Source of the DNA: Rubrobacter xylanophilus
Lineage (GTDB): Bacteria; Actinomycetota; Rubrobacteria; Rubrobacterales; Rubrobacteraceae
Length of the DNA stretch: 64,000 bases
Assembly: GCF_007164525.1 (NCBI RefSeq)
Contig: NZ_AP019791.1
Coordinates: 2,095,501-2,159,500 of the forward strand
Direction: 5' to 3'
In this document: piece after piece, positions 1 to 64,000 of the stretch
Layout of the letters: each line of letters begins with the position of its first letter
Numbering within the stretch: position 1 is the stretch's first letter
The notes under the pieces: model-generated
Databases searched by the model: none
The model's input: the letters and a program-made list of their open reading frames with translations, nothing else
Told to the model about the DNA's origin: nothing
Program-made: the position numbers and the translations under genes

Positions 1-1
1 G

Positions 2-316
2 GAGCCCGGGGATGCGGCCGGGCGCAAGCTCCTCAGGAGCGTCTTCGTCAAGGGGATGACCGGCGCGATCATGGAGGCGCTCGAGGCCGGACGGGCTGCG
101 GGCTGCGAGGAGTGGCTGTGGGGCAACATCGTCTCCGAGCTCACGGGAGCGGACGAGGCGCTCGCCCGGAGGCTCGTGGAGGGGAGCTACAGACACGCCC
201 GGCGCCGTGCCGACGAGATGGCGGCGGCGGAGGAGCTCCTTAGGGAGCTGGGTGTTGAGCCGCGCATCACCGGGGCGGCGAAGGCCCGGCTGCGGGAGCT
301 CGCGGCGGAGAGCTAA
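2..316 (+). CDS. NAD(P)-binding dehydrogenase, DUF1932 C-terminal part (5' truncated)
   Basis: The frame is open from base 2, so the N-terminus lies outside the window. The visible 104 residues are an alanine- and glutamate-rich helical domain with a GRKLLRSVFVKGM segment and a conserved Trp pair (EEWLW). This resembles the DUF1932 domain that follows the Rossmann domain in 6-phosphogluconate or hydroxyisobutyrate dehydrogenase-like proteins. The Rossmann part and its glycine motif cannot be seen, so the substrate is unknown. The gene ends tail-to-tail with the ATPase gene on the other strand and the two stop codons share four bases. The family call is from the look of the domain only. Confidence 0.6.
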   Translation, partial: EPGDAAGRKLLRSVFVKGMTGAIMEALEAGRAAGCEEWLWGNIVSELTGADEALARRLVEGSYRHARRRADEMAAAEELLRELGVEPRITGAAKARLRELAAES

Positions 317-1023
317 ACCCCCAGGTACTGCTGCTGCACCTGCCGGTTGGAGAGGAGGGCCTCCGGGCTGCCCCGCCAGACTATCCGTCCCTTGTTCATC
401 ACCAGGACCTCGTCCGCCACGCTGCAGGCCAGCGAAACGTGCTGCTCGACCAGCAGGATGGAGAGCCCGGCCTCCTTCAGGCGGTGGATCGCCTCTCCGA
501 CCCGTTCGATGACCACCGGGGCGAGGCCCTCGGAGGGCTCGTCCATCAGCAGGAGGCGGGGGTTGGTCATCAGGGCCCGGGCTATGGCCAGCATCTGCTG
601 CTCCCCGCCGGAGAGCTGGTTCCCCATGTTGGAGGCCCGCTCGCGCAGCGCGGGGAACAGCTCGTAGACCCTGCTCAGATCCCAGGGGGGGTTCTCCCCG
701 TCGCCCGAGGGGCCGCCGCGGCTGGCGACGGTCAGGTTCTCCTCCACCGTGAGGGAGGGGAAGACGCGCCTCCCCTGCGGGACGAGCCCGATGCCCATCC
801 GGGCGATCCTGTGGGGCCGCTCGCCGGAGATCTCCCGGCCCATGAAGCGGATGCTCCCGCTGCGGAGCGGGACGAGCCCGGCGATGGAGTGGATGGTGGT
901 GGTCTTCCCGGCTCCGTTGCGCCCGAGGAGCACCGCGCAGCTTCTCTCCGGGACGGAGAAAGAGAGGCCCTGCAGGATGTGGCTCGTGCCGTAGTAGGTG
1001 TGGACTCCTTCCAGCTCAAGCAT
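313..1023 (-). CDS. livF: HAAT-family ABC transporter ATP-binding protein, LivF type
   Basis: This is a 236-residue cytoplasmic ATPase of the branched-chain amino acid (HAAT) uptake family. Walker A GRNGAGKTT is near residue 34, the signature LSGGEQQM near 138 and Walker B LLLMDEP near 158, followed by an H-loop histidine in VEQHVSLA. Length and motif order match LivF. The start overlaps the end of the LivG-type gene by eight bases, and the gene is the last of a five-gene transporter operon. The transported compound may not be an amino acid, because the operon is led by a LigM-like demethylase gene. Confidence 0.93.
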   Translation of the reverse strand: MLELEGVHTYYGTSHILQGLSFSVPERSCAVLLGRNGAGKTTTIHSIAGLVPLRSGSIRFMGREISGERPHRIARMGIGLVPQGRRVFPSLTVEENLTVASRGGPSGDGENPPWDLSRVYELFPALRERASNMGNQLSGGEQQMLAIARALMTNPRLLLMDEPSEGLAPVVIERVGEAIHRLKEAGLSILLVEQHVSLACSVADEVLVMNKGRIVWRGSPEALLSNRQVQQQYLGV

Positions 1024-1771
1024 GGGGCCTCGCTCCCCCGCTGAAGTAGATCTCCCTCACCTGCTCGTCGCCGCGCACCCGCTCCGGTGGGCCGCTCAGA
1101 AAGACTTCGCCGTGGTGCAGGACCGTGATGTGCTCGGCCACGGAGAAGACCACGTCCATGTCGTGCTCGATGATCAGGAGCGCCACGGAGCGGGGCAGGT
1201 TCTTTATCAAGGAGGCGGCGCGGGATGTCTCCACCGGGGACATCCCGGAGGTCGGCTCGTCCAGAAGCAGTATCCGCGGCCGCGAGGCCAGCGCGAGGAT
1301 GATCTCGAGCATCCTCTGCTCCCCGTAGGAGAGCTCGCCGACCTTCCGCTCACGGCGGGACCAGAGCCCCCACTCCTCCAAGAGCTCCCGCGTCTCCCGG
1401 CGCAGGTCCTCGTGCCAGGGGAGCGGCCGCCAGAGCCGGAACCGGTACGGCTTGCGCGCCAGGACTGCAAGGTGGAGGTTCTCCTCCACGGTGAGCCGGT
1501 CGAACAGGTTGGTCTTCTGGAAGGTGCAGGCCAGGCCCAGGGAGACCCGGGAGTGGACGGGCAGGTTCGTCACGTCCTTCCCGTCGAGGGTCACGGAACC
1601 GCTGTCGGCGGGGAGAAGGCCGGTTATGCACTTGAAGACCGTGGTCTTCCCCGCGCCGTTCGGGCCTATGATGACGTGCCGTTGCCCAGGCTGCACCGCG
1701 AACGAGACGTCGTTGAGCACCCGCAGCCCGTCGTAGGACTTGCCAAGCCCCTCCACCGCGAGCAGGCTCAC
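1016..1771 (-). CDS. livG: HAAT-family ABC transporter ATP-binding protein, LivG type
   Basis: This 251-residue second ATPase pairs with the LivF-type subunit. Walker A GPNGAGKTT lies near residue 37, the signature reads LSYGEQRM (Tyr in place of Gly, usual in LivG), and Walker B LLLDEPTSGM is near residue 170. An insertion between Walker A and the signature (ARKPYRFRLWRPLPW) is typical of LivG. It begins with GTG inside a GTGA overlap with the permease stop codon, which indicates translational coupling. Confidence 0.93.
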   Translation of the reverse strand: MSLLAVEGLGKSYDGLRVLNDVSFAVQPGQRHVIIGPNGAGKTTVFKCITGLLPADSGSVTLDGKDVTNLPVHSRVSLGLACTFQKTNLFDRLTVEENLHLAVLARKPYRFRLWRPLPWHEDLRRETRELLEEWGLWSRRERKVGELSYGEQRMLEIILALASRPRILLLDEPTSGMSPVETSRAASLIKNLPRSVALLIIEHDMDVVFSVAEHITVLHHGEVFLSGPPERVRGDEQVREIYFSGGARPHA

Positions 1772-2796
1772 GGCGTTCTCTCCCTGGCAGATTCGGCCGC
1801 CGGCTCCTCCGGAGCGGGCTCTTCCTCCTCATCGCGCCGCGGCGACCGGGAGGCGGAAAGCCGCCGCCACGCGGCCTGCAACAGGTGGACGATCCCGCCC
1901 CTCCCCAGGAGGACGAAGAAGATGAAGATCAGCCCCATGATAAACGCCCAGTACTCGGTGTAGAAGCTCACGTAGTTGCGCACGATGATGAAGAAGGCCG
2001 CTCCGACGGCCGGGCCCAGCAGGGTGCCGGTGCCGCCCACGATCACCATGATCAGAGCCTGCCCGGAGAACACCCAGCCGAGCAGGTCCGGGGTGACGTA
2101 CAGGTTGAAGTAGGAGTACAGGGCCCCGGCGAAGCCGGCGACGCCACCGGCGAGGGTGTAGACGAAGAGCTTGTAGGAGAAGGTGTTGTAGCCCAGGGCC
2201 TTCATCCGGAGCTCGTTCTCCATGATCCCCTTCACCACCCTCCCGGCGGGCGAGGAGACGAAGATCCTCAGCAGCACGTAGCACACGAGGAAGGCCCCGC
2301 CCATCAGGTAGTAGAGGCCGAGCTCGCCGGAGATCTCGCCGAACCCCAGGTCCGGTACGACCGCGACCCCCATCCCGTCGCTGCCGCCGGTCACGGACTC
2401 GGCCTGAAAGGCCACGGCGAAGAGAACCTGGGCGAAGGCCAGCGTGAGCATCAGGAAGTACGCCCCCGTGGACCGGAAGAAGAGCGCCCCCGAGACGCAG
2501 GCCAGCAGCGCCGCCACGGCCACCGCGGCGGCCACCAGCACGTAGGTGTTGGAGATACGCTCTCCCAGCAGCGCCACGGTGTAGGCCCCGGCCCCGAAGA
2601 AGGCCGCGTGCCCCAGGGAGACCAGCCCGGCGTAGCCGATGATCAGGCCCAGGCTCATGGCGAAGATGGCCATCACGTAGATCTCGGTGGCTATGCCGAT
2701 CCCGAAGCCGGGCAGCGCCAGCGGCAGGAGCAGGACCAGCAGCGCGAGGGCCGCCACGCCTGGCCAGGGAACCCGCCTGCCGGAGAGCCGCGTCAA
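1768..2796 (-). CDS. livM: HAAT-family ABC transporter permease, LivM type
   Basis: This is a polytopic inner-membrane permease of about 342 residues with roughly nine hydrophobic segments and the LivM motif GYAGLVSLGHAAFFGAGAY near the N-terminus. I place the start at the TTG that overlaps the stop of the upstream permease (TTGA at 2793-2796). The frame runs further upstream, but that part is arginine-rich and antisense to livH. The C-terminus is a charged tail rich in Glu and Arg. It should form the membrane channel with the LivH-type subunit. Confidence 0.9.
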   Translation of the reverse strand: MTRLSGRRVPWPGVAALALLVLLLPLALPGFGIGIATEIYVMAIFAMSLGLIIGYAGLVSLGHAAFFGAGAYTVALLGERISNTYVLVAAAVAVAALLACVSGALFFRSTGAYFLMLTLAFAQVLFAVAFQAESVTGGSDGMGVAVVPDLGFGEISGELGLYYLMGGAFLVCYVLLRIFVSSPAGRVVKGIMENELRMKALGYNTFSYKLFVYTLAGGVAGFAGALYSYFNLYVTPDLLGWVFSGQALIMVIVGGTGTLLGPAVGAAFFIIVRNYVSFYTEYWAFIMGLIFIFFVLLGRGGIVHLLQAAWRRLSASRSPRRDEEEEPAPEEPAAESARERTP

Positions 2797-3662
2797 GCCG
2801 CGGGGCTCCTTCCGAACAGGCCGGCCGGGCGGACCAGCAACACCCCGGCCATGAGCAGGAACACGATCACCAGCGACAGTGAGGGGAAGTAGGCCTGGCC
2901 GAAGATCTCGACCATCCCCACGAGGATCCCGCCGACGAACGCCCCCTTCCAGGTGCCGAGCCCTCCCAGGACGACCACGATCAGGGAGAGCACGAGGATC
3001 TCGAAGCCCATGTCCGGGTACATCCCGAGCACGGGTCCCCCGAGCACGCCTCCGAGCCCGGCGAGCGCCGCTCCGAAGGCGAAGACCCCGGTGAAGACGA
3101 GCGTCACGTTGATGCCCAGGGCGGCGACCATCTGGCGGTCGTCCACCCCCGCGCGGATGATCGCGCCGATGCGGGTGCGGGACTCCAGGTACCACAGCAG
3201 GACGGCCAGCAGACACCCCACCAGCACGACCACGAGCCGGTAGGCGGGGAAGGTGACGCCCCCCAGACTCACCGAGAAGTCCACCAGGGCGGGGGTGGGC
3301 AGGGACTGCAGCCTGTTGCCCCAGATCATCTTGATGATGTCCGCGATGATGAACGCGAGCCCGAAGGTCAGGAGCACCTGCCCCAGCTCGTCGCCGTAGG
3401 AGCGGAAAAGCAGGACCCGCTCGACGAACGTCCCCAGCACCGCCATGGCGAGCATGGCCACGACCAGCGCCACCAGGAAGTTCGCCCCGGCCCCGAGCAC
3501 CGAGAACGCCACGTAGGCCCCCACCACGAAGAAGACCCCGTGCGCCAGGTTGACGATCCCCATGAGCCCGAAGATCACCGAGAGCCCCACGGAGATCATG
3601 AAGAGCAGCATCCCGTAGGTGAGGCCCGCCAAGACCTGCACGGCCACCGCGGAGAGGTCCAC
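2793..3662 (-). CDS. livH: HAAT-family ABC transporter permease, LivH type
   Basis: This 289-residue permease has about eight hydrophobic segments and the LivH hallmark GLMGIVNLAHGVFFVVGAY near residues 33-51. GTG is the start, preceded by a strong purine-rich ribosome site (GGGAGGGAGG). It sits between the substrate-binding protein gene and the LivM-type gene with almost no spacing. The family carries branched-chain amino acids, amides, urea or aromatic acids, so sequence alone does not settle the substrate. Confidence 0.92.
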   Translation of the reverse strand: MDLSAVAVQVLAGLTYGMLLFMISVGLSVIFGLMGIVNLAHGVFFVVGAYVAFSVLGAGANFLVALVVAMLAMAVLGTFVERVLLFRSYGDELGQVLLTFGLAFIIADIIKMIWGNRLQSLPTPALVDFSVSLGGVTFPAYRLVVVLVGCLLAVLLWYLESRTRIGAIIRAGVDDRQMVAALGINVTLVFTGVFAFGAALAGLGGVLGGPVLGMYPDMGFEILVLSLIVVVLGGLGTWKGAFVGGILVGMVEIFGQAYFPSLSLVIVFLLMAGVLLVRPAGLFGRSPAA

Positions 3663-3680
3663 CGGCCGCCTCCCTCCCGC

Positions 3681-4928
3681 CTAGCCTCCGGTCGGGTTGT
3701 AGCCCTCGGGCGGCTCGGCGGGCATCCCCACGTCCTCTATGGTGTCGATTATCCTGACGTCCATGCTCCCGCCCTCCCGGACGTTCTCCCCGACGTAGTA
3801 GTTCTGGACCGGGTTGTTGGTCTCGGGGTCTATGGTGAAGGAGCCGCGCGGGCTGTCGATCGAGATGCCCCGGAGCACCTCGATCAGGGCGTCCGGCTCG
3901 GTGCCGCCCGCCTCCTCGACGGCCCTGGCGATGACGTTTCCGGTATCGTAGCCCTGACAGGCTATGGTGTCGGGGGACTGGTCGTACTCGTTGCGGTACG
4001 CCTCCACGAAGCGCTGGTTGGTCTCGTTCTCCAGGTTTGGATAGTAGAACGAGACCGCCATCACGCCCTCCGCCGCCTCCCCGGCCGGGTCGGTCACGGT
4101 CGGGCTGGCCAGCTGGTCGTGGCCTATGAGCGGGATCTCCCCCTTGAGCCCGAAGCTGTCGTACTGCTGGATGAAGCGGATGGCGTCGGTGCCCGAGAGG
4201 AAGCTGAAGACCACCTCGGGTTCGGCCCTGCGTATGTTGGTGAGGTAGGTGGCGAAGTCCGCGGTCCCGGGGGCCGAGAAGGCGCTCCCCACGACCTCAC
4301 CGCCGGCCTCCTGGTAGGCGAGCCTGAAGGCCTCTATGACCTCGTAGCCCGCCACGTAGTCCATCCCGATGGCGAAGGCGCGCTTGCCTATGTTCTCGAA
4401 GATGTAGGGCGCACCCGCAGCGCCGAGCTGGTAGTTGGACTGGGAGACCCGGTAGGAGTAGTCGCTCTTCTGCCCCCACGAGAGGTCGTTGGCCGCCGCG
4501 TTGGAGTTGATGAGGATGATGCGGTCCCGCTGCAGCCGGTTGGCGAGCGCGAGCGCCTCGGTGGAGATGACGGGCCCCATGAGGAAGTCCACGGCGTTCT
4601 GGCCGGTGAGCTGCCGGTAGACGCGCAGCGCGACCTGCGGATCGCCCTCGCTGTCCTCGTAGCGGACTTCCACCTCGCGGCCCCCGATCTGGTTGTCGTT
4701 GAGCCGGAGGAAGGTCTCCATCCCGTTGCGGATGCTCTCCCCAAGGGTGGCGTACGGACCGGAGAGGGTGAGCAGCGCCCCTATCCTGATGGGCCCGCTC
4801 TCCCCCCCTCCCTGACCTCCGCCACCACCCCCACCGCAGCCGGCGACGCCGAGCATCATCGCCCCGGCGAGCCCGCCCCCGGCGAGCTTGAGGAAGTCGC
4901 GCCGCCCGATCTTTCTGCTGTACCCCAC
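3681..4928 (-). CDS. Tat-exported lipoprotein, HAAT substrate-binding protein
   Basis: This 415-residue periplasmic-binding-protein type I (LivJ-like) protein supplies the ABC transporter encoded downstream. A twin-arginine motif (RRDFLK, residues 9-14) precedes a hydrophobic stretch and the lipobox VAGC with Cys31, then a glycine-rich linker. It is therefore probably folded before export and anchored by lipid. The mature part has the family's IRIGALLTLSGPYATLG start and an extended GRDVEVRYED-like strand (here GREVEVRYED). I chose GTG 4928 because AAGGAGGAG lies three bases upstream; the longer frame has no such site. The ligand is unknown. Confidence 0.9.
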   Translation of the reverse strand: MGYSRKIGRRDFLKLAGGGLAGAMMLGVAGCGGGGGGGQGGGESGPIRIGALLTLSGPYATLGESIRNGMETFLRLNDNQIGGREVEVRYEDSEGDPQVALRVYRQLTGQNAVDFLMGPVISTEALALANRLQRDRIILINSNAAANDLSWGQKSDYSYRVSQSNYQLGAAGAPYIFENIGKRAFAIGMDYVAGYEVIEAFRLAYQEAGGEVVGSAFSAPGTADFATYLTNIRRAEPEVVFSFLSGTDAIRFIQQYDSFGLKGEIPLIGHDQLASPTVTDPAGEAAEGVMAVSFYYPNLENETNQRFVEAYRNEYDQSPDTIACQGYDTGNVIARAVEEAGGTEPDALIEVLRGISIDSPRGSFTIDPETNNPVQNYYVGENVREGGSMDVRIIDTIEDVGMPAEPPEGYNPTGG

Positions 4929-4954
4929 GAACTCCTCCTTTCCCCGTCTTCTCC

Positions 4955-6346
4955 CTAGGCCCCCCGGTAGGCGGTGCGGGCGAACTCCACCAGCGGAGCG
5001 GGCTGCACGGTGGCCCTTATCTCCACCTGCCGGTGCTCCTCGACCTGCGGTTTGGAGCTGTTGGGCTCCTCGCCCCACAAGAGCACCACCTCGCTGCCGG
5101 GCTCGGCGACCTCCTCGTCCACCACCGCCAAGGACAGCATCGACCGCTCGTTGTGGCTGTAGCCGCAGTAGGTGGAGATCCCGACGGTCCTATCCCCGCT
5201 GAGCACCCGGTCGTACTGGTGCATCGCATACCAGGAAGAGGGGAGGTCTATGTACTTGGCGGGGAGCCCCTCCCGCTCGAAGAGGGAGGCGAAGACCTCC
5301 TTTACGTCCTCCCCCTCCCACACCAGCGTCACCTTCCTGCGGTGCGGCCCCTCGGCCATCTCCTCCAGCGCCTCCCGACCCACAAAGTCGTGGTCGAACT
5401 TCACGAAGCGCCCGTAGCCGAGCTCGTAGGGGGTGAGGTAGTAGTCCTCTATCCTCTCCGAGTAGAAGCTCCCGCCGAGGGAAGCCATGGCCTCATAACC
5501 GTTTGCGGGGAGCCACTCCCTGTAGGGCTTCATCTCATCCCCGGTGTAGATGGCGGGCAGCGGGCAGGGGATCCAGCCGGACTCCGTGGTCGCCGTCTGG
5601 TAGGCGAGGGCCCCGACCTGCCTGAGGCCGTGGTTTTTCCCGACCTCGAGGATCCTGCCCACCACCTCCTCCCGCTCCTCCCAGGGACCGGAGAGCTCGT
5701 AGCCGGGCCTGCCGGCCATCCCGTGCCTGAGCGCCCGCACCCTACACCCCCCGATGCGCACGTCGGCGGTGTTGAAGAACTTGACCTCCGGCAGCTCCCC
5801 CTCCACCACCTCCTGCATGAGGGAGAGCGCCTGGGGGCCCTGAACCTGGTAGCGGTAGACCTTCGGCGGCCCCTGCCTCACCGCCGAGTTCTCGTCGACC
5901 TCGAACGCCACGTCGTGGCCGCCGACCTCCGCCCGGTACCGCACCCAGTTGAGCACCGCCGGACGCCCCACGAGATCCAGCCTGTTCTCCTCCAGGTAGT
6001 AGAGGATCACATCGCCTATGACGTAGCCGTCGGGGTTGCAGGCCACAAACTGCTTGGCCTTGTCGGGAGCGAAGCCCTCGAAGCTGTTGACCCCCAAAGA
6101 AGAGAGCAGCTCCACCGCATCGGGCCCCTCCACGTAGAGGTCGGTCATGTGGTGGGACTGGTCCAGCAGCGCACAGCCCTCCCGCCACGCCCGCTGCTCG
6201 TCCCGCCAGTTGCTGAACTCCGCCGGAACCACCGGAAACGGCCGCCGCCCGGCCTGAGAGTTGTACAACAACGCCACCGGACTCCCCGCCCGCGAGATCG
6301 CCTCCTCCAGACTCCCCCTGCCATCGCTGCTCCAGCCCGTAGCCAC
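4955..6346 (-). CDS. GcvT-fold tetrahydrofolate-dependent methyltransferase/demethylase, LigM-like
   Basis: This protein of about 463 residues has the aminomethyltransferase (GcvT) fold. It has the early segment LLDQSHHMTDLYVEGPDA, the DKAKQFVACNPDGYVIGD region, and a C-terminal GcvT barrel with the VGISTYCGYSHNERSMLSLA stretch. It is about 100 residues longer than ordinary GcvT or DmdA and close in length to the tetrahydrofolate-dependent O-demethylases LigM and DesA. The family moves a methyl group from an aryl ether or an amine to tetrahydrofolate in the cytoplasm. GTG 6346 is preferred because AGGAGGAGG precedes it; an upstream TTG at 6382 has no such site. It heads the transporter operon, suggesting its substrate is what that system imports. 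The exact substrate is inference. Confidence 0.75.
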   Translation of the reverse strand: MATGWSSDGRGSLEEAISRAGSPVALLYNSQAGRRPFPVVPAEFSNWRDEQRAWREGCALLDQSHHMTDLYVEGPDAVELLSSLGVNSFEGFAPDKAKQFVACNPDGYVIGDVILYYLEENRLDLVGRPAVLNWVRYRAEVGGHDVAFEVDENSAVRQGPPKVYRYQVQGPQALSLMQEVVEGELPEVKFFNTADVRIGGCRVRALRHGMAGRPGYELSGPWEEREEVVGRILEVGKNHGLRQVGALAYQTATTESGWIPCPLPAIYTGDEMKPYREWLPANGYEAMASLGGSFYSERIEDYYLTPYELGYGRFVKFDHDFVGREALEEMAEGPHRRKVTLVWEGEDVKEVFASLFEREGLPAKYIDLPSSWYAMHQYDRVLSGDRTVGISTYCGYSHNERSMLSLAVVDEEVAEPGSEVVLLWGEEPNSSKPQVEEHRQVEIRATVQPAPLVEFARTAYRGA

Positions 6347-6396
6347 CCCCGATAAACCTCCTCCTGCTCGACTCTTCCACAATGCCGCCGCAGGTA

Positions 6397-6426
6397 AGTC
6401 TAGAGCACCTCCAACAATATTGTCAA
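6397..6426 (-). promoter_or_regulatory. Promoter of the LigM-like/transporter operon with embedded operator
   Basis: On the minus strand TTGACA (6426-6421) and TAGACT (6402-6397) are separated by 18 bases and lie about 50 bases before the GTG start. The -35 box is part of the inverted repeat ATTGT-TG-ACAAT (6419-6430), which overlaps a second palindrome, ACAATATTGT (6414-6423). TTGT/ACAA arms are typical of GntR-family operators, so a repressor that blocks the -35 box is likely. No regulator gene is adjacent. Confidence 0.6.
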
Positions 6427-6471
6427 CAATTTTGATGACCTCGAAACCGGCTCTGGGAGCCAGAATTCTGC

Positions 6472-6500
6472 GGGGCCGGAGAGCCTCCCTCTCCGGCCCC
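6472..6500 (-). terminator. GC-rich hairpin after the ferredoxin gene
   Basis: A 12-bp perfect stem (GGGGCCGGAGAG with its complement) and a 5-base loop lie 28 bases past the ferredoxin stop codon. There is no U-tract, so it may terminate inefficiently or mainly protect the 3' end. It separates the ferredoxin transcript from the promoter of the next operon. Confidence 0.55.
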
Positions 6501-6527
6501 GGGTGTTTCGGTGGGGTGTGGTGTGGA

Positions 6528-6896
6528 TCAGGAGCCCGGTTTTTCGACCCACTCGGGTTCGGGTGTGATCTCCGGCTTCGGTTTGGGGCCGGGGCCGTCG
6601 AGTCCGGTGGAGGAGACGGTCATGAGCACCCGGACCTTCATGTCGTGGTCGCAGAGCACCTGGCAGGAGAGCCGCACCTGACCGAGGAGGTTGCGCTTCT
6701 TCAGGACCTCGAGCTCGGCTTTGGTCATCTTCTCAGGCTCGCCCTCCAGAAACTCGACCCGGCAGGTCGTGCACTTGGCGTAGGAGCCGCAGCGGTGCAG
6801 GATGTCCACCCCCGCGTCCTCCTCTATGGCCAGGACGAGCCGCTTGCCCTCCTCGACGTCGAAGACCCCCGCTCCCTCGACCTCCAGCCTGGGCAT
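6528..6896 (-). CDS. [2Fe-2S] ferredoxin
   Basis: This 122-residue small electron carrier has a plant-type cluster site: Cys36, Cys42 and Cys45 (C-x5-C-x2-C), with a distal Cys78 and an extra Cys82. The start is ATG 6896, set by GGAGGAGG five bases upstream. The C-terminal 25 residues are Pro- and Glu-rich and probably disordered. It lies directly upstream of the LigM-like operon but has its own hairpin terminator, so it is a separate unit. Its partner oxidoreductase is not in the window. Confidence 0.88.
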   Translation of the reverse strand: MPRLEVEGAGVFDVEEGKRLVLAIEEDAGVDILHRCGSYAKCTTCRVEFLEGEPEKMTKAELEVLKKRNLLGQVRLSCQVLCDHDMKVRVLMTVSSTGLDGPGPKPKPEITPEPEWVEKPGS

Positions 6897-7075
6897 CAAT
6901 ACCTCCTCCGTGTTGCAAAGCCCTCCAGAAACTGAGACAAACATAGCTTACCGCACCGCAAGCGTCGAAGATGAGAACTTTCTAATCCCGCTATAACCCT
7001 TCCTTAACCCCGCCGGGCGAAGATATATTTCGCGTCAGAAGCGGCTCGAGAGTACAGAGGAGAGAGAAGGACCCT

Positions 7076-7636
7076 TTGCGTACCGCCCTGATCACGGCGC
7101 TCCTCGCTCCCACGCTGCTCTTCGCCGGGTTCGCGGTCGGCTGGGTAATGGCCGGCGACGGCTGGGAGCTCACCCGCGGAGAGGAGCGCCGGGAGGCCTC
7201 CACCCCGCCACCCCCGCCGGCGACGAGCCCGGAGCTCCCGGCCCGGGACGTGAGCGGAGCGGACATTGCCGGTCTGCCCCGCTATCCGGGCTCCGTGAGG
7301 GTGGCGTACGTGAGGGAGTCCCAGGGAGAGCTGGTATGGACCGAGGTCGAGTACCTCACGGACGCCCGCCTGGAGTCGGTGCGCGAGTTCTACCGGGACG
7401 TCTTCAGGACCCAGGGTTGGACGGTCGGCGATGTGGGATTCTCGCAGGGGGCCTGGGTCTACTTCGTCATGGACGGGAAGCGTGAGGTGATCCTCGAGCT
7501 GCAGCCGCGCGGGGGGCTGGTGGAGGTGGACATGGAGATGACGGAACCTGCCCCGCGAACGGCCCGCCAGGAGGCGTCCCCCACGCCCGACGACGCCGAC
7601 GACGACGTCGACGACGCCGGGGCAGAAGAAGACTAG
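7076..7636 (+). CDS. Hypothetical membrane-anchored protein with acidic tail
   Basis: I do not recognise the family. The 186-residue protein starts at TTG 7076, after a purine-rich AGAGAGAAGGA. One hydrophobic segment (residues 4-26, signal anchor) is followed by a Pro-rich linker and a globular part of about 100 residues (LPRYPGSVRVAYVRE to VEVDMEM). The tail is strongly acidic with Asp repeats. It is probably displayed outside the membrane. Its stop codon interlocks with that of the convergent exporter gene. Confidence 0.6.
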   Translation: MRTALITALLAPTLLFAGFAVGWVMAGDGWELTRGEERREASTPPPPPATSPELPARDVSGADIAGLPRYPGSVRVAYVRESQGELVWTEVEYLTDARLESVREFYRDVFRTQGWTVGDVGFSQGAWVYFVMDGKREVILELQPRGGLVEVDMEMTEPAPRTARQEASPTPDDADDDVDDAGAEED

Positions 7637-8538
7637 CTTCCCTCCCTCCGACCCGCGGTGAGGGCCAGCCCACCCAGCAGCAACGCGGCTCCGAAGAGCG
7701 AGACCGCGCCCGGCCGCTCGCCGAGGACGACGATCCCGAGCAGCCCGGCGGTGAGCGGTTCGGCCAGGGACAGCGTAGCAGCAGTCGAGACTGGCACCGC
7801 CGAGAGGCCGCGGGCAAACAGCAGGTATGCGGCGGCGGTGGCGACGAGCCCCAGCTCCAGGGCGACCACCATCCCGCGGGGCTCAGCCAGCCAGTCCGGG
7901 GGCGAGAGCACCAGCACCGGGGACAGCAGCAGCGCCCCGAACCCGAAGGCCACGCCCATCACCGCCGTGTAGGGCAGCCTCTCCAGCAGCTCTTTCGTCG
8001 CCGTGGCGTACACCCCGTACGAGATGCCTGCTCCGAGCGCGAGCAGCACGCCTCCGGCCTCCACGCTCACGTTTCCCCCACCGCCGACCAGCAGGGCGCA
8101 GCCGGTCACGGCCAGCGCGGTGGCCGCGGCCCACCGGAGCCCCGGACGTTCGCCCCTGAAGACGAAACCCAGTATCCCCGCCGCCACCGGCGCGCTGCCT
8201 ATGGCGACTATCGTTCCCAGTGCCACCCCGGTCTGCAGGACCCCGGCGAAGAACAGCGGCTGGTAGCAGGCTATCCCGCAGGCGGCCACCGCCACCGGGA
8301 GCGGCGGCCAGCGGTGCCCGGAGAGCTCCCCCCGCAGGGCCGCCACCGCGAGCAGGGCGAGACCCCCGACGACGATCCTGACGGCCCCCACGGAGAGCGG
8401 GTCCGCTCCGGCCGGGGCGAAGGCCTGCGCCGTCCCGGTAGTCCCCCAGAGCACCGCGCCGGCGAGGATCAGGAAGCCGCCGGTTCTTCCGGAGGGCGTT
8501 GCCGCTCCCGGCTTCGGCCCGGCGGCGAAGGCTACCAC
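7633..8538 (-). CDS. DMT-superfamily exporter, EamA type
   Basis: This 301-residue inner-membrane protein has two EamA repeats of about five hydrophobic segments each, with typical signatures LWGTTGTAQAFAP near the start and a second-half GISYGVYATATKELLERLP. I set the start at GTG 8538, which overlaps the stop of the oxidase gene; upstream residues in this frame are antisense to that gene. The family exports amino acids, metabolites or drugs. Coupling to an amino-acid-oxidase-like gene suggests export of an amine or amino acid, which is inference. Confidence 0.82.
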   Translation of the reverse strand: MVAFAAGPKPGAATPSGRTGGFLILAGAVLWGTTGTAQAFAPAGADPLSVGAVRIVVGGLALLAVAALRGELSGHRWPPLPVAVAACGIACYQPLFFAGVLQTGVALGTIVAIGSAPVAAGILGFVFRGERPGLRWAAATALAVTGCALLVGGGGNVSVEAGGVLLALGAGISYGVYATATKELLERLPYTAVMGVAFGFGALLLSPVLVLSPPDWLAEPRGMVVALELGLVATAAAYLLFARGLSAVPVSTAATLSLAEPLTAGLLGIVVLGERPGAVSLFGAALLLGGLALTAGRREGS

Positions 8539-9674
8539 CCCCCGCCGGGGACGCGAGAGGGGCGGCGGTGCGGCGCGTAGGGCTCGAGGTCCAAGGCCGG
8601 CCGCTCCCCGAGGGCGAGCTCCGCGGCCAGCCTGCCGGCGTACGGTCCGATGGTGAGGCCGGAGGGCCCGAGGCCCGTCGCGACCACGAGCCTTGGGAGA
8701 GCCTCCCCCAGGGAGGGCAGGCCGTCGGGGCTCGCCGGCCGGAATCCTACCCGCACCTCGGCGAGCGTGGCGTCGGAGAGCCCGGGAGCGAGCCGCAGCG
8801 CCTCGGAGAGCACCTCGTGCACCCCGCCGGCGGTCACCCGCCGGTCGAAGCCGGCCCCATCCTCCCGGGTGGCCCCGGCCACCACCCGCTCCCCCGGGAA
8901 GGCGAGCATGTAGTGTCTCCGGAACCCCTCGACGATCGGCAGCCGGGAGGTGTCCGCGCCCGGCACGCGCAGGTGGGCGATCTGGCCGCGCTGCGGGTAG
9001 ACCGGGACGCGCAGCCCGGCCGGCCGGCAGAACTTCTCCGTCCAGGCCCCGGCCGCCGCCACGACGGCGTCGGCGGGGATCTCCTCGCCCTCCGTCCGCA
9101 CCCCGCGGACCCGCCCGCCGACGAGGAGCAGGGCGGCGGTGCCGCGCACGACGCGGGCGCCACGGCGGCGGGCGGCCCGCTCCAGCGCGTCCCGCAGCCG
9201 CCGGCCGTCCACCCGGGCGGCCCCGGAGAGATGCAGTCCCGGCAAGTCGTCGCTCAGAAAGGGAAAGAGCTCGCGGGGCTCCCCGGCAGCGAGCGCCCTC
9301 ACCTCCCCGACGTTCGCCACGCCCGCCCGGCGCAGCTCTTCGAGCCTTTGCGCGGCCTCGCCGAGCGCGGCCCTCTCGCGGTCGTCCCCGGCGACCAGCA
9401 GGGTCCCGACCGTCTCGTAGCCCGTGTCCCCCTCGCCGTCGGCGGCCAGGGCGTCGAGCAGCTCCGGGTAGTGGCCGACCGCCGGGAAGGCCAGCGCCCG
9501 CCAGGCCTCCGGGGCGTCGAACCTCAGCGCCGGACACACGATTCCGGCCCCGGCGGCCGTGGCCTGTCCGGGGAGATCCCCTTCCACCAGCACCGTCTCG
9601 GCCCCGGCGCGGGCCAGGTGGTAGGCGGCGCTGGCCCCCACCACCCCCGCGCCGACCACGACGATCCGGCTCAC
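8532..9674 (-). CDS. FAD-dependent amino acid oxidase/dehydrogenase, DadA/ThiO family
   Basis: The 380-residue protein begins with the dinucleotide-binding motif VVVGAGVVGASAAYHLARAG (GxGxxG) and ends with the family's GFRPASPDGLPSLGE and ATGLGPSGLTIGPYAG motifs that hold FAD. It should oxidise a D-amino acid, glycine or a similar amine to an imino acid in the cytoplasm. The start is GTG 9674, preceded by GGAGGGGG. It overlaps the remnant upstream and the exporter gene downstream. No thiamine genes are near, so ThiO is less likely than a catabolic role. Confidence 0.8.
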   Translation of the reverse strand: MSRIVVVGAGVVGASAAYHLARAGAETVLVEGDLPGQATAAGAGIVCPALRFDAPEAWRALAFPAVGHYPELLDALAADGEGDTGYETVGTLLVAGDDRERAALGEAAQRLEELRRAGVANVGEVRALAAGEPRELFPFLSDDLPGLHLSGAARVDGRRLRDALERAARRRGARVVRGTAALLLVGGRVRGVRTEGEEIPADAVVAAAGAWTEKFCRPAGLRVPVYPQRGQIAHLRVPGADTSRLPIVEGFRRHYMLAFPGERVVAGATREDGAGFDRRVTAGGVHEVLSEALRLAPGLSDATLAEVRVGFRPASPDGLPSLGEALPRLVVATGLGPSGLTIGPYAGRLAAELALGERPALDLEPYAPHRRPSRVPGGGW

Positions 9675-9922
9675 CGCTCCCCCTCCACCCGGACGGGGGG
9701 ATCGAAGCGGCACTCCGCGCCGCGGACCGTGGTCATCAGGGAAGGTTCGCCGGGGCGGTCGATCTTGCGTCGGAGGTGCCCGAAGCGGAGGCTCACCTCA
9801 AGATCCCAGGCTCGTAGACGCAAGGCGCTGCATGGCGCCCCGCGAATGCTCTCCCGGGTCGAGCTTTCGTGCTCCGGCGTCCGGAACATGCTCAGCTCGT
9901 CCTCTGAAACCAAGGCCTTCAC
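9671..9922 (-). pseudogene. Remnant of an OmpR/PhoB-type response regulator, middle deleted
   Basis: The 83-codon frame has a good ribosome site (TAGGAGGAAGG) before GTG 9922 and an upstream TATACT (9950-9945). Residues 1-9 (MKALVSEDE) look like the first strand and acidic pocket of a receiver domain. About 20 residues later the protein jumps to the recognition helix and wing of the winged-helix domain: SLRFGHLRRKIDRPGEP followed by TVRGAECRFDPP. Roughly 140 residues that should lie between are absent, and VGYRF has decayed to AECRF. The stop overlaps the oxidase start. I infer an internally deleted pseudogene that may still be translated. Confidence 0.65.
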
Positions 9923-10322
9923 GACCTTCCTCCTACAGACCGGAAGTATAATCGCTTCCGTCCATCGCCCGAAGGATCGACACGAGGCGGCCAAGAAGTC
10001 GCGGTAGCAACCCCGTACGATACACTGCGGCGGTCACTTCCGCCTCTGAGGCCATCCCGGTGGGAGACATCGGGACACCAGAGGATCGGAAGGCAGGCAT
10101 CACCGGATACCCGTGGTCGGCTCGAACTCCCGGCGCAAAAGAGAGAGAATACGAAAGCACCAGCGAAGAGAAGAGAGCGTCATCTGCAGGAGGAGGGAAG
10201 CAAAGAACAGTGGTCAGGTTCAGAAAGGTCTTCCCGGCGCGCGCGCTCAGAGCCCGCGACACCGCCGGCGGTACCGGGCGCAGGATGACGAGGCGTCGCC
10301 GCCGTACCAGCACCTGAGGAAG
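9923..10322. other. Intergenic stretch without a supported gene
   Basis: The 400 bases between the response-regulator remnant and the kinase hold frames of low quality that are Arg/Ser-rich and have no recognisable domain. A TATACT on the minus strand (9945-9950) sits inside the inverted repeat GGAAG-N8-CTTCC (9942-9959). It is a plausible -10 box for the remnant. Part may be an eroded 5' region of the kinase or of a sensor gene partner, but nothing proves it. Confidence 0.4.
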
Positions 10323-11168
10323 ATGCCGGAGGGCGGCCGTGCCGCCGGAGAGGGGCCGCCCCCGATGGAGCGGGGAGCCGAGGCGGCCCCCGGACACCGG
10401 GTGATCTCCCACCTGCACCGCAGCAACCACTACGACGTCTACGACGTCTTCAGCGAGGAGCGGGCCTGCCGCTGCGTCGCCAAGGTGCCGATCCCCGGAG
10501 AGGAAGGGGGGCGGGCCGCCCGGCGCCTGCTGCGGGAGGGGGCTCTCCTGCGCCGCCTCGCCCACCCGCACCTCGTGCGGGCCTACGAGGTGATCCGGGA
10601 TCCACGCCCGGCGGTCGTTCTGGAGACGCTCACGGGCGAGACCCTCTCCTACATCATAGACACCACGCCACGCCGCCTCTCGTTGCGGGAGGTGGCCTGT
10701 CTCGGGATCCACCTGTGCTCCGCCCTCCACTACCTGCACCGCCACGGCGTCCTGCATCTGGACCTCAAGCCCTCCAACATCGTCTCGGAGCGGGGCTTCG
10801 CCAAGATCCTCGACCTCAGCATCGCCCGCCCGCCCGGCAGGGCCCGCCGCGGGGCGGGAACCCTCCAGTACATGGCCCCCGAGCAGGTCCGCGGGGGAGG
10901 CCTGCTGAGCCCGGCGACCGACGTGTGGGGCATAGGCGCGGTGCTCTTCGAGGCCCTGACCGGGGAGATGCCCTTCAACCGCGAGGTCGAGGACGAAGAG
11001 GAGCCTGATACCTACGAGCAGCTCGAGCGCCGGGTAGAGCCCGTCCGCTCCCACCGGCGGGTCCCGGCGGCCCTGGCCCGGCTCGTGGAACGCTGCCTCG
11101 AGCCCGACCCCGCACAGAGACCCGCCGTGCTGGAGCTGATGCGAAAGCTCGAGCCCTTCGCCGGCTGA
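10323..11168 (+). CDS. Serine/threonine protein kinase, cytoplasmic, atypical motifs
   Basis: From ATG 10323 this gives 281 residues; ATG 10365 with GGAGAGG upstream is an equally possible start. The kinase fold is complete: Lys54 in VAKVP, catalytic loop HLDLKPSN near 143, activation segment ending MAPEQ, and a C-lobe ending PDPAQRPAVLELM. Two things are unusual. The glycine-rich loop GxGxxG is missing, and the metal-binding DFG reads DLS. HLD replaces HRD. The Asp, Lys and Asn needed for catalysis remain, so activity is possible. There is no transmembrane or PASTA segment. Confidence 0.85.
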   Translation: MPEGGRAAGEGPPPMERGAEAAPGHRVISHLHRSNHYDVYDVFSEERACRCVAKVPIPGEEGGRAARRLLREGALLRRLAHPHLVRAYEVIRDPRPAVVLETLTGETLSYIIDTTPRRLSLREVACLGIHLCSALHYLHRHGVLHLDLKPSNIVSERGFAKILDLSIARPPGRARRGAGTLQYMAPEQVRGGGLLSPATDVWGIGAVLFEALTGEMPFNREVEDEEEPDTYEQLERRVEPVRSHRRVPAALARLVERCLEPDPAQRPAVLELMRKLEPFAG

Positions 11169-11172
11169 GGAG

Positions 11173-12372
11173 CTACGTCGCTCTCCGCCGGCGGCTCGCC
11201 ACCGCGTCTATCGTGGCGGCGACGAGCAGCACCGCCCCGGTCACCATAAACTTTATCGAGGAGTCGAACGCCAGCAGGTCCATCCCGTTGGAGATCGAAC
11301 CTATGACCAGCGCCCCGAGCAGCGCCGACCAGACCGACCCCCGACCCCCCATGAGGCTCGTCCCGGCGATGACCGGCCCGGCGATGGCGTTGAGGAGGAT
11401 GTCCCCACTGCCGGAGGACTGGTTGACGGCCAGAAGCCGCGAGGCGGCCAGTATCCCGCCCGCCGCCGCGAGCGCCGAGCAGAGGGTGAAGGCGGCCACC
11501 CGTACCCGCTCGACCTTTATCCCGGCGCGCCGGGCGGCCTCAGCGTTGCCCCCGATGGCGTACAGGTAGCGCCCGAAGCGGGTCTTCTTCGTGATCAGGT
11601 GGAAGACCACCACGAAGCCCAGGAAGATGACGACCGCCAGTGGAAGCCCCCGGTCGGCGTTGAGCACGGCAACACCGGCCAGCACCGCCGCCGCCACCGC
11701 AACCACCCGGACGACCGCCGGAGCGAGCGGCCGCTCGAGACCGGCGGCGAGCTCCCTCCTGCGGCCAGAGAAGACGGCTGCGGCGTAGGCGGCTATCACG
11801 GCGGCCGCGGCGGCCCATCCCACAAGCGGCGGGAAGAAGGTCCCGGCGAGCCCGGTGATGATCGGGTCGCGCAGGTTTATGGTCCCCGTGTCGCCCAACA
11901 CGTAGAGCAGAGCCCCCTGGAAACCCAGAAGCCCGGCCAGCGTCACCACCAGCGAGTGCACCCCGAAACGGGTCACGACGAAACCGTTGAACGCCCCGAT
12001 CGCGAGCCCCACCAGGATGCCGCAGAGGATCGCCAGTATTGCGGGGAGCCCCGCCTTCACGCTCAGCACGGCCATCACCCCGGCAGCGAAGCCGCTCACC
12101 GAGCCCACCGAGAGGTCTATCTCGCCGAGCAGCAGCACGAGCACTATGCCCACGGAGATGGTGCCGACCGCGGCGATCTGGAGCATCATGTTCGTCAGGT
12201 TGACCGGGGAGAGAAAGCGAGGGTTGGCGACGGTGAAGATGGTCCAGATGGCGGCAAGCCCGACGAGCACCGGGAGCGGACCGTAGGCCCCCGGCCCGAG
12301 CCGGCCGAAGAGCCCGGTCCTGCTTCTCTCGGCTTCGGCGGTAGTGGTCTTTCTTCCTCCGGCCGCGGTCAT
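11173..12372 (-). CDS. xylH: Xylose-type sugar ABC transporter permease
   Basis: This 399-residue permease of the ribose/xylose (CUT2) family has about ten hydrophobic segments. The family motif GEIDLSVGSVSGF is near residue 85 and the loop that meets the ATPase (GGNAEAARRAGIKVERVRV) is near 275. Length matches XylH rather than the shorter RbsC. The start overlaps the ATPase stop (ATGA). It follows xylF- and xylG-like genes and a ROK regulator, which supports xylose or a related pentose as substrate. Confidence 0.87.
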   Translation of the reverse strand: MTAAGGRKTTTAEAERSRTGLFGRLGPGAYGPLPVLVGLAAIWTIFTVANPRFLSPVNLTNMMLQIAAVGTISVGIVLVLLLGEIDLSVGSVSGFAAGVMAVLSVKAGLPAILAILCGILVGLAIGAFNGFVVTRFGVHSLVVTLAGLLGFQGALLYVLGDTGTINLRDPIITGLAGTFFPPLVGWAAAAAVIAAYAAAVFSGRRRELAAGLERPLAPAVVRVVAVAAAVLAGVAVLNADRGLPLAVVIFLGFVVVFHLITKKTRFGRYLYAIGGNAEAARRAGIKVERVRVAAFTLCSALAAAGGILAASRLLAVNQSSGSGDILLNAIAGPVIAGTSLMGGRGSVWSALLGALVIGSISNGMDLLAFDSSIKFMVTGAVLLVAATIDAVASRRRRAT

Positions 12373-13163
12373 CCCGCATCCTCCTCCTCTCGGGTGCCGA
12401 ACTCGGCGCCGGTGATGGCGGCGACCACCTCCTCCTGGGTGGCGTCCCGGACGTCGAAGTCCCTCACCCGCCGCCCCAGGCGGAGCACGACGATCCGGTC
12501 GGTCACCTCGAAGACGTCGGCGAGGTTGTGGCTGATGACCACCACCCCGAGCCCGCGCTCCCGGAGGCGCCGGATGAGGGCGAGGACCTGCCGGGTCTGG
12601 GCGACGCCCAGAGCGGCGGTGGGCTCGTCCAGCAACACGACCTTCGGCTCGCCGAGCAGCGAGCGGGCTATGGCCACCGACTGCCGCTGGCCGCCGGAGA
12701 GGGCGGCCACCGGGGTGCGGACGCTCCGGATGGTGGTCACCGAGAGGGAGTCCAGGAGCTCCAGCGAACGCCGCTCCATGGAGGGCTCGTCCATCCAGCG
12801 CACCGCTCTTCCAGGACCGTCCAGCAGGCTCTCACGCCCGAGAAAGAGGTTGGCGACCACGTCCAGGTTGTCGCAGAGGGCGAGGTCCTGGTAGACGGTG
12901 GCGATGCCGAGGTTGCTGGCGTCCTGCGGACCGTTTATCTCCACACTGCGGCCCTCGAAGAGGATCTCCCCCTCGTCGGCCCGGTAGCTGCCGGAGATGA
13001 TCTTGACGAGCGTGGACTTGCCGGCCCCGTTGTCCCCGACGAGCCCCACCACCTCACCGGCGTGGACTTCGAAGTCCACGCCGGTGAGCGCCCGCACGGC
13101 ACCGAAGCTCTTGCTCACGCCCCTGAGGGCCAGCAGAGGGGCCCCATCCTGCCGCGTCGCCAT
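12369..13163 (-). CDS. xylG: Xylose-type sugar ABC transporter ATP-binding protein (single domain)
   Basis: This 264-residue ATPase has Walker [10 protein letters not shown] near residue 42, signature [15 protein letters not shown] near 150 and Walker [13 protein letters not shown] near 170. It has one nucleotide-binding domain, half the size of Escherichia coli XylG, so it probably acts as a homodimer with the permease. It starts two bases after the stop of the substrate-binding protein and overlaps the permease start. Single-domain versions are common for this family in actinobacteria. Confidence 0.87.
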
Positions 13164-13165
13164 CG

Positions 13166-14251
13166 CTACTCGACGAGCCCGGCCTCGCGGCAGGCGTCCT
13201 CGAATTCGGGGGTGCAGATCTCATCCACCGTCCAGAACTCGTCCGCGACGATGGTCTCCTCGATGTTGTCCTTCGTCACAACGACGGGCTTCAGGAGGAC
13301 CGAAGGCACCTCTTCCCGGCCGTTGTCCACGCCGGTGGTCTCGAGATCCCGCGGCAGCTCGCCGGTTCTCAGGAGCGAGACGGCCATCTCCGCCGCCGTG
13401 GTGGCCTCCTCGCGGATGGCCTTGTAGACGGTCATCCCCTGCGTTCCGGCGAGGATGCGCTGCACGGCGGCCAGCTCGGCGTCCTGCCCCGTCGTGGGCG
13501 GGATCTCCTGGAAGCCCGCCGCCCTCATCGCGGCGATGGCACCGCCCGCGGTGCCGTCGTTGGCCGCGTAGACGCCGTCTATGTTGTCGCGGCCGAGGCG
13601 GGTTATGGCCTGATCCATCTGACGCTGGGCGGCGTCGGGGCTCCAGTCGGGGGTGTCGTACTCGGCCCCGATCTCGATGCCGCTCGGGTCTATGACGCTG
13701 TGGGCGCCGCGCTTGAAGAGGGCGGCGTTGGGGTCGGTGGGGGAGCCGTTTATCATGACGATGGTGCCCCCCTCGGGGACGTTCTCGACGATCCACTGCC
13801 CCTGCAGCCGGCCGACCCGCTCGTTGTCGAAGGAGATGTAGCCGTCGAGGTCGGCGTTCTGGACGAGCCGGTCGTAGCTGAGCACCGGGATGTCGCTCTG
13901 CTTGGCCCGCTCGACGATGGCGGAGGCGGCCTCGGCGTCGACGGGGTCGAGCACCAGCACCTCGGCCCCGTTGGTGATCGCCGCCTCGGCCTGCTGCTGC
14001 TGCTTGGCGGCGTCCTGATCGGCGTTGGAGTAGAGGATCTCGCAGTCCGGGCACAGCTTCTTGACCGCCTGGGTGAAGATGGGCCGGTCGTGCCGCTCGT
14101 AGCGCGTGGTCTTGGACTCCGGGAGCAGCAGGGCTATCTTGCCTCCTCCCTCTTCCCCGCCGCCCTGACCGCCGCCGGTGCCGCAGGCGGCCAGCGCCGC
14201 GGCCAGTCCGAGGATCAGCGCCACGGACAGGATCCTCGCTGCTCTGCTCAT
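13166..14251 (-). CDS. xylF: Xylose-binding lipoprotein of ABC transporter
   Basis: The 361-residue protein has an N-terminal signal and lipobox (LAACG, Cys near residue 22), a Gly/Glu linker and a periplasmic-binding fold. Strong XylF-like segments are LSYDRLVQNADLDGYISFDN, NGSPTDPNAALFKRG and SGQDAD-like TGQDAELAAVQRILAGTQ with TVYKAI. It captures the sugar outside the membrane and delivers it to the permease. ATG 14251 is preceded by AAAGGAGAGG. It overlaps the ROK regulator's stop by four bases, so all four genes form one operon. Confidence 0.88.
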   Translation of the reverse strand: MSRAARILSVALILGLAAALAACGTGGGQGGGEEGGGKIALLLPESKTTRYERHDRPIFTQAVKKLCPDCEILYSNADQDAAKQQQQAEAAITNGAEVLVLDPVDAEAASAIVERAKQSDIPVLSYDRLVQNADLDGYISFDNERVGRLQGQWIVENVPEGGTIVMINGSPTDPNAALFKRGAHSVIDPSGIEIGAEYDTPDWSPDAAQRQMDQAITRLGRDNIDGVYAANDGTAGGAIAAMRAAGFQEIPPTTGQDAELAAVQRILAGTQGMTVYKAIREEATTAAEMAVSLLRTGELPRDLETTGVDNGREEVPSVLLKPVVVTKDNIEETIVADEFWTVDEICTPEFEDACREAGLVE

Positions 14252-15465
14252 CTGTTCGCCTCTCCTTTCGTCGTTCTCTCCGTAACTCCTTTCGGCTTCC
14301 CGCCGCGCGGCGGGGCCACGAAGCTGTCGGTCTCGCGCAGGACGAGCGCAACCCCCCCAAGGACGGTGGCCCTCGCCCCGAGCTGCCCAGGGACAACCTC
14401 GGCGGTGGCGGCGACGGGGAGCGCGCAGCGCCCGAGCGAGGCCCGCAAGGGACCGAGCAGCACCTCGCCGGCCCCACTGAGCTCGCCGTTTATGATGACC
14501 CGCTCGGGGTTGAAGAGGTTGCACAGGTTGGCAACCGCGATGCCGATGAGCCTGCCGGCGTCCTCGATCGCGCGCCGGCAGGCGGCATCCCCCTCCGCGG
14601 CGAGCCGCAGCATTCGCCCGACGGTGAGGTCCGGGCCGCGGCTGGGGCGCAGGAGCTCGAGCACGGCCGGCACCCCGGCGAGCATCTCCAAACAACCCCG
14701 GTTGCCGCAGCGGCAGATGGGCCCGTACTCGTCCATGACGGTGTGCCCGATCTCGCCGGCCGTCCCCATCGCCCCCCTGTAGAGACGCCCGTCGACGATG
14801 AGCCCCGCCCCGATGCCGTCGGAGACCACTACGCAGGCAGCATCCCTGCTCCCCCTGCCCGCCCCCCAGACGAGCTCGGCCAGAGCGGCGAGGTTGGCGT
14901 CGTTCTCCACGTACACCGGGAGCCGCAGGCGCCGCCGGAGCTCCTCCACCGGGCGCACCTCTCCCCAGCTCGGGGCGAGGCTGGAAGGGTGGATCCTGCC
15001 GGTCCCCGCCTCGAAGGGCGCGGGTAGCCCCACCCCGACCCCCACCACGCTCCCCCACCGCACCCCGGCCTCCTCCAAGACCTCCCGGACCAGCTCCGCC
15101 ACGAGATCCAGGGTCGTCGAAGGACCGTGGTCGAGCGGCAGATCCCGCCCCACCTCCGCCAGTACCTCGTGCGAGAGGTTCGCCACGGCCACCAGCACCC
15201 GCCGGTGCCCCACGTCCACCCCCACCACCACCCCGGCCTCCGGGTTGAGGCTCACCAGCACCCCGGGACGCCCCACCTGATGCCGCCTGCCGGAAGCCTC
15301 ATCTCCCTCGACCGCAAGCCCCTCGGAGATGAGCTCCCCCACGATCGTGGACACCATAGAACGCGAGAGCCCCGAAAGCCGCGCCAGATCCGCCCGCGTC
15401 AGAGGCCCCTTCTCCCGCAGAAGCTCCACCACCTGCTTCCTGCTGCCGCCCGAAACCCTCACCAT
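14248..15465 (-). CDS. ROK-family transcriptional regulator, XylR-like
   Basis: The protein of about 405 residues has an N-terminal winged helix (VELLREKGPLTRADLARLSGLSRSMVSTIVGELISEG, written here in parts: helix-turn-helix around residues 10-55) and a ROK sugar-kinase-like domain. The ROK zinc motif CRCGNRGCLE is near residue 255 and the sugar-site motif GEIGHTV just before it. I chose ATG 15465 because the promoter at 15493-15522 puts the transcript start near 15486; longer frames would begin before it. It leads the xylFGH operon and probably represses it until xylose binds. Confidence 0.85.
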   Translation of the reverse strand: MVRVSGGSRKQVVELLREKGPLTRADLARLSGLSRSMVSTIVGELISEGLAVEGDEASGRRHQVGRPGVLVSLNPEAGVVVGVDVGHRRVLVAVANLSHEVLAEVGRDLPLDHGPSTTLDLVAELVREVLEEAGVRWGSVVGVGVGLPAPFEAGTGRIHPSSLAPSWGEVRPVEELRRRLRLPVYVENDANLAALAELVWGAGRGSRDAACVVVSDGIGAGLIVDGRLYRGAMGTAGEIGHTVMDEYGPICRCGNRGCLEMLAGVPAVLELLRPSRGPDLTVGRMLRLAAEGDAACRRAIEDAGRLIGIAVANLCNLFNPERVIINGELSGAGEVLLGPLRASLGRCALPVAATAEVVPGQLGARATVLGGVALVLRETDSFVAPPRGGKPKGVTERTTKGEANR

Positions 15466-15492
15466 CCCCACACCCGCTCGCTCAATACCCGC

Positions 15493-15522
15493 AGCATACC
15501 GCCCACACGAGAGATTTGTCAA
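15493..15522 (-). promoter_or_regulatory. Promoter of the ROK-xylFGH operon
   Basis: On the minus strand TTGACA (15522-15517) and TATGCT (15498-15493) are separated by 18 bases, close to consensus. The predicted transcript starts about 20 bases before ATG 15465. Confidence 0.65.
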
Positions 15523-15536
15523 CTCATTGCACAAAA
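15514..15536. promoter_or_regulatory. Possible ROK operator overlapping the -35 box
   Basis: The stretch has imperfect inverted arms ATTTGTCAA and TTGCACAAAAT around a 4-5 base AT-rich centre. The left arm contains the -35 box of the xyl operon, so binding there would block the promoter. Autoregulation by the ROK protein is inferred from position. Confidence 0.4.
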
Positions 15537-15642
15537 TACCGATTTCAAAGCGCGTTTTTGTTCATTCATCCGTCAAACTCTTGGGGGGAAGTCGGGCCGG
15601 CGGGGCTGCAAGGAGGCCGGGCATAAACTAAACTCTCTGACC

Positions 15643-16026
15643 ATGAGCAAGGAGGCGAACAACGCGGGGCAGGGGCCGCCCTCGGTAAAGGTAGACAAGC
15701 CCTGGGGCAGGTTCGAGCAGTACACCCACAACCTCCCCTGCACGGTAAAGATCATCACGGTGGCTCCGGGAGGGACCCTCTCCCGCCAGTACCACTACAA
15801 GCGCGACGAGCTTTGGGTGGTGCTGGATCCCGGAGCGCGGGTAGAGCTGGACGACCGGGTTCTCCACCCGGAGCCGGAGGAGAAGATCTTCATCCCGCGC
15901 CAGACGGTCCACCGGCTCTCCTGCGAGGGCGAGAAGCCGGTTCGAATCCTGGAGATATCCTTTGGCGAGTTCGACGAGGAGGACATCGTCCGGCTGGAGG
16001 ACGTCTACGGCCGGGTTGGTCCGTAG
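15643..16026 (+). CDS. Cupin, mannose-6-phosphate isomerase type II-like
   Basis: The 127-residue single cupin matches the C-terminal domain of type II phosphomannose isomerase/GDP-mannose pyrophosphorylase: KPWGRFEQYT near the start, the metal-site segment GGTLSRQYHYKRDELWVVL, and the second cupin motif with His in VHRLSCEG. It lacks the nucleotidyltransferase domain, so it is probably a sugar-phosphate isomerase or binding protein. There is no ribosome site next to ATG 15643. TAAACT ends eight bases upstream, so the mRNA may be leaderless. Confidence 0.72.
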   Translation: MSKEANNAGQGPPSVKVDKPWGRFEQYTHNLPCTVKIITVAPGGTLSRQYHYKRDELWVVLDPGARVELDDRVLHPEPEEKIFIPRQTVHRLSCEGEKPVRILEISFGEFDEEDIVRLEDVYGRVGP

Positions 16027-16079
16027 CGCTCCGGCGAGGGTCCACGAGGAGGGCGGCCGCCGCGGAGAAGCCGCGTAGG

Positions 16080-16658
16080 GTGGCATGGCGCGGTAACGGA
16101 AGCTCTCCGGAGGACTTCCGGGGAGCGCTCGGTGAGGTCTGGTTCGCCCCGACCCGTTTTTTCCGGCGGCTGGATCCGGAGGGCGGGTTGCTGCGCCCGG
16201 CCCTCTTCGCCTCCCTGGTCATGTATCTAAACCTCCTCCTGGAGACTGTTCTGCAGGCCGTCTGGACCGGAGAGCTCACCTACGCTCTGCTGTACGCCCC
16301 GGTGCTGGGGTTCGTGGTCTCGGCCGTGCTCGCCCCGCTCCTCGTCGCGGGGCTGGCGGCGCTCGTGCTGGTGGTCCTCGACGGCGCCCCCTCCAGGAGG
16401 AGGTTCGCCCCCGTCTTCCGGGCGCTCGGGTACGCCTCCGGGATCGGGATCGTGCTCTGGATCCCCTACGGACCGCTGGTGGCTCTCCCCTACGGCCTGC
16501 TGGTGTCAACCGTGGCCGTGCGGGAAGCCCTGGGGCTGACCTGGGGCCGGGCGGCGCTGGGAACCCTGATACCGCTCGCCGCCGCGCTGCTGGTGGTCCT
16601 CCTGCTCACCGGCCCCGGAGAAGCCTACGACCTGCTGCGCAACCCGCCGGGAGGCTAG
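16080..16658 (+). CDS. YIP1-like integral membrane protein
   Basis: This 192-residue protein begins with a FAPTRFFRRLDPEGG segment, the typical entry of bacterial YIP1-family proteins, followed by about five hydrophobic helices (from residue 40 to 180). GTG 16080 is chosen because GGAGAAG lies nine bases upstream; longer frames overlap the cupin gene. Function is unknown; relatives are membrane proteins without enzymatic motifs. Its TAG stop interlocks with the TAG of the convergent amidohydrolase gene (CTAG). Confidence 0.65.
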   Translation: MAWRGNGSSPEDFRGALGEVWFAPTRFFRRLDPEGGLLRPALFASLVMYLNLLLETVLQAVWTGELTYALLYAPVLGFVVSAVLAPLLVAGLAALVLVVLDGAPSRRRFAPVFRALGYASGIGIVLWIPYGPLVALPYGLLVSTVAVREALGLTWGRAALGTLIPLAAALLVVLLLTGPGEAYDLLRNPPGG

Positions 16659-17839
16659 GAGGAGCCCAGCCGCGCCAGCGCCAGGGCCGCCAGCAGCGCA
16701 GCCCCCCGCGGCAGCACCCGCTCGTCGAAGGAGAACCGCGGCGTATGCAGCCCGGGCACGTCCCCCACCCCCAGCCAGATATAGGCCCCCGGCACCGCCT
16801 CCAGCATGAACGCGAAGTCCTCGGCCGCCATCGAGGGCCGGGAGGCCTCGACGGCGGCCTCCTTCCCGAAAAGCTCCGAGGCCACCTCCAGCGCGAAGTC
16901 GGCGGCCTCCGGGTCGTTGCGGGTGACCGGGTAGGAGAAGGTGTACTCCAGCGAGGCGTCGGTCCGCATCCCGCGGGCCACCCCCCCGGCGAGCTCCTCG
17001 ATCCTCCGGGGCATCCTCCGCCGCAGCCCCTCGTCCACCGTGCGCACCGTCCCGGTGAGCCGCGCGCTCTCCGGGATGATGTTGAAGGCGCTGCCGGCCT
17101 CGATCTGCCCCACCGTGAGCACCGCTGGCTCCGTGGGATCCGCCTCGCGGGAGACGAGCGTCTGCAGGGCGGTGACGACGTGGGCGGCCGCGACCACCGC
17201 GTCGGCGGTCAGGTGGGGCATCGCCCCGTGCCCGCCCCGACCGCGAACGGTGATCTCGAAGGCGTCCGCGGCGGCCATCGTGGGGCCACCCGCGGTCGAG
17301 GCAACCCCGAAAGGGAGCCCGGGCCACAGGTGCAACGCGTACACCCAGTCCACTCCCTCCAGCGCACCCTCCTCGACCATCACCCGGCCCCCGCCGCCCC
17401 CCTCCTCGGCGGGCTGGAAGAGAAAGCGGACCTCACCCGCGAGGCGCTCACGCATCCCGGAAAGCACGTGCGCAGCGCCGACCAGCATGCTGGTGTGCCC
17501 GTCGTGGCCGCAGGCGTGCATCCTCCCCTCCACCTCCGAGGCGAAGGGCAGCCCCGTCTCCTCCCGGATGGGCAGGGCGTCCATGTCCGCCCTGAGCCCC
17601 ACCACCGGACCTTCCTCCGCCCCGCGCAGGGTGGCCACGACGCCGTTCTGCGCCACCCCCGTCTCTACCTCCAGCGGCAGCCCCTCCAGCGCCGCCAGCA
17701 CCTTCGCGGCGGTCTTCGCCGTCTCGAAGCCCAGCTCGGGCTCCCGGTGGATCTCACGCCGCAGCGCGACGATCCTCTCTCCGTGCCTCCTCTCCGCCTC
17801 CGTCAGCAGCCCGCCGAACCTCTTCCCGGTCGCGCTCAT
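16655..17839 (-). CDS. M20-family metal amidohydrolase (N-acyl amino acid hydrolase)
   Basis: The 394-residue cytoplasmic enzyme has M20D motifs: GLRADMDALPIREETG near residue 75, MHACGHDGHTSMLVGAA near 108, FLFQPAEEGGGG near 140, a dimerisation domain, and a C-terminal MAAEDFAFM. These supply the two metal ligands of hippurate or N-acetyldiaminopimelate deacylases. It releases an amino acid from an N-acyl derivative. ATG 17839 has GGGAGG upstream. Neighbours do not fix the substrate. Confidence 0.88.
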   Translation of the reverse strand: MSATGKRFGGLLTEAERRHGERIVALRREIHREPELGFETAKTAAKVLAALEGLPLEVETGVAQNGVVATLRGAEEGPVVGLRADMDALPIREETGLPFASEVEGRMHACGHDGHTSMLVGAAHVLSGMRERLAGEVRFLFQPAEEGGGGGRVMVEEGALEGVDWVYALHLWPGLPFGVASTAGGPTMAAADAFEITVRGRGGHGAMPHLTADAVVAAAHVVTALQTLVSREADPTEPAVLTVGQIEAGSAFNIIPESARLTGTVRTVDEGLRRRMPRRIEELAGGVARGMRTDASLEYTFSYPVTRNDPEAADFALEVASELFGKEAAVEASRPSMAAEDFAFMLEAVPGAYIWLGVGDVPGLHTPRFSFDERVLPRGAALLAALALARLGSS

Positions 17840-17910
17840 GCAAAGACCTCCCGCCAGAGAGCCTGCCGTACGGACAAGTCTGCGACGCCGGCGCCCGCTT
17901 TACAAGCCCC

Positions 17911-18654
17911 TCAGGGCACCCAGACCTGTACCGGTCCCTCCGCCGGAAGGGAGGCGAAGACGATCTTCCCGACCCCCTGACGCCAGAGCTCGCGGGTCAC
18001 CACCGCCGCATCCGACATGCTCCGCCCCGGAGAGACCCCGGTTATGAGGACGGCGGAGCGCGCCCCGGAGGGCACCCGCGCCAGCGACCCACCGGAGAGC
18101 GCCCGGGCGAAGGCCCGCGGCGTGACGCTCTGCCCGGAACTCAGACCCGTGAGCCGGGCGAAGACCTCCGGCCGGTGGATGTGCTCGCCGGTCGCGGGCT
18201 TGCCCAGAACCCCGATGTTGGCCACGGCCACGACCAGCGTGGTCCCCCGAGGAATCGCCGGCTCGTGCTCCGCCGTCCCCTTCAGCGGCCGGCGCCGCGC
18301 ACCGTCGGCCTCCACCAACACCACGTCGGCTATGCTCCCGAGCGGCGCCACCTCCTCCAGCCCGAGCCCGCCGATCCTCCCCTTCGAAAGATACCCCGAC
18401 CCCACCGCGGCCGCTCCAGAGCTCGCTACCGACTCCTTGAGCCGGCCGAGCCAGCCCTCCTCCCCAGCGATTACGACCCTGCCTACCCTCTCCGCCTCCC
18501 CGACCTGCATCTTCGTCGTCGGAGCCGCTATCGCCGTCAGACCATCCCCGACCAGCTCCCCGGCCACGGCGATGATCGCGCTGGACTTCCCGCCCGCCCC
18601 CACGAAGGCAACAACGTCCCCCGCTGAGATCCCGAGCGCCGGATACAGCTTCAA
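17911..18654 (-). CDS. yqeC: YqeC-like selenium/molybdenum hydroxylase accessory protein
   Basis: The 247-residue protein has a P-loop-like VAFVGAGGKSSAI near the N-terminus, TTKM, and the VLVEADGARRRPLKGTAEHEPAIP motif, together diagnostic of the YqeC family found with selenium-dependent molybdenum hydroxylases. Its exact reaction is not established. TTG 18654 is preferred because AAGGAG is seven bases upstream; the ATG at 18720 has no site. No molybdenum hydroxylase or selenium genes are next to it. Confidence 0.78.
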   Translation of the reverse strand: MKLYPALGISAGDVVAFVGAGGKSSAIIAVAGELVGDGLTAIAAPTTKMQVGEAERVGRVVIAGEEGWLGRLKESVASSGAAAVGSGYLSKGRIGGLGLEEVAPLGSIADVVLVEADGARRRPLKGTAEHEPAIPRGTTLVVAVANIGVLGKPATGEHIHRPEVFARLTGLSSGQSVTPRAFARALSGGSLARVPSGARSAVLITGVSPGRSMSDAAVVTRELWRQGVGKIVFASLPAEGPVQVWVP

Positions 18655-18857
18655 CTCAAGGCTCCTTCCCCCCGCTTCTCTCTTTCCGCCGCACCATCTC
18701 TTTTGTGCACCTGCTCCCATGTTACATCAAAACGCGGAATCGCGTGCTTTATGGCATGTTGGATACGAGAAAATTTATGTAAGATGGGATCAGATTAACC
18801 GGTGTATGGCCGGGGTAATGTAGGGAGGGCTGGGAGAACGAGAGAAAGGAGCGGTGT

Positions 18858-19307
18858 GTGACGCAGCAGAGGGAGCGGGTAGCGGAGTTCGAGCGGCGTC
18901 TGGAGGGTGAGGACGGGCTCTCGGAGAGGAGCATAAAGGAGATCGTCGACGCCCTGCGGCCGCAGATGCAGGAGCTGGCGCGCAAGCAGGTCGAGCTGGC
19001 GAAGGTCGAGCTGGCGCCGGTCGGGCGGCAGGCGGGCATCGCGGCGGGGCTTCTGGTGGCCGGCGCGGTGTTTCTGCACCTGTTCGTCGTGTTTCTGGCG
19101 GTCACCGGCATCTATCTGCTCAACGAGGTTGGGGGGCTGAGCCTGTGGGTCTCGGCGCTGATCGTCTCTGGTATACTGCTCGTGATAGGGGGTGTTTTGG
19201 CCGGGACGGGCGCCGGCAGGCTGAGGGGCCTTGATCCCAAGCCCCGCCGCACCATAAGCACCTTCCAGCAGAACGTGGAGTGGCTCAAGGGGCAGTTCAG
19301 GTCGTGA
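18858..19307 (+). CDS. DUF1469 / actinobacterial holin-X-like membrane protein
   Basis: This 149-residue protein has an N-terminal amphipathic helical part (residues 1-50) and two long hydrophobic helices (about 58-82 and 92-115), the plan of the phage-holin-related DUF1469 family. No phage gene is near, so a housekeeping membrane role is more likely than lysis. GTG 18858 follows GAAAGGAGCG. Its TGA overlaps the GTG of the next gene, so they are co-translated. Confidence 0.75.
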   Translation: MTQQRERVAEFERRLEGEDGLSERSIKEIVDALRPQMQELARKQVELAKVELAPVGRQAGIAAGLLVAGAVFLHLFVVFLAVTGIYLLNEVGGLSLWVSALIVSGILLVIGGVLAGTGAGRLRGLDPKPRRTISTFQQNVEWLKGQFRS

Positions 19308-19654
19308 GCGAGATACCGGAGCGCATAGAGCGGGAGATGTTCGAGATCCGGAGCCGCATGGCACCGGACGTGAGGGATCTACGCCGGCACGTGGAGCCCA
19401 GGGTCGTCGTTCAGCAGACCAAGGAAAAGGCGAAGGCCCGGCTGAAGGAGGTCCTGAGCCGCCTGGGGCGGAGCATCGCAGAATCTGCCCGCAGGCAGGC
19501 GAGGATGGCCCGGGAGGCCGGGCGCAAACGCGATCCGGCGCTCCTCACCGACGCGGTGAGGAGCGATCCCCGTCCGATGATCCTGCTGGCCGTAGCGCTC
19601 GCGGCGACTGCCATGGCGGTCCGCCGACTCTCCGGGGGAGGCGCGAAGAGGTAG
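19304..19654 (+). CDS. DUF3618-like small protein with C-terminal membrane helix
   Basis: The 116-residue basic protein starts with IPERIEREMFEIRSRMAPDVRDL, similar to the DUF3618 helix that often follows DUF1469 proteins. It continues as a charged coiled region and ends with one membrane helix (about residues 92-108) and a basic tail. GTG 19304 overlaps the upstream TGA. It probably works with the preceding membrane protein. Function is unknown. Confidence 0.62.
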   Translation: MSEIPERIEREMFEIRSRMAPDVRDLRRHVEPRVVVQQTKEKAKARLKEVLSRLGRSIAESARRQARMAREAGRKRDPALLTDAVRSDPRPMILLAVALAATAMAVRRLSGGGAKR

Positions 19655-19680
19655 CTCCGCTCCACGTCCACTTCCAGCCT

Positions 19681-20826
19681 GTGGGCGGGGCGGCCGGGGA
19701 CATGATCCTGGCCAGCCTCCTCTCCGCCGGGGCCTCCGTGGAAGAGGTCGAAGAAGGGATACGCGGTCTCGGGTTGTCCGTGCGGCTGGAGCTCCGGCAG
19801 GTCGAGATCAGCGGCATAGACGCCCTTGCCCTGAAGGTCGTCCCGCCCGAGGAGCACGTCCACCGCACCTTCGCGGACATCCGCCGCCTCATCGAGGACT
19901 CCGACCTCTCGGATCGGGTCGCCGGTCGGGCGCTCGAGGCCTTCCGGCTCCTCGCCGCCGCCGAAGGGCGGGTGCACGGCGTCCCGCCGGAGCAGGTTAC
20001 CTTCCACGAGGTCGGCGCGGCCGACTCCATAGCCGACATCGTCGGCACCTCCCTCGCCCTGGAGCTACTCGGCGTGCAGAGCGCCAGCTGCGGCCCGCTG
20101 CCCATGGGTAGCGGCGTCGTACGCGCCGCCCACGGTCCTCTGCCCGTCCCGGGGCCGGCCACGCTGGAGGTGCTGCGGGGCTGCCGGGTGCGCTGGCCGG
20201 AGGAGGAGATGGAGATGACCACCCCTACGGGGGCGGCGCTCATGCGGACCCTGACTGGCGGGGAGTTCTCGGACGCCGCCCCGCCGATGGTCCTGAGCGC
20301 CGTGGGCTACGGAGCCGGCACGGTCCGGCTGCAAAGCGCGCCGAACCTGCTGCGGGCGGTCGTGGGACGTGTGGAGGGGCCGGCCGGCGAGCTGGAGGTC
20401 CTCGAGGCCAACGTCGACGATGTCTCCGGCGAAATCCTCGGCTCCGCCGTGGAGCGGCTGCTCGAGGCGGGCGCGCCCGACGCGTGGCTCGAGCCCATCG
20501 TCATGAAGCGCGGCCGCGGGGCCTACAAGCTCTGCGTCCTCGCGCGGCGGCAGGACAGGGAGCGCCTCGCTCAGCTGATGATGCGCGAGACCGGGAGCCT
20601 CGGCGTCCGCCACCACCCCGTCGGGCGCACCGTCGCCGAGAGGCGCATCGTGGAGGTCGAGCTCCCGTACGGAAGATGCCGGGTAAAGATAGGCTCCCTC
20701 GACGGCAGGGATTTCGTCGTCTCCCCCGAGCACGCCGACGCGACCCGGCTGGCCAGAGGGAGCGGGGTGCCGCTCCCGCGAGTCTACGACGACGCCCGGC
20801 GGGCGGCCCTCTCCGAGAAGGCCTGA
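19681..20826 (+). CDS. larC: LarC-type nickel-pincer cofactor insertion protein (DUF111)
   Basis: The 381 residues from GTG 19681 cover both halves of LarC in one frame: GGAAGDMILASLL, the FHEVGAADSIADIVG histidine motif, GAALMRTL, and the C-terminal VLEANVDDVSGEILG / MKRGRGAYKLCVL / MMRETGSLGVR motifs. LarC inserts nickel into the pyridinium dithiocarboxylate cofactor. The conserved first strand lies upstream of the GTG in the same frame (LHVHFQPV, 19660-19683) but has no ATG, GTG or TTG before it. A CTC at 19660 follows GAAGAGG. The true start is uncertain. LarA, LarB and LarE are not in the window. Confidence 0.83.
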   Translation: MGGAAGDMILASLLSAGASVEEVEEGIRGLGLSVRLELRQVEISGIDALALKVVPPEEHVHRTFADIRRLIEDSDLSDRVAGRALEAFRLLAAAEGRVHGVPPEQVTFHEVGAADSIADIVGTSLALELLGVQSASCGPLPMGSGVVRAAHGPLPVPGPATLEVLRGCRVRWPEEEMEMTTPTGAALMRTLTGGEFSDAAPPMVLSAVGYGAGTVRLQSAPNLLRAVVGRVEGPAGELEVLEANVDDVSGEILGSAVERLLEAGAPDAWLEPIVMKRGRGAYKLCVLARRQDRERLAQLMMRETGSLGVRHHPVGRTVAERRIVEVELPYGRCRVKIGSLDGRDFVVSPEHADATRLARGSGVPLPRVYDDARRAALSEKA

Positions 20827-20851
20827 GGCCGGGGTTTTTAGAACCCCGGCC
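20827..20851. terminator. Bidirectional terminator between larC and the cold-shock gene
   Basis: A 10-bp perfect stem (GGCCGGGGTT with AACCCCGGCC) and a 5-base loop sit immediately after the larC stop and 34 bases past the cold-shock stop on the other strand. T- and A-rich bases flank the stem, so it can serve both genes. Confidence 0.65.
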
Positions 20852-20884
20852 CCAAAACCGCAGGTGGTAGCTTTCCGGCTGCTC

Positions 20885-21088
20885 TCAGATCCTGGTGACC
20901 TTCACGGCCTGCATCCCCTTGCGGCCCCTGGTGGCCTCGTAGGTCACCCGCGCCCCCTCCTCGAGGGTCTTGAACCCGGTGCCTTCTATCCCGGAGTAGT
21001 GGACGAAGAGATCCTCGCTCCCATCGTCCGGAGAGATGAAGCCGTAGCCCTTCTCGTCGCTGAACCACTTCACCGTGCCTTGGGCCAT
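20885..21088 (-). CDS. csp: Cold-shock domain protein
   Basis: The 67-residue protein is a single cold-shock domain: [16 protein letters not shown] holds RNP1 and [10 protein letters not shown] holds RNP2. It binds single-stranded nucleic acids and acts as an RNA chaperone. One substitution is Tyr for Phe in the RNP2 FVHF position. It has an unusually long gap (about 158 bases) to the next gene upstream, as expected for a regulated 5' leader. Confidence 0.96.
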
Positions 21089-21196
21089 ATCCAGCGCCCG
21101 CCTTTCTGCTTCCGGGACGAGGATTAAGGAAACAGGACACCACCAGAGCCCCTTCGGGTGAGCGACCTCTGCTTCCGGCTCCTCGCCCGCCTTTCA

Positions 21197-21215
21197 AACT
21201 GCGACTCGCAGTTTA
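21197..21215. promoter_or_regulatory. Perfect 19-bp inverted repeat
   Basis: AAACTGCGA and TCGCAGTTT are exact inverted copies around a single C. The repeat lies 31 bases past the HAD phosphatase stop and about 110 bases upstream of the cold-shock start, both on the minus strand. The one-base centre suits a dimeric protein better than an RNA terminator, and there is no T-tract. Confidence 0.45.
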
Positions 21216-21246
21216 GTACAAAACCCCGCGGGCTGCACCGCCGTTC

Positions 21247-21891
21247 CTACCCCGGAAAGCCCGCCCGCAGCAGGGCGGCGCAGTCCTCGTAGACCTCGGC
21301 CGCCCCGGCCTCCTCCAGCTCCCGGGCGCTGAACGCCCCGCCGGTGAGGACGGCGACGGTCCGGATCCCGGCCGCATGGGCCGCCTGCACGTCCCACACG
21401 GCGTCCCCGACGGCCACGGTCTCCTCCGGCGATACCTCCGCCCGCTCCAGCGCGAGCTCGAAGATGTCCGGAGCGGGCTTGGAGTTCTCCACGTCGGCGG
21501 AGTTCACGATCCCGGAGAGCCTCCCCTCCGTCTCCAGCAACCGCAGGTACTTCTCCAGCTCCTCCGGCTTGGCGCTGGTCACGAACCAGACGCCGCACCC
21601 CCTCTCGGAGAGCGAAGCGATGAGCTCCTTCGCCCCCGGCAACGGCAGCGCGTACTCCTGCATCTCCATGAAGATCTCACCGTGCAGCCGGTCGGCCTCC
21701 GCGGCGGCGGCCTCGTCGTCGGGGATGAACTCCGGGACGAGCTTGTCCGATCCCTTTCCGATCTGGCGGTGCACCCGGGCGCGGGGCACCCGGTAGCCGA
21801 CCCGGTCGAAGGCTCGGGCCCAGGCCTCGACGTGCAGGTAGTTGGTATCCATCAGGGTGCCGTCCACGTCCAGCACGACCGCTCGGGCCAC
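21247..21891 (-). CDS. HAD-superfamily phosphatase, phosphoglycolate phosphatase-like
   Basis: The 214-residue protein has all HAD motifs: nucleophile region VVLDVDGTLMD (motif I), FVTSAK (motif II), the Lys in SKPAPDIF (motif III) and VGDAVWDVQAA (motif IV), with a helical cap between I and II. It dephosphorylates a small cytoplasmic metabolite. GTG 21891 is chosen because AAGGAGGAGG is six bases upstream; the long frame beyond is antisense to other genes. The substrate is not predictable. Confidence 0.85.
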   Translation of the reverse strand: MARAVVLDVDGTLMDTNYLHVEAWARAFDRVGYRVPRARVHRQIGKGSDKLVPEFIPDDEAAAAEADRLHGEIFMEMQEYALPLPGAKELIASLSERGCGVWFVTSAKPEELEKYLRLLETEGRLSGIVNSADVENSKPAPDIFELALERAEVSPEETVAVGDAVWDVQAAHAAGIRTVAVLTGGAFSARELEEAGAAEVYEDCAALLRAGFPG

Positions 21892-21942
21892 CGAAAACCT
21901 CCTCCTTGGTGGGAATCGGACACGATGGCCTAAAATACCCGT

Positions 21943-22878
21943 ATGGCTTCCCGACGAATCATCCGCGGCGGGTACGCGGCCCTCCGGGAGGGAGCGGCGC
22001 TCGTCGTGCATGCCGGGGCCGACGTCCTGCGGCTCTCCGGGAAGGACCCTCTGGGGCTCCTGGAGGCGATCCTGACGAACGCTCTCCCGGAGGAGGAGAA
22101 CCGCGGCGCCTACGCTCTCCTGCTCGACCCGAAGGGGCGTATACAGGCGGACCTGCGGGTGGTCCGGCACGCGGGGGAGGTGCTGGTCGTGGCCGGACCG
22201 GAGAGCGCGGGGGCGGTGCGGAAGATACTGGACCGTTACGCCCCGTTCTCCCGGGTCTCGGTGGAGGAGACGGGCCTCGGGGTGCTCGGGCTCTACGGAC
22301 CCCGGGCGGCGGAGCTGGCCGGCCTGGAGAGCCCCCTCCCAGAACACGGCTCCGCGAGGCTTGGGGAGCTCCTCGCTGTCGGGGTAGAGGTGCCGGTGCC
22401 GGGGATGGACCTGATCGGGACACCGGAGGAGCTGCGGGCCGCCCGCAAGCGGCTCTCCGCCGCCGGCGCGGTCGCCGCCACCGCAGAGGAGTACGAGACG
22501 GCCCGCGTAATCGCCGGGGTCCCGCGCTTCGGCATGGACTTCACCCCAGAGAACTTCCCGGCCGAAGCCGGGCTTCTGGAGCGCGCGGTGAGCTTCGAGA
22601 AGGGCTGCTACCCCGGCCAGGAGACGGTCGCGAGGATGCGCTACCGGGGACACCCGAACAGGACGCTGCACCGCTTCGTGCTGGACCCCGGAGAGCCCCC
22701 ACCCCCAGGCACCGGGATCCTCCAGAACGAGCGCCGGGCGGGCACTCTCACCAGCGTGGCCCCCTTGCCCTCCGAGGGCGGAGACGTCTTCGCGCTGGGC
22801 TACCTGCGGCGCGGGGTGGACCCCGAGGGTCCGCTCTCCGCCGGCGGCGTCTCCCTGAGGGTGGCTCAAGACCGGTGA
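21943..22878 (+). CDS. ygfZ: YgfZ/GcvT-related folate-binding protein
   Basis: The 311-residue protein has the YgfZ signature FEKGCYPGQETVARMRYRG (Lys-Gly-Cys-Tyr-x-Gly-Gln-Glu) near residue 225 on a GcvT-like fold. YgfZ uses folate to support iron-sulfur protein maturation, which suits the suf operon about 1 kb downstream. ATG 21943 has no ribosome site. TAAAAT (21931-21936) ends six bases before it, so translation of a leaderless mRNA is likely. Its stop overlaps the methyltransferase start. Confidence 0.85.
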   Translation: MASRRIIRGGYAALREGAALVVHAGADVLRLSGKDPLGLLEAILTNALPEEENRGAYALLLDPKGRIQADLRVVRHAGEVLVVAGPESAGAVRKILDRYAPFSRVSVEETGLGVLGLYGPRAAELAGLESPLPEHGSARLGELLAVGVEVPVPGMDLIGTPEELRAARKRLSAAGAVAATAEEYETARVIAGVPRFGMDFTPENFPAEAGLLERAVSFEKGCYPGQETVARMRYRGHPNRTLHRFVLDPGEPPPPGTGILQNERRAGTLTSVAPLPSEGGDVFALGYLRRGVDPEGPLSAGGVSLRVAQDR

Positions 22879-23681
22879 ACCGGACGCCCCTGGAGCGGGA
22901 GGTCGGGGAGCACTACGGCCGGGAGGGGCTGGAGGAGAGAATCTCCTCCGCCCTGCGGGCCGCGGGAGCGGACCCGTTCGCTCCCTCGGTGGAGGATCTG
23001 CACGCCGTGGACCAGCTCCACACCCGCGGCGTGCGCGCGACGCTGGAGCTGGCACGCCTCGCGGGCGTCGCACCGGGAACGCGGGTGCTGGACGTGGGCG
23101 GCGGCCTCGGCGGCCCGGCCCGCACCCTGGCCTCGGAGTTCGGCTGCCGGGTGGTGGTGCTCGATGTCACGGAGGAGTTCTGCCGGGTGGGTGCCCTGCT
23201 CACCGCCCGCGCAGGCCTCGGCGACCTCGTCTCCTTCCGACACGGCAGCGCGCTGGAGATCCCCTTCCCCGACGGGAGCTTCGACCTGGCCTGGACCCAG
23301 CACAGCTCGATGAACATCCCGGACAAGAGCCGGCTCTACCGGGAGATACGCCGCATCCTCAGGCCCGGCGGACGCCTGGCGATGCACGAGATCCTGGCCG
23401 GCCCCTCCGGCCCGCCCCGCCGCTTTCCCCTCCCCTGGGCCAAAACCCCGGCCCTGAGTCACCTCCTCCCCCCGGACCAGACCCGAGACGCCCTCTCCCG
23501 CGCCGGCCTCCGCGAGCTGGCCTGGCAGGACGTGACCCGAAAGACCGAAGCCTGGCTCGAATCCCGACAAACCACCCGCCCCTCCGGTCCACCACCCGAG
23601 GCCTTCGCCAACCTGCTCCAGAGCATCCGCGAAGGCCGCGCCGTGGTCGTCCAGGCCCTCCTCGAACGCCCCACCAGTTGA
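22875..23681 (+). CDS. Class I SAM-dependent methyltransferase
   Basis: This 268-residue Rossmann methyltransferase has motif I LDVGGGLGGPARTLA near residue 75, an acidic VVVLDVTEEF motif II, FPDGSFDLAW near 135 and the post-motif LRPGGRLAMHEIL. The overall pattern resembles sarcosine/dimethylglycine or sterol-type small-molecule methyltransferases, but the acceptor is unknown. GTG 22875 overlaps the YgfZ stop (GTGA), so they form one operon. Confidence 0.83.
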   Translation: MNRTPLEREVGEHYGREGLEERISSALRAAGADPFAPSVEDLHAVDQLHTRGVRATLELARLAGVAPGTRVLDVGGGLGGPARTLASEFGCRVVVLDVTEEFCRVGALLTARAGLGDLVSFRHGSALEIPFPDGSFDLAWTQHSSMNIPDKSRLYREIRRILRPGGRLAMHEILAGPSGPPRRFPLPWAKTPALSHLLPPDQTRDALSRAGLRELAWQDVTRKTEAWLESRQTTRPSGPPPEAFANLLQSIREGRAVVVQALLERPTS

Positions 23682-23849
23682 GAACCATTCCCGACAACGA
23701 GCCCTCCGGACACCCATGTTGTTACAAGCCACTCCCTCCGCTGGGGTTTCCTGGGAACCGTTCCCGGCAGGAACGCCGGCAAGCGAGCTTCCGAAAAGCG
23801 GCTTGGGAATGCGCCGTTTAAGGCATATTAAGAAATGTTCTTGATCCAG

Positions 23850-23890
23850 GTCACGTAAAATTGTGACGTTGGTCGGGCTGTGATTAAATA
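23850..23890 (+). promoter_or_regulatory. suf operon promoter with overlapping palindrome
   Basis: TTGTGA (23861-23866) and TAAATA (23885-23890) are 18 bases apart, 58 bases before sufC. The -35 box falls in GTCAC-N8-GTGAC (23850-23867), a candidate site for an iron- or redox-sensing repressor. A second short repeat, AAGAA-ATG-TTCTT, lies at 23830-23842. No SufR or Rrf2 gene is present in the window. Confidence 0.5.
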
Positions 23891-23948
23891 GCCTGGCAGT
23901 AGCAAGCGCTTACGTAGCGAGTTTCATCCGACGGAGCAGCGGGGGCAG

Positions 23949-24701
23949 ATGCTAAAGATAGAGAATTTGCGCGCCGAGGTAGAGGGCAAGGAGATTCTGA
24001 AGGGTCTGACGCTCGAGGTGGGCAAGGGCGAGATCCACGCCATCATGGGACCCAACGGCTCGGGCAAGAGCACGCTGGCCAACGTGCTCATGGGGCATCC
24101 GCGCTACGAGGTCACCGGTGGTTCGGTGACCTTCGAGGGCGAGGATGTGCTGGAGCTCGAGCCCGACGAGCGGGCCAAACTCGGGATGTTCCTCGCGTTT
24201 CAGTACCCGAGCGAGGTACCCGGGGTCTCCGTGGCCAACTTTCTGCGGACGGCGGTCAACTCCGTGCGGGAGCAGGAGATCCCGCCGATGGAGATGTACA
24301 AGCTCCTGCAGGAGAAGATGCGTCTGATGGACATGGACCCCGGCTTCGCCGAGAGGTATCTCAACGAGGGCTTCTCCGGCGGGGAGAAGAAGCGCAACGA
24401 GATCCTGCAGCTGCTCGTGCTCCAGCCCAAGCTCGCCATCCTGGACGAGACCGACTCTGGGCTGGACATCGACGCGCTGCAGATCGTCGCCCGGGGCGTC
24501 AACCAGATGCGCGGTCCCGAGTTCTCCGCGGTGGTCATCACCCACTACCAGCGGATACTCCGCTACATCGAGCCGGACTTCGTGCACGTCATGCTCGACG
24601 GGCGGATCGTGACCTCGGGCGGCAAGGAGCTCGCCGAGGAGCTCGAGTCCAAGGGCTACGACTGGGTCCGCCAGGAGTTCGGGGCGGGGACCCAGAGCTA
24701 A
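23949..24701 (+). CDS. sufC: Fe-S cluster assembly ATPase SufC
   Basis: The 250-residue ABC-type ATPase has Walker [17 protein letters not shown] near residue 35, the SufC-specific [11 protein letters not shown] signature near 142 and Walker [17 protein letters not shown] near 165. It forms a soluble complex with SufB and SufD that builds iron-sulfur clusters and is not a transporter subunit. It is the first gene of a six-gene suf operon (plus one remnant). Confidence 0.97.
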
Positions 24702-24712
24702 AGGAGGGAAGG

Positions 24713-26125
24713 ATGCCTGCCGACAAGACCATCCAGGAGCTCGGTCTCGAGGAGTACAAGTACGGGTTCAAGGACCCCGAGGAGTACTTCTTCAAGACCC
24801 CCAGGAAGGGGCTCGACGAGGAGATCGTGACCATGATCTCCCTGCACAAGAAGGAGCCCGAGTGGATGCTCGAGTTCCGGCTGAACGCGCTGAAGGCGTT
24901 CCAGGAAAAGCCCGTACCCACCTGGGGGGCCGATCTCTCCGAGCTGGACTTCGACGACATCTACTACTACATCAAGCCGGTCGAGAACCAGGGGCGTTCG
25001 TGGGACGAGGTTCCCGAGAGCATCAAGAAGACCTTCGACCGGCTCGGCATCCCGCAGGCCGAGCGGGAGATCCTGGCCGGCGTCGGTGCCCAGTACGAGT
25101 CCGAGGTCGTCTACCACAACCTCAAGGAGGAGTGGGAGAAGCAGGGCGTCGTCTTCCTGGACATGGACGGCGGTCTCAGGGAGCACGAGGAGCTGGTGCG
25201 CGAGTACTTCGGCACCGTCATCCCGCCCGACGACAACAAGTTCGCCGCGCTCAACAGCGCCGTCTGGAGCGGCGGTTCGTTCGTCTACGTGCCGCCGGGG
25301 GTGCACGTGGACATACCGCTGCAGGCCTACTTCCGCATCAACGCGGAGAACATGGGCCAGTTCGAGCGGACGCTCATCATCGCCGACGAGGGTTCCTACG
25401 TGCACTACATCGAGGGCTGCACCGCCCCGACCTACACCACCAACTCGCTGCACTCGGCGGTGGTGGAGCTCATCGCCAAGCCGAACGCCCGCATCCGTTA
25501 CTCGACCATCCAGAACTGGTCGCACAACACCTACAACCTGGTGACCAAGCGCGGGGTGGCCTACGAGAACGCCACCATCGAGTGGGTGGACGGCAACCTG
25601 GGCTCCAAGGTCACCATGAAGTACCCGGCGGTCTACCTGATGGGCGAGGGGGCGCGCGGCGAGATCCTCTCGGTCGCCTACGCCGGGGACGGGCAGCACC
25701 AGGACGCGGGCGGCAAGGTGGTGCACGTCGCGCCCAACACCTCCTCGCTGATCACCTCCAAGTCCATCTCCAAGGGGACCGGCAGGGCCACCTACCGCGG
25801 CCTGTTGAAGGTGCACGAGGGGGCCGTGAACTCCAAGAGCCGGGTGGAGTGCGACGCGTTGCTGCTGGACGAGCAGGCGCGCACCGACACCTACCCGTAC
25901 ATCGAGATCGAGGAGAAGAAGGTCAACACCGAGCACGAGGCCACCGTCTCCAAGGTCGGTGAGGAACAGCTCTTCTACCTCATGAGCCGCGGGCTCTCCG
26001 AGGAGGAGGCCATGGCGATGGTGGTCAACGGCTTCATCGAGCCGATCGCCAAGGAGCTGCCCCTCGAGTACGCGATCGAGCTGAACCGCCTGATCCAGCT
26101 GGAGATGGAGGGCTCGGTCGGGTAG
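24713..26125 (+). CDS. sufB: Fe-S cluster assembly scaffold SufB
   Basis: The 470-residue protein has SufB landmarks: [11 protein letters not shown] at the start, the beta-helix core with YSTIQNWS and NLVTKRG, and a C-terminal [25 protein letters not shown]. It is the scaffold on which SufBC2D assembles the cluster from SufU-delivered sulfur. AAAGGAGGG precedes ATG 24713, eleven bases past sufC. Confidence 0.97.
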
Positions 26126-26267
26126 GCTCTCTCCGGAGCCCCTGGGTCTCGGGGCGGAAGCTCACCGACGGACGGGGCGGGTCCTCCAGAGCCGGGAGGG
26201 GCTCGCCCCGTTTCCGGGAGAGCGGGTTTTCGCAGAGAGCTGTAGGACGCTGAAGCTGGTACGGCAG

Positions 26268-26501
26268 ATGTTCCCGACGAAGACCCTTCTGGAGACCGAT
26301 GGTTCGGAACACGCCCGGCAGGCAGCCCGGACGGCGGCGAGAGCCGGGCGCGGGGTTCATCGTGGGCGGCAGCCGGGGCCTGGGGGCTTGCGGCGGGCCC
26401 TGATGGGCAGCGTCTCCGAGAGCGTGGTGCGACACGCGCACCGCCCGGTGCTGGTGGTGCGCGGGGACACGGAAGGCATGGAAGGAGAAGGTGATAGATG
26501 A
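26268..26501 (+). pseudogene. Remnant of a UspA-type universal stress protein inside the suf operon
   Basis: The 77-codon frame begins like a universal stress protein (MFPTKTLLETDGSEHARQAARTA) and ends like one (GLRRALMGSVSESVVRHAHRPVLVVRG), but about 70 central residues are missing. Between them, the next frame reads GAGFIVGGSRGLG, the start of the ATP-binding motif. One G is lacking from a G-run (near 26382-26386), which shifts it out of frame with the rest. So it carries both a deletion and a frameshift. Its last four bases overlap the sufD start, and it may still couple sufD translation. Confidence 0.75.
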
Positions 26502-27859
26502 GCACGAACGGCGTGCCGGGGGCACTGAGGCGCAAGGGAATAGGGGTCGAGGCGGTAAAGGCGCTCGCCGCGTTCAAGGAAGAGCCGGGCTGGCTGCGGG
26601 AGAAGCGCCTTGCCGCCTGGCGAACCTTCGAGGAGATCCCCATGCCCACGATGCGCGACGAGGCGTGGCGCTACACCGACGTCTCGGACGTGCGCTTCGA
26701 GGAGTACGTGCCGTACGCACCGAGCCCCGACGTCGAGCGCGAGGGGGACCTCCCGGACGCCGTGCAGCGCCTCATAAAGGAGGGTGAGGAGAACTCGGCG
26801 CTGCTGGTGCAGCACAACTCCGAGACGACCTACACCCGGATAGACGAGGAGCTCCGGGCGAAGGGCGTCGTCTTCACGGACCTGCACACCGCCCTAAGGG
26901 AGCACGAGGAGCTGGTGCGCGAGAGGCTCTTCAGGCTCGTGCCGGAGGACTACGACAAATTCGCCGCGCTCTCGGCGGCGGCCTTCTCCGGCGGGTCGTT
27001 CCTCTACGTGCCGCGGGGCGTGGAGGTGGAGGTCCCGATCCAGAGCTACCGCTGGCTGGACGTGGCCGGCTCGATCATGCCGCGGACCCTGGTGATCATC
27101 GAGGAGGGAGCCTCGGTCACCTACATCGACGAGTACGCCTCCGATGACGGCGAGGAGCCGGCCCTCTCCAACGGCGCGGTCGAGCTCTTTGTGGGCCAGG
27201 GAGCGCGCCTGCAGTACGTCTCGCTGCAGAACTGGGCGCGCAACGTCGTCCACTTCAACACCATCCGCAGCCAGGCGGAGAAGGATGCCACCATAAACAG
27301 CCTGGTGGTCTCCTTCGGGGCCCAGCTCTCCCGGACCAACGTGGAGGCCGGGCTCACCGCCCCCGGCAGCGACTCAGAGATGCTCGGGCTGTACTTCGCC
27401 GACGAGGACCAGCTCATCGACCACCACACCCTCCAGGACCACATCGCCCCGCAGGCCCACTCCGACCTCCTGTACAAGGGTGCCCTCAGGGACGAGTCGC
27501 TCACCGTCTTCAGCGGGCTCATCCGTGTCGAGCCCGGCGCGCAGAAGACCGACGCCTACCAGACCAACCGCAACCTGATCCTGGGTACCGACGAGGCGAT
27601 GGCCGTCTCCCTGCCGAACCTGGAGATCATGGCCGACGACGTGAAGTGCTCCCACGGTGCGACCACCGGTCAGGTGGACGACCTGGAGCTCTTCTACCTG
27701 ATGAGCCGCGGGATCCCGCGCGTCGAGGCGGAGAAGCTGGTGGTCTTCGGCTTCTTCGGGGAGGTGACGAGCCGGATCCCGCTCAAAGGCCTCAGGGCGA
27801 AGCTGGACCGGGCGATCGAGGAGAAGATCGGGCTGGGCTTCGAGGAGCGCGTAGCCTAG
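26498..27859 (+). CDS. sufD: Fe-S cluster assembly protein SufD
   Basis: The 453-residue SufB paralogue has PMPTMRDEAWRYTDVSDVRF near residue 50, a central beta-helix, the KTDAYQTNRNLIL segment and [19 protein letters not shown] near 385. It partners SufB and SufC and helps iron entry. The family histidine is in SHGATTGQ. ATG 26498 follows GGAGAAGG and overlaps the stop of the UspA remnant. Confidence 0.96.
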   Translation: MSTNGVPGALRRKGIGVEAVKALAAFKEEPGWLREKRLAAWRTFEEIPMPTMRDEAWRYTDVSDVRFEEYVPYAPSPDVEREGDLPDAVQRLIKEGEENSALLVQHNSETTYTRIDEELRAKGVVFTDLHTALREHEELVRERLFRLVPEDYDKFAALSAAAFSGGSFLYVPRGVEVEVPIQSYRWLDVAGSIMPRTLVIIEEGASVTYIDEYASDDGEEPALSNGAVELFVGQGARLQYVSLQNWARNVVHFNTIRSQAEKDATINSLVVSFGAQLSRTNVEAGLTAPGSDSEMLGLYFADEDQLIDHHTLQDHIAPQAHSDLLYKGALRDESLTVFSGLIRVEPGAQKTDAYQTNRNLILGTDEAMAVSLPNLEIMADDVKCSHGATTGQVDDLELFYLMSRGIPRVEAEKLVVFGFFGEVTSRIPLKGLRAKLDRAIEEKIGLGFEERVA

Positions 27860-27860
27860 G

Positions 27861-28220
27861 ATGGCCGAGTTCCACAAGATAGCCCGCGTCGACGAGGTTC
27901 CCCCCGGCGAGGTCAAGCAGTACATCGTCGAGGAACGTCCGGTGGCGCTGTGCAACGTGGGTGGCGAGCTGTACGCCTTCGAGGACATCTGCACCCACCA
28001 GTACGCCCACCTGAGCGAGGGCAAGCTGGAGGACGGCCGGATCCGGTGCCCCCTCCACGGGGCGGCCTTCGACGTGAGGACCGGCGAGGCGAAGAGCCTT
28101 CCCGCGGTCAAACCGGTCCCCACCCACACGGTCCGCGTCGAGGACGGCCACGTCTACGTGGCCCTGAACCCGGAGCGGGTGAAGGTCGCGAGAAGAAGGG
28201 GTCGCGGCAGGAGGAGGTAG
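27861..28220 (+). CDS. Rieske-type [2Fe-2S] ferredoxin
   Basis: The 119-residue protein has the Rieske site C-x-H-x16-C-x2-H: CTHQYAHLSEG and RCPLHGAAFD near residues 42 and 62. It is of the dioxygenase-ferredoxin type and ends in a very basic tail (KVARRRGRGRRR). It starts one base after the sufD stop. Such a gene often sits in actinobacterial and thermophile suf operons, and may feed electrons to cluster assembly, though its role is unproven. Confidence 0.92.
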   Translation: MAEFHKIARVDEVPPGEVKQYIVEERPVALCNVGGELYAFEDICTHQYAHLSEGKLEDGRIRCPLHGAAFDVRTGEAKSLPAVKPVPTHTVRVEDGHVYVALNPERVKVARRRGRGRRR

Positions 28221-28226
28221 AGGAGG

Positions 28227-29453
28227 ATGTACGACGTCCTCAAGGTGCGGCGGGACTTCCCCATCCTGGAGCGGGAGGTGAACGGCCGGCGGCTCATCTA
28301 CCTGGACAGCGCGGCGACCTCCCAGAAGCCCCGCCGGGTCCTCCGGACCCTCACGGAGTACTACGAGCGGCACAACGCCAACATCCACCGCGGCGTCCAC
28401 CGCCTGGCGGAGGAGGCCACCGGGCTCTACGAGGAGGCGCGGCGGAAGGTGGCCCGCTTCATCGGGGCGCCGGACGCCCGCGGCCTCGTCTTCACCCGCG
28501 GCACGACCGAAGGCATCAACCTGGTCGCACACGCCTGGGCGAGGAAGTTCCTGCGTGAGGGCGACGAGGTGGTGCTCACGGTCTCTGAGCACCACTCGAA
28601 CCTGGTGCCCTGGCAGCTCGCCGCCCGGGACACCGGCGCGAGGCTGCGCTTCGTGCCGATCCGAGAGGACGGCACGCTGGACATGGAGGCGGCCGAGCGC
28701 ATCATCGGGCCGCGGACGCGGCTCGTGGGCTGCGTCCACGCCTCGAACGTGCTCGGCACGGTGAACCCGGTGGGGCGGCTGGCGGAGCTGGCGCATGAGA
28801 GCGGCGCGCTGATGCTGGTGGACGGGGCCCAGAGCGCGCCGCACCTGCCGGTGGACGTGAACGCTTTGGGCTGCGACTTCTTCGCGGCGAGCGGGCACAA
28901 GATGCTCGGGCCGACCGGGGTCGGCTTCCTGTGGGCCCGGCCCGAGCTGCTGGAGGAGATGGATCCCTTTCTGGGCGGGGGGGAGATGATCCGGGAGGTC
29001 CACCTGGAGCGCTCCACCTGGAACGAGATCCCCCACAAGTTCGAGGCCGGGACGATGAACATCGCACAGGCGATCGGGCTGGGGGCGGCGGTGGACTACC
29101 TGAACACCCTCGGGATGGAGAACGTCCGGGAGCACGAACGGCGCCTGGGGGAGTACGCCCGCCGGCGGCTCTCGGAGATCGAGGGCCTCACCGTCTACGG
29201 CCCGGCGGAGGGCCGGACGGGGGTGGTGGCGTTCAACGTCCCCGGGGTGCACCCGCACGACCTCTCCCAGCTTCTGGACCAGGAGGGTATCGCCATAAGG
29301 AGCGGACACCACTGCTGCCAGCCGCTGATGCGCCACCTCCGGGTGGTGGCCACGGCCCGGGCGAGCCTCTACCTGTACAACACGGAGGAAGAGGTGGACG
29401 CGCTGGTCGGGGCGATCTCCCGCGCCCGCGAGTTTTTCGGAGCGCCGGCATGA
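28227..29453 (+). CDS. sufS: Cysteine desulfurase SufS
   Basis: The 408-residue PLP enzyme has the lysine site ASGHKMLGPTGVGFLW near residue 220, the PLP histidine in SEHHSNLVPW, and the catalytic Cys in RSGHHCCQPLMR near 360. It takes sulfur from cysteine and passes it as persulfide to SufU. AGGAGG precedes ATG 28227. Its stop overlaps the sufU start (ATGA). Confidence 0.97.
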   Translation: MYDVLKVRRDFPILEREVNGRRLIYLDSAATSQKPRRVLRTLTEYYERHNANIHRGVHRLAEEATGLYEEARRKVARFIGAPDARGLVFTRGTTEGINLVAHAWARKFLREGDEVVLTVSEHHSNLVPWQLAARDTGARLRFVPIREDGTLDMEAAERIIGPRTRLVGCVHASNVLGTVNPVGRLAELAHESGALMLVDGAQSAPHLPVDVNALGCDFFAASGHKMLGPTGVGFLWARPELLEEMDPFLGGGEMIREVHLERSTWNEIPHKFEAGTMNIAQAIGLGAAVDYLNTLGMENVREHERRLGEYARRRLSEIEGLTVYGPAEGRTGVVAFNVPGVHPHDLSQLLDQEGIAIRSGHHCCQPLMRHLRVVATARASLYLYNTEEEVDALVGAISRAREFFGAPA

Positions 29454-29872
29454 TGCGCGACCTGTACGGTCAGGTCATCATGGACCACTACAGACACCCC
29501 CGCAACCGGGGCGAGCTGGAAGCCCCCGATGTCGAGAGGCACCTGCTCAACCCCCTGTGCGGCGACGAGGTTACGGTGTACGCCAGGCTGGAGGGCGACC
29601 GGGTGGCCGACGTCCGCTTCACCGGACGGGGCTGCTCCATCTCCCAGGCTTCGGCTTCCATGATGACCGAGCGGCTCCGGGGCAAGAGCCGCGAGGAGGC
29701 GGAGGTGGAGATCTCCCGCTTCAAGCGGATGATGACCGGAGAGGAAGCCTTTCCGGAAGGCGACGACCTCGCCGCCTTGAAGGGTGTGATCCAGTACCCT
29801 TCACGCATCCGTTGCGCCACCCTGGCCTGGGAAGCCTTCCAGCAAGGGCTGGAAAACAACACATCCAAATAG
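29450..29872 (+). CDS. sufU: Zinc-dependent sulfur-transfer protein SufU
   Basis: The 140-residue NifU-like protein retains the four zinc/sulfur-transfer ligands Cys37, Asp39, Cys62 and Cys122 in NPLCGDEV, GRGCSISQASASMM and RIRCATLAW. The insertion between residues 75 and 105 is the SufU hallmark that separates it from IscU. It accepts persulfide from SufS and is the last gene of the operon. Confidence 0.95.
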   Translation: MMRDLYGQVIMDHYRHPRNRGELEAPDVERHLLNPLCGDEVTVYARLEGDRVADVRFTGRGCSISQASASMMTERLRGKSREEAEVEISRFKRMMTGEEAFPEGDDLAALKGVIQYPSRIRCATLAWEAFQQGLENNTSK

Positions 29873-29881
29873 ACACCCGTC

Positions 29882-30289
29882 CTACCCGAGAAACCCCACC
29901 AGCCCGCAGGGCAGCCCCATCATGAACGAGAGCGAGAAGGTGATGGCAAAGAATACGTTCTCGCTCGAGGTGTAGGTGTAGATGCGCCGGTAGTGGATCA
30001 TGAGCAGCACCGAAGGCACGGCGATGCCCGCCATGAGGACCGCCGTGACCCGCAGGGCGTTGAGCGCCCCGATCTGCTCGAAGACGCCGCCGGAGTTGAG
30101 GAGCAGCAGCCCGAACCAGTCGAAGGTGAGCATGGAGAACCCCACGAACACGACGAGCAGAGCGTGGATGATCGGCCGCGGGAAGAGCGGCCCCCGGGCG
30201 CGGGCCTCGGGCCCGTCCTCGTCACCACCGAGCAGGTGACGGGGCGGGCTCCGCAGGAGCACCCTGAGAAAGCTTCCGGCCGGTTCCAC
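29882..30289 (-). CDS. Hypothetical three-helix membrane protein
   Basis: I do not recognise the family. From GTG 30289, which follows GGAGGGAGGAGAG, the 135-residue protein has a basic N-terminal part and three hydrophobic helices (roughly residues 50-73, 84-103 and 114-135). The C-terminus is hydrophobic and ends GLVGFLG. It faces sufU tail-to-tail with only nine bases between. Confidence 0.5.
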   Translation of the reverse strand: MEPAGSFLRVLLRSPPRHLLGGDEDGPEARARGPLFPRPIIHALLVVFVGFSMLTFDWFGLLLLNSGGVFEQIGALNALRVTAVLMAGIAVPSVLLMIHYRRIYTYTSSENVFFAITFSLSFMMGLPCGLVGFLG

Positions 30290-30344
30290 CTCTCCTCCCT
30301 CCACCCCACGAAGCAGAGAACAGGATGTTGATATACCCCGCTCC

Positions 30345-30758
30345 TCAACGCAGGGGCGCCCCGCCGATGAGGACGCCGACCTCCCGGGGGAGGAGCGGCT
30401 CACGCTCGGCGGGCCCGAGCGTCACCCTCCGGACGAACCCGGGCGCCTCCGGCCTTGGAGTGTAGGTGGAGAAGGTCACCAGAAAGTACCTCTCCCCCCT
30501 CCCCCGGCGGGACGAAAGCCGCTCTATCCAGAGCAAAGGCCGCGGTAGGTCGGGGAGCGCCCCGGCGAAGTGGTCCCGGATCACCTCGGCCGCCAACTGG
30601 GAGGACATCTCCAAAACACTCGCCCCGCTGCCCGGCACCTCCTCACAGATCACCACCGGCGCGTCCTCCGGATCGCCCCTGTAGATCCGGATCCAACAAC
30701 ACCCCGCCCCAAAGGCATAGCCCGACCGGTGCCGGATGTACTCGTGGGTGAGTATCAT
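30345..30758 (-). CDS. Conserved-looking hypothetical cytoplasmic protein
   Basis: The 137-residue protein has no signal or membrane segment and no motif I know. It contains HEYIRHRSGYAFGAGCCWIRIY near the N-terminus and a central GASVLEMSSQLAAEVIRDHF helix. ATG 30758 is chosen because GGGAGGAGG is seven bases upstream. It is divergent from a small XRE regulator, which may control both genes. Confidence 0.6.
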   Translation of the reverse strand: MILTHEYIRHRSGYAFGAGCCWIRIYRGDPEDAPVVICEEVPGSGASVLEMSSQLAAEVIRDHFAGALPDLPRPLLWIERLSSRRGRGERYFLVTFSTYTPRPEAPGFVRRVTLGPAEREPLLPREVGVLIGGAPLR

Positions 30759-30815
30759 CTCAGCCTCCTCCCGTCCGGCAAAATACACCTCATCGCCTCC
30801 AGAGATCAGGCTATA

Positions 30816-30844
30816 CTTGCGAATGTAACATTGCTGTAGTGTTT
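30816..30844 (-). promoter_or_regulatory. Candidate promoter between divergent genes
   Basis: Reading the minus strand, TTGCCA and TACATT are 17 bases apart, upstream of the hypothetical gene at 30345-30758. The fit is moderate. The AT-rich 120-base region is shared with the XRE gene. Confidence 0.3.
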
Positions 30845-30878
30845 TGGCAATTTTCATGTGGTCTTTAGGGGGTGTGTG

Positions 30879-31103
30879 ATGGAGCTACCGCATCTGCGGG
30901 ATCTCCGGCTGCGGGCGGTGATGAGCCAGGAGGAGCTGGCGCGGCGCAGCGGGGTGGCGCGGGACACGATCTCCAAGCTGGAGACGGGCAAGCGGAGGGC
31001 CTATCCGAGCACGGTGCGCAAGCTCGCGGAGGGGCTGGAGGTGGAGCCGCGGGAGCTATTCGGGGAGGCGGCCTCCCCGGAGCGGGGGAAGGCGGGCTTC
31101 TGA
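30879..31103 (+). CDS. Small XRE-family helix-turn-helix regulator
   Basis: The 74-residue protein is almost only a Cro/CI-type helix-turn-helix: LRLRAVMSQEELARRSGVA for helices 1-2 and DTISKLETGKRRAYPSTVRKLAEGL for recognition helix and following helix. There is no ligand domain. ATG 30879 is chosen so the protein begins MELPHLRDLR, as in similar regulators. It may repress its own gene and the divergent neighbour. Confidence 0.85.
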   Translation: MELPHLRDLRLRAVMSQEELARRSGVARDTISKLETGKRRAYPSTVRKLAEGLEVEPRELFGEAASPERGKAGF

Positions 31104-31191
31104 AGCTTTCAAAGCCGCCGCCGAATGGTTAAGATGTGTTAAGAGGTGCTGGAGGCTAGGCCCGGCGCCCGGGGCGCCGGGAGGAGGCGCT

Positions 31192-31584
31192 ATGAGGAAG
31201 CTCGCGATGCTCGCGGCGCTGGTGGGACTGCTGGCATGTGCCGCTCCCGCCCTTGCCCAGGGACACGCCGGGGAGCCGACCGGCACGGCCGAGGAGCAGT
31301 ACGAGTACGGAACGGCCGCGGGATCGGCCATGGCCGGCCGGGACTTCATCATAGACGTGACCGAGAGACTGGTCGGTGAGGGGTCCGGGGCGGTACGGGG
31401 TGCGGGCTCCTACGTCTCGGCGCTCGGCGGGAAAGAGGAACCGGCGAGCGCTCAGGTTCCGGTGGCGAACCCTTCCATCGGGATGACCGAGCTCCCGGAC
31501 ACCGGTGGCGTACGGGTGGTTCTACTTCCCTTCGGGGCGATACTGCTGTTGCTCGCCGCCCGGCTCATAAAGCGGTCCCTTTAG
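31192..31584 (+). CDS. Small secreted protein with LPxTG sortase anchor
   Basis: The 130-residue protein has a signal peptide (residues 1-22, cleavage after ALA), a short glycine-rich mature part without a known domain, LPDTG at residues 101-105, one membrane helix (about 108-124) and a basic tail RLIKRSL. That is the full sortase sorting signal, so it should be joined to the cell wall. GGGAGGAGG precedes ATG. No sortase gene is in the window. Its stop interlocks with that of the response-regulator gene. Confidence 0.72.
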   Translation: MRKLAMLAALVGLLACAAPALAQGHAGEPTGTAEEQYEYGTAAGSAMAGRDFIIDVTERLVGEGSGAVRGAGSYVSALGGKEEPASAQVPVANPSIGMTELPDTGGVRVVLLPFGAILLLLAARLIKRSL

Positions 31585-32213
31585 AGCCGGATGATGCCGC
31601 GCCGGAGGGCGGCGGTGACCGCGGCGGTACGGTCAGCGACCCCCAGCTTCTCGTAGATGTGCAGCAGGTGCGTCTTCACGGTGGTCTCGCTGATCCACAA
31701 CCGGCGGGCGATCTCGCGGTTGCTCGCCCCCTGGGCGACCAGGTCCAGCACCTCTATCTCACGACCGCTGAGGGCATTTTCCGGTGGGGTGCGAACCCGG
31801 CGCATGAGCCGGGAAGCCACCGCGGGGTCCAGCGGTGATTCTCCGGCCATGGCGGCGCGGATCGCGGCAAAGAGCTCTTCACGAGGAGCGTCCTTGAGCA
31901 GGTAGCCGCTCGCGCCGGCCTCCACGGCGCGCAGGATGTCCGCGTCCGAGTCGTAGGTGGTGAGGACGAGTATCCGGATCTCAGGGTTCTCGGCGAGGAT
32001 CCTCTCGGTCGCGGCCACCCCGTCCATCTCCGGCATCCGGAGGTCCATGAGGACCAGATCCGGGCGCAGGGTGCGGCAGAGCTCCACGGCCTGGCGGCCG
32101 TCGGCCGCCTCTCCGACCACCTCGAGATCCGGCTCCCCGGCGAGCATCCCCTCGAGCCCGGTACGCACGACCGGGTGGTCGTCGCAGACCAGGAGGCCTA
32201 TCCTCCGGCTCAT
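31581..32213 (-). CDS. NarL/LuxR-type response regulator
   Basis: The 210-residue protein has a receiver domain (acidic pair in VCDDHPVVR, phosphorylation Asp in LVLMDLRMPEMDG near residue 57, Lys in YLLKDAP) and a C-terminal LuxR helix-turn-helix (SGREIEVLDLVAQGASNREIARRL with TVKTHLLHIYEKLGV). ATG 32213 overlaps the kinase stop (ATGA), so both are made from one message. Its targets are unknown. Confidence 0.93.
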   Translation of the reverse strand: MSRRIGLLVCDDHPVVRTGLEGMLAGEPDLEVVGEAADGRQAVELCRTLRPDLVLMDLRMPEMDGVAATERILAENPEIRILVLTTYDSDADILRAVEAGASGYLLKDAPREELFAAIRAAMAGESPLDPAVASRLMRRVRTPPENALSGREIEVLDLVAQGASNREIARRLWISETTVKTHLLHIYEKLGVADRTAAVTAALRRGIIRL

Positions 32214-33727
32214 CGCACCTTCCCCACGGGCTCCGCCGCTCGGTTGGGCACCTCGGCGGAGAGGACGGTCCCCTCGCCGGGGACGCTCTCGACGGAGAGA
32301 GCGCCTCCCGCCCGTTCGAGGCGTTCGCGCATGGAACGCAGGCCGAAGCCGTCCCCGCCGGACCCTGGGGAGGTCGCCGCGGGGTCGAAGCCCACGCCGT
32401 CGTCCCGGACGTCCAGGACCGCCCGGCCGCCGATGTAGGAGAGGGTTACGGCGACCCGCCCGGCCCGGGCGTGCTTGCGGACGTTGGCCAGGGCCTCCTG
32501 GGCCACTCGCAGCAGGGCGACCTCCGCCTCCGCAGGGAGGGATCCGGGCTCGCCCGTTACGAAGACCTCCGCCGCCACCCCGGACGAGGAGGACCAGCGG
32601 GCCACCAGCCGCCGCAGAGCCTCGGGGAGTGAGGCCTCCTCCAGGGGCTCCGGCCTCAGGGCCCACACCAGCCGGCGGGCCTCGGAGAGGCTCTCGCGGG
32701 CGACGCCCAGCGCCTGGTCCAGGTGATGCCGGAGGGCGACGCGGTCGCGCTCGAGGGCCCCGCCGGCGGCCTCCAGGTTGGTGACGATGCTCGTGAAGCC
32801 CTGGGCCAGGGTATCGTGTATCTCGTGCGCCAGACGCTGGCGCTCCTCGAGCACTCCGGCACGCCGGGCTCGCTCGACCAGCCGCAGGTTCTCCAGCACG
32901 AGGGCTGCCGTCCCGGCTGCGGCCGCGTAGGCGCGCAGGTCGGACCGGGAGAAGCCCCGCCTCCCCCGGGAGAAGACCGTCATGAGGCCCCGGAACCCTC
33001 CTCCAGGCGACAGGAGCGGAACGGCGAGCACCGAGCCCACGCCCCGGCTCTCCAGAATCGAGCGCTCTCCGGGGGACAGGGAGGAGACAGGGATCCTCAG
33101 GGGTCTCCGGGGCCATCCGGCCGTCCAGGAGGAGGGATCCGGGAGCGGCCCGCCGGTAGGGGAAGAGCCCGCGGGGGTCCACTCGGAGAGGAGCCGGACC
33201 GGACCGTCACCGGGGCGAGCCCAGAGGCACAGACCGACCACGCCGGAGCCCGCCAGGTTCTCGCCGAGGGCGGCGGCGACCTGCCGGGCGCTGCGCGCGG
33301 CGGCCAGGGCCCGGTTCGTGTCGCGGAACGCCTGCTCTCCGGAGCGAACGGCCCAGCCGCGGGCTCCGCCCAGCAGACCGCCGCCGAGGCCGAGGGACGG
33401 GTAGATCAGGAGCTCGTAGACGTCCGGCGGCCCGAAGAGCAGACCCACCGCCTGGTGCGTGGCAGCCGCGGCGAGTCCCGTCATGACCCCGTGCAGCGGT
33501 CCCGCCACTCCCGTCCTGCGCCCCACCAGAAGGGCCGCCGGGACGACCAGCGCCAGAAAGAGCAGCGGCATTCCGTAGTCCGCCACCAGCAGACCGAATC
33601 GGCCCGCCCCCATCCCTCCGACCACGCCCAGCGCCCCGGCTATCGCGCCGGTCGTGGCGTACAGGCTGATCAGGAAGACCGACAGGACATACGAGAGGAG
33701 ACCGGCGCAGACCCCTGCAGCCAGCAC
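32210..33727 (-). CDS. Sensor histidine kinase with GAF domain (HisKA_3)
   Basis: The 505-residue protein has about four to five N-terminal membrane helices (residues 1-125), a GAF domain (about 145-280), the dimerisation/phospho-acceptor segment with ERQRLAHEIHDTLAQGF near 297, and a HATPase domain (VAQEALANVRKHA N-box, DVRDDGVGFDP G1). It phosphorylates the NarL-type regulator encoded downstream. The sensed signal is unknown. The start is GTG, after GAGGTGG. Confidence 0.9.
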   Translation of the reverse strand: MLAAGVCAGLLSYVLSVFLISLYATTGAIAGALGVVGGMGAGRFGLLVADYGMPLLFLALVVPAALLVGRRTGVAGPLHGVMTGLAAAATHQAVGLLFGPPDVYELLIYPSLGLGGGLLGGARGWAVRSGEQAFRDTNRALAAARSARQVAAALGENLAGSGVVGLCLWARPGDGPVRLLSEWTPAGSSPTGGPLPDPSSWTAGWPRRPLRIPVSSLSPGERSILESRGVGSVLAVPLLSPGGGFRGLMTVFSRGRRGFSRSDLRAYAAAAGTAALVLENLRLVERARRAGVLEERQRLAHEIHDTLAQGFTSIVTNLEAAGGALERDRVALRHHLDQALGVARESLSEARRLVWALRPEPLEEASLPEALRRLVARWSSSSGVAAEVFVTGEPGSLPAEAEVALLRVAQEALANVRKHARAGRVAVTLSYIGGRAVLDVRDDGVGFDPAATSPGSGGDGFGLRSMRERLERAGGALSVESVPGEGTVLSAEVPNRAAEPVGKVR

Positions 33728-34033
33728 CGGCCGCCACCTCAGCGGCGTTCCCGGCGGCCATTCGGAAACCCTCTTCAGGAAGCGAGGGTGAATATCCGTA
33801 CAACCTCCCGATGCTCGTCGTGACGCCTGCTCGCTCCAGAAGATGATGTCAGAGAAAGCGAACGCGCCACAACCCGGCTCCCGAGCAAATCATACCTCAG
33901 GGCGGCACATCTCCACCATCCGGACGACGGCCGGCACCCGGGGATGTGAGAGGGTGTTGCTGGCGCCGTTTCGCGCCGGACCGTCGAGATGCCGGCGGGC
34001 TCCTCCCCTCCGGCCCGCCGGCTCCCGCAGGGG
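33728..34033. other. 306-base gap between kinase and ABC permease
   Basis: The part next to the kinase is its presumed promoter region, with a possible TATGAT box on the minus strand (33894-33889) but no convincing -35. The part near 34000 holds the terminator of the ABC operon. No coding frame here looks real. Confidence 0.45.
33991..34022 (-). terminator. Terminator hairpin of the BMP-type ABC operon
   Basis: A perfect 10-bp stem (GCCGGCGGGC with GCCCGCCGGC) and a 12-base loop lie 12 bases past the last permease stop. There is no clear U-tract. Confidence 0.5.
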
Positions 34034-34957
34034 TCACTCCTTGCGATAGGGTTTCCCGATCGCCGCCGGGGCCACCGCCCGGCCGCCGAAGCCCGCGAGC
34101 ACGACGATCGTCAGCACGTAGGGGATCATCTGCAGGAACTCCAGCGGAACGACCTCCTGCGGCGCCTGGAAGATGAACGCCTGGGCAAGCCCGAACAGCA
34201 GGGCCGCCCCCGCCGCCCCGATCGGGTTCCAGCGGCCGAAGATCAGGGCCGCCAGCGCGATGAATCCCCTTCCGTTGGTCATCCCCTCCGTGAACGCCGA
34301 GAGTATCCCCATCGAGAGGTACACCCCGCCGAGGGCGGCGAGCAGTCCGGAGAGCGCCACCCCGTAGTAACGCATCCGCGTCACGCTCACCCCGGCGGTG
34401 TCCACCGCCTCCGGAGCCTCGCCGGTCCCCCGCAGCCGCAGTCCGAAGGGGGTGCGGAAGACCAGCAGGTACGTCAGGGGGACCATCGCGTACATCAGGT
34501 AAACCAGCAGGCTCTGGTCGAAGAAGGCCGGTCCCACGACCGGGATCTCCGAGAGCAGGGGGATGGCGACCGGCTCGAAGCCCTGCACCCGTGGCGAGGT
34601 GCCCGACTGGTCGAAGACCAGCTCCATCAAAAAACCGGTGCCCCCCAAGGCGAGCAGGTTGATCGCGGTGCCCGAGATGATCTGGTCAGCCTCGAAGGTG
34701 ATGCTCATGAGGGCGTGGATGAGGGCGAAGGCGAGCCCCGCCCCCAGCGCGCACAGGAGCCCCACCCACGCGCTGCCGGAGTAGAAGGCCCCGGCGACCC
34801 CGGCGAAGGCGCTTATGAGCATCAGGCCCTCGAGCCCGATGTTGACCACCCCGCTCCGCTCGCTGAACATCCCGCCCAGGGCCGCGAAGACCAGGGGGGT
34901 GGCGTTGCGGACCATCGAGGCCAGGAGGGGGGTGAGACCGCCGAGCAGTTCCTCCAT
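34034..34957 (-). CDS. BMP-type (nucleoside) ABC transporter permease 2
   Basis: The 307-residue membrane protein has about eight to nine helices and the family motif [19 protein letters not shown] near residue 35, typical of the second permease in BmpA/NupQ-type systems. ATG 34957 overlaps the preceding stop (TGATG). With its three neighbours it should form a purine-nucleoside or related importer. Confidence 0.88.
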
Positions 34958-36042
34958 CAGGAGGCCAGCCCCTCGTCCAGACGGGTCCCGGAGGCCAGCT
35001 CGCGGGCCCGCTTGCCGAAGATCAGCTCCACCAGCCTGGTGGCGGTGACCAGCAGCAGGATGATGGCCAGGAGCACGTCGGCGAGGTCCAGCGGCACGTC
35101 GGTCTCGAACTGCAGCTCCTGCGCCCCGGAGGCCAGCCCGCCGAAGAGCAGCGCCCCCAGCACCACCCCTGCCGGGTGGTTGCGCCCGAGCAGCGCCACC
35201 CCGATCCCGTTGAAACCCAGGTTGGAGACGAAGGGGATGGACATCTTGCCGTAGACGCCCATCACCTCCACCCCTCCCCCGAGCCCGGCCATGGCCCCGC
35301 CGATGGCCAGCGCGAGAACGGTGCTCGCCCCGATGCTCATCCCGGCGTAGTTGGCCGCCCCCGGCGAGAGCCCCACCGCCCGGAGCCTGAAGCCGAGCGT
35401 GGTGCGCCACAGCAGCAGGTAGACGGCCACCGCCGCCAGCAGGGCGATGAGGAGCCCGTAGTTCGCCCTCCCCAGCCCGAGGGTCGGGAGGCGGGCCGCG
35501 GGATCTATGAAGTCCGTCCCCGGCACCAGCCCCTCGGTCCGGAAGGGCTTGAGGGCCAGGTAGGTGGCCAGGTTGATGGCCACGAAGTTCAGCATGATCG
35601 TCGTGATGACCTCGTGCGCCCCGAAGCGCGCCTTGAGCAGCCCCGGTATCGCACCCCACAGAAAGCCGGTCAGGAAGCAGGCGAGCAGCACGACCGGGAT
35701 CGCCAGCGGCCCCAGAAAGCCGAGCGAGACACCGAGGATGGCCGCGGTGATGGCCCCGATGTACAGCTGCCCCTCCCCCCCGATGTTGAAGAGCCCGGTC
35801 CTGAACGCCACCGCCACCGCGAGCCCGGTGAAGATGAGCGGGGTGGCGTTGAGCAGCGTCCGGCCGATGGCCGCCGGGGAGCCCACCGCCCCCACGATGA
35901 GCGCCCGGTAGGCGGCGAGCGGGTTGTTGCCGGTGGTCAGCACGATCACCGCTCCCACCACGAGCGCCAGGGATATGGCGACGAGCGGGAAGACGAGCGC
36001 CCCGGTGGCCCTCCCGAGGACTACCCGGAGCCCGGCGCTCAC
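34957..36042 (-). CDS. BMP-type (nucleoside) ABC transporter permease 1
   Basis: The 361-residue permease has about nine to ten helices, with [27 protein letters not shown] near residue 67, the hallmark of NupP-type subunits, and [13 protein letters not shown] later. GTG start inside GTGA overlap with the ATPase stop. It heterodimerises with the following permease. Confidence 0.88.
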
Positions 36043-37595
36043 CCACCCCTCCCGGCCATCAGCAGGCCCAGCTCCTCGTCGGTGGCCCCGGGACCGACCT
36101 CGCCGACGATCCGCCCGTCAAAGATCACCAGGATCCGGTCGGAGAGCGACCGGATCTCCTCGAGCTCCAGCGAAATCAGGAGTATAGCCTTGCCCTCTTC
36201 GCGCTGCCGGAGAAGCTGGCCGTGGATGAACTCTATGGCTCCCACGTCCACCCCGCGGGTGGGCTGGTAGGCGATTATGACCCCCGGGTCGCCGGAGAGC
36301 TCACGCGCCAGGATCGCCTTCTGCTGGTTGCCGCCGGAGAGGGCGCGCGCCGGGAGGTCCGGGTCGGGCGGACGCACGTCGAAGGTTCTGAGCACCTCGG
36401 CCGCCCGCCGGTGCATGACGGCCGGGCGGAGCCACCCCCACCGCGAGGCGTAGGGCGGCTCGTCGTAGGTCTTGAGCGCGTTGTTCTCGTAGAGGGCGAA
36501 GTCCGGCACGAGCCCCTTGGCCATCCGGTCCTCCGGCACGTAGGCCAGCCCGCGCCGCTTGCGGGCCTTGGCCCCGAGCCGGCTCACGTCCTCCCCGTCG
36601 AGACGCACGGTCCCGTCCTCCAGGGGCCGGGTCCCGGCGAGCGCCTCGGCGAGTTCAGTCTGCCCGTTGCCGTCGACCCCGGCTATCCCGACTATCTCCC
36701 CGCCCCGCACCCGCAGGCTCACCCCGTGCACCGCCACCGCCCCGGTGCCCGAACGGACGACGAGCCCCTCGGCCTCCAGGCGCGCCCCTCCGGGCCTGCT
36801 CTCCTCCTTCTCCAGCCGGAGCAGCACCTCCCGGCCGACCATCAGGCGGGCCAGCTCGCGCTCGTCGGTCTCCGCAGCCATCACGGTGTCCACCACCCGC
36901 CCGTCGCGGATGATCGTGATCCTGTCGGAGACCCCCAGAAGTTCGCCGAGCTTGTGGGTGATGAGGATCACGGAGAGGCCGGCCGCGACCAGCTCCTTGA
37001 GGGTGGAGAACAGATCCTCGGTCTCCTGGGGGGTGAGCACCGCGGTGGGCTCGTCGAGCACCAGGATACGCGCCTCCCGGTAGAGCGCCTTGAGGATCTC
37101 CACCCGCTGCTGCTCGCCCACCGACAGCTCCGCCACCCGCGCCCGCGGGTCCACCCGCAGCCCGTAGCGCTCGCACAGCTCCCCGGTCTCCCTTACAGCC
37201 CGCCGGAAGTCCACCGCGAGCCCCCGCCGGGGCTCGGCCCCGAGCACGATGTTCTCGGCCACGGTGAGCGGGGGGATGAGGGTGAAGTGCTGATGGACCA
37301 TCCCTATCCCCCGCTCCACGGCGTCCTTGGGATCCTTTATCTCGACCCGCTCGCCGTCCAGGAAGATCTCACCCGCATCCGGCGAGTAGAGCCCGTAGAG
37401 GATCTTCATCAGGGTGGACTTGCCGGCCCCGTTCTCCCCGAGGATCCCGAGCACCTCCCCCTTGCGCAGCGAGATGGAGATGCCGTCGTTGGCCCTCACC
37501 GACCCGAAGGTCTTGGTGATCCCCCGCATCTCCAGCACGACGGGGGGCTCCCCGGCCGTGCCGGCCCGTCTCCCGGTTGGTTCCCTCTCGGCCAC
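36039..37595 (-). CDS. BMP-type (nucleoside) ABC transporter ATPase, two domains
   Basis: The 518-residue protein carries two ABC domains. The first has Walker [10 protein letters not shown] near residue 53, signature [17 protein letters not shown] and Walker [14 protein letters not shown]. The second has a degenerate Walker A ([12 protein letters not shown]) and signature [16 protein letters not shown]. This asymmetry is usual in NupO/YufO and sugar CUT2 ATPases. It powers import together with the two permeases. Confidence 0.92.
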
Positions 37596-37602
37596 GGGAT
37601 CT

Positions 37603-38679
37603 CTACCCGGCGGGCTCCTCGGGCACCTCTATCTCGCCGCTTATTATCCCCTCGCGGGCCTGATCCACCCGGTCCTTGACCTCCTGGGGGACGAACCGGT
37701 CGAACCTGTAGAAGGGCGCGAGGCTGAGCCCCCCGTCTTCGAGGCCGAACTCCTGCACCTCCCCGCCGGGGAACTCACCGTTCCGCGCCGCCTCGATGGT
37801 CTGGAAGACCGCGTTGTCCACCCGCTTGACCACCGAGGTCAGGATCGGCGAATCCGGGAAGAGCTTGGCCTGGTCCGAGTCGACGCCGATGGCGAAGATC
37901 TTCTGCTCCCGCGCGGCCTCGAAGAGGCCGGCCCCCGTGGCGCCGGAGGCGTGGTAGATGACGTCGGCCCCCTCGTTGATCTGCTGCAGCGCGATCTCCT
38001 TGCCCCGCGCCGGGTCGTTGAATGCCTCGGGGGTGGTGCCGGCGTACTGCACCAGCACCTCGCAGTCCGGACAGACCGCCTCCACCCCGGCCTCGTATCC
38101 GGCCTGGAACTTGCGGATCAGATCCGACTCCTGACCGCCCAGAAAGCCGACGACCTTGTTCTGCGGGTCGGTGTAGGGGGTCCGCTCCTGGGTCATGAGC
38201 CCGGCCACGACCCCGGCCAGGTAGCTCCCCTCCTGCTCCCGGAAGACCAGGCTCGCCACGTTCGGCTGCTCCACCACCGAGTCCACGATGGCGAACTGCG
38301 TGTCCGGGAACTGCTGGGAGACCTCGGTCACCGCGTCGGTCATCAAAAAGCCGATGGCGAAGACCGGCCCGTAGCCGGACTCGGCGAGCTGCGTGAGGTT
38401 GCTCACGTAGTCGGTCGGGGCGTTGGACTCGAGCACCTCGACCTCAACCCCGAACTCCTCGCCGGCCCGCTTGAGACCCCGGTAGGCCGAGTCGTTGAAG
38501 CTCTGGTCGCCGAGCCCCCCGACGTCGGTGACCATCGCGGGACGCACCTCGGCCCCTCCGCCACCACCGTTGCCACCACCGCCCTCCTCGCCGCCCCCTC
38601 CGGAGCCGCCGCAGGCCGCTGCGAGGGCTAGTAGCACGGCCAACAACACGACCAGAATGCCGAATCTCTCTACTCGCAT
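37603..38679 (-). CDS. BMP-family lipoprotein, ABC substrate-binding protein
   Basis: The 358-residue protein has a lipoprotein signal (LALAAACGG, lipid Cys near residue 23), a Gly-rich linker, and the BMP fold: MVTDVGGLGDQSFNDSAYRGL, TDAVTEVSQQFPDTQFAIVDS and VDSDQAKLFP. BMP proteins (such as PnrA) bind purine nucleosides. ATG 38679 follows GGGAGAA. It is the first transporter gene of the operon. Confidence 0.9.
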   Translation of the reverse strand: MRVERFGILVVLLAVLLALAAACGGSGGGGEEGGGGNGGGGGAEVRPAMVTDVGGLGDQSFNDSAYRGLKRAGEEFGVEVEVLESNAPTDYVSNLTQLAESGYGPVFAIGFLMTDAVTEVSQQFPDTQFAIVDSVVEQPNVASLVFREQEGSYLAGVVAGLMTQERTPYTDPQNKVVGFLGGQESDLIRKFQAGYEAGVEAVCPDCEVLVQYAGTTPEAFNDPARGKEIALQQINEGADVIYHASGATGAGLFEAAREQKIFAIGVDSDQAKLFPDSPILTSVVKRVDNAVFQTIEAARNGEFPGGEVQEFGLEDGGLSLAPFYRFDRFVPQEVKDRVDQAREGIISGEIEVPEEPAG

Positions 38680-38730
38680 GGTTCTCCCGTTCTTCGAGGG
38701 TACACCAAAGCCCCGGCGTCCTCCGCCGGC

Positions 38731-38759
38731 ATGATATTCCCGGCCCATGGCCGACGCAA
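38731..38759 (-). promoter_or_regulatory. Promoter of the BMP-type ABC operon
   Basis: On the minus strand TTGCGT (38759-38754) and TATCAT (38736-38731) are separated by 17 bases, 52 bases before the BMP gene. It lies just after the stop of the small gene at 38775. Confidence 0.5.
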
Positions 38760-38774
38760 CGGAACCATCCTACC

Positions 38775-38990
38775 CTACTGCAGCAGTTTCTTCAGGCGAT
38801 CCTCCAGATACCCGGCGCTCACCTGACCCTCGGGCCGGTAGGCCACGGCCTCCCGGCAGAGATGGTAGAGCGCCAAGGTCCGCGAGGGCGAAAGCCGGCG
38901 GCCGCCCGCCTGCTCGAGCACCAGGCGCATGAGATCCAGCGCCACCTCGGCCTCGCTCTTGACGGGAGGGTGCTGCTCCGTGCCGGACAC
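38775..38990 (-). CDS. Small hypothetical helical protein
   Basis: The 71-residue protein is mostly helical (EAEVALDLMRLVLEQAGG and TLALYHLCREAVAYRP), with no known motif. GTG 38990 is the first start. The ribosome site is weak, so the start is uncertain. It is in the same direction as the BMP operon but a promoter lies between. Confidence 0.5.
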   Translation of the reverse strand: MSGTEQHPPVKSEAEVALDLMRLVLEQAGGRRLSPSRTLALYHLCREAVAYRPEGQVSAGYLEDRLKKLLQ

Positions 38991-39078
38991 CTCGCCATTA
39001 TACAGTGGGGCCGTGTGCGATCGTATGGTAAACTTTTTCCCGCTTTGCGGGCGGCAGGCGGATCTCTCGGGGATTCCG

Positions 39079-39747
39079 ATGGGAGAGATTAGGCGCGTCT
39101 ACACCAGATGTCCCCTGTGCGGGCAGGTCTTCCGGGCGGCACACGCGGGGAGCTACATCACGGTGGGGCGCGATTCGGACCTCTGCCCGCGCTTTCCCGG
39201 CCGCCGCTTCGACGCGGCGCGCCTGATCCGCAGCGAGATCACCATGTGCCCCCGGTGCTACTTCGCCTCCGCCGAGGACTTCCGGGAGCTGGACCTCACC
39301 TTCGACGAGCGCTACGACCTGGAGGAGCGGCTGCGGGAGGACGGGCTGCTCAGGATCTTCCGGGCCAACCAGCCGCCATGGCTGGCCTTCCACGCGGCCG
39401 AGATCTGCGGCCAGGAACGGCGCCTCCCGGCCCGAGAGCTGGGCGATCTCTGCCTGCGCGCCTCCTGGGTGTGCCGCAAGGCCGGGGAGCGCGCCTTCGA
39501 GAGCACCTTCCAGCTGCGCGCCGTCCGGTACTTCATGCGCGCCCTGGACAACGAGGAGCTCGAGGGCCGGAGGCTCCCGGTGACCACCTACCTGGTCGGT
39601 GAACTCAACCGTCGCCTCGGCCACCACCGCGAGGCACTCAACTGGTACGTCAACGCCGAGCGCACCATGCAAGCGGTGGGGAGGATGGCCTGGCTGGACC
39701 GCCTCATCTCCCGCCAGAGCAGGCTCGCCCGCGAGCAGGCGGCCTGA
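39079..39747 (+). CDS. DUF2225 family protein with two CxxC pairs
   Basis: The 222-residue protein has CPLCGQVF near residue 13 and MCPRCYFAS near 58, probably binding a metal, then a helical TPR-like repeat region (residues 110-215), as in DUF2225. ATG 39079 is preferred because TAAACT at 39029-39034 would put the transcript start beyond the earlier ATG at 39025. Function is unknown. Confidence 0.75.
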   Translation: MGEIRRVYTRCPLCGQVFRAAHAGSYITVGRDSDLCPRFPGRRFDAARLIRSEITMCPRCYFASAEDFRELDLTFDERYDLEERLREDGLLRIFRANQPPWLAFHAAEICGQERRLPARELGDLCLRASWVCRKAGERAFESTFQLRAVRYFMRALDNEELEGRRLPVTTYLVGELNRRLGHHREALNWYVNAERTMQAVGRMAWLDRLISRQSRLAREQAA

Positions 39748-39757
39748 GGGGGCGTCC

Positions 39758-40576
39758 TCAGGCTATGGTCGCCTCCACCGCCCGCGCTCCGGCCGCCCGG
39801 TCCGGCACCCAGTAGGCGATCCCGTTTATGTACTGCGGGGTGCCCGGGTAGAGCTCCACCTCCCCTACCCCGAAGATCCACATCCTGAGCGCCAGCCGCG
39901 CCGCGGAGACGGGGTTCATGTTGGTATCCACGTTGGTCCAGACGGCCCGGGCCACCAGCGGCAACCGGACGAGCTTCCGCGGCGAGGTGGCCTCCGCGAC
40001 CAGCGCCCGCAGGAACTCCTGCTGACGTCCGATGCGCCCGATGTCTGCCGTGGGACCGCCCCGGTATCGGACGTAGGCCAGCGCCTCGAAACCGTTCAGC
40101 GTCTGTCGCCCGGCGGGGATGGAGACGTAGCGCCCGTCCATGCCGTAAGCGATCGGTTGCTCCACGTCCACGGTGATGCCCCCCAGGGCGTCCACCACCT
40201 CCCGCACCGCCTCGAAGTCCACAACCGCGTAGTTTCCTATCCGGACGCCGGTCAGCTCCTCCAGCGTCTCCACCGCAAGCTCCGGTCCGCCGTGGGCCAG
40301 CGCCGCGTTCACCTTGTCCTGCCCGACGCCCGGAATCTCCACCAGCGTGTCGCGCGGCACCGCGAGAACCCCTCCCCCCGCCTTCGCCACCACGATGGTG
40401 TCCGAGCGGGAGGGCTCGGCACCCCGGGCGTCGCTGCCAAGCAGCACCACCCGGCTGCTCCCCCAAGGCAGGACCACATAGGCAAAAAAGAGCAGAACGA
40501 GGATGGCCAGCAGCCCCAGCCCGATCCGCAGAAGGCTCTTCCCGCCCCGGCCCGTCCTGTAGACCTCCATGCCCAT
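39758..40576 (-). CDS. LytR-CpsA-Psr (LCP) family cell-wall ligase
   Basis: The 272-residue protein has a membrane anchor (about residues 18-37) and an extracellular LCP domain: RSDTIVVAKAGGGVLAVPRDTLVEIPG, VDALGGITVDVEQPI and ALAYVRYRGGPTADIGRIGRQQEFL, with the conserved Arg and Asp residues for polyprenyl pyrophosphate. These enzymes attach glycopolymers to peptidoglycan. ATG 40576 is chosen from the length of the cytoplasmic tail. The longer frame upstream is antisense. Confidence 0.86.
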   Translation of the reverse strand: MGMEVYRTGRGGKSLLRIGLGLLAILVLLFFAYVVLPWGSSRVVLLGSDARGAEPSRSDTIVVAKAGGGVLAVPRDTLVEIPGVGQDKVNAALAHGGPELAVETLEELTGVRIGNYAVVDFEAVREVVDALGGITVDVEQPIAYGMDGRYVSIPAGRQTLNGFEALAYVRYRGGPTADIGRIGRQQEFLRALVAEATSPRKLVRLPLVARAVWTNVDTNMNPVSAARLALRMWIFGVGEVELYPGTPQYINGIAYWVPDRAAGARAVEATIA

Positions 40577-40693
40577 GACGACCAACGAGGAATACCACAC
40601 CGTCGGAGGAATTACACGCCGGACAAGGCCCCTGCCTTTCTCCCTGTGATAGCTCGCCCCGAACGGGAGCGCGGCGGCGGGTATACTGCCGGT

Positions 40694-41521
40694 GTGGAAG
40701 AGCTCGGCACACCGGCCCGCGACGGCGAGCTCGGCGTGGCCTGGGAGGGGCTTGCCGCCTCCTGCGCCCCACCGCTGCGGCGGCTGGGTGGCTTTCTGCT
40801 CGTCGGGTTCGCCCTCTTCGCCGCGACGACCACCGCGGTGATCCTCTACTACAACCTCTTCGGCGAGCGGGCCTTCGCGGGTCAGGGGGTCGCCGTGCCG
40901 CACGCCGCCTTCTACGCGACCATGGGGTTCAGCGCGGCCGTCGCCGGCGGCGGATACCTCCTCTGGCTCTACCGCAGCCTCCGCTCCTACGCCGCCTTCT
41001 CCCGGATACTGCGTGACCGGGGGCTGGATCCCCGGCGCCCGACTCGCGACGGACTCTCCGCCTACTCCGACGAGCAGCTCCTGGCCCTGCGCACCCGCTA
41101 CGAGCGGGCCCTCCCGGGCTCCCTGAAGGAACGGCTCGCCCGCACCTTCGGCTTCCACGAGGACGACTCCTTCTCCCTGGGCCCCCTCAGCGCCCGGCCC
41201 GGAACCTTCGAGATGGGGGTGCTGCGGATGGAGTGGGAGGCCAACCTCCTCCTCCGCTCCGGTGAGCCGCTGCCGGAGATCTCCTGGTGGACCGAGGGCC
41301 GGCACCGGCTGCTCCCCCGCAGGCCCAGCGAGCTGTGCCGCCTCCTCTTCGCCCTGCGCTATACCACCGAGTCGGTGCGCGAGCTCAAGCGCCGCTACGG
41401 CTACAGGGTCGAGCGCTGGCACAAGACCGTACCCGAGGGGGAGCTCTGGGACGCCGTACGGGACCACGAGGAGGCCCGCCGCATCCAGGCCGCGCTCAAT
41501 CGTCGCGTCCGCGGCGCCTGA
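40694..41521 (+). CDS. Hypothetical two-helix membrane protein
   Basis: I do not recognise the family. The 275-residue protein has two membrane helices (about residues 28-55 and 72-95), then a basic helical cytoplasmic region with RYERALPGSLKERLARTFGFHED and a Trp-rich ISWWTEG segment. GTG 40694 is preceded by TATACT (40682-40687) six bases upstream and no ribosome site, so leaderless initiation is likely. Confidence 0.55.
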   Translation: MEELGTPARDGELGVAWEGLAASCAPPLRRLGGFLLVGFALFAATTTAVILYYNLFGERAFAGQGVAVPHAAFYATMGFSAAVAGGGYLLWLYRSLRSYAAFSRILRDRGLDPRRPTRDGLSAYSDEQLLALRTRYERALPGSLKERLARTFGFHEDDSFSLGPLSARPGTFEMGVLRMEWEANLLLRSGEPLPEISWWTEGRHRLLPRRPSELCRLLFALRYTTESVRELKRRYGYRVERWHKTVPEGELWDAVRDHEEARRIQAALNRRVRGA

Positions 41522-41713
41522 GCACGGCTTTCCCCGCTCATGAGAGTCCCCGACGACCGGCAACGAACCCGGCGAGGGGCTATACTGCCCGATTGAGGAG
41601 GGGGCTCATAGGCAACAGAGACCGCCCGGACCGGCGGCGGGGACGGTCCTTCCGCAAACCGGGCTCAGGGGTCCCTGGCGAAAATCCGGATCGCATCGAG
41701 TCGGGAGGAGTAA

Positions 41714-43300
41714 GTGACCGGGCAGAGAACGGATCGCGAACTCGCCGACGTTCCCGAGATGGGCGAGGGGGCCGAGGAGGTGCGCGTCTCCCGGCGCGCC
41801 TGGATAGGGCGTTTTCTCGGTCCCCTCCTCGCGGTAGTCGCCTACTTCACCCTGCCCACCGGCCAGGATGGCCTCTCCCAGGCGGGGGTGGCCACGGTCT
41901 CCGTCGGGATACTCATGGCGGTGTGGTGGATCACCGAGGCGCTCCCGCTGCCGGCGACCGCCCTGCTGCCGATAGCGCTGTTCCCGTTGCTGGGGGTGGT
42001 GGAGATCGGGGAGGCCACGGCCCCGTACGCGAACGACCTGATCTTCCTGTTCATGGGCGGGTTCATGCTCGCGCTCGCCATGCAGCGCTGGGGGCTGCAC
42101 CGCAGGATCGCGCTCCTGACCGTGCTCGCGGTCGGGACGAGGCCCGTTCGCATGATCGGCGGCTTCATGCTGGCCACCGCCTTCATCAGCATGTGGGTGA
42201 GCAACACCGCGACCACGGTGATGATGCTGCCGATCGGCCTGAGCGTCCTGGCGCTAGTGCTCGATCGGGAGGGGGATGCGCCGCAGAGCGAGGAGGCACC
42301 CGAAGGCGGACGGACGAGGGCCGAAGAGCTCACCGGACCGGGTGCCTCGAACTTCGCCACCTGTCTAATGCTCGCGATAGCCTACGCCGCCAGCATCGGC
42401 TCCCTCTCCACCCTCATCGGCACCCCGCCGAACCTGTTCATGGCCGGCTTCCTCCAGGAGACCTACGACATCTCCATAGGCTTCGGCGAGTGGATGATGG
42501 TGGGCCTGCCGCTCGCCGCCGTCTTTCTGGTGCTCGCCTGGCTGGTGCTCACCCGCCTTATCTACCCCCCGGAGATAGACCAGATCTCCGGGGGGCGGGA
42601 GCTGATCCGAGGGGAACTCCGCCAGATGGGCCCCGCCAGCAGAGGCGAGAAGGTCGTGCTCGTCGTCTTCGTGCTCACGGCGCTGGCCTGGATCACGCGC
42701 GAGCCCCTGACCAACGCCGTCGGCTGGCTCGGAGGCCTCGACGACGCGGGCATCGCGATAATCGCGGCCATCTTGCTGTTCATCATACCCGTCGACTGGA
42801 GAAACGGCGTCTTCACGCTGGACTGGGAGACCGCCCGGCAACTGCCCTGGGGCGTCCTCCTGCTGTTCGGCGGGGGGCTGAGCCTGGCCAACGCGGTTAC
42901 CGAGACCGGCGTGGACGAGTGGATCGGCAGCTTGATTACCGGGCTGCAGTGGATTCCGGTCCTCCTCCTCGTCGTGATCGTCGCCGCCGCGATCCTGCTG
43001 CTCACCGAGCTGACGAGCAACACCGCCACGGCGGCGACCTTCCTGCCGATCGTCGCCGGCGCCGCCATCGGACTTGACCTCAATCCCCTGGTGTTCGTGG
43101 TCCCCGCCGCCCTGGCAGCCTCCTGCGCCTTCATGATGCCGGTCGCCACCCCGCCGAACGCGATCGTATTCGGCTCGGGCCACATCACGATCGTCCAGAT
43201 GGTGCGCGCCGGCATATGGCTCAACGTGATCGGCGTCCTCCTGATAACGCTCGCGGTCTACACGCTGGCCAACTGGGTGCTGGGCGTCAACCTTGGTTAA
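41714..43300 (+). CDS. DASS-family sodium-coupled anion/dicarboxylate transporter
   Basis: The 528-residue protein has about eleven to twelve helices and the DASS (SLC13) motifs: MWVSNTATTVMMLPIG near residue 157 and LTELTSNTATAATFLPI near 425, the SNT signatures that bind sodium, with a GTPPNLF-like IGTPPNLFMAG. It imports sulfate or C4-dicarboxylates with sodium. GTG 41714 follows GGAGGAGTAA. A TATACT at 41581-41586 suggests a transcript start near 41593 and a leader of about 120 bases. Its stop overlaps the next gene. Confidence 0.9.
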   Translation: MTGQRTDRELADVPEMGEGAEEVRVSRRAWIGRFLGPLLAVVAYFTLPTGQDGLSQAGVATVSVGILMAVWWITEALPLPATALLPIALFPLLGVVEIGEATAPYANDLIFLFMGGFMLALAMQRWGLHRRIALLTVLAVGTRPVRMIGGFMLATAFISMWVSNTATTVMMLPIGLSVLALVLDREGDAPQSEEAPEGGRTRAEELTGPGASNFATCLMLAIAYAASIGSLSTLIGTPPNLFMAGFLQETYDISIGFGEWMMVGLPLAAVFLVLAWLVLTRLIYPPEIDQISGGRELIRGELRQMGPASRGEKVVLVVFVLTALAWITREPLTNAVGWLGGLDDAGIAIIAAILLFIIPVDWRNGVFTLDWETARQLPWGVLLLFGGGLSLANAVTETGVDEWIGSLITGLQWIPVLLLVVIVAAAILLLTELTSNTATAATFLPIVAGAAIGLDLNPLVFVVPAALAASCAFMMPVATPPNAIVFGSGHITIVQMVRAGIWLNVIGVLLITLAVYTLANWVLGVNLG

Positions 43301-45005
43301 CCGAACCCTCGCAATCCCCTCTACACTACGTCTCGGCCCCCTGCTCCGCTACGCGGGACCCCGCGAGGCCACCGTCTGGGTGGAGACCTCGCACCCGGGC
43401 GAGGTCGAGGTTCGCCCCGGAGAGGGGGCACCAGCTTCGAAGGAACGCACCTTCTCGGTAGCCGGCCATCACTACGCGCTGGTGACGCTCCGGAACCTAT
43501 CTCCCGGCTCTTCCTACCGCTACGAGGTGCGGCTCGACGGCGAGAGGCTCTGGCCCCCGGAGGAGAGCCGCTTCCCGCCCTCCCTGATCCGGACCCCGGA
43601 CCCCGCCTCCGGGAGCCTCAGGCTGGCCTTCGGCTCCTGCCGGGTCTCGGTGCCGCACGAACCGCCCTACACCCTCAGGCGGGGCTCGCTCAAGCGGGGC
43701 GGGGTGCTGCGGCGTGGCTTCTACGAGCGGGACGCGCTCTACGCGCTGGCCCTGAGGATGCACAGGGAACCCCCAAACCGCTGGCCCGACGCCCTGCTGA
43801 TGCTGGGCGACCAGATCTACGCCGACGAGGTCTCCCCCGAGACGAAGGCGTTCATCCGCTCCCGCCGGGATGCTGCGAGCCCCCCTGGCGAACAGGTGGC
43901 CGACTTCGAGGAGTACACGAGGCTCTACCTGGAGGCCTGGCGGGACCCGGTCATCCGGTGGCTGCTCTCCACGGTGCCCTCGGCCATGATCTTCGACGAC
44001 CACGACGTCCACGACGACTGGAACACCTCGGAGGCCTGGGTGCGCAAGATGCGCTCGAAACCCTGGTGGGAGGAGCGGATCACCGGCGCGTTCATGTCCT
44101 ACTGGATCTACCAGCACCTCGGGAACCTCTCTCCGGACGAGCTGGAAGAGAACCCGCTCTTCCGGGAGGTCCGGGGCTCGGAGGACGCCACGGAGGCGCT
44201 GCGCGCCTTCGCCCGCGCCGCCGACCGGGACGCCTCCGCGAACCGCTGGAGCTTCCGCCGCGACTTCGGCCGGGTCCGCCTGGTGGTCGCCGACTCCCGG
44301 GCCGGGAGGGTGCTGAAGGAGGACGCCCGCGCCATGCTCGACGAGGACGAATGGGCGTGGGTCGAGGAGCAGACCCTCTCCGGCGGACTCGACCACCTCC
44401 TCCTCGCCACCTCGCTCCCCTTCGTGCTCGCCCCCGGGCTGCACCACCTGGAGGCGGCGAGCGAGGCGGTGTGCGGCGGGGCGTGGGGCCGGATGCCGGC
44501 CCGGGCCGGGGAGCTCCTCCGGCAGGCGCTGGACCTGGAGCACTGGAGCGCCTTCGGCCGCTCCTTCGCCGCCCTCTCGGAGCTGCTGCGCCGGGTCGCC
44601 TCCGGCGAAGGAGCGACCGCCCCTCCAGCCTCGGTGGTGGTCCTCTCCGGCGACGTCCACCACGGCTACCTCGCGGCGCTGGAGCTCGGGCCCGGCGCCC
44701 GGAGCCCCGCCTACCAGGCCGTCGGCTCGCCCATCCGCAACCCCCTCGGCCTCCCCGAGCGCCTCGCCCTGCGCGCCGCCTGGACCCGCGCCGGCGCCGC
44801 CCTGGGCCGGACCGTCGCCCGCCTCGCCGGGGTGGGCGAGCCGCCGGTGGGCTGGCGGCTCCTCCACCGGAGCCCCTGGTTCGACAACCACATCTCCACC
44901 CTGACCGTCGAAGGCCGCAGGGCCACCCTGCTCGTGGAGAAGACCACCCCGGAGGACGGAAGAGAGCCGCGTCTCATCCCCATCCTCGAACACCGCCTCG
45001 CCTGA
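43293..45005 (+). CDS. PhoD-like metallophosphatase, no export signal
   Basis: The 570-residue protein has an N-terminal fibronectin-like domain (RYAGPREATVWVET to VRLDGERLW) and a PhoD metallophosphoesterase core: LAFGSCR, LLMLGDQIYADE near residue 172, MIFDDHDVHDDWN near 235 and VVLSGDVHHGYL near 450. No signal peptide is present, so it may act in the cytoplasm. The TTG start overlaps the stop of the anion transporter and has no clear ribosome site, implying coupled translation. Confidence 0.85.
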   Translation: MVNRTLAIPSTLRLGPLLRYAGPREATVWVETSHPGEVEVRPGEGAPASKERTFSVAGHHYALVTLRNLSPGSSYRYEVRLDGERLWPPEESRFPPSLIRTPDPASGSLRLAFGSCRVSVPHEPPYTLRRGSLKRGGVLRRGFYERDALYALALRMHREPPNRWPDALLMLGDQIYADEVSPETKAFIRSRRDAASPPGEQVADFEEYTRLYLEAWRDPVIRWLLSTVPSAMIFDDHDVHDDWNTSEAWVRKMRSKPWWEERITGAFMSYWIYQHLGNLSPDELEENPLFREVRGSEDATEALRAFARAADRDASANRWSFRRDFGRVRLVVADSRAGRVLKEDARAMLDEDEWAWVEEQTLSGGLDHLLLATSLPFVLAPGLHHLEAASEAVCGGAWGRMPARAGELLRQALDLEHWSAFGRSFAALSELLRRVASGEGATAPPASVVVLSGDVHHGYLAALELGPGARSPAYQAVGSPIRNPLGLPERLALRAAWTRAGAALGRTVARLAGVGEPPVGWRLLHRSPWFDNHISTLTVEGRRATLLVEKTTPEDGREPRLIPILEHRLA

Positions 45006-45059
45006 GATAAACTTTTCCGGGTGTCGATCAGTCCAGCGTAGCGGAGGGAGGAAGAGGTA

Positions 45060-45452
45060 ATGCGGCACATCCCGGCGGGAAAGACCGCGACCGAACGGGG
45101 ACCCCGCGAGTGGTTCACCGGGGAGGTGTGGATGGACCCTTCCCCGCCCCGTAAACCCGAGGCCGGCGTCTTCCGGGTCTTCTTCACCCCGGGGGCCAGG
45201 ACGAACTGGCACACCCATCCGGAGGGCCAGGTGCTCTACGTGGTGAGCGGCCGGGGGCTGGCACAGGCCGAGAGCGGGCCCGTCGTCGAGCTCACCCCCG
45301 GCGACGTCGTCACCTTCGCCCCGAACGAGAAGCACTGGCACGGTGCAGCACCCGACTCCTGCATGCTACACGTGGCGGTGAACCCGGCCATCGCCACCGA
45401 CGGCGGCACCGAGTGGCTCGAGCCGGTGAGCGACGGGGAGTACCCGGGCTGA
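45060..45452 (+). CDS. Small cupin-domain protein
   Basis: The 130-residue single-domain cupin has metal-site residues in TNWHTHPEGQVLYVVSG (motif 1) and GDVVTFAPNEKHWHGAAP (motif 2). It resembles the cupin of carboxymuconolactone-decarboxylase-like and quercetinase-like proteins. Substrate unknown. GGAGGGAGGAAGAGG precedes ATG, and TAAACT at 45007-45012 is a plausible -10 box. Confidence 0.85.
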   Translation: MRHIPAGKTATERGPREWFTGEVWMDPSPPRKPEAGVFRVFFTPGARTNWHTHPEGQVLYVVSGRGLAQAESGPVVELTPGDVVTFAPNEKHWHGAAPDSCMLHVAVNPAIATDGGTEWLEPVSDGEYPG

Positions 45453-45498
45453 AGGCGGGGACTTCGAACTTCCTTAATGAACGCTTAACAAATCATCG

Positions 45499-45527
45499 TT
45501 GAGCCCCGGAAGGGAATCTGCTACTTT
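45499..45527 (+). promoter_or_regulatory. Promoter of the formaldehyde dehydrogenase gene with flanking palindrome
   Basis: TTGAGC (45499-45504) and TACTTT (45522-45527) are 17 bases apart. The inverted repeat AGGGAAT-N11-ATTCCCT (45511-45535) spans the spacer, the -10 box and the start point, a good position for a repressor. Confidence 0.5.
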
Positions 45528-45533
45528 TATTCC

Positions 45534-45680
45534 CTGCAAGGGCACAGGTGAACCGGTGGGGAAAGGGAAAGGAGGTTCTCCTTCTGGCCAACCTTTAGTT
45601 TTTCTGCCCGAAACCCGCAAAGAGCCTAAAGTTGCCCGCCAGAACGGGCGGGCGGTTTCCGTTACCGGAAGGAGGAGTGC
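45534..45680 (+). ncRNA. Structured 5' leader (possible cis-regulatory RNA)
   Basis: The predicted leader of about 147 bases contains the hairpin AAGGAG-GTT-CTCCTT (45569-45583), a long-range pairing of ACCTTTAG (from 45591) with CTAAAGT (near 45627), and a strong GCCCGCC-N6-GGCGGGC hairpin near 45634-45653, just before the ribosome site AAGGAGGAG. The last hairpin could act as an attenuator. It matches no riboswitch class I can name. Confidence 0.35.
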
Positions 45681-46853
45681 ATGAGAGCCGTAGTATACAA
45701 GGGCCCGTTCGAGGTGGCCGTAGAGAACGTCGAGGACCCGAAGATCCAGGACCCCAACGACGTGGTGGTGAGGATAACCTCGACCTGCATCTGCGGCAGC
45801 GACCTGCACATGTACGAGGGCCGCACCGCGGCGGAGCCGGGGATCGTCTTCGGCCACGAGAACCTGGGCATCGTGGAGGAGGTCGGGCCGGGGGTAGCTT
45901 CTCTGCGGCAAGGTGACCGGGTGGTGATGCCGTTCAACGTGGCCTGCGGGTTCTGCAAGAACTGCCAGCGGGGCTACACCGGCTTCTGTCTGACCGTCAA
46001 CCAGGGCTTCGCCGGCGGGGCCTACGGCTACGTGGCGATGGGCCCCTACACCGGCGGGCAGGCAGAGTACCTGCGGGTTCCCTTCGCGGACTTCAACTGC
46101 CTGAAGCTGCCCGAGGGCGACGAGCACGAGGCGGACTTCGCCCTGCTGGCCGACATCTTCCCGACCGGCTACCACGGCACCGAGCTGGCCGACGTGCGGC
46201 CCGGGGAGACGGTGGCGGTCTTCGGGGCGGGGCCCGTGGGGCTGATGGCGGCGTACAGCGCCATGATCCGGGGCGCCGAGCGGGTCTTCGTGGTGGACCG
46301 GGTGAAGGAGCGGCTGGACAAGGCCGAGGAGATCGGCTGCATCCCGGTGAACTTCGACGAGGTGGACCCGGTCGAGTACATAAAGGAGCAGACGCCGGGC
46401 AACCGCCTCTCCACGCTGTCGGTGGACAACGAGGCCAACCGTGGCGTGGACAAGGGCATCGACGCGGTCGGCTACCAGGCGCACGTACGCGGCGGGGAGC
46501 GGGAGGAGCCGGCGATCGTGCTGAACACCCTGATCGAGTGCGTCCGCCCGACGGGGGCGCTGGGGGTTCCGGGGCTCTACGTCCCGGCGGACCCGGGGGC
46601 TCCGGACGACGCCGCGAAGAAGGGCCAGCTTCTGGTCTCCATCGGGCGGATGTTCGAGAAGGGCCTCAGGATGGGCACGGGCCAATGCAACGTCAAGCGC
46701 TACAACGCCTACCTGCGCGACCTGATCATCGCCGGCCGGGCCAGGCCCTCCTTCGTGGTCTCCCACGAGGTGCCCCTGGATCAGGCCCCCGAGGCCTACG
46801 AGAAGTTCGACAAGCGGATCGAGGGCTACACCAAGGTCATCCTGAAGCCGTAG
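45681..46853 (+). CDS. Zinc alcohol dehydrogenase, glutathione-independent formaldehyde dehydrogenase type
   Basis: The 390-residue enzyme has the catalytic-zinc region CICGSDLHMYEGRTAAEPGIVFGHE, the structural-zinc cysteines CGFCKNCQRGYTGFC, and a Rossmann motif VFGAGPVGLMAAY. Segments PFNVACG, GGAYGYV and GIDAVGYQAHVRG are characteristic of the Pseudomonas formaldehyde dehydrogenase, which keeps NAD bound tightly. It should oxidise formaldehyde (or another aldehyde/alcohol) to formate. Formate genes lie downstream. ATG follows AAGGAGGAG. Confidence 0.83.
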   Translation: MRAVVYKGPFEVAVENVEDPKIQDPNDVVVRITSTCICGSDLHMYEGRTAAEPGIVFGHENLGIVEEVGPGVASLRQGDRVVMPFNVACGFCKNCQRGYTGFCLTVNQGFAGGAYGYVAMGPYTGGQAEYLRVPFADFNCLKLPEGDEHEADFALLADIFPTGYHGTELADVRPGETVAVFGAGPVGLMAAYSAMIRGAERVFVVDRVKERLDKAEEIGCIPVNFDEVDPVEYIKEQTPGNRLSTLSVDNEANRGVDKGIDAVGYQAHVRGGEREEPAIVLNTLIECVRPTGALGVPGLYVPADPGAPDDAAKKGQLLVSIGRMFEKGLRMGTGQCNVKRYNAYLRDLIIAGRARPSFVVSHEVPLDQAPEAYEKFDKRIEGYTKVILKP

Positions 46854-46884
46854 TAAAGACCCGAAGAGAGCCTCCGATACCGCG

Positions 46885-46916
46885 GGCGCCGCTCCTGTGA
46901 AGGAGCGGCGCCTTTT
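46885..46916 (+). terminator. Rho-independent terminator
   Basis: A 12-bp perfect stem (GGCGCCGCTCCT with AGGAGCGGCGCC), a 4-base loop and TTTT follow the dehydrogenase stop by about 30 bases. It separates the dehydrogenase from the formate genes. Confidence 0.85.
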
Positions 46917-46992
46917 CCGATGGTACACTCCGTGCGACGCGGAGAACCGGGGAGCGTGAGAGGAGATCTTCAGGATAAGGATACTCAGGAGC

Positions 46993-47160
46993 GTGAGGGA
47001 CCTCGGCGGCAACCTCTATCCGGAGGGCTGCGTGGTCGAGGCCCGGCTCGCCCGGGACGGGGTGGCCGAGGTGCTCGGCGCCCAGTACCTGCCGCTCGGG
47101 CCCGGGGAGTGGGAGCCCGCCCTCGCCGAGGAAGACCTGGAGCGCCTGCTGGAAGGCTAG
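46993..47160 (+). CDS. Small protein upstream of the formate oxidoreductase
   Basis: From GTG 46993 the frame gives 55 residues with strong third-position GC bias: RDLGGNLYPEGCVVEARL and a tail EEDLERLLEG. A strong ribosome site (AGAGGAG, about 46959-46965) lies too far from this GTG but well placed for ATA 46975, which would add six residues (in-frame RILRSV). It may start at the rare ATA codon. The family is not known to me. Position suggests a partner of the molybdopterin enzyme. Confidence 0.45.
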   Translation: MRDLGGNLYPEGCVVEARLARDGVAEVLGAQYLPLGPGEWEPALAEEDLERLLEG

Positions 47161-47239
47161 CGCTGGAACCCATACGCTCTTCCGGTTTATCATTCGGGCA
47201 GGGAGGGAAAGCGAGACGTACGACGGGGAGGAGGCAAGG

Positions 47240-49510
47240 GTGGCGAAGAGCGAAAAGAAGAACATGGAGAAGGTCAGGAAGGGCTGGGACCCCTCGCTGT
47301 GGGCGGGGCTAAAACCCTTCGGCATCGGGGAGGAGCGCCCAAACAACTACGCGGAGATCCTGCGGGCGGCCTGGGAGAACAAGGACGAGGCGCTCTACGC
47401 CTGGAGGATCCTCTCGCGGGGGGTCTGTGACGGGTGTGCGCTCGGGGTGGCCGGGCTGCACGACTGGACCATGGACGGGGTACACCTGTGCAACATAAGG
47501 CTCAGGCTTCTACGGCTCAACACCATGCCGGCGCTGGACACCCGGCTGCTCTACGACATCTCCTCGCTCAGGAACAAGAAGAGCGCCGAGCTGAAGGAGC
47601 TGGGGAGGCTGCCCTACCCCATGATCCGGCGCCGGGGCGAGCGGGGCTTCACCAGGATCAGCTGGGAGAAGGCGCTGGATGAGATCGCCGGCAGGATCCG
47701 GTCCACCTCCCCCGACCGCACCGGCTACTACATGACCAGCCGCGGAGAGCCCAACGAGAACTACTACGTGGCCCAGAAGGCCGTCAGGGCCATGGGCACC
47801 AACTCCATAGACAACGCCGCCCGCATCTGCCACTCTCCCAGCACCGTCTCCCTCAAGGCCACCATCGGTGCCGGGGCCACCACCTGCTCCTACTCCGACT
47901 GGATCGGGACCGACCTTTTGGTCTTCATCGGCTCCAACCCGGCCAACAACCAGCCGGTCACCACCAAGTACATGTACTACGCCAAAAAGGCCGGGACCAA
48001 GATCGCCGTCATAAACTCCTACCGGGAGCCGGGGATGGAGCGCTACTGGATCCCCTCCAACCTCGAGAGCGCCCTGTTCGGGACCAAGATCTCCGACCGC
48101 ACCTTCCTCGTCAACGTGGGCGGGGACGTGGCCTTCCTCAACGGCACGCTCAAGCACATGATCGAGAACGGGTGGCTGGACCGCGACTTCATCGAGCGGC
48201 ACACCGCGGGCTTCGAGGAGATGAAGGCCGCCCTCGAGCAGCAGAGCTGGGAGGATCTGGAGCGGCTCTCCGGCGCCGGCCGGGAGGAGATGCGCGAGTT
48301 CGCCAAGATGGTCGGCCAGGCGAAGACCGCCGTCTTCGTCTGGAGCATGGGGATAACCCAGCACGAGTTCGGCGAGGACAACGTGCGGGCGATCATCAAC
48401 CTCGGGCTCACCAAGGGCTTCGTGGGGCGGGACAACTGCGGCCTGATGCCCATCCGGGGTCACTCTGGGGTGCAGGGCGGGGCCGAGATGGGCGCCTACT
48501 CCACCGCCTTCCCCGGCGGGCTGCCCATAAACCCCGAGAACGCCGAGAAGCTCGGCGAGCTCTACGGCTTCGAGGTCCCCTCCGAGCCCGGGCTCACCAC
48601 CCCCCAGATGATAGACGCCGCCCACGACGGCGAGCTGGACGTGCTCGTCTCGCTGGGGGGTAACTTCCTGGAGGTCCTGCCCGATCCGGACTACGTGCGG
48701 GAGGCGCTCGAGCGGGTGCCGCTGCGGGTGCACGTGGACATCGTGCTCTCCAACCAGATGCTCATAGACCCGGCGGACACCGTGATCCTGCTGCCGGCGG
48801 CCACCCGCTACGAGATCCCGGGCGGCGTCACCCAGACCTCCACCGAGCGCAGGATCATGTACAGCCCCGAGATACCGGGCCGGCGCATCGGGGAGGCCCG
48901 GCCCGAGTGGGAGATCTTCATGGAGCTGGCCAAACGCGTCCGGCCGGAGCTCGCCGACAGGCTCCACTTCGGCAGCACCCAGGAGATCCGGGAGGAGATA
49001 GCCCGGGTAATCCCCATGTACGACGGCATCCAGCACCTCCGCAAGAGCGGGGACCAGGTCCAGTATGGCGGGCCGCACCTGTGCGCAAACTGGGAGTTCA
49101 AGACCCCTGACGGCAAGGCCCACTTCTCCGCCATAGAGCTGCCGGAGACCGAGGTCCCGGAGGGGATGTTCATGCTCACCACCCGCCGGGGCAAGCAGTT
49201 CAACAGCATGATCCACGAGGAGAAGGACGCGCTCACCGGCGCCGTGCGCGAGGCGGTGCTCATGAGCCAGGAGGACGCGCGCGAGCTGGGGCTCGCGAAC
49301 GGCGACCGGGTGGTGCTCAGGAACGACGCCGGGGAGTTCAGGGGCAGGGTGCACCTCGCCCCCATAAAGCCCCGCACGCTGCAGGTGCACTGGCCGGAGG
49401 GCAACGTGCTCATCGACCGCAGGCACCGCTCGGCCGTCGCCGACATCCCGGACTACAACGCGCTGGTGCGCGTGGAGCGGGCCGGGGAGCGGGAGCCCGC
49501 GGCGGTCTAG
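47240..49510 (+). CDS. Molybdopterin oxidoreductase, FdhF/YdeP family
   Basis: The 756-residue protein has the YdeP-type start (GVCDGCALGVAGLHDWT with a distal Cys, replacing a normal 4Fe-4S site), RISWEKALDEIAGRI, ARICHSPSTVSLKATIGAG near the catalytic position, and molybdopterin-binding segments GSNPANNQPVTTKYMYYAKKAG and a C-terminal QVHWPEGNVL. There is Cys, not selenocysteine, at the metal-ligand region. It oxidises formate or a related substrate in the cytoplasm; YdeP homologues have no settled reaction. GGGAGGAGG precedes it. fdhD starts four bases later. Confidence 0.88.
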   Translation: MAKSEKKNMEKVRKGWDPSLWAGLKPFGIGEERPNNYAEILRAAWENKDEALYAWRILSRGVCDGCALGVAGLHDWTMDGVHLCNIRLRLLRLNTMPALDTRLLYDISSLRNKKSAELKELGRLPYPMIRRRGERGFTRISWEKALDEIAGRIRSTSPDRTGYYMTSRGEPNENYYVAQKAVRAMGTNSIDNAARICHSPSTVSLKATIGAGATTCSYSDWIGTDLLVFIGSNPANNQPVTTKYMYYAKKAGTKIAVINSYREPGMERYWIPSNLESALFGTKISDRTFLVNVGGDVAFLNGTLKHMIENGWLDRDFIERHTAGFEEMKAALEQQSWEDLERLSGAGREEMREFAKMVGQAKTAVFVWSMGITQHEFGEDNVRAIINLGLTKGFVGRDNCGLMPIRGHSGVQGGAEMGAYSTAFPGGLPINPENAEKLGELYGFEVPSEPGLTTPQMIDAAHDGELDVLVSLGGNFLEVLPDPDYVREALERVPLRVHVDIVLSNQMLIDPADTVILLPAATRYEIPGGVTQTSTERRIMYSPEIPGRRIGEARPEWEIFMELAKRVRPELADRLHFGSTQEIREEIARVIPMYDGIQHLRKSGDQVQYGGPHLCANWEFKTPDGKAHFSAIELPETEVPEGMFMLTTRRGKQFNSMIHEEKDALTGAVREAVLMSQEDARELGLANGDRVVLRNDAGEFRGRVHLAPIKPRTLQVHWPEGNVLIDRRHRSAVADIPDYNALVRVERAGEREPAAV

Positions 49511-49514
49511 CCCC

Positions 49515-50387
49515 ATGGACGTAAGGCCCCGCCGCAAGGGCAGCAAGACCCGAACCCGGCTGCGGACGGTCGAGGACGGCAGCGCCCGGCTGCGCTCGGA
49601 CGTCCTGGCCACCGAAGAGCCGCTGGAGGTGCGACTGATCTCCGGCGGCGAGCGGCGGACGGTCGCGGTCACCATGCGCACGCCGGGCGCGGACTTCGAG
49701 CTCGCCGCCGGGTTTCTCTTCAGCGAGGGGATAATCTCCTCCCGCGAGGACGTCCGCAGGATCAGCTACTGCACCGACCCGGAGGTGGACGCCGAGCAGC
49801 TCTACAACATCGTCAACGTGGAGCTGCGCCCGGGGCTGGACTACGACCCGCGCCAGCTGGAGCGTCACTTCTACACCACCAGCGCCTGCGGGGTGTGCGG
49901 GAAGGCCAGCCTGGACCAGCTGGAGCTCCGCGGTTGTCCGGTGATCCCGCCAGGGCCCGAGATCACCCCCGAGACGCTGTACTCCCTGCCGGAGAAGCTC
50001 CGGGAGGCCCAGGGGCTCTTCGAGGCGACCGGCGGGCTGCACGCGGCGGCCCTCTTCGACGGGGAAGGAGAGCTGGTCGCCGTGCGGGAGGACGTGGGCC
50101 GCCACAACGCCACGGACAAGCTCGTCGGCTGGGCCCTGCTCGAGGGGAGGCTCCCGCTCTCCGGTCACATCGTGATGGTCAGCGGCCGCTCCAGCTTCGA
50201 GATCATGCAGAAGTGCCTCGTGGCCGGCGTACCGGTGGTCTGCGCCGTCTCCGCGCCGAGCAGCCTCGCCGTCGAGGTCGCCCGCCGGTTCGGGATGACG
50301 CTGGTGGGCTTCCTGCGCGACCGGAGGTTCAACGTGTACGCCGGGAGCGAGAGGATCGCCACCGGACAAGACAAACTTCGGGAGTAG
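49515..50387 (+). CDS. fdhD: Formate dehydrogenase sulfurtransferase FdhD
   Basis: The 290-residue protein has the active-site loop TTSACGVCGKAS (paired Cys, near residue 118-121), GADFELAAGFLFSEGII near 55, and REDVGRHNATDKLVGWALL near 195, all FdhD hallmarks. FdhD passes sulfur to the molybdenum cofactor to activate the neighbouring oxidoreductase. This pairing strongly supports formate-type chemistry for the upstream enzyme. Confidence 0.95.
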   Translation: MDVRPRRKGSKTRTRLRTVEDGSARLRSDVLATEEPLEVRLISGGERRTVAVTMRTPGADFELAAGFLFSEGIISSREDVRRISYCTDPEVDAEQLYNIVNVELRPGLDYDPRQLERHFYTTSACGVCGKASLDQLELRGCPVIPPGPEITPETLYSLPEKLREAQGLFEATGGLHAAALFDGEGELVAVREDVGRHNATDKLVGWALLEGRLPLSGHIVMVSGRSSFEIMQKCLVAGVPVVCAVSAPSSLAVEVARRFGMTLVGFLRDRRFNVYAGSERIATGQDKLRE

Positions 50388-50393
50388 GCAAAA

Positions 50394-50415
50394 GCGCCGC
50401 CGAAGAGAGCGGCGC
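50394..50415 (+). terminator. Hairpin between fdhD and the MFS gene
   Basis: A 7-bp stem (GCGCCGC with GCGGCGC) and an 8-base loop follow the fdhD stop. There is no U-tract, so it may only reduce expression of the transporter. Confidence 0.4.
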
Positions 50416-50434
50416 CCGGAAAGAGAGGGGGGAG

Positions 50435-51670
50435 ATGGAAAGCAGACCTTCTGGTAGCCGCGTGCCCAACAGGTGGGCCATAGCCGCCGCAGGCGTCGTC
50501 ATGCAGGTGGCGCTCGGGGCCGTCTACGCCTGGAGCGTCTACCGAATACCGCTCGCCGAGTGGTACGGGGCCTCCGTCTCGGCGGTGAACACCACCTTCA
50601 GCATATCCATCCTGACCCTGGGGTTCGCCGCCTTCTTCGGCGGGCTGTGGATGAACCGCTCCGGGCCTCGGGTGGTCGCCCTGGCCGCGGGGCTCCTCTA
50701 CGGGCTCGGGATCATCGGCGCCGGCCTCTCCAGCGGCAGCCTGGCGCTGCTCTACCTCACCTACGGGGTCGTAGCCGGCGTGGGCATCGGGCTCGGCTAC
50801 ATCGTGCCCATCGCCACGCTGGTCAAATGGTTCCCGGACCGGCGCGGCTTCATCACGGGGATCGCGGTCGCCGGCTTCGGTGCAGGAGCCCTGCTCACCG
50901 CCCCGATAGCCAAAGCCCTCGTGCAGGGCGTGGGGGTTTTCTCGACCTTCGCCATCATGGGCGTGCTGTACCTCGTCATGGTCGGCGGGGCGGCGCTCTT
51001 CATGCAGAACCCGCCCGAGGGCTGGCGCCCGGCCGGCTGGCAACCGGAGACCGCCCAGCACGGTGATCGTTCGGGCGTGGACTACACCCTCGGAGGAGCC
51101 CTCAGGACCTGGCAGTGGTACGCCCTGTGGGCGATGCTCTGCCTCAACGTCACCGCCGGGATCGCCATCATCGCCGAGGCCGACCCCATTGCTCAGTCGC
51201 TCACCGGGGTGGCCCCGGAGACGGCCGCCCTGCTCGTCAGTATCATCTCCATCGCGAACGGCGCGGGACGGTTTTTGTGGGCCTGGCTCTCGGACTTCAT
51301 CGGGCGTAAGTGGGTGTTCCTCGTCATGTACCTGCTGCAGGCCGTCCTCTTCTTCCTCATCCCCACCGTCGGGAGCACCTTCCTCGTGCTGGCGGCGCTG
51401 GCCTCCATCATCGTCTCCTGTTACGGAGGTGGATTCGGAACCATGCCCGCCTTCAACGCCGACTACTTCGGCGCCAAGAACGTGGGCACCATCTACGGGC
51501 TCATGATCACCGCCTGGGGCGTCGGAGGGGTGTTCGGCCCGCTCCTGATCTCCTACATCATCGACACCACGGGAGGCTACGCCAACGCCTTCTACATCAT
51601 CGCCGCCGTGATGCTGGTGAGCTCGGTCCTCCCCTTCGTCGTCCGGCCTCCGGGCAAAGTGAGAACCTGA
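50435..51670 (+). CDS. OFA-type MFS transporter (oxalate/formate antiporter family)
   Basis: The 411-residue protein has twelve predicted helices and OFA-type features: GAVYAWSVYRIPLAEWYG near residue 27, VAGVGIGLGYIVPIATLVKWFPDRRG near 115 and ISIANGAGRFLWAWLSDFIGRK near 275. The family moves oxalate, formate or related carboxylates. GAGGGGGGAG precedes ATG 50435. Position after fdhD suggests formate or oxalate exchange for the oxidoreductase; no oxalyl-CoA genes are seen. Confidence 0.83.
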   Translation: MESRPSGSRVPNRWAIAAAGVVMQVALGAVYAWSVYRIPLAEWYGASVSAVNTTFSISILTLGFAAFFGGLWMNRSGPRVVALAAGLLYGLGIIGAGLSSGSLALLYLTYGVVAGVGIGLGYIVPIATLVKWFPDRRGFITGIAVAGFGAGALLTAPIAKALVQGVGVFSTFAIMGVLYLVMVGGAALFMQNPPEGWRPAGWQPETAQHGDRSGVDYTLGGALRTWQWYALWAMLCLNVTAGIAIIAEADPIAQSLTGVAPETAALLVSIISIANGAGRFLWAWLSDFIGRKWVFLVMYLLQAVLFFLIPTVGSTFLVLAALASIIVSCYGGGFGTMPAFNADYFGAKNVGTIYGLMITAWGVGGVFGPLLISYIIDTTGGYANAFYIIAAVMLVSSVLPFVVRPPGKVRT

Positions 51671-51694
51671 AGCCCCCGGAGAAAGAACTCCTCA

Positions 51695-51729
51695 GACCGC
51701 CGGGAGGGAAACGCTCCCTCCCGGCGGTC
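51695..51729 (+). terminator. Long terminator hairpin after the MFS gene
   Basis: A perfect 15-bp stem (GACCGCCGGGAGGGA and its complement) with a 5-base loop closes the formate gene group. Confidence 0.75.
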
Positions 51730-51788
51730 CATAATGTCTACCGATCCCGGCCATAAAAGAATACTATGCCCGTCACATGCAGATGCGC

Positions 51789-51818
51789 TTGACCGCGCGT
51801 AAAAGACCCCGGTATAGT
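51789..51818 (+). promoter_or_regulatory. Promoter of the DUF485-actP operon
   Basis: TTGACC (51789-51794) and TATAGT (51813-51818) are 18 bases apart, about 87 bases before the TTG start. Confidence 0.65.
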
Positions 51819-51905
51819 GGTTTGCGCAATCGCGGTTGATCCCCGGGCGAACTTGGGGGTGAGGGAGAGTATGCAAGCGGACAGTCATGGAAAGGGGTGT
51901 ATCTC

Positions 51906-52220
51906 TTGAGCAGGGAAGAGGAATGGGTCCGCGTCGAGCGGACGCAGGCCTTCAAGGAACTCATGAAGCAGAAGAAAGCCTTCATCGTCCCAGCCATGAT
52001 TTTTTTCGTGATCTTCTATTTCGGGCTTCCGGTGCTCACGGGCTTCACCACCCTGCTCGACGTGCAGGTGGTGGGTTCGATCAGCCTGGCATACCTGTAT
52101 GCTTTCGCGCAGTTTGCGATGACCTGGATCCTGATGCATCTGTACCTCAGCCGGGCCAACCGGTGGGACGAGCTGGTTGACAGGGCCCGCCGCCAGGCGG
52201 CAGAGGGGGAGGTCTCCTGA
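51906..52220 (+). CDS. DUF485 membrane protein
   Basis: The 104-residue protein has two membrane helices (about residues 26-47 and 57-80) and the DUF485 start SREEEWVRVERTQAFKELMKQKKAF. TTG 51906 is preferred over GTG 51897 because family members begin at SREEE and AAAGGGG is then correctly spaced. DUF485 genes almost always precede ActP and probably assist it. The stop is two bases before actP. Confidence 0.85.
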   Translation: MSREEEWVRVERTQAFKELMKQKKAFIVPAMIFFVIFYFGLPVLTGFTTLLDVQVVGSISLAYLYAFAQFAMTWILMHLYLSRANRWDELVDRARRQAAEGEVS

Positions 52221-52222
52221 CG

Positions 52223-53797
52223 ATGAGCGACCGGGCGATAGCGACCATCTTTTTTGTCCTCATCATCGTGCTCACCCTCGGGATAACCGCCTGGGCGGCC
52301 CGCCGCAACAAGGACACCGCCCACCACTACGTCGCCGGCGGCGAGATAAAGGGTTGGCAGAACGGGCTCGCCATCTCCGGCGACTACCTCTCGGCGGCCA
52401 GCTTCCTGGGCATCGCCGGCTCGATCGCGCTGAGCGGGTTCTCCGGGTTCTACCTCTCGATAGGGTTTCTGGTGGCCTACCTGGTGGTGCTGCTGCTGGT
52501 CGCCGAACCCCTGAGGAACCTCGGCAAGTACACCTTTGCCGACATGCTCGCCGCCCGGTTCAACCTGCGCGGGGTGCGTTCGGCGGCGGCGCTCTCCACC
52601 ATCGCCATAAGCACCTTCTACATGATCGCTCAGATGGTGGGCGCCGGAGCGCTCATCGAGCTGCTGCTCGGGCTTCCCTACGTGACCTCCGTCGTGATCA
52701 TCGGCGTCTTGATGACCATCTACATTGCGGCCGGGGGCATGGTGGCGACCACCTGGATCCAGATCGTCAAGGCCGTCCTGCTCATCTCCGGCACCCTGGC
52801 CCTGAGCATCGCCGTGCTGGCCCAGTTCAACTTCAACCCCATAGCCATCTTCAACCAGGTCGAGGCCGAGCTGGGGCCGGAGATGGTCCTCCCACCGCCG
52901 CCCGAGGGCCTCGCCTCCGGTATAGACGTCGTCTCGCTCAACCTCGCGCTCGTCTTCGGCACGGCGGGTCTGCCGCACATCCTCATGCGTTTCCTGACCG
53001 TTCCGGACGCCAAGACGGCCCGCAACTCGATCATCGTCGCGACCTGGATCATCGGGCTCTTCTACCTGATGACCCCGATCATGGGCTACGGCGCGGCCCT
53101 GCTGGTCGGACAGGACGTCATCGCCGAACAGAACCCCGCCGGCAACACCGCGGCCCCGCAGCTCGCCGGAGAGCTCGGCGGCCCCATCTTCCTGGCCTTC
53201 ATCTCGGCGGTGGCCTTCGCGACCATCGTGGCGGTGGTGGCCGGGCTCGTGATCGCCGCCTCCAGCGCCTTCGCCCACGACTTCTACACCAATGTCATCC
53301 GGGGGGGCCAGGCGAGCGAGCAGGAGCAGTTTAGGGCCGCCCGCATCGCGGCCGTCGCCGTCTCCCTCGGGGCGATGCTCCTCGCCATCTTCGCCCGCGA
53401 CTTCAACGTGGCGTTCCTGGTCGCGCTGGCCTTCGCGGTCGCCGCGAGCGCGAACGTGCCGACCATCCTGTTCACCATCTTCTGGCGCAGGTTCAACACC
53501 GCGGGCGCCATCGCGGGCATCCTCACCGGGCTCATCTCGTGCATCGTCCTGATCATCCTCAGCCCCAACATCCTCGACGTCTTCCCGCTGGCGAACCCGG
53601 CGATCATCTCCATGCCGCTGGGCTTCGCCGCCTGCTACCTGGGAACGATCCTCACGGGCGAGGCCGCAGAGCGCGAGATGGCGGAGGGCAAGCAGATCTC
53701 CTACGACGAGATCTACGTCCGCGCCAATACCGGCATCACCCGCCTCGAAGAGGAGCTGCGGACGGCCGCTCCCGCCGAGGAGCCGCGGACCACGTAG
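52223..53797 (+). CDS. actP: Cation/acetate symporter
   Basis: The 524-residue sodium:solute symporter has about thirteen helices and ActP motifs: ISGDYLSAASFLGIAGSIALSG near residue 52, FADMLAARFN, and GTAGLPHILMRFLTVPDA near 250. It imports acetate or other short carboxylates. The DUF485 partner is directly upstream. A strong terminator follows. Confidence 0.92.
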   Translation: MSDRAIATIFFVLIIVLTLGITAWAARRNKDTAHHYVAGGEIKGWQNGLAISGDYLSAASFLGIAGSIALSGFSGFYLSIGFLVAYLVVLLLVAEPLRNLGKYTFADMLAARFNLRGVRSAAALSTIAISTFYMIAQMVGAGALIELLLGLPYVTSVVIIGVLMTIYIAAGGMVATTWIQIVKAVLLISGTLALSIAVLAQFNFNPIAIFNQVEAELGPEMVLPPPPEGLASGIDVVSLNLALVFGTAGLPHILMRFLTVPDAKTARNSIIVATWIIGLFYLMTPIMGYGAALLVGQDVIAEQNPAGNTAAPQLAGELGGPIFLAFISAVAFATIVAVVAGLVIAASSAFAHDFYTNVIRGGQASEQEQFRAARIAAVAVSLGAMLLAIFARDFNVAFLVALAFAVAASANVPTILFTIFWRRFNTAGAIAGILTGLISCIVLIILSPNILDVFPLANPAIISMPLGFAACYLGTILTGEAAEREMAEGKQISYDEIYVRANTGITRLEEELRTAAPAEEPRTT

Positions 53798-53820
53798 AGG
53801 AAAGAGGACCCGCAAGAGAA

Positions 53821-53848
53821 GAGGCCCCCGTCCGAGGACGGGGGCCTC
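53821..53848 (+). terminator. Terminator after actP
   Basis: A 13-bp stem (GAGGCCCCCGTCC with its complement) followed by TTCT; the reverse strand can also serve the OsmC gene that ends at 53865. Confidence 0.75.
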
Positions 53849-53864
53849 TTCTCTGCTTTTGTCG

Positions 53865-54305
53865 CTATCCCTCCAGGCGCGCGCTCACGCTGATATCCAC
53901 GTTGCCCCGCAGGGCGTTGCTGACCGGGCAGCCCTGCTCGGCCTGCTCGACCGCGCTCCGGAAACCCTCCTCGTCGAGGCCGGGGACCCTGCCCCTGACG
54001 TCCAGTTGCATCCGGGAGATCCTGAAACCCCCATCCGCCTCCTCGAAGGTTGAGGTCGCACCGATCTCCAGCCGCTCCGGCGGGTTGCCCCCCTCACCGA
54101 GCACGAAGGAGAGGGCCATGGCGAAACACGACGCGTGGGCCGCCGCGATGAGCTCCTCGGGGCTGGTCTTGCCGTCGGGGCTCTCGGTGCGCGACGCCCA
54201 GGTGACCGGCATCTCCCCGAAGGCCCCGCTGCCCACGGTGAACCTCCCGCTGCCCCGGAGGAGGTCTCCCTCCCACACGACCTCGGCCCGGCGCTCCGCA
54301 GCCAT
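53865..54305 (-). CDS. OsmC-family peroxidase
   Basis: The 146-residue protein has both redox-active cysteines of OsmC in AAAHASCFAMALSF near residue 58 and EQGCPVSNALRGN near 126, and an N-terminal strand AEVVWEGDLLRGSG. OsmC enzymes reduce organic hydroperoxides using thiols. ATG 54305 is chosen over a TTG three codons earlier because of its spacing from GAGGAGGGG. Confidence 0.92.
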   Translation of the reverse strand: MAAERRAEVVWEGDLLRGSGRFTVGSGAFGEMPVTWASRTESPDGKTSPEELIAAAHASCFAMALSFVLGEGGNPPERLEIGATSTFEEADGGFRISRMQLDVRGRVPGLDEEGFRSAVEQAEQGCPVSNALRGNVDISVSARLEG

Positions 54306-54389
54306 CTCTCCCAACCCCTCCTCTCTGAAAAGCCTACAGTGAGAACGACCCCATGCTACAGGAGGGCGGCGGGCCGCGCCACGGGCACC

Positions 54390-55031
54390 CTACTCCCCTG
54401 CGGCCTCCTCGAGCTTGCTCCGGTAGGCCGGGGGCTCCGCCCGTATGTTCCCGCTCTCGGTTATCCTCCCGGCGAACAGGAAGGCGGTCTGGCGCAGGGA
54501 GGACTCGAGGTCGAACGGGTGCAGCGCGGAGGTGGCGTCCCTGGGGACCACCACGCCGTACCAGCGCAGGGCCGCGCTCGCCGCGGTGTAGTGGACGCAG
54601 ATGCTGGCCACCGTGCCGCAGATTACGAGGGTGTCCACCCCCCAGACCCGCAGGAAGTGGTCGAGGTGGGTGCCGTAGAAGGCATCGTAGCGCACCTTGC
54701 GGAGGACGAGCTCGTCCTCGCGGGGCTCGAGCTCGTCCACGATCCGCCATCCCCACGTTCCCTCCCGGCAGTGCTCGCCCCAGATCTCCCACTCCGGGTC
54801 TCCCTCGGTGTGGGTGTCCTGGGTGAAGACGACCCTCATGCCGGATTCGCGGGCGAGATCGAGAAGCCTCTTTATGGCGGGGATGGTCGCCTCGGCGTCC
54901 GGAACGACGAGCGCCCCGCCCTCCTTGACGAAGTCGTTCTGCATGTCCACGACGATGAGCGCCGTGCTCGCCGGATCCACCCGGACCTCTCCGTGAACCT
55001 CGTACTCCGGAACCTCGACCGTACGGGCCAT
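54390..55031 (-). CDS. Isochorismatase-family cysteine hydrolase
   Basis: The 213-residue protein has the family triad: Asp in ALIVVDMQNDFV near residue 29, Lys in LRKVRYDAF near 112 and Cys in VICGTVASICVHYTA near 144. It hydrolyses an amide or similar bond (nicotinamidase, biuret hydrolase or related). An acidic loop WEIWGEHCREGTWGWRI is conserved in the peroxyureidoacrylate/biuret type. AAGGAGGAG precedes ATG. Confidence 0.85.
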   Translation of the reverse strand: MARTVEVPEYEVHGEVRVDPASTALIVVDMQNDFVKEGGALVVPDAEATIPAIKRLLDLARESGMRVVFTQDTHTEGDPEWEIWGEHCREGTWGWRIVDELEPREDELVLRKVRYDAFYGTHLDHFLRVWGVDTLVICGTVASICVHYTAASAALRWYGVVVPRDATSALHPFDLESSLRQTAFLFAGRITESGNIRAEPPAYRSKLEEAAGE

Positions 55032-55067
55032 GGCGCTCCTCCTTCTCTCCCGACAGCAGCGTATATT

Positions 55068-56756
55068 TTACCGCCCGGCCAGCCGCTGCTCACGGATCCG
55101 GGCCCGGTCCGGCTCTATGAACGCCGGATCTCGGGAGGGGACGGCGTTTGCCGCCGCTTGCCGGAGGCCGGGCCGCCCGGCCTCGACCACGAAGGAAGCC
55201 CGGGTGTAGACGCGGGCTCCGGGCTGGCTGACGTAGGGGACTATGCGGTAGTCCGTCCGCCAGCGTTCCGGGGTCACGGTGCAGCGGACGTAGCCGCGCT
55301 GGCCGTTGAAGAACTTTATGTGCGGGTTCCCGGCCAGGATCGCCTGCTGCTCGGCGCTGGTGTCCGCCCCGTCGCCGCCGGAGCTGATGGAGGTGCCGAC
55401 GAACTCCACCCCCACCACCTCCGAGCCGGGATCGTCGAAGTCCCGGAGGATCTCGCTCACCCAGTTGTTGTGCACGTCCCCGGTTATGACGACGGGGTTG
55501 TGGACGCCGCTGCGGGCCATGAAATCCACGATCCTGTCGCGCTGGGCCTCGTAGCCGTCCCAGGCGTCCATGCTGTAGGTCACTCCCCCGGTGGTGTCGA
55601 AGTCCCGGCGGGAGAAGAACACCTGCTGGGCGAGCACGTTCCACCGGGCGTAGGAGCCGGCGAGCCCATCGAACAACCACCGCTCCTGCTCCCGGCCGGT
55701 CATGGTCCTGTCGGGGCTGCGGGACTCCTCACCGGGCGGCTTTATCCCGTCGCCGTAGGCCTGGTCGTCCCGGTACTGGCGGGTGTCGAGGAGGTTGAAC
55801 TCCACGAGATTGCCCCAGGTGAGCCGTCGGTAGAGCCGCATGTCCGGTCCCCGCGGGACGGAGGAGCGCCTGAGGGGCATGTGCTCGTAGTAGGCCTGAT
55901 AGGCCGCGGCCCGCCGCCGCAGAAAGGCCTCCGGCGACTGGCCCTGCTCCGGGATCTCACCGGCGTAGTTGTTCTCGACCTCGTGGTCGTCCCAGGTGAC
56001 GAGCCAGGGGAAGGCGGCGTGGGCGGCCTGCAGGTCCCGGTCCGACCGGTAGAGGGCGTGCCGGTTGCGGTAGGCGGCGAGGGTGACGGTCTCGGGACCG
56101 TCGTGCAGCCGGACGTTGCCCCCCGGCGCCCGGTACTCGTTGGGCCCGTACTCGTAGATGTAGTCGCCGAGGTGCAGGACGAGGTCCAGATCCTCCTCCG
56201 CCATCCGCCGGTAGGCGTTGTAGTAGCCGTGCTCGTACTGCTGACAGGAGGCGAAGGCGAAAGACATCCGTCCTGCGTCCCTCCCGAAGGAAGGAAGCGT
56301 CCTGGCCCGGCCGACGGGGCTCACCTCCCCCCCGGCCTCAAACCTGTACCAGTACCACCTCCCGGCCCTCAAGCCCCCAACCTCAACGTGCACCGAGTGC
56401 CCCAGCTCCGGCCGCGCCTCAACCCTCCCCCGCCTCACCACCCCACGGCCAAAGCCCTCCTCCTCCGAGACCTCCCAGCGCACTAGAACCTTCCTGTCGG
56501 GCGGCATCCCCCCGCGGCCGTCCCCGGCGAGGGGCTCCGGGGCCAGGCGGGTCCAGATGACGAAGCCGTCGGGGGATGGGTCTCCAGAGGCCACCCCCAG
56601 CCGGAACGGGTAGTCCCGGAAGGCCGGCCGCGCCACCGCCTTCTCGACGAAAGGACCCACCCCGAAGACGAGCGCCGCAGCCCCCGCACCGCTGGCCCTG
56701 ACGAAGGTTCTGCGGTCGATGCCACCGCGCCCCAGCCGGATGCCGTCCATCTCCAT
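55068..56756 (-). CDS. phoD: Tat-exported PhoD-type alkaline phosphatase
   Basis: The 562-residue protein has a twin-arginine signal (RRTFVR, residues 15-20, then an Ala-rich stretch), an N-terminal fibronectin-like domain (FRLGVASGDPSPDGFVIWTRLAPEPL) and the PhoD core: FAFASCQQYEHGYYNAYRRMAE, VLHLGDYIYEYGPNEY, TWDDHEVENNY and VITGDVHNNW. It releases phosphate from esters outside the membrane and binds iron and calcium in known members. GGGAGGGGG precedes ATG. Confidence 0.92.
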   Translation of the reverse strand: MEMDGIRLGRGGIDRRTFVRASGAGAAALVFGVGPFVEKAVARPAFRDYPFRLGVASGDPSPDGFVIWTRLAPEPLAGDGRGGMPPDRKVLVRWEVSEEEGFGRGVVRRGRVEARPELGHSVHVEVGGLRAGRWYWYRFEAGGEVSPVGRARTLPSFGRDAGRMSFAFASCQQYEHGYYNAYRRMAEEDLDLVLHLGDYIYEYGPNEYRAPGGNVRLHDGPETVTLAAYRNRHALYRSDRDLQAAHAAFPWLVTWDDHEVENNYAGEIPEQGQSPEAFLRRRAAAYQAYYEHMPLRRSSVPRGPDMRLYRRLTWGNLVEFNLLDTRQYRDDQAYGDGIKPPGEESRSPDRTMTGREQERWLFDGLAGSYARWNVLAQQVFFSRRDFDTTGGVTYSMDAWDGYEAQRDRIVDFMARSGVHNPVVITGDVHNNWVSEILRDFDDPGSEVVGVEFVGTSISSGGDGADTSAEQQAILAGNPHIKFFNGQRGYVRCTVTPERWRTDYRIVPYVSQPGARVYTRASFVVEAGRPGLRQAAANAVPSRDPAFIEPDRARIREQRLAGR

Positions 56757-56871
56757 GTACGGTACCCCCTCCCGTAGCGTAGCCCGCGGAAAGCTCCTCT
56801 GCGGCGCGGAAGCATACCAGCCTTCCCGCGGCGGCTGGTTGCAGGGGCGTAAAACCTTCTTTAAAAGAAGC

Positions 56872-57405
56872 TCATGCCGGTCCGCCGAACCCGAGCACCC
56901 GGCGCGCGGACTCCAGCGACACCCTCCTGACCGGGCCGGGGTCCGCGCCAGGAAAGAAGATCACCGGCGACCGCAGCGCGCCGAGCGCGCACTCGGCCCG
57001 CATCTGCTCCTCGAGGCCCGCCCCAGACCCCGCGAGCGCCGCCCGCAGCCGCAGGTTCAGCGCGCACACCCGCTCCCCGATCCGGGGCCGGTTCAGGATC
57101 GCCAGATCGGTCGCCAGGAGCACCGTCAGGCGGCGGTTGCGGAGCATGACCTCCAGATACCCCTCGAGCAGCTCCTCCCTGCCGGGGCCTCCCTCCAGCA
57201 GCTCCTCCACCTCCTCAAAAAGGGGCTGGAAGAGCGCCTGCAGGATGTCGTCCTTGTGCGGGAAGTGGTGCACGATCCCGGCCTTGCTCAGACCGACCTC
57301 TTCGGCGACGGCGCTGAGCGGCGTCCCCTCGTAGCCCCGCTCCGAAAACATCCGCAGCGCCACCTCCAGGATCTGCCGCCGCCGAACCTCCGCCAGATGC
57401 CGCAC
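56872..57405 (-). CDS. TetR/AcrR-family transcriptional regulator
   Basis: From GTG 57405, 177 residues. The N-terminal helix-turn-helix reads RRQILEVALRMFSERGYEGTPLSAVAEEVGLSKAGIVHHFPHKDDIL, here noted by position 7-53. The C-terminal ligand domain is diverse. A TATAGT -10 box at 57497-57492 places the transcript start near 57485. It faces the duplicated secreted protein gene across a palindrome and probably represses both. Confidence 0.87.
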   Translation of the reverse strand: MRHLAEVRRRQILEVALRMFSERGYEGTPLSAVAEEVGLSKAGIVHHFPHKDDILQALFQPLFEEVEELLEGGPGREELLEGYLEVMLRNRRLTVLLATDLAILNRPRIGERVCALNLRLRAALAGSGAGLEEQMRAECALGALRSPVIFFPGADPGPVRRVSLESARRVLGFGGPA

Positions 57406-57482
57406 CCTTCCGTAACCCCCTTCGGTAGCGAAAACTGCCCGTACAGAGCCAGAAGAATACACCTTTTCGCCCTTTTTGCGCC

Positions 57483-57512
57483 TTGACACCCACTATAGCA
57501 ACGAGCAATACT
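57483..57512 (+). promoter_or_regulatory. Promoter of the duplicated secreted protein gene
   Basis: TTGACA (57483-57488) and AATACT (57507-57512) are 18 bases apart. The start point, about 57519, falls in the operator palindrome. The opposite-strand -10 box TATAGT lies within the spacer, so the two promoters interlock. Confidence 0.5.
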
Positions 57513-57513
57513 T

Positions 57514-57531
57514 TTACCGTACGTAAGGTAA
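57514..57531. promoter_or_regulatory. Near-perfect 18-bp palindrome, probable TetR operator
   Basis: TTACCGTACGTAAGGTAA matches its reverse complement at 16 of 18 positions. It covers the start point of the rightward promoter and the -35 region of the leftward one, the usual arrangement for TetR regulators and their targets. Confidence 0.6.
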
Positions 57532-57644
57532 GTTGGGTCGGGGACTCCGGCAGGGCCCGGCGTGAGGTGCACCTCCATGCGGGGTTTGGGGACGATTGTG
57601 TCTTCAGCGGCTGGGGTTTCGCGACCCAAAAGAAAGGAGGATGC

Positions 57645-58961
57645 ATGGGGGGACATGCGAGCGGGAGGCTCAAACGGCTGCTGACTCTGTGGTTTGGGCT
57701 GTTGTTCGGTGTTGCGCTCGTCACGCTGGTGGCGGGGGCCGGCAGGGGTGAGGCGGCTTCGCAGCTGAAGGGCTCCTTCCGGGGTAACGCCTATGGCACC
57801 TATGCGAACGCCCAGGCCGGTCCGGTGGCGGCGACGCTCGGGCGTTCGGCCTTCATCCCCTGTCCGTGCAACGGAACCGGGGGCAAGACACGCTCCAACT
57901 CCGTCGACTCGCTCGACGCCGGTCGGGTGCTGAAGGCGGGGGTGCTGCGCAGCACCGTCTTCACCAGGAAGACCTCCACCTCGGCGCGGGTGCGGAACAC
58001 CTCCACGGTGAGCGGGCTCAACCTGCTCGACGGTCTCATCACGGCCGACGCGGTGAGGGCCGTGGCCAACACCAACGCCGACGCCCGGAGGATAAGGGCC
58101 TCGGCCACCGGTTCCTCCTTCGTCGACCTGCGGGTCAACGGTAAGCGGGTGGCCGACGTCTCGCCCAACACCAGGATAAACCTCCCCGGGCTCGGGTACG
58201 TCGTCCTCAAGAGCGTCAAGCCCGGCGGCAACGGCAAGAGTCTACGGACGGTCAGGGTGGAGATGATCACGGTCGTCGTCACCCGGGAGAACGACTTCGG
58301 GCTGCCGGTCGGGGCCAGGATCGTGGTGGCTCACGCCTACAGCGGCTTCTCCCGCAACCAGCCGAAGGTCATCGTCGGCGGCCAGGCCTACGCGGCGACC
58401 GCCAACGCCAAGATCGGGGACACCCTCCAGAACAACATCGGCAAGGCCGCCTTCGTGGTCATGGGGTGCGAGGGGACCGGCGGCAAGGTACGGACCAACA
58501 ACATAGCGGCCCTGAGCGCCGGCAACGTCCTCTCCATCGGCAGCGGGAGGACCACCGCCTTCGGCGGCCGGCGCGGCTCCGGCACCGTCGCCAGGACCAC
58601 CGCCACGGTCCAGGATCTCAGCCTGCTCGGCGGTCTCATCACGGCTGATGCGGTAAAGGCCGTGGCTCGCGACACCTTCAGGAACGGCCGGAGGATCAGC
58701 TCCACCCAGGGCACCGAGTTCGCCCGGCTGCGGGTCGCGGGGATTCCGCTCCCCATAAACGTCCGGCCGAACACACGCCTGGACCTCCCCGGCCTCGGCT
58801 ACGTGGTGGTGAACGAGCAGAAGGTACCTCCGCGGGGCTCCGGCGGCAGGACCCAGGTCAACGGTCTGCGGGTGGTGGTGACCCGGAACAACCTGCTCGG
58901 GCTCCCGGTGGGCGCCCAGATCACGGTGGCCCACGCCAGCAGCCGGGTGGCCCGCTTCTGA
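57645..58961 (+). CDS. Secreted protein with two choice-of-anchor P-like repeats
   Basis: The 438-residue protein has a signal peptide (about residues 1-38) and two homologous halves of about 195 residues. Each has a Cys-containing GTGGK segment (CPCNGTGGK, then GCEGTGGK), a GLITADAV motif, a PNTRINLPGLGYVV or PNTRLDLPGLGYVV strand and a VVVTRxNxxGLPVGA strand leading to VAHA. This is the pattern of the choice-of-anchor P domain. It has no C-terminal anchor. AAAGGAGG precedes ATG 57645. It is probably controlled by the divergent TetR. Confidence 0.72.
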   Translation: MGGHASGRLKRLLTLWFGLLFGVALVTLVAGAGRGEAASQLKGSFRGNAYGTYANAQAGPVAATLGRSAFIPCPCNGTGGKTRSNSVDSLDAGRVLKAGVLRSTVFTRKTSTSARVRNTSTVSGLNLLDGLITADAVRAVANTNADARRIRASATGSSFVDLRVNGKRVADVSPNTRINLPGLGYVVLKSVKPGGNGKSLRTVRVEMITVVVTRENDFGLPVGARIVVAHAYSGFSRNQPKVIVGGQAYAATANAKIGDTLQNNIGKAAFVVMGCEGTGGKVRTNNIAALSAGNVLSIGSGRTTAFGGRRGSGTVARTTATVQDLSLLGGLITADAVKAVARDTFRNGRRISSTQGTEFARLRVAGIPLPINVRPNTRLDLPGLGYVVVNEQKVPPRGSGGRTQVNGLRVVVTRNNLLGLPVGAQITVAHASSRVARF

Positions 58962-58985
58962 GGAGAACGGAATCCTCCGGACTCG

Positions 58986-59007
58986 GGGGCGGCCGTACGG
59001 CCGCCCC
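58986..59007. terminator. Palindromic terminator between convergent genes
   Basis: GGGGCGGCCG-TA-CGGCCGCCCC is fully palindromic over 22 bases and ends one base before the stop of the DMT gene, so it can act for both strands. Confidence 0.6.
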
Positions 59008-59862
59008 TCACTTCTTTCCCCTGCTGCGGAGGGCGGGGAGCACCTCCCCCACGACGAGGGCCGAGAGGATCAGGACTGCCCCGAGGAGCTGCACCGGGTT
59101 GAGCCTGTCGCCGGCGAGCCAGTAGCCGAAGAGGGCGGCGAAGACGGGCTCCATGGTCAGGATCACGGCGGCCCGGGCGGCGGTTATGTGCTGCTGGACG
59201 GTGGTCTGCACCCAGAAGGCCCCGGCCGAGGCCACCAGGCCGGTGAGGAGGAGGGCGGGCCAGACCCCTGCAGGGGGAGCGCTCACGGGCTCGAAGAGCG
59301 GCCACATCAGCCAGAAGAGCGCCGCCATGGAGAGCATCTGGGCGAAGGCCAGCACTCCGGCGTCGTGCTCGCGGGCGTAGCGGGAGAGCAGGGCGATGTG
59401 CAGCCCGAGCGCCGCCGCGCAGCCGAGGGTGAGCGCGTCGCCCACCCTGACACCGGAGGGGCTCTGGCCCGCGAGCAGCACCATGCCGAGCATGCTGAGC
59501 CCCACCGCCAGCATCACCCGGCGGGAGAGCCGCTCCCCGAACAGGAACCGGGCGGCCAGCGGGGCGAAGACCACGAACAGGCCGGTTATGAGCCCGGAGT
59601 TGGTTGGCGTGGTGTACAGAAGCCCCAGGGTCTGCAGGAGGTAGCCCGCCGCCAGCACCACCCCGATGCCACTCCCCACGAGCAGCGTCCGCGCCGCCGT
59701 CCGGCGGGCCATGAGCGGGGCCATCGCCCCGCTCGCCAACGTGAAGCGCAGCGCCAGAAACCCCAGCACCCCGTAGGCGGTGATGGCCTCCTGCACGACG
59801 ACGAAGGTCCACCCCCAGACGGCGGTGACCCCGAGGAGCAGCAGCGTGTACAGAAGCCGCAC
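59008..59862 (-). CDS. DMT-superfamily exporter, EamA type (second copy)
   Basis: The 284-residue protein has ten helices in two EamA repeats: TAVWGWTFVVVQEAITAYG at the start and TILTMEPVFAALFGYWLAGDRL (with AVILTMEPVFA) near residue 245. The substrate is unknown; relatives export amino acids. GTG 59862 has no ribosome site, and TAGACT ends eight bases upstream, so the transcript is probably leaderless. Confidence 0.83.
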   Translation of the reverse strand: MRLLYTLLLLGVTAVWGWTFVVVQEAITAYGVLGFLALRFTLASGAMAPLMARRTAARTLLVGSGIGVVLAAGYLLQTLGLLYTTPTNSGLITGLFVVFAPLAARFLFGERLSRRVMLAVGLSMLGMVLLAGQSPSGVRVGDALTLGCAAALGLHIALLSRYAREHDAGVLAFAQMLSMAALFWLMWPLFEPVSAPPAGVWPALLLTGLVASAGAFWVQTTVQQHITAARAAVILTMEPVFAALFGYWLAGDRLNPVQLLGAVLILSALVVGEVLPALRSRGKK

Positions 59863-59954
59863 GGCAGGTAAGTCTACCCCAACGGCCGGGGCCCGCGGTG
59901 CTAGTGTATGCGTCTGAGGAAGATCTTTAAAAACCGGAGAAGAAGAGAGGCTGG

Positions 59955-60749
59955 ATGGAGATGAGGTCGGCGAGGGTAGCGTCACCGTTCGAGCGCGGCG
60001 GGGGCCCGGGGCTGCCCCTGGTGCTGCTGCACGCCTTTCCACTGAGCGGGAGGATGTGGGAGCCGCAGGTGGCGGCGTTCTCCGTGGATCGCCGGGTCAT
60101 AACCCCGGACTACCCGGGGTTCGGACGCGTCCGGCGCACCCCGGCGCAGCCCGACGTCCGCTACTACGCCGAGGAGGTGCGCTCGCTGCTGGACCGGCTG
60201 GAGCTGGAGCGGGTGGTCCTCGGAGGCCTCTCCATGGGCGGGTACGTGGCCTTCGAGTGCCTCCGGCTCTTCCCCGAGAGGATAGCGGCCCTGGTGCTCG
60301 CCGACACCCGGCCCGACCCGGACACCGAGCAGATGAGGGAGAGCCGCCGGGAGCTGGCCCGCAGGGTCGCCGAGGAGGGAGTCGGGGTGCTGGTGGAGAC
60401 GCAGCCGAAGCGCCTGCTCTCCCCGCGGACGCTGGAGAGGCGCCCGAAGGTGGTGGAGCGGGTGAAGGAGATGATCCTGGAGAGCACTCCGGGCGGCGTG
60501 GTGGCCGCGCTGGGGGCCATGCGCGATCGGCCGGACTCCACCCCGCTGCTGGAGGAGATCCGGGTCCCCACCCTGGTCGTCGGGGGCGAGGACGACGCCC
60601 TCTCCACCCCGGAGTTGATGGGCGAGATGGCCGCGAAGATCCCGGACTCCCGCCACGTGGTGCTCCCGCACGCCGGGCACCTCTGCAGCCTGGAGAACCC
60701 GGAGGGCTTCAACGCGGCGCTCGAGGAGCTCCTGCGAGACCTCGGTTAA
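59955..60749 (+). CDS. Alpha/beta hydrolase
   Basis: The 264-residue protein has the hydrolase fold: oxyanion region LLHAFPLSGRMWEPQ, nucleophile elbow GGLSMGGYVAF (Ser near residue 96), Asp in VGGEDDALS and His in HAGHLCSLE. It resembles carboxylesterases, haloperoxidases and 3-oxoadipate enol-lactonases. The substrate is not predictable from neighbours. AGAGAGG precedes ATG. Confidence 0.86.
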   Translation: MEMRSARVASPFERGGGPGLPLVLLHAFPLSGRMWEPQVAAFSVDRRVITPDYPGFGRVRRTPAQPDVRYYAEEVRSLLDRLELERVVLGGLSMGGYVAFECLRLFPERIAALVLADTRPDPDTEQMRESRRELARRVAEEGVGVLVETQPKRLLSPRTLERRPKVVERVKEMILESTPGGVVAALGAMRDRPDSTPLLEEIRVPTLVVGGEDDALSTPELMGEMAAKIPDSRHVVLPHAGHLCSLENPEGFNAALEELLRDLG

Positions 60750-60791
60750 AGAACTTCACCGGCGGGGAGGCTTCGGGTAAACTCCCTGCCG

Positions 60792-61724
60792 GTGACCCGC
60801 ATCGTCCACATCTCCGATCTGCACTTCGGCAAGCCCGCCGCCCACGAGCGGCTCGAAGCCCTGAAAGGACTGGTGCCCGGCCTGCGTCCCACCGCGGTGG
60901 CCGTCTCCGGCGACCTGACCCAGCGCTGCGCCAACCGCGAGTTCGAACAGGCCCGCTCCTACTTGAAGGAGCTGGAGAGAAGTGCCCCCTGCATCGTCGT
61001 GCCGGGCAACCACGACATCCGCTGGCTGGGCGCGGTGGCACGCAACCTGGGGTTCGCCGGCCTCTTCCGCCGCAAGGCCCACGAGTTCAAGTACTCCCGC
61101 TACCGGCGTTACATCCGTGAAGAGCTCAGCCCCGCACTCGAGATCCCGGGCGCCGTCATCGCCGGGCTCAACACCGCCCACGGCATCAGCCGCGGCTCCC
61201 TCACCCGGCGCCTGAAGGACCTGGGCGTGATCGGCCACGTCCGCCGGAGCGACGTGGAGCGGGCGCGCCGGCTGTTCGAGCAGGCTCCGCCAGGGGCGGC
61301 CCGGGTCGTCATGATCCACCACAACCCCATAAAGGGCCCCGTCTCCGGCCGCCACGGCCTGGCCAACACCGAATGGGCCCTGGAGGTCCTCGCCTCCATC
61401 GGCACCGAGCTGATCCTCTGCGGCCACGACCACCAGGAGGCCATCCACGCCATAGAACGCACCCCCGGGCTCGTGATCTCCACTGCGGGCACCATCTCCA
61501 ACCGCGTACGCCCGGGACGCTCCTCCAGCTTCAACCTGGTGGACATCGGCCAGGAGAGCCTCAGGATCGTCACCTACACCTGGAACCGCGACATGAAAAA
61601 CTTCCTCCCCTCCACCGAGAGGCTCTTCCCCCGCCCCCGCAAGCCCAGACGGTATAATTTGAACTCGATGAAAGATGATGGAAGGGATCTGGGCCATGTG
61701 GAGCAGACTGACCCGCGGCGGTGA
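60792..61724 (+). CDS. Calcineurin-like metallophosphoesterase
   Basis: The 310-residue enzyme has all metal motifs: HISDLHFGKP near residue 6, VSGDLTQR near 38, VPGNHD near 76, MIHHNPIKG near 175 and LCGHDHQEAIHA near 212. It resembles cyclic-nucleotide phosphodiesterase CpdA-like proteins. GTG 60792 has no ribosome site; TAAACT (60778-60783) ends eight bases upstream. The C-terminal 25 residues are basic and overlap the start of the next small gene. Confidence 0.88.
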   Translation: MTRIVHISDLHFGKPAAHERLEALKGLVPGLRPTAVAVSGDLTQRCANREFEQARSYLKELERSAPCIVVPGNHDIRWLGAVARNLGFAGLFRRKAHEFKYSRYRRYIREELSPALEIPGAVIAGLNTAHGISRGSLTRRLKDLGVIGHVRRSDVERARRLFEQAPPGAARVVMIHHNPIKGPVSGRHGLANTEWALEVLASIGTELILCGHDHQEAIHAIERTPGLVISTAGTISNRVRPGRSSSFNLVDIGQESLRIVTYTWNRDMKNFLPSTERLFPRPRKPRRYNLNSMKDDGRDLGHVEQTDPRR

Positions 61725-61908
61725 CGGCCTCCCCCGCGAAAAGGTGGACGCCGTCGTCCGACTCATAGACCAGTACCTGGCCGAAGAAGCAGCCCTGCGT
61801 AACCTGCAGTCCGATAAACAGACCATACACCCCAGGGACCTCCCACCCCACAAACGGGAAGCCCTCATCCGGGAAATCTTCGAGATCCTCCGCGATACTA
61901 AAAAGTAG
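61696..61908 (+). CDS. Small hypothetical helical protein
   Basis: The 70-residue protein is basic, helical and without a known motif ([22 protein letters not shown], then [16 protein letters not shown]). ATG 61696 is chosen over 61675 by GGAAGGGA upstream, but either could serve. A TATAAT at 61653-61658 inside the preceding gene may give it its own transcript. Confidence 0.5.
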
Positions 61909-61968
61909 CCCCAAGCCCAGACTACAACACCTCTTCCGAAACCACCCGGCCGTCGACGCTTCACAATA

Positions 61969-61989
61969 TAGGGCAGGGGGGTATAATGA
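61969..61989 (+). promoter_or_regulatory. Promoter region of the copper ATPase gene, possible CsoR-like site
   Basis: TATAAT (61982-61987) lies 45 bases before the ATG, preceded by a G-rich run flanked by TATA on both sides (TATA-GGGC-A-GGGGGG-TATAAT). G-tracts next to TATA occur in CsoR-type copper operators, but the C-tract half is missing, so this is tentative. Confidence 0.35.
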
Positions 61990-62032
61990 TCGTTGCGGTG
62001 GACGGAGTGTTCTACACGGGGACGGCGAGCGG

Positions 62033-64000
62033 ATGAGCGATAAGCGACTTCAGGTGATCACGCTCCCGGTCACGGGGATGACTTGTGCCTCGTGCGCGAA
62101 CCGGGTGGAGAAGGCGCTTGCGCGGGCGCCGGGGGTTTCTTCGGCGAACGTGAACTTTGCTGCGGAGAAGGCCAGCGTGGAGTATGACCCGGAGGAGACG
62201 GATCCGGACCGCCTGGTAAGGGCCGTAGAGGAGGCGGGATACGGCGCGCGGACGCGCAAGGCGAGCTTCGGGGTCACGGGGATGAGCTGCGCGAGCTGTG
62301 TGGGACGCGTGGAGAGGGCACTCCGGCGGGTACCGGGGGTACTCGAAGTGAGCGTGAACCTCGCGGCCGAGAGAGCGAGCGTGGAGTACCTGCCGGGGAC
62401 GGTGGAGTTGGAGGACCTCGAGCGGGCCGTGGAGGGCGCCGGCTACGGCGTGGTTCGCGAGGAGGAAGAGGAGAGCTTCGAGGACGTCCACGAGCGGGAG
62501 TACCGAAAGCTCAGGAACGACTTCCTCTGGGCGGCGGGGCTAACGACCTTCATCGTGCTCGGCAGCCTACCGATGATCTTCGGGTTCGAGCCTCCGGTTC
62601 CGAGGGGCTGGCTCAACGCAGGGCTTCTATTGTTGGCGACGCCGGTACAGTTCTGGGCCGGGCGGCGCTTCTACCGGAGCGCCTGGGGTGCGCTCAGGCA
62701 CGGGCAGGCCAACATGAGCACGCTGGTGGTGCTGGGCACCAGCGCTGCCTACCTCTACAGCGCGATAGCCACCTTCGCGCCGCAACTGTTCGCCGGCCGG
62801 GCCGACGTGTACTTCGACACCTCATCGGTCATCATCACGCTCATCCTGCTCGGGAGGCTGCTCGAGGCGCGGGCCAGGGGCAGGACCAACGAGGCCATAA
62901 AGAAGCTCGCGGGCCTGCAGGCCAGGACTGCTCGCGTGGTTCGCAACGGCGAAGAGAGGGATGTCCCCGTCGAGGAGGTGGAGGAGGGGGACGTGGTAGT
63001 GGTGCGGCCCGGCGAGAAGGTACCGGTGGACGGCGTGGTCGTCGCCGGGGAGTCGGCGGTGGACGAGTCCATGATCACGGGCGAGCCCATGCCGGTGGTC
63101 AAGCGAGCCGGGGACGAGGTCATCGGTGCGACCATGAACACCTCCGGATCGTTCAGGTTTAAGGCTACGAAGGTCGGCAGGGACACGGCGCTCGCCCGGA
63201 TCATACGGATGGTAGAGGAGGCGCAAGGCTCGAAGGCCCCCATTCAGCGCCTGGCCGATCGGATCAGCGGCGTCTTCGTCCCGGCGGTTATGGCCGTGGC
63301 CGCCGTCACCTTCGGTCTCTGGCTGGCCTTCGGACCCGAGCCGGCCCTCACCTTCGCCCTGCTGAACATGGTGGCCGTCCTGATCATCGCCTGTCCGTGC
63401 GCCATGGGCCTGGCTACGCCGACCTCGATCATGGTCGGCACCGGCAAGGGCGCCGAGATGGGCGTGCTGATCAAGGGCGGCGAGGCTCTGGAGAACGCCC
63501 ACGGGCTCGACGCCGTCGTGCTGGACAAAACGGGCACCCTCACGCGTGGTGAGCCGGAGCTGACCGACGTGGCAACCTACGACGGCCTTCCGGAGCAGGA
63601 GTTACTGCAGCTCGTCGCTTCCGCGGAGCGCAGCTCCGAGCATCCGCTGGGCGAGGCCATCGTCAGAGGCGCGAGGAAGCGCGGCGTCGAACCGGGCGAG
63701 GCCGAGGGGTTCGAAGCCGTTGCCGGAGGAGGCGTGAAGGCCCGGGTGGAGGGACGCAACGTCCTCGTCGGTAGCCAGCGCTTCCTCGAGGAGTCCGGCA
63801 TCTCCGGGGACGGGCTCGCGCCCCGCGGTGAGGAGCTCGCCCGGGACGGCAAGACCCCCGTCTTCGTGGCGGTCGACGGCGAGCCGGCCGGTCTGGTCGC
63901 CGTCGCCGACACGTTGAGAGAAGAGGCGCGAGAGGCCATCGAGCAGCTCCACGGAATGGGGCTCGAGGTCGCCATGATCACCGGCGACGACCGGCGCACG
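62033..64000 (+). CDS. copA: Copper-exporting P1B-type ATPase (3' truncated)
   Basis: The frame runs 656 codons to the window end. Two heavy-metal-binding domains come first (GMTCASC at residues 15-21 and GMSCASC near 84), then membrane helices, the actuator motif ITGEP near residue 352, the membrane CPC site in [12 protein letters not shown] near 454, the phosphorylation site DKTGTLT near 498 and SSEHPLGEA in the nucleotide domain. It pumps copper(I) out. The final hinge motif and last helices lie outside the window. Confidence 0.95.

Follow-up and report, generated by a model that had tools for sequence, protein, structure and literature searches.

A predicted import-and-demethylate operon for methoxylated aromatic acids in Rubrobacter xylanophilus and its candidate GntR-type operator

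Lignin use is limited by the O-demethylation step, and little is known about importers of methoxylated aromatic acids. The single elements treated below each have precedents, namely folate O-demethylases, HAAT-type importers of aromatic compounds, and control of syringate genes by a GntR repressor, VanR2 of Pseudomonas NGC7 (PMC12314914). The same source describes Sphingobium SYK-6 ligM and desA as controlled by the MarR-type DesR and the IclR-type DesX. HAAT receptors bind a variety of hydrophobic ligands; few of the Rhodopseudomonas palustris proteins with a branched-chain-binder annotation do bind such amino acids, and RPA0668 binds benzoate and 4-hydroxybenzoate (PMC3223731). The methyl-transferring tyrosine and DesA-like enzymes in Rubrobacter metagenome-assembled genomes (MAGs) are already covered in PMC9296663, so the presence of such an enzyme in Rubrobacter is not new. 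A search of the open-licence literature did not find the combination in one operon, an operator common to demethylation, C1 and ring-cleavage operons, or a third enzyme clade.

The window, meaning the whole 64,000-nucleotide stretch that was analysed, belongs to a closed genome of 3,022,875 bp. Positions 313-6426 of the window, on the minus strand, make up a predicted operon of a LigM-family gene, a receptor gene, livH, livM, livG and livF, in that order. We have good confidence, from computed gene identities, gene order, operator recurrence and conservation, that this operon serves as an import-and-demethylate module for a lignin-derived methoxylated benzoate, with GntR-FCD control. The features are as follows.

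1-316, plus strand: 3' end of a DUF1932/6-phosphogluconate-dehydrogenase-like gene, the last of the ring-cleavage operon (profiles)
313-1023, minus strand: LivF-type ATPase (profiles)
1016-1771, minus strand: LivG-type ATPase (profiles)
1768-2796, minus strand: LivM-type permease, whose TTG start overlaps the LivH TGA (profiles)
2793-3662, minus strand: LivH-type permease (profiles)
3681-4928, minus strand: HAAT-type substrate-binding receptor, a predicted Tat-exported lipoprotein, aromatic-acid-like (profiles, structure matches)
4955-6346, minus strand: predicted THF-dependent aryl O-demethylase of the LigM/DesA family (LigM_a), 463 aa, GTG start (profiles, tree)
6397-6426, minus strand: sigma-70-type promoter, TTGACA-18-TAGACT (promoter scan)
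6415-6434, minus strand: operator dyad CAAAATTGT-TG-ACAATATTG with core ATTGTTGACAAT at 6419-6430, over the -35 box (kept upstream of the orthologs in loci L030 and L036)
6471-6501, minus strand: 13-bp GC hairpin between the ferredoxin gene and the operon, with no T run (z = -3.6)
11784-15817 of locus L009, just outside the window and convergent with livF: ring-cleavage operon of a DUF6282 gene, GalB-like and GalC/LigK-like genes, an extradiol dioxygenase gene at 14076-15041 and the DUF1932 gene

The sequence-only reading had described a LigM-type enzyme, a Tat lipoprotein receptor and LivHMGF in this order, which stands, but its range of 1016-6426 missed LivF at 313-1023. Its single promoter ahead of the operon was recovered at 6426-6397; 8 kb contained 2 promoter-like sites, whereas shuffled sequences would give 0.5, and the -10 box is kept as TCTAGACT/TCTAAACT in L030 and L036. 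The GTG start of LigM_a at 6346 is preceded by a Shine-Dalgarno sequence, AGGAGGAGG, which makes the longer reading frame from a TTG at 6382 less likely. The receptor gene, with a GTG start and AGGAGGAG, follows after a gap of 26 bp and encodes a signal, RRDFLKLAGGG...VAGC, that combines a twin-arginine motif with a lipobox; the genes after it overlap or almost touch. The operon thus contains a receptor, two permeases and two ATPases, the full set of a HAAT ABC importer.

Beyond the hairpin, which is probably the end of the ferredoxin transcript, lies a 2Fe-2S ferredoxin gene (6528-6944, minus strand). We did not count it as a member of the operon because the hairpin stands between them and because outside the genus it is not found beside the demethylase. 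Its counterpart in the same-genus comparison genome (G001, 3,225,748 bp; loci L030 and L031) is 98% identical, whereas the neighbouring demethylase is only 86% identical. A megablast of plasmids returned generic ABC matches only.

From its sequence, LigM_a is assigned to the folate-dependent aryl O-demethylases of the LigM/DesA family. It matched the LigM structures with a phmmer E value of 4e-146 over nearly the full length, compared to 7e-18 for GcvT, and is 50% identical to LigM and 54-57% identical to DesA-grade proteins. The NCBIfam models gave 661 bits for DesA, 556 for LigM, 96 for GcvT, 58 for SoxA and 48 for DmdA, which places the protein under both equivalog cut-offs (580 bits for LigM, NF047885; 800 bits for DesA, NF047633); DesA-grade sphingomonad proteins score 834-909 bits with the DesA model. 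A maximum-likelihood tree nests LigM_a among the aryl O-demethylases and separates it from four GcvT-type proteins that the genome also encodes. Its nearest company is Rubrobacter paralog b together with Klenkia and Agromyces proteins, in a clade that lies beside the LigM and DesA clades and in neither, the deeper branching within the family being weakly supported. On this evidence we regard the clade as a third, actinobacterial one, neither LigM nor DesA. Because LigM_a is below the equivalog cut-offs and in a clade of its own, its substrate is not readable from orthology. The catalytic tyrosine of LigM is kept in LigM_a and in every LigM/DesA-type row of the alignment, whereas the four GcvT-type proteins have Arg, Met, Phe or Cys there, and the LigM arginine is also kept in LigM_a; we take these residues to be Y247 and R122 in LigM numbering. 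The proposal of a LigM-like enzyme thus held up, since both the tree and the scores put the protein with LigM/DesA rather than among the aminomethyltransferases.

The genome has three demethylase paralogs, a (4955-6346, LigM_a), b (L009 4130-5488) and c (L010 5396-6766). R122 is replaced by His or Trp in paralog b and in proteins of Klenkia and Agromyces (L101, L108), often beside a LigM-type copy, hinting that this subclass may have a different substrate. A further LigM-related paralog of 429 aa (L011 6337-7626) has Ala at the catalytic Tyr position, and the region around it has a lower GC content, 61.6%. Within a genome, the three paralogs (in the window, L009 and L010, and again in L030, L031 and L032) are 92-99% identical in alignment columns of about 280-365 and 395-464, while the same columns are only 85-90% identical when orthologs from the two Rubrobacter genomes are compared; in columns 190-270, the identity of paralogs a and b of G001 reaches 99.6%. 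Such a pattern suggests concerted evolution by recurrent, separate gene conversion that would have left some segments distinct.

The ring-cleavage operon bears on the choice of substrate. Its GalB-like hydratase matches 4-oxalomesaconate hydratase with E = 2.5e-62, and both the GalC/LigK-like aldolase and the extradiol dioxygenase, of the catechol-2,3-dioxygenase, VOC type, are over their cut-offs; no match to a LigB-family dioxygenase, the canonical type II ring opener, was obtained across the genome. Past this operon lie genes for an intradiol dioxygenase, for a GntR-FCD regulator at L009 5557-6327, for demethylase b and for a 193-aa orphan protein. In Acidobacteria, Chelativorans, Agromyces, Armatimonadetes and Solirubrobacteraceae, demethylase genes are likewise accompanied by the same extradiol dioxygenase, by GalB/GalC or by both, so the pairing is no accident of this genome. 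In each of the six genomes of the family that bear demethylases, the 193-aa protein (L009 3519-4097, minus strand here) is encoded beside one of these genes, and a small number of further Actinobacteria have remote copies. The protein has no Pfam or NCBIfam match, relaxing the Pfam search to E = 10 brought no helpful match, and its predicted structure has a pLDDT of 37; it is possibly an isomerase of the ring-cleavage route, and an MgaD-like SnoaL isomerase would be our guess.

Syringate or its product 3-O-methylgallate is the most likely substrate, with vanillate as the next candidate. We favour the former because the ring-cleavage neighbour is of the gallate type and because paralog c, which clears the LigM cut-off of 580 bits with a score of 632.8 and is encoded alongside fhs, fchA, folD and pobA, would be a better vanillate candidate than LigM_a. 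The same two observations weigh against a vanillate-only operon, in which LigM_a would be a functional LigM converting vanillate to protocatechuate, the receptor would import vanillate or 4-hydroxybenzoate, and the convergent GalB/GalC genes would serve another substrate. That reading, which we hold to be unlikely but deserving of serious attention, agrees with the retention of R122 in LigM_a, with the presence of two intradiol-type genes at 849 kb in addition to the neighbour of paralog b, and with the binding of hydroxybenzoates by R. palustris receptors (PMC3223731).

The preferred reading, a module for a methoxylated benzoate of the syringate type, draws further on the operator. In its extended form the dyad reads CAANATTGT-TG-ACAATNTTG, with the -35 box inside, and its 12-mer occurs once in the 64 kb compared to 0.02 expected. 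A whole-genome search placed the operator upstream of demethylases a and b, of the fhs-fchA-folD-c operon, of metF, of the ring-cleavage operon and of a CoA/side-chain operon (CoA-ligase, enoyl-CoA-hydratase, SDR, MFS and acyl-CoA-dehydrogenase genes), with two additional one-mismatch sites at 2,050,027 and 2,051,594; a control search with the reversed pattern found zero sites in this genome. In total, 22 promoters from 6 genomes align. Agromyces (L108) has two sites, one of them exact, compared to 0.02 expected; they adjoin a GntR gene and lie upstream of a HAAT operon that diverges from a b-type demethylase gene. A common dyad upstream of the member operons and a GntR-FCD gene in the cluster were both found, as in a GntR-FCD regulon, and the protein encoded just upstream of demethylase b is likely the repressor acting at the dyad.

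Two of the partner operons have features of their own. In L057 (4423-8472), the metF gene with the operator upstream, in a genome with three MTHFR matches, is followed by a split PEP-synthase-like pair of 611 aa and 364 aa. This pair, which could be a phenol-phosphorylating enzyme, occurs close to demethylase a in L036 as well. The CoA/side-chain operon (L058 7439-13267) has an exact operator site, and in the relative G014 it adjoins demethylase b, with folate genes in the same cluster; this placement suggests a role in phenylpropanoid side-chain shortening.

The receptor points in the same direction. Its best solved match is 4zpj, and in sequence and profile comparisons it scored 164 bits with 4evq, 137 with 4ey3, 131 with 4f06 and 124 with 4evs, compared to 50-51 with LivK/LBP. 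We take 4evq to be RPA0668 and the other three to be aromatic-acid receptors of R. palustris, so that the closest ligand-annotated solved relatives would be benzoate-type binders rather than leucine binders. The other HAAT receptor of the genome, used as a control, reversed the order, with 82-98 bits for amino-acid receptors and 42 for 4evq. The idea, raised in the sequence-only reading, that the receptor might bind an aromatic acid is thereby strengthened.

Conservation bears on whether importer and enzyme work together. The whole arrangement is identical in order in the second Rubrobacter genome (L030/L031), and in L035 (G022) a demethylase gene, an orphan gene, a receptor gene and LivHMGF face the ring-cleavage operon. 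Of the 6 demethylase-bearing genomes, 4 have a receptor ortholog of at least 64% identity, as against 0 of 55 others, one genome with a partial demethylase match being counted among the latter (Fisher p = 3e-5, an optimistic value because related genomes are not independent). Two relatives (L033 and L034) keep demethylases and the ring-cleavage operon without the HAAT genes there, so the pathway does not depend on the importer. This absence would also suit an importer for something unrelated, such as an amino acid, urea or an amide, that is a mere neighbour of the demethylase gene, as would the matches of the LivHMGF components to urea and branched-chain models, all of which are below cut-off. 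We think such an importer quite improbable given the 26-bp gap, the single promoter and operator, the conserved order and the co-occurrence just described, the likeness of the receptor to benzoate binders, and the Agromyces operator site that immediately precedes a HAAT operon.

Finally, that LigM_a is an N-demethylase or an ordinary GcvT-type protein acting on dimethylglycine, sarcosine or betaine is barely credible. The shared GCV_T fold (Pfam 155 bits) and the several GcvT/dimethylglycine-type proteins encoded elsewhere in the genome would suit it, but scores far under the respective cut-offs (DmdA 48/410, GcvT 96/300, SoxA-type 58/1164 bits), the tree and the tyrosine missing from GcvT-type proteins place it with the aryl O-demethylases, and no amine-oxidation genes were found in the demethylase operon or the convergent ring-cleavage operon. 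Of the earlier proposal that a methoxylated or N-methylated compound is imported and demethylated, the methoxylated aromatic half is retained, on the enzyme, the receptor and the operator link to C1-folate and ring-cleavage genes, and the N-methylated half is dropped, the context being aromatic throughout.

In the import-and-demethylate module, the Tat lipoprotein receptor would capture the aromatic acid on the outer side of the membrane, for LivHMGF to bring in at the expense of ATP. LigM_a would then move the O-methyl group onto tetrahydrofolate, and the resulting 5-methyl-THF would be oxidised via MetF and the FolD/FchA/Fhs set. The demethylated ring would pass to the convergent operon, where the extradiol dioxygenase followed by GalB and GalC would yield pyruvate and oxaloacetate; in the vanillate case, it would instead enter the protocatechuate ortho-pathway. 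The GntR-FCD repressor probably occupies the dyad over the -35 box and the dyads of the partner operons until an aromatic effector frees the DNA. We infer the substrate, the direction of transport, the repressor and the effector from this context.

More tentatively, and with somewhat less than even confidence, we propose an undescribed actinobacterial regulon for syringyl lignin. Third-clade folate O-demethylases, including an R122-to-His specificity class, would feed gallate/3-O-methylgallate fission by a type I (VOC-fold) extradiol dioxygenase that replaces LigAB/DesB; the DUF6282 protein, the DUF1932 dehydrogenase and the 193-aa orphan would act between ring opening and GalB/GalC; and one GntR operator and a dedicated HAAT importer would complete the set. 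On the main reading, the locus would provide a demethylase of a thermophilic soil bacterium with its own ATP-driven importer and a DNA switch that marks the pathway operons, including three demethylases and an unusual ring-opening cluster. A vague 'DesA-like' annotation would become a defined gene set with one candidate regulator, and thermostable parts would be on offer for lignin bioconversion.

Compared with the syringate pathway of Pseudomonas NGC7 (VanA1B1, MgaABCD, GalBCD), as set out in the available text of PMC12314914, the locus shares GntR-type control and downstream GalB and GalC. The Pseudomonas demethylase is of the oxygenase type with formaldehyde as by-product, unlike the folate transfer predicted here; that text names no VOC-type extradiol dioxygenase, and the VanR2 (GntR) site is GGGATCCC as opposed to ATTGTTGACAAT here. 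With the aromatic-acid binding proteins of R. palustris (RPA0668/hbaE and relatives), our receptor has in common the HAAT-type receptor fold, at a distant homology of 124-164 bits; hbaE is tied to benzoate and 4-hydroxybenzoate CoA-ligation genes, not to an O-demethylase (PMC3223731). The DesA-like aminomethyltransferases of Rubrobacter and Solirubrobacterales MAGs match LigM_a in family, bacterial group and tyrosine, but the word 'transporter' is absent from the main text of PMC9296663, and no operator regulon or clustered ring-cleavage genes were found in its available text. DesA, the sphingomonad syringate O-demethylase, gives the best NCBIfam score, whereas LigM_a is below its 800-bit cut-off and outside its clade, on the actinobacterial branch. 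LigM of Sphingobium SYK-6, the vanillate/3-O-methylgallate O-demethylase (PDB 5x1i, 5tl4), shares with LigM_a homology over the whole length, the tyrosine and R122, and the single-subunit THF-dependent design; LigM_a differs in belonging to another clade, in scoring under the LigM cut-off, and in its association with a HAAT importer and with a GntR-type operator.

What the first reader, a model, noticed from the sequence alone, without database searches (positions are those of the whole stretch)
26268..26501. Scrambled universal stress protein gene inside the suf operon
The frame starts and ends as UspA, with about 70 residues deleted and the remaining ATP-motif piece in another frame because one G is missing. 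Total length stays open and overlaps sufD by four bases, which suggests it is kept as a translation lead-in for sufD.
Basis: seen in the sequence. Interest (0 to 1): 0.5.

Follow-up and report, generated by a model that had tools for sequence, protein, structure and literature searches.

The report
Decaying stress-protein gene inside suf operon
Between two iron-sulfur assembly genes of a hot-spring bacterium lies the wreck of a universal stress protein gene that its closest relatives still carry whole; it looks like ordinary gene decay rather than a part kept to help translate the next gene.

Summary
The window lies in a Rubrobacter genome of 3,022,875 bp, the size published for R. xylanophilus AA3-22. 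ORF 26268-26501 (77 aa) is the remnant of a universal stress protein (USP) gene between sufB and sufD. Two sisters (G001, same size as DSM 9941; MAG locus L019) carry the gene intact at this place (151 and 148 aa from the matching ATG). Each ends in the same ATGA overlap with sufD. Against them the window lacks 221 nt and, about 44 nt further on, one more base: net 222 nt, 74 codons. The overlap is therefore inherited.

The proposed role as a translation lead-in for sufD is not supported. On the window's branch the remnant changes faster than sufD and more often at amino-acid-changing sites (12 N, 8 S against 13 N, 40 S). Its own Shine-Dalgarno has decayed; sufD's is kept and its start is not predicted to be hidden. 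In 22 of 29 distinct sufB-sufD gaps no gene lies in between. Random pairs of such deletions keep the original stop in 33% of trials.

Best reading: a broken, dispensable operon passenger. In passing: a conserved hairpin after sufB, and a second, unrelated small gene at this site in other Rubrobacteraceae.

The parts
23949..24701 (+). sufC (ABC ATPase of the SUF system)
   Evidence: PF00005; ORF; the name sufC rests on place and recall
24713..26125 (+). sufB
   Evidence: PF01458 E 3.8e-90; 99.6% identical to G001 SufB
26165..26217 (+). GC-rich hairpin after sufB, in a similar place across Rubrobacteraceae gaps; the run of T after it is weak in this lineage
   Evidence: not listed by the terminator scan
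26248..26267 (+). former Shine-Dalgarno region of the USP gene; GGAGG of both sisters reads TGAAG here
   Evidence: predicted pairing with anti-SD -5.3 against -9.5 (G001) and -9.3 (L019) kcal/mol
26268..26501 (+). USP remnant ORF, 77 aa; 5' piece 26268-26340 and 3' piece from about 26387 in the original frame, middle piece out of frame
   Evidence: intact orthologues L064:5361-5816 (-) and L019
26340..26341 (+). junction of the 221-nt deletion (ambiguous by a few bases)
26381..26387 (+). place of the one-base deletion (several nearly equivalent positions)
26478..26497 (+). sufD ribosome-binding region; its last 18 nt are identical in G001; it also forms the end of the remnant ORF
26498..27859 (+). 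sufD, start overlaps the remnant stop by ATGA
   Evidence: PF01458 E 1.3e-84
27861..28220 (+). Rieske-type ferredoxin domain protein
   Evidence: PF00355
28227..29453 (+). probable sufS (cysteine desulfurase), named from its sequence and place by recall
   Evidence: ORF; family not searched here

Best explanation
The ORF is a pseudogene in progress. An intact USP gene stood between sufB and sufD in the common ancestor of this strain, G001 and L019, ending in an ATGA overlap with sufD (shown by the relatives). On this strain's own branch a 221-nt deletion removed the middle of the gene and a one-base deletion hit nearby, in unknown order (shown). The remnant collected amino-acid-changing substitutions and lost the ribosome-binding site at its ATG (shown by comparison). 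sufD kept its own Shine-Dalgarno and a start that is not hidden, so it needs no upstream reading frame (predicted, not measured). The frame is still open mostly by chance and because stop codons are rare in such GC-rich DNA (inferred). The loss was tolerable because the genome holds 12 other strong USP domain matches (counted; redundancy of function is inferred).
For: Intact 151-aa USP at the same place in G001 and an intact orthologue in L019, both with ATGA overlap. SufD tree: window and G001 are sisters (97/86), joined with L019 at 100/100, so the intact state is ancestral and the loss is on the window branch. Remnant substitutions on the window branch 20 of 225 sites (12 N, 8 S; random expectation 73% N) against sufD 53 of 1359 (13 N, 40 S): Fisher p 0.006 for N:S, p 0.003 for rate; leaving out four junction-near changes (9 N, 7 S) p 0.03. 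Changes hit the first strand (I6T, A9E) and C133R. USP Shine-Dalgarno decayed, sufD's kept at -9.4 kcal/mol, same as both sisters. sufD start opening energy 2.1 kcal/mol, lowest of 29, and below the median in 6 of 6 settings. Random deletion pairs keep the stop in 33% of 20,000 trials. 12 further USP domain matches at E 4e-16 or better in the genome, 18 matches in all at E <= 1, the remnant included.
Against: The frame is open to the original stop and the 4-base overlap is intact. N:S of 12:8 is lower in N than the random 73%, though not significantly (binomial P 0.15). Only three sequences polarise the changes and only one genome of this species is held. An in-frame TTG at 26388 has a predicted anti-SD pairing of -8.4 and an ATG at 26478 one of -5.7, so translation of the last part from an internal start is possible. 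The anti-SD energies discriminate weakly: 5% of 600 random 20-mers of the window reach -9.7, so sufD's own -9.4 is not beyond that level. sufD's start is not robustly the most open: ranks 1, 1, 1, 2, 6 and 13 of 29 over six settings, and in the longest one (120+60 nt) it is less open than both sisters.
Confidence: 0.85

Rival explanations
1. One reading: the remnant is maintained as an upstream reading frame that feeds terminating ribosomes to sufD through the ATGA overlap (termination-reinitiation).
For: Overlaps of 4 nt are among the commonest arrangements of neighbouring genes and go with coupling, and in E. coli the last 15 nt of an upstream gene sufficed for coupling in menD-menH (PMC10666635; abstract and one Results section read). 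The frame reaches the original stop. Internal in-frame starts exist, TTG 26388 with -8.4 kcal/mol.
Against: The Shine-Dalgarno at the remnant's ATG has decayed, sufD's is kept and not hidden; 22 of 29 distinct gaps have no gene between sufB and sufD; the overlap is inherited. Of the other two frames after the junction one ends at 26403, but the other stays open to 26494, three bases before the sufD ATG, so the kept frame is not the only one leading up to sufD.
Confidence: 0.1
2. The 77-aa product is a new short functional protein.
For: Open frame; residues 37-65 still match the C-terminal part of a Usp domain.
Against: The other three USPs found at this place are full length. Substitutions near random proportions, including core positions. 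Decayed ribosome site.
Confidence: 0.03
3. The one-base deletion is a sequencing or assembly error.
For: It lies in a G-rich run; only one genome is held.
Against: The published assembly of the same length used Nanopore plus deep Illumina with Pilon polishing (PMC6706694). The 221-nt deletion would remain and the gene would still be broken.
Confidence: 0.04

Closest known systems
Universal stress protein family (Pfam PF00582, UspA)
   Same: Both ends of the frame align to intact USPs; family match over the curated cut-off
   Different: 74 codons net missing, middle piece out of frame, nucleotide-binding loop broken
Ordinary bacterial pseudogenes left inside operons
   Same: Intact orthologue at the same place in sisters, indels, relaxed substitutions, decayed ribosome site
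   Different: Net loss is a multiple of three, so no premature stop
Translationally coupled gene pairs with 4-nt overlap (termination-reinitiation)
   Same: ATGA overlap with sufD
   Different: Overlap inherited; downstream gene has its own site that is not hidden; the original upstream initiation site decayed

Membership tests
Universal stress protein (PF00582) | Sequence match above Pfam's curated score | tested here: met
   38.5 bits against 24
Universal stress protein (PF00582) | Full-length domain of about 140 residues | tested here: not met
   77 aa; best stretch covers profile 113-141 of 141, two stretches in all; 221 + 1 nt missing
Universal stress protein (PF00582) | ATP-binding loop G-2x-G-9x-G(S/T) (motif recalled, from no call) | tested here: not met
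   Present in G001 (GSRGLGGLRRALMGS); the first glycines are read out of frame in the window
Pseudogene | Intact orthologue at the same place in close relatives | tested here: met
   G001 and L019
Pseudogene | Relaxed selection after the break | tested here: met
   12 N, 8 S against sufD 13 N, 40 S on the same branch, p 0.006; small numbers
Pseudogene | No functional product | not testable with these tools
   Needs ribosome profiling or proteomics
Translational coupling to sufD | Short overlap of stop and start | tested here: met
   ATGA at 26498-26501, inherited
Translational coupling to sufD | Upstream frame has a working start | tested here: inconclusive
   At the original ATG GGAGG of the sisters reads TGAAG, -5.3 against -9.5/-9.3 kcal/mol; but an in-frame TTG at 26388 scores -8.4; predictions only, spacing not weighed
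Translational coupling to sufD | Downstream output depends on upstream translation | not testable with these tools
   Needs a reporter

The most novel reading that the evidence does not exclude
In this lineage sufD was once translated by coupling to an inserted USP gene, and when that gene broke, sufD went back to starting on its own: the sister species would show the coupled and this strain the uncoupled state at one locus. More widely, the sufB-sufD gap of Rubrobacteraceae would be a recurrent docking place for small genes behind a conserved attenuator-like hairpin that sets SufCB against the downstream genes.
Probability: 0.2. Interest if true: 0.35.

Novelty: new member of a known kind. 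Interest (0 to 1): 0.13.

Why it matters
It matters little by itself: a clean snapshot of gene decay inside a suf operon, with the intact state in two sisters and the neighbour gene as an internal control. It is a caution that an open frame and a tidy 4-base overlap are not evidence of function when the overlap is inherited from an intact gene.

Tried and rejected
Hypothesis that the remnant is conserved as a short protein: rejected; the three other USPs found at this place are full length and substitutions are relaxed. Hypothesis that net-in-frame loss shows selection: rejected, 33% by chance. Hypothesis that sufD's start is hidden and needs an upstream ribosome: not supported ('most open' is not robust, rank 13 of 29 in one of six settings; 'below the median' holds in all six).

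One origin of the USP at this place (G009 together with the xylanophilus group): a 32-row tree joined them at 96/89, but a 48-row tree with further USPs of the family (28 loci, at most one per genome) did not (2% of bootstraps; the AU test does not reject one clade, p 0.338). Left open. Earlier tree attempts are discarded: one search read many rows on the wrong strand; one search kept one nonsense row (L114). Rows dropped: L098 and L119 (stops from a wrong start); 7 of 39 rows; 17 of those 39, where rows with a stop were cut there (L126 to 38% of columns) and L125, L141 fell out as duplicates.

MAFFT placed the 5' end of the remnant wrongly around the long gap; the junction was taken from the ungapped breakpoint scan of the same call. 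The pattern search for the hairpin in G000 and G001 (11 and 45 strand matches, controls 8 and 34) showed that such GC-rich palindromes are common in these genomes; its pattern did not match the window's own suf hairpin. The terminator scan did not list that hairpin either. Rfam at gathering scores found nothing in the window.

Paper searches, listings only unless said: Rubrobacter xylanophilus genome; one paper then read; suf operon with universal stress protein, sufB, sufD: two E. coli expression papers listed; translational coupling and pseudogenes; one paper then read in part; suf operon with terminator and stem-loop: one Caulobacter paper; SUF in Actinobacteria: three papers; operon pseudogenes: two papers. 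No title or abstract start listed there speaks of this locus; that is not a claim that it is not in print.

Not included in the gap comparison: L034 and L089 (no sufB upstream in the DNA held) and the matches for which no locus was given (G014, G021, G017, G004, G008, second copy of G062).

Full report
What is there. The window carries a suf operon: sufC 23949-24701, sufB 24713-26125, sufD 26498-27859, a Rieske protein 27861-28220 and a probable sufS. Between sufB and sufD lies the ORF 26268-26501, 77 aa, which matches Pfam Usp at 38.5 bits. The genome has 3,022,875 bases in one contig. That is the length published for Rubrobacter xylanophilus AA3-22, with 86.7% ANI to DSM 9941 of 3,225,748 bp (PMC6706694). 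The nearest held genome, G001, has 3,225,748 bp.

Relatives. G001 has an intact 151-aa USP gene between sufB and sufD, and its stop overlaps the sufD start as ATGA. The MAG locus L019 has one too: 154 aa as listed, 148 aa from the ATG that matches, same overlap. A more distant genome, G009 (locus L084), has a 147-aa USP there that ends 47 nt before sufD without overlap. Of 45 gap records, 29 were distinct. Searching those 29 with the G001 USP gave clear matches in four: the window, G001, L019 and L084. Three others (L033, L068, L090) hold a different ORF of about 98 aa there. The remaining 22 are 84-150 nt long and hold no recognisable gene.

How it broke. Against the intact gene the window lacks one block of 221 nt and, 41-46 nt further on, one base. 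The sum is 222 nt, 74 codons. The remnant therefore starts and stops in the old frame, and the middle piece, which holds the first part of the nucleotide-binding loop, is read out of frame. The SufD tree of the 29 rows puts the window and G001 together (97/86) and joins them with L019 at 100/100, so the intact state is ancestral to these three and the loss belongs to the window's branch.

Is it kept for a purpose? Four tests speak against it. First, substitutions on the window's branch: 20 of 225 remnant sites (12 N, 8 S) against 53 of 1359 in sufD (13 N, 40 S); p 0.006 for N:S, 0.003 for rate, 0.03 for N:S without the four changes next to the junction. Random change would give 73% N, and 12 of 20 does not differ from that (P 0.15). 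Second, the USP Shine-Dalgarno GGAGG of both sisters reads TGAAG here, and the predicted pairing falls from -9.5 and -9.3 to -5.3 kcal/mol, while sufD keeps -9.4. These energies discriminate weakly: 5% of 600 random 20-mers reach -9.7, and an internal in-frame TTG at 26388 scores -8.4. Third, the sufD start is not hidden: opening energy 2.1 kcal/mol, lowest of 29. Over six settings it ranks 1, 1, 1, 2, 6 and 13 of 29, always below the median, but not always more open than its sisters. Fourth, of 20,000 random pairs of a 150-300 nt deletion and a one-base deletion in the G001 gene, 33% keep the original stop. Of the two other frames after the junction one ends at 26403 and the other at 26494, three bases before sufD, so that frame too leads up to sufD.

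What speaks for coupling. Overlaps of 4 nt are among the commonest arrangements of neighbouring genes and go with coupled translation, and in E. coli the last 15 nt of an upstream gene were enough for termination-reinitiation (PMC10666635, abstract and one Results section). In the sisters, where the USP is whole, sufD may well be coupled to it. In the window this could persist only if the remnant, or its end from an internal start, is translated. It is not excluded.

Origin of the inserted gene. Among the listed matches elsewhere in the family the best-scoring one is 66% identical to the G001 gene (G023) and none is above 67%. Whether the USP of G009 at this place shares one origin with that of the xylanophilus group is unresolved.

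Verdict. An ordinary pseudogene, well documented by its relatives.

Noticed in passing
window 26165-26217; first 110-130 nt of 29 distinct sufB-sufD gaps: A GC-rich hairpin follows sufB in a similar place in the Rubrobacteraceae gaps. In an alignment of 19 of the 29 gaps 95% of cells pair (0 of 500 shuffles as high), 4 of 12 pairs have changes on both sides (19 of 500 shuffles as high) and 3 never vary; further pair types are not in excess (95 of 500). As the script cut it, 12 of 29 have 4 or more T in the next 8 bases; in several others the T run was taken into the stem. The run is weak in the four gaps with a USP or its remnant. L068 has a different hairpin, and in L030 and L077 the script picked another. 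The terminator scan of the window did not list it. It may be a partial terminator or an mRNA end guard inside the operon.
   Followed up: partly
L033:4608-4907, and the sufB-sufD gaps of L068 and L090: A family of about 98-aa proteins without Pfam match sits between sufB and sufD in three genomes whose nearest rows in the SufD tree lack it; 5 of 39 family genomes have a relative at E <= 0.001, in two of them on contigs other than the sufD one. The gap looks like a recurrent place for small genes.
   Followed up: partly
L084:1010-1453: USP of 147 aa between sufB and sufD in a more distant genome, without overlap with sufD; same or separate insertion unresolved.
   Followed up: partly
window 26478-26501: In the window, but not in G001 or L019, an in-frame ATG opens a 7-codon frame that ends in the ATGA overlap; weak predicted Shine-Dalgarno (-5.7).
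   Followed up: no
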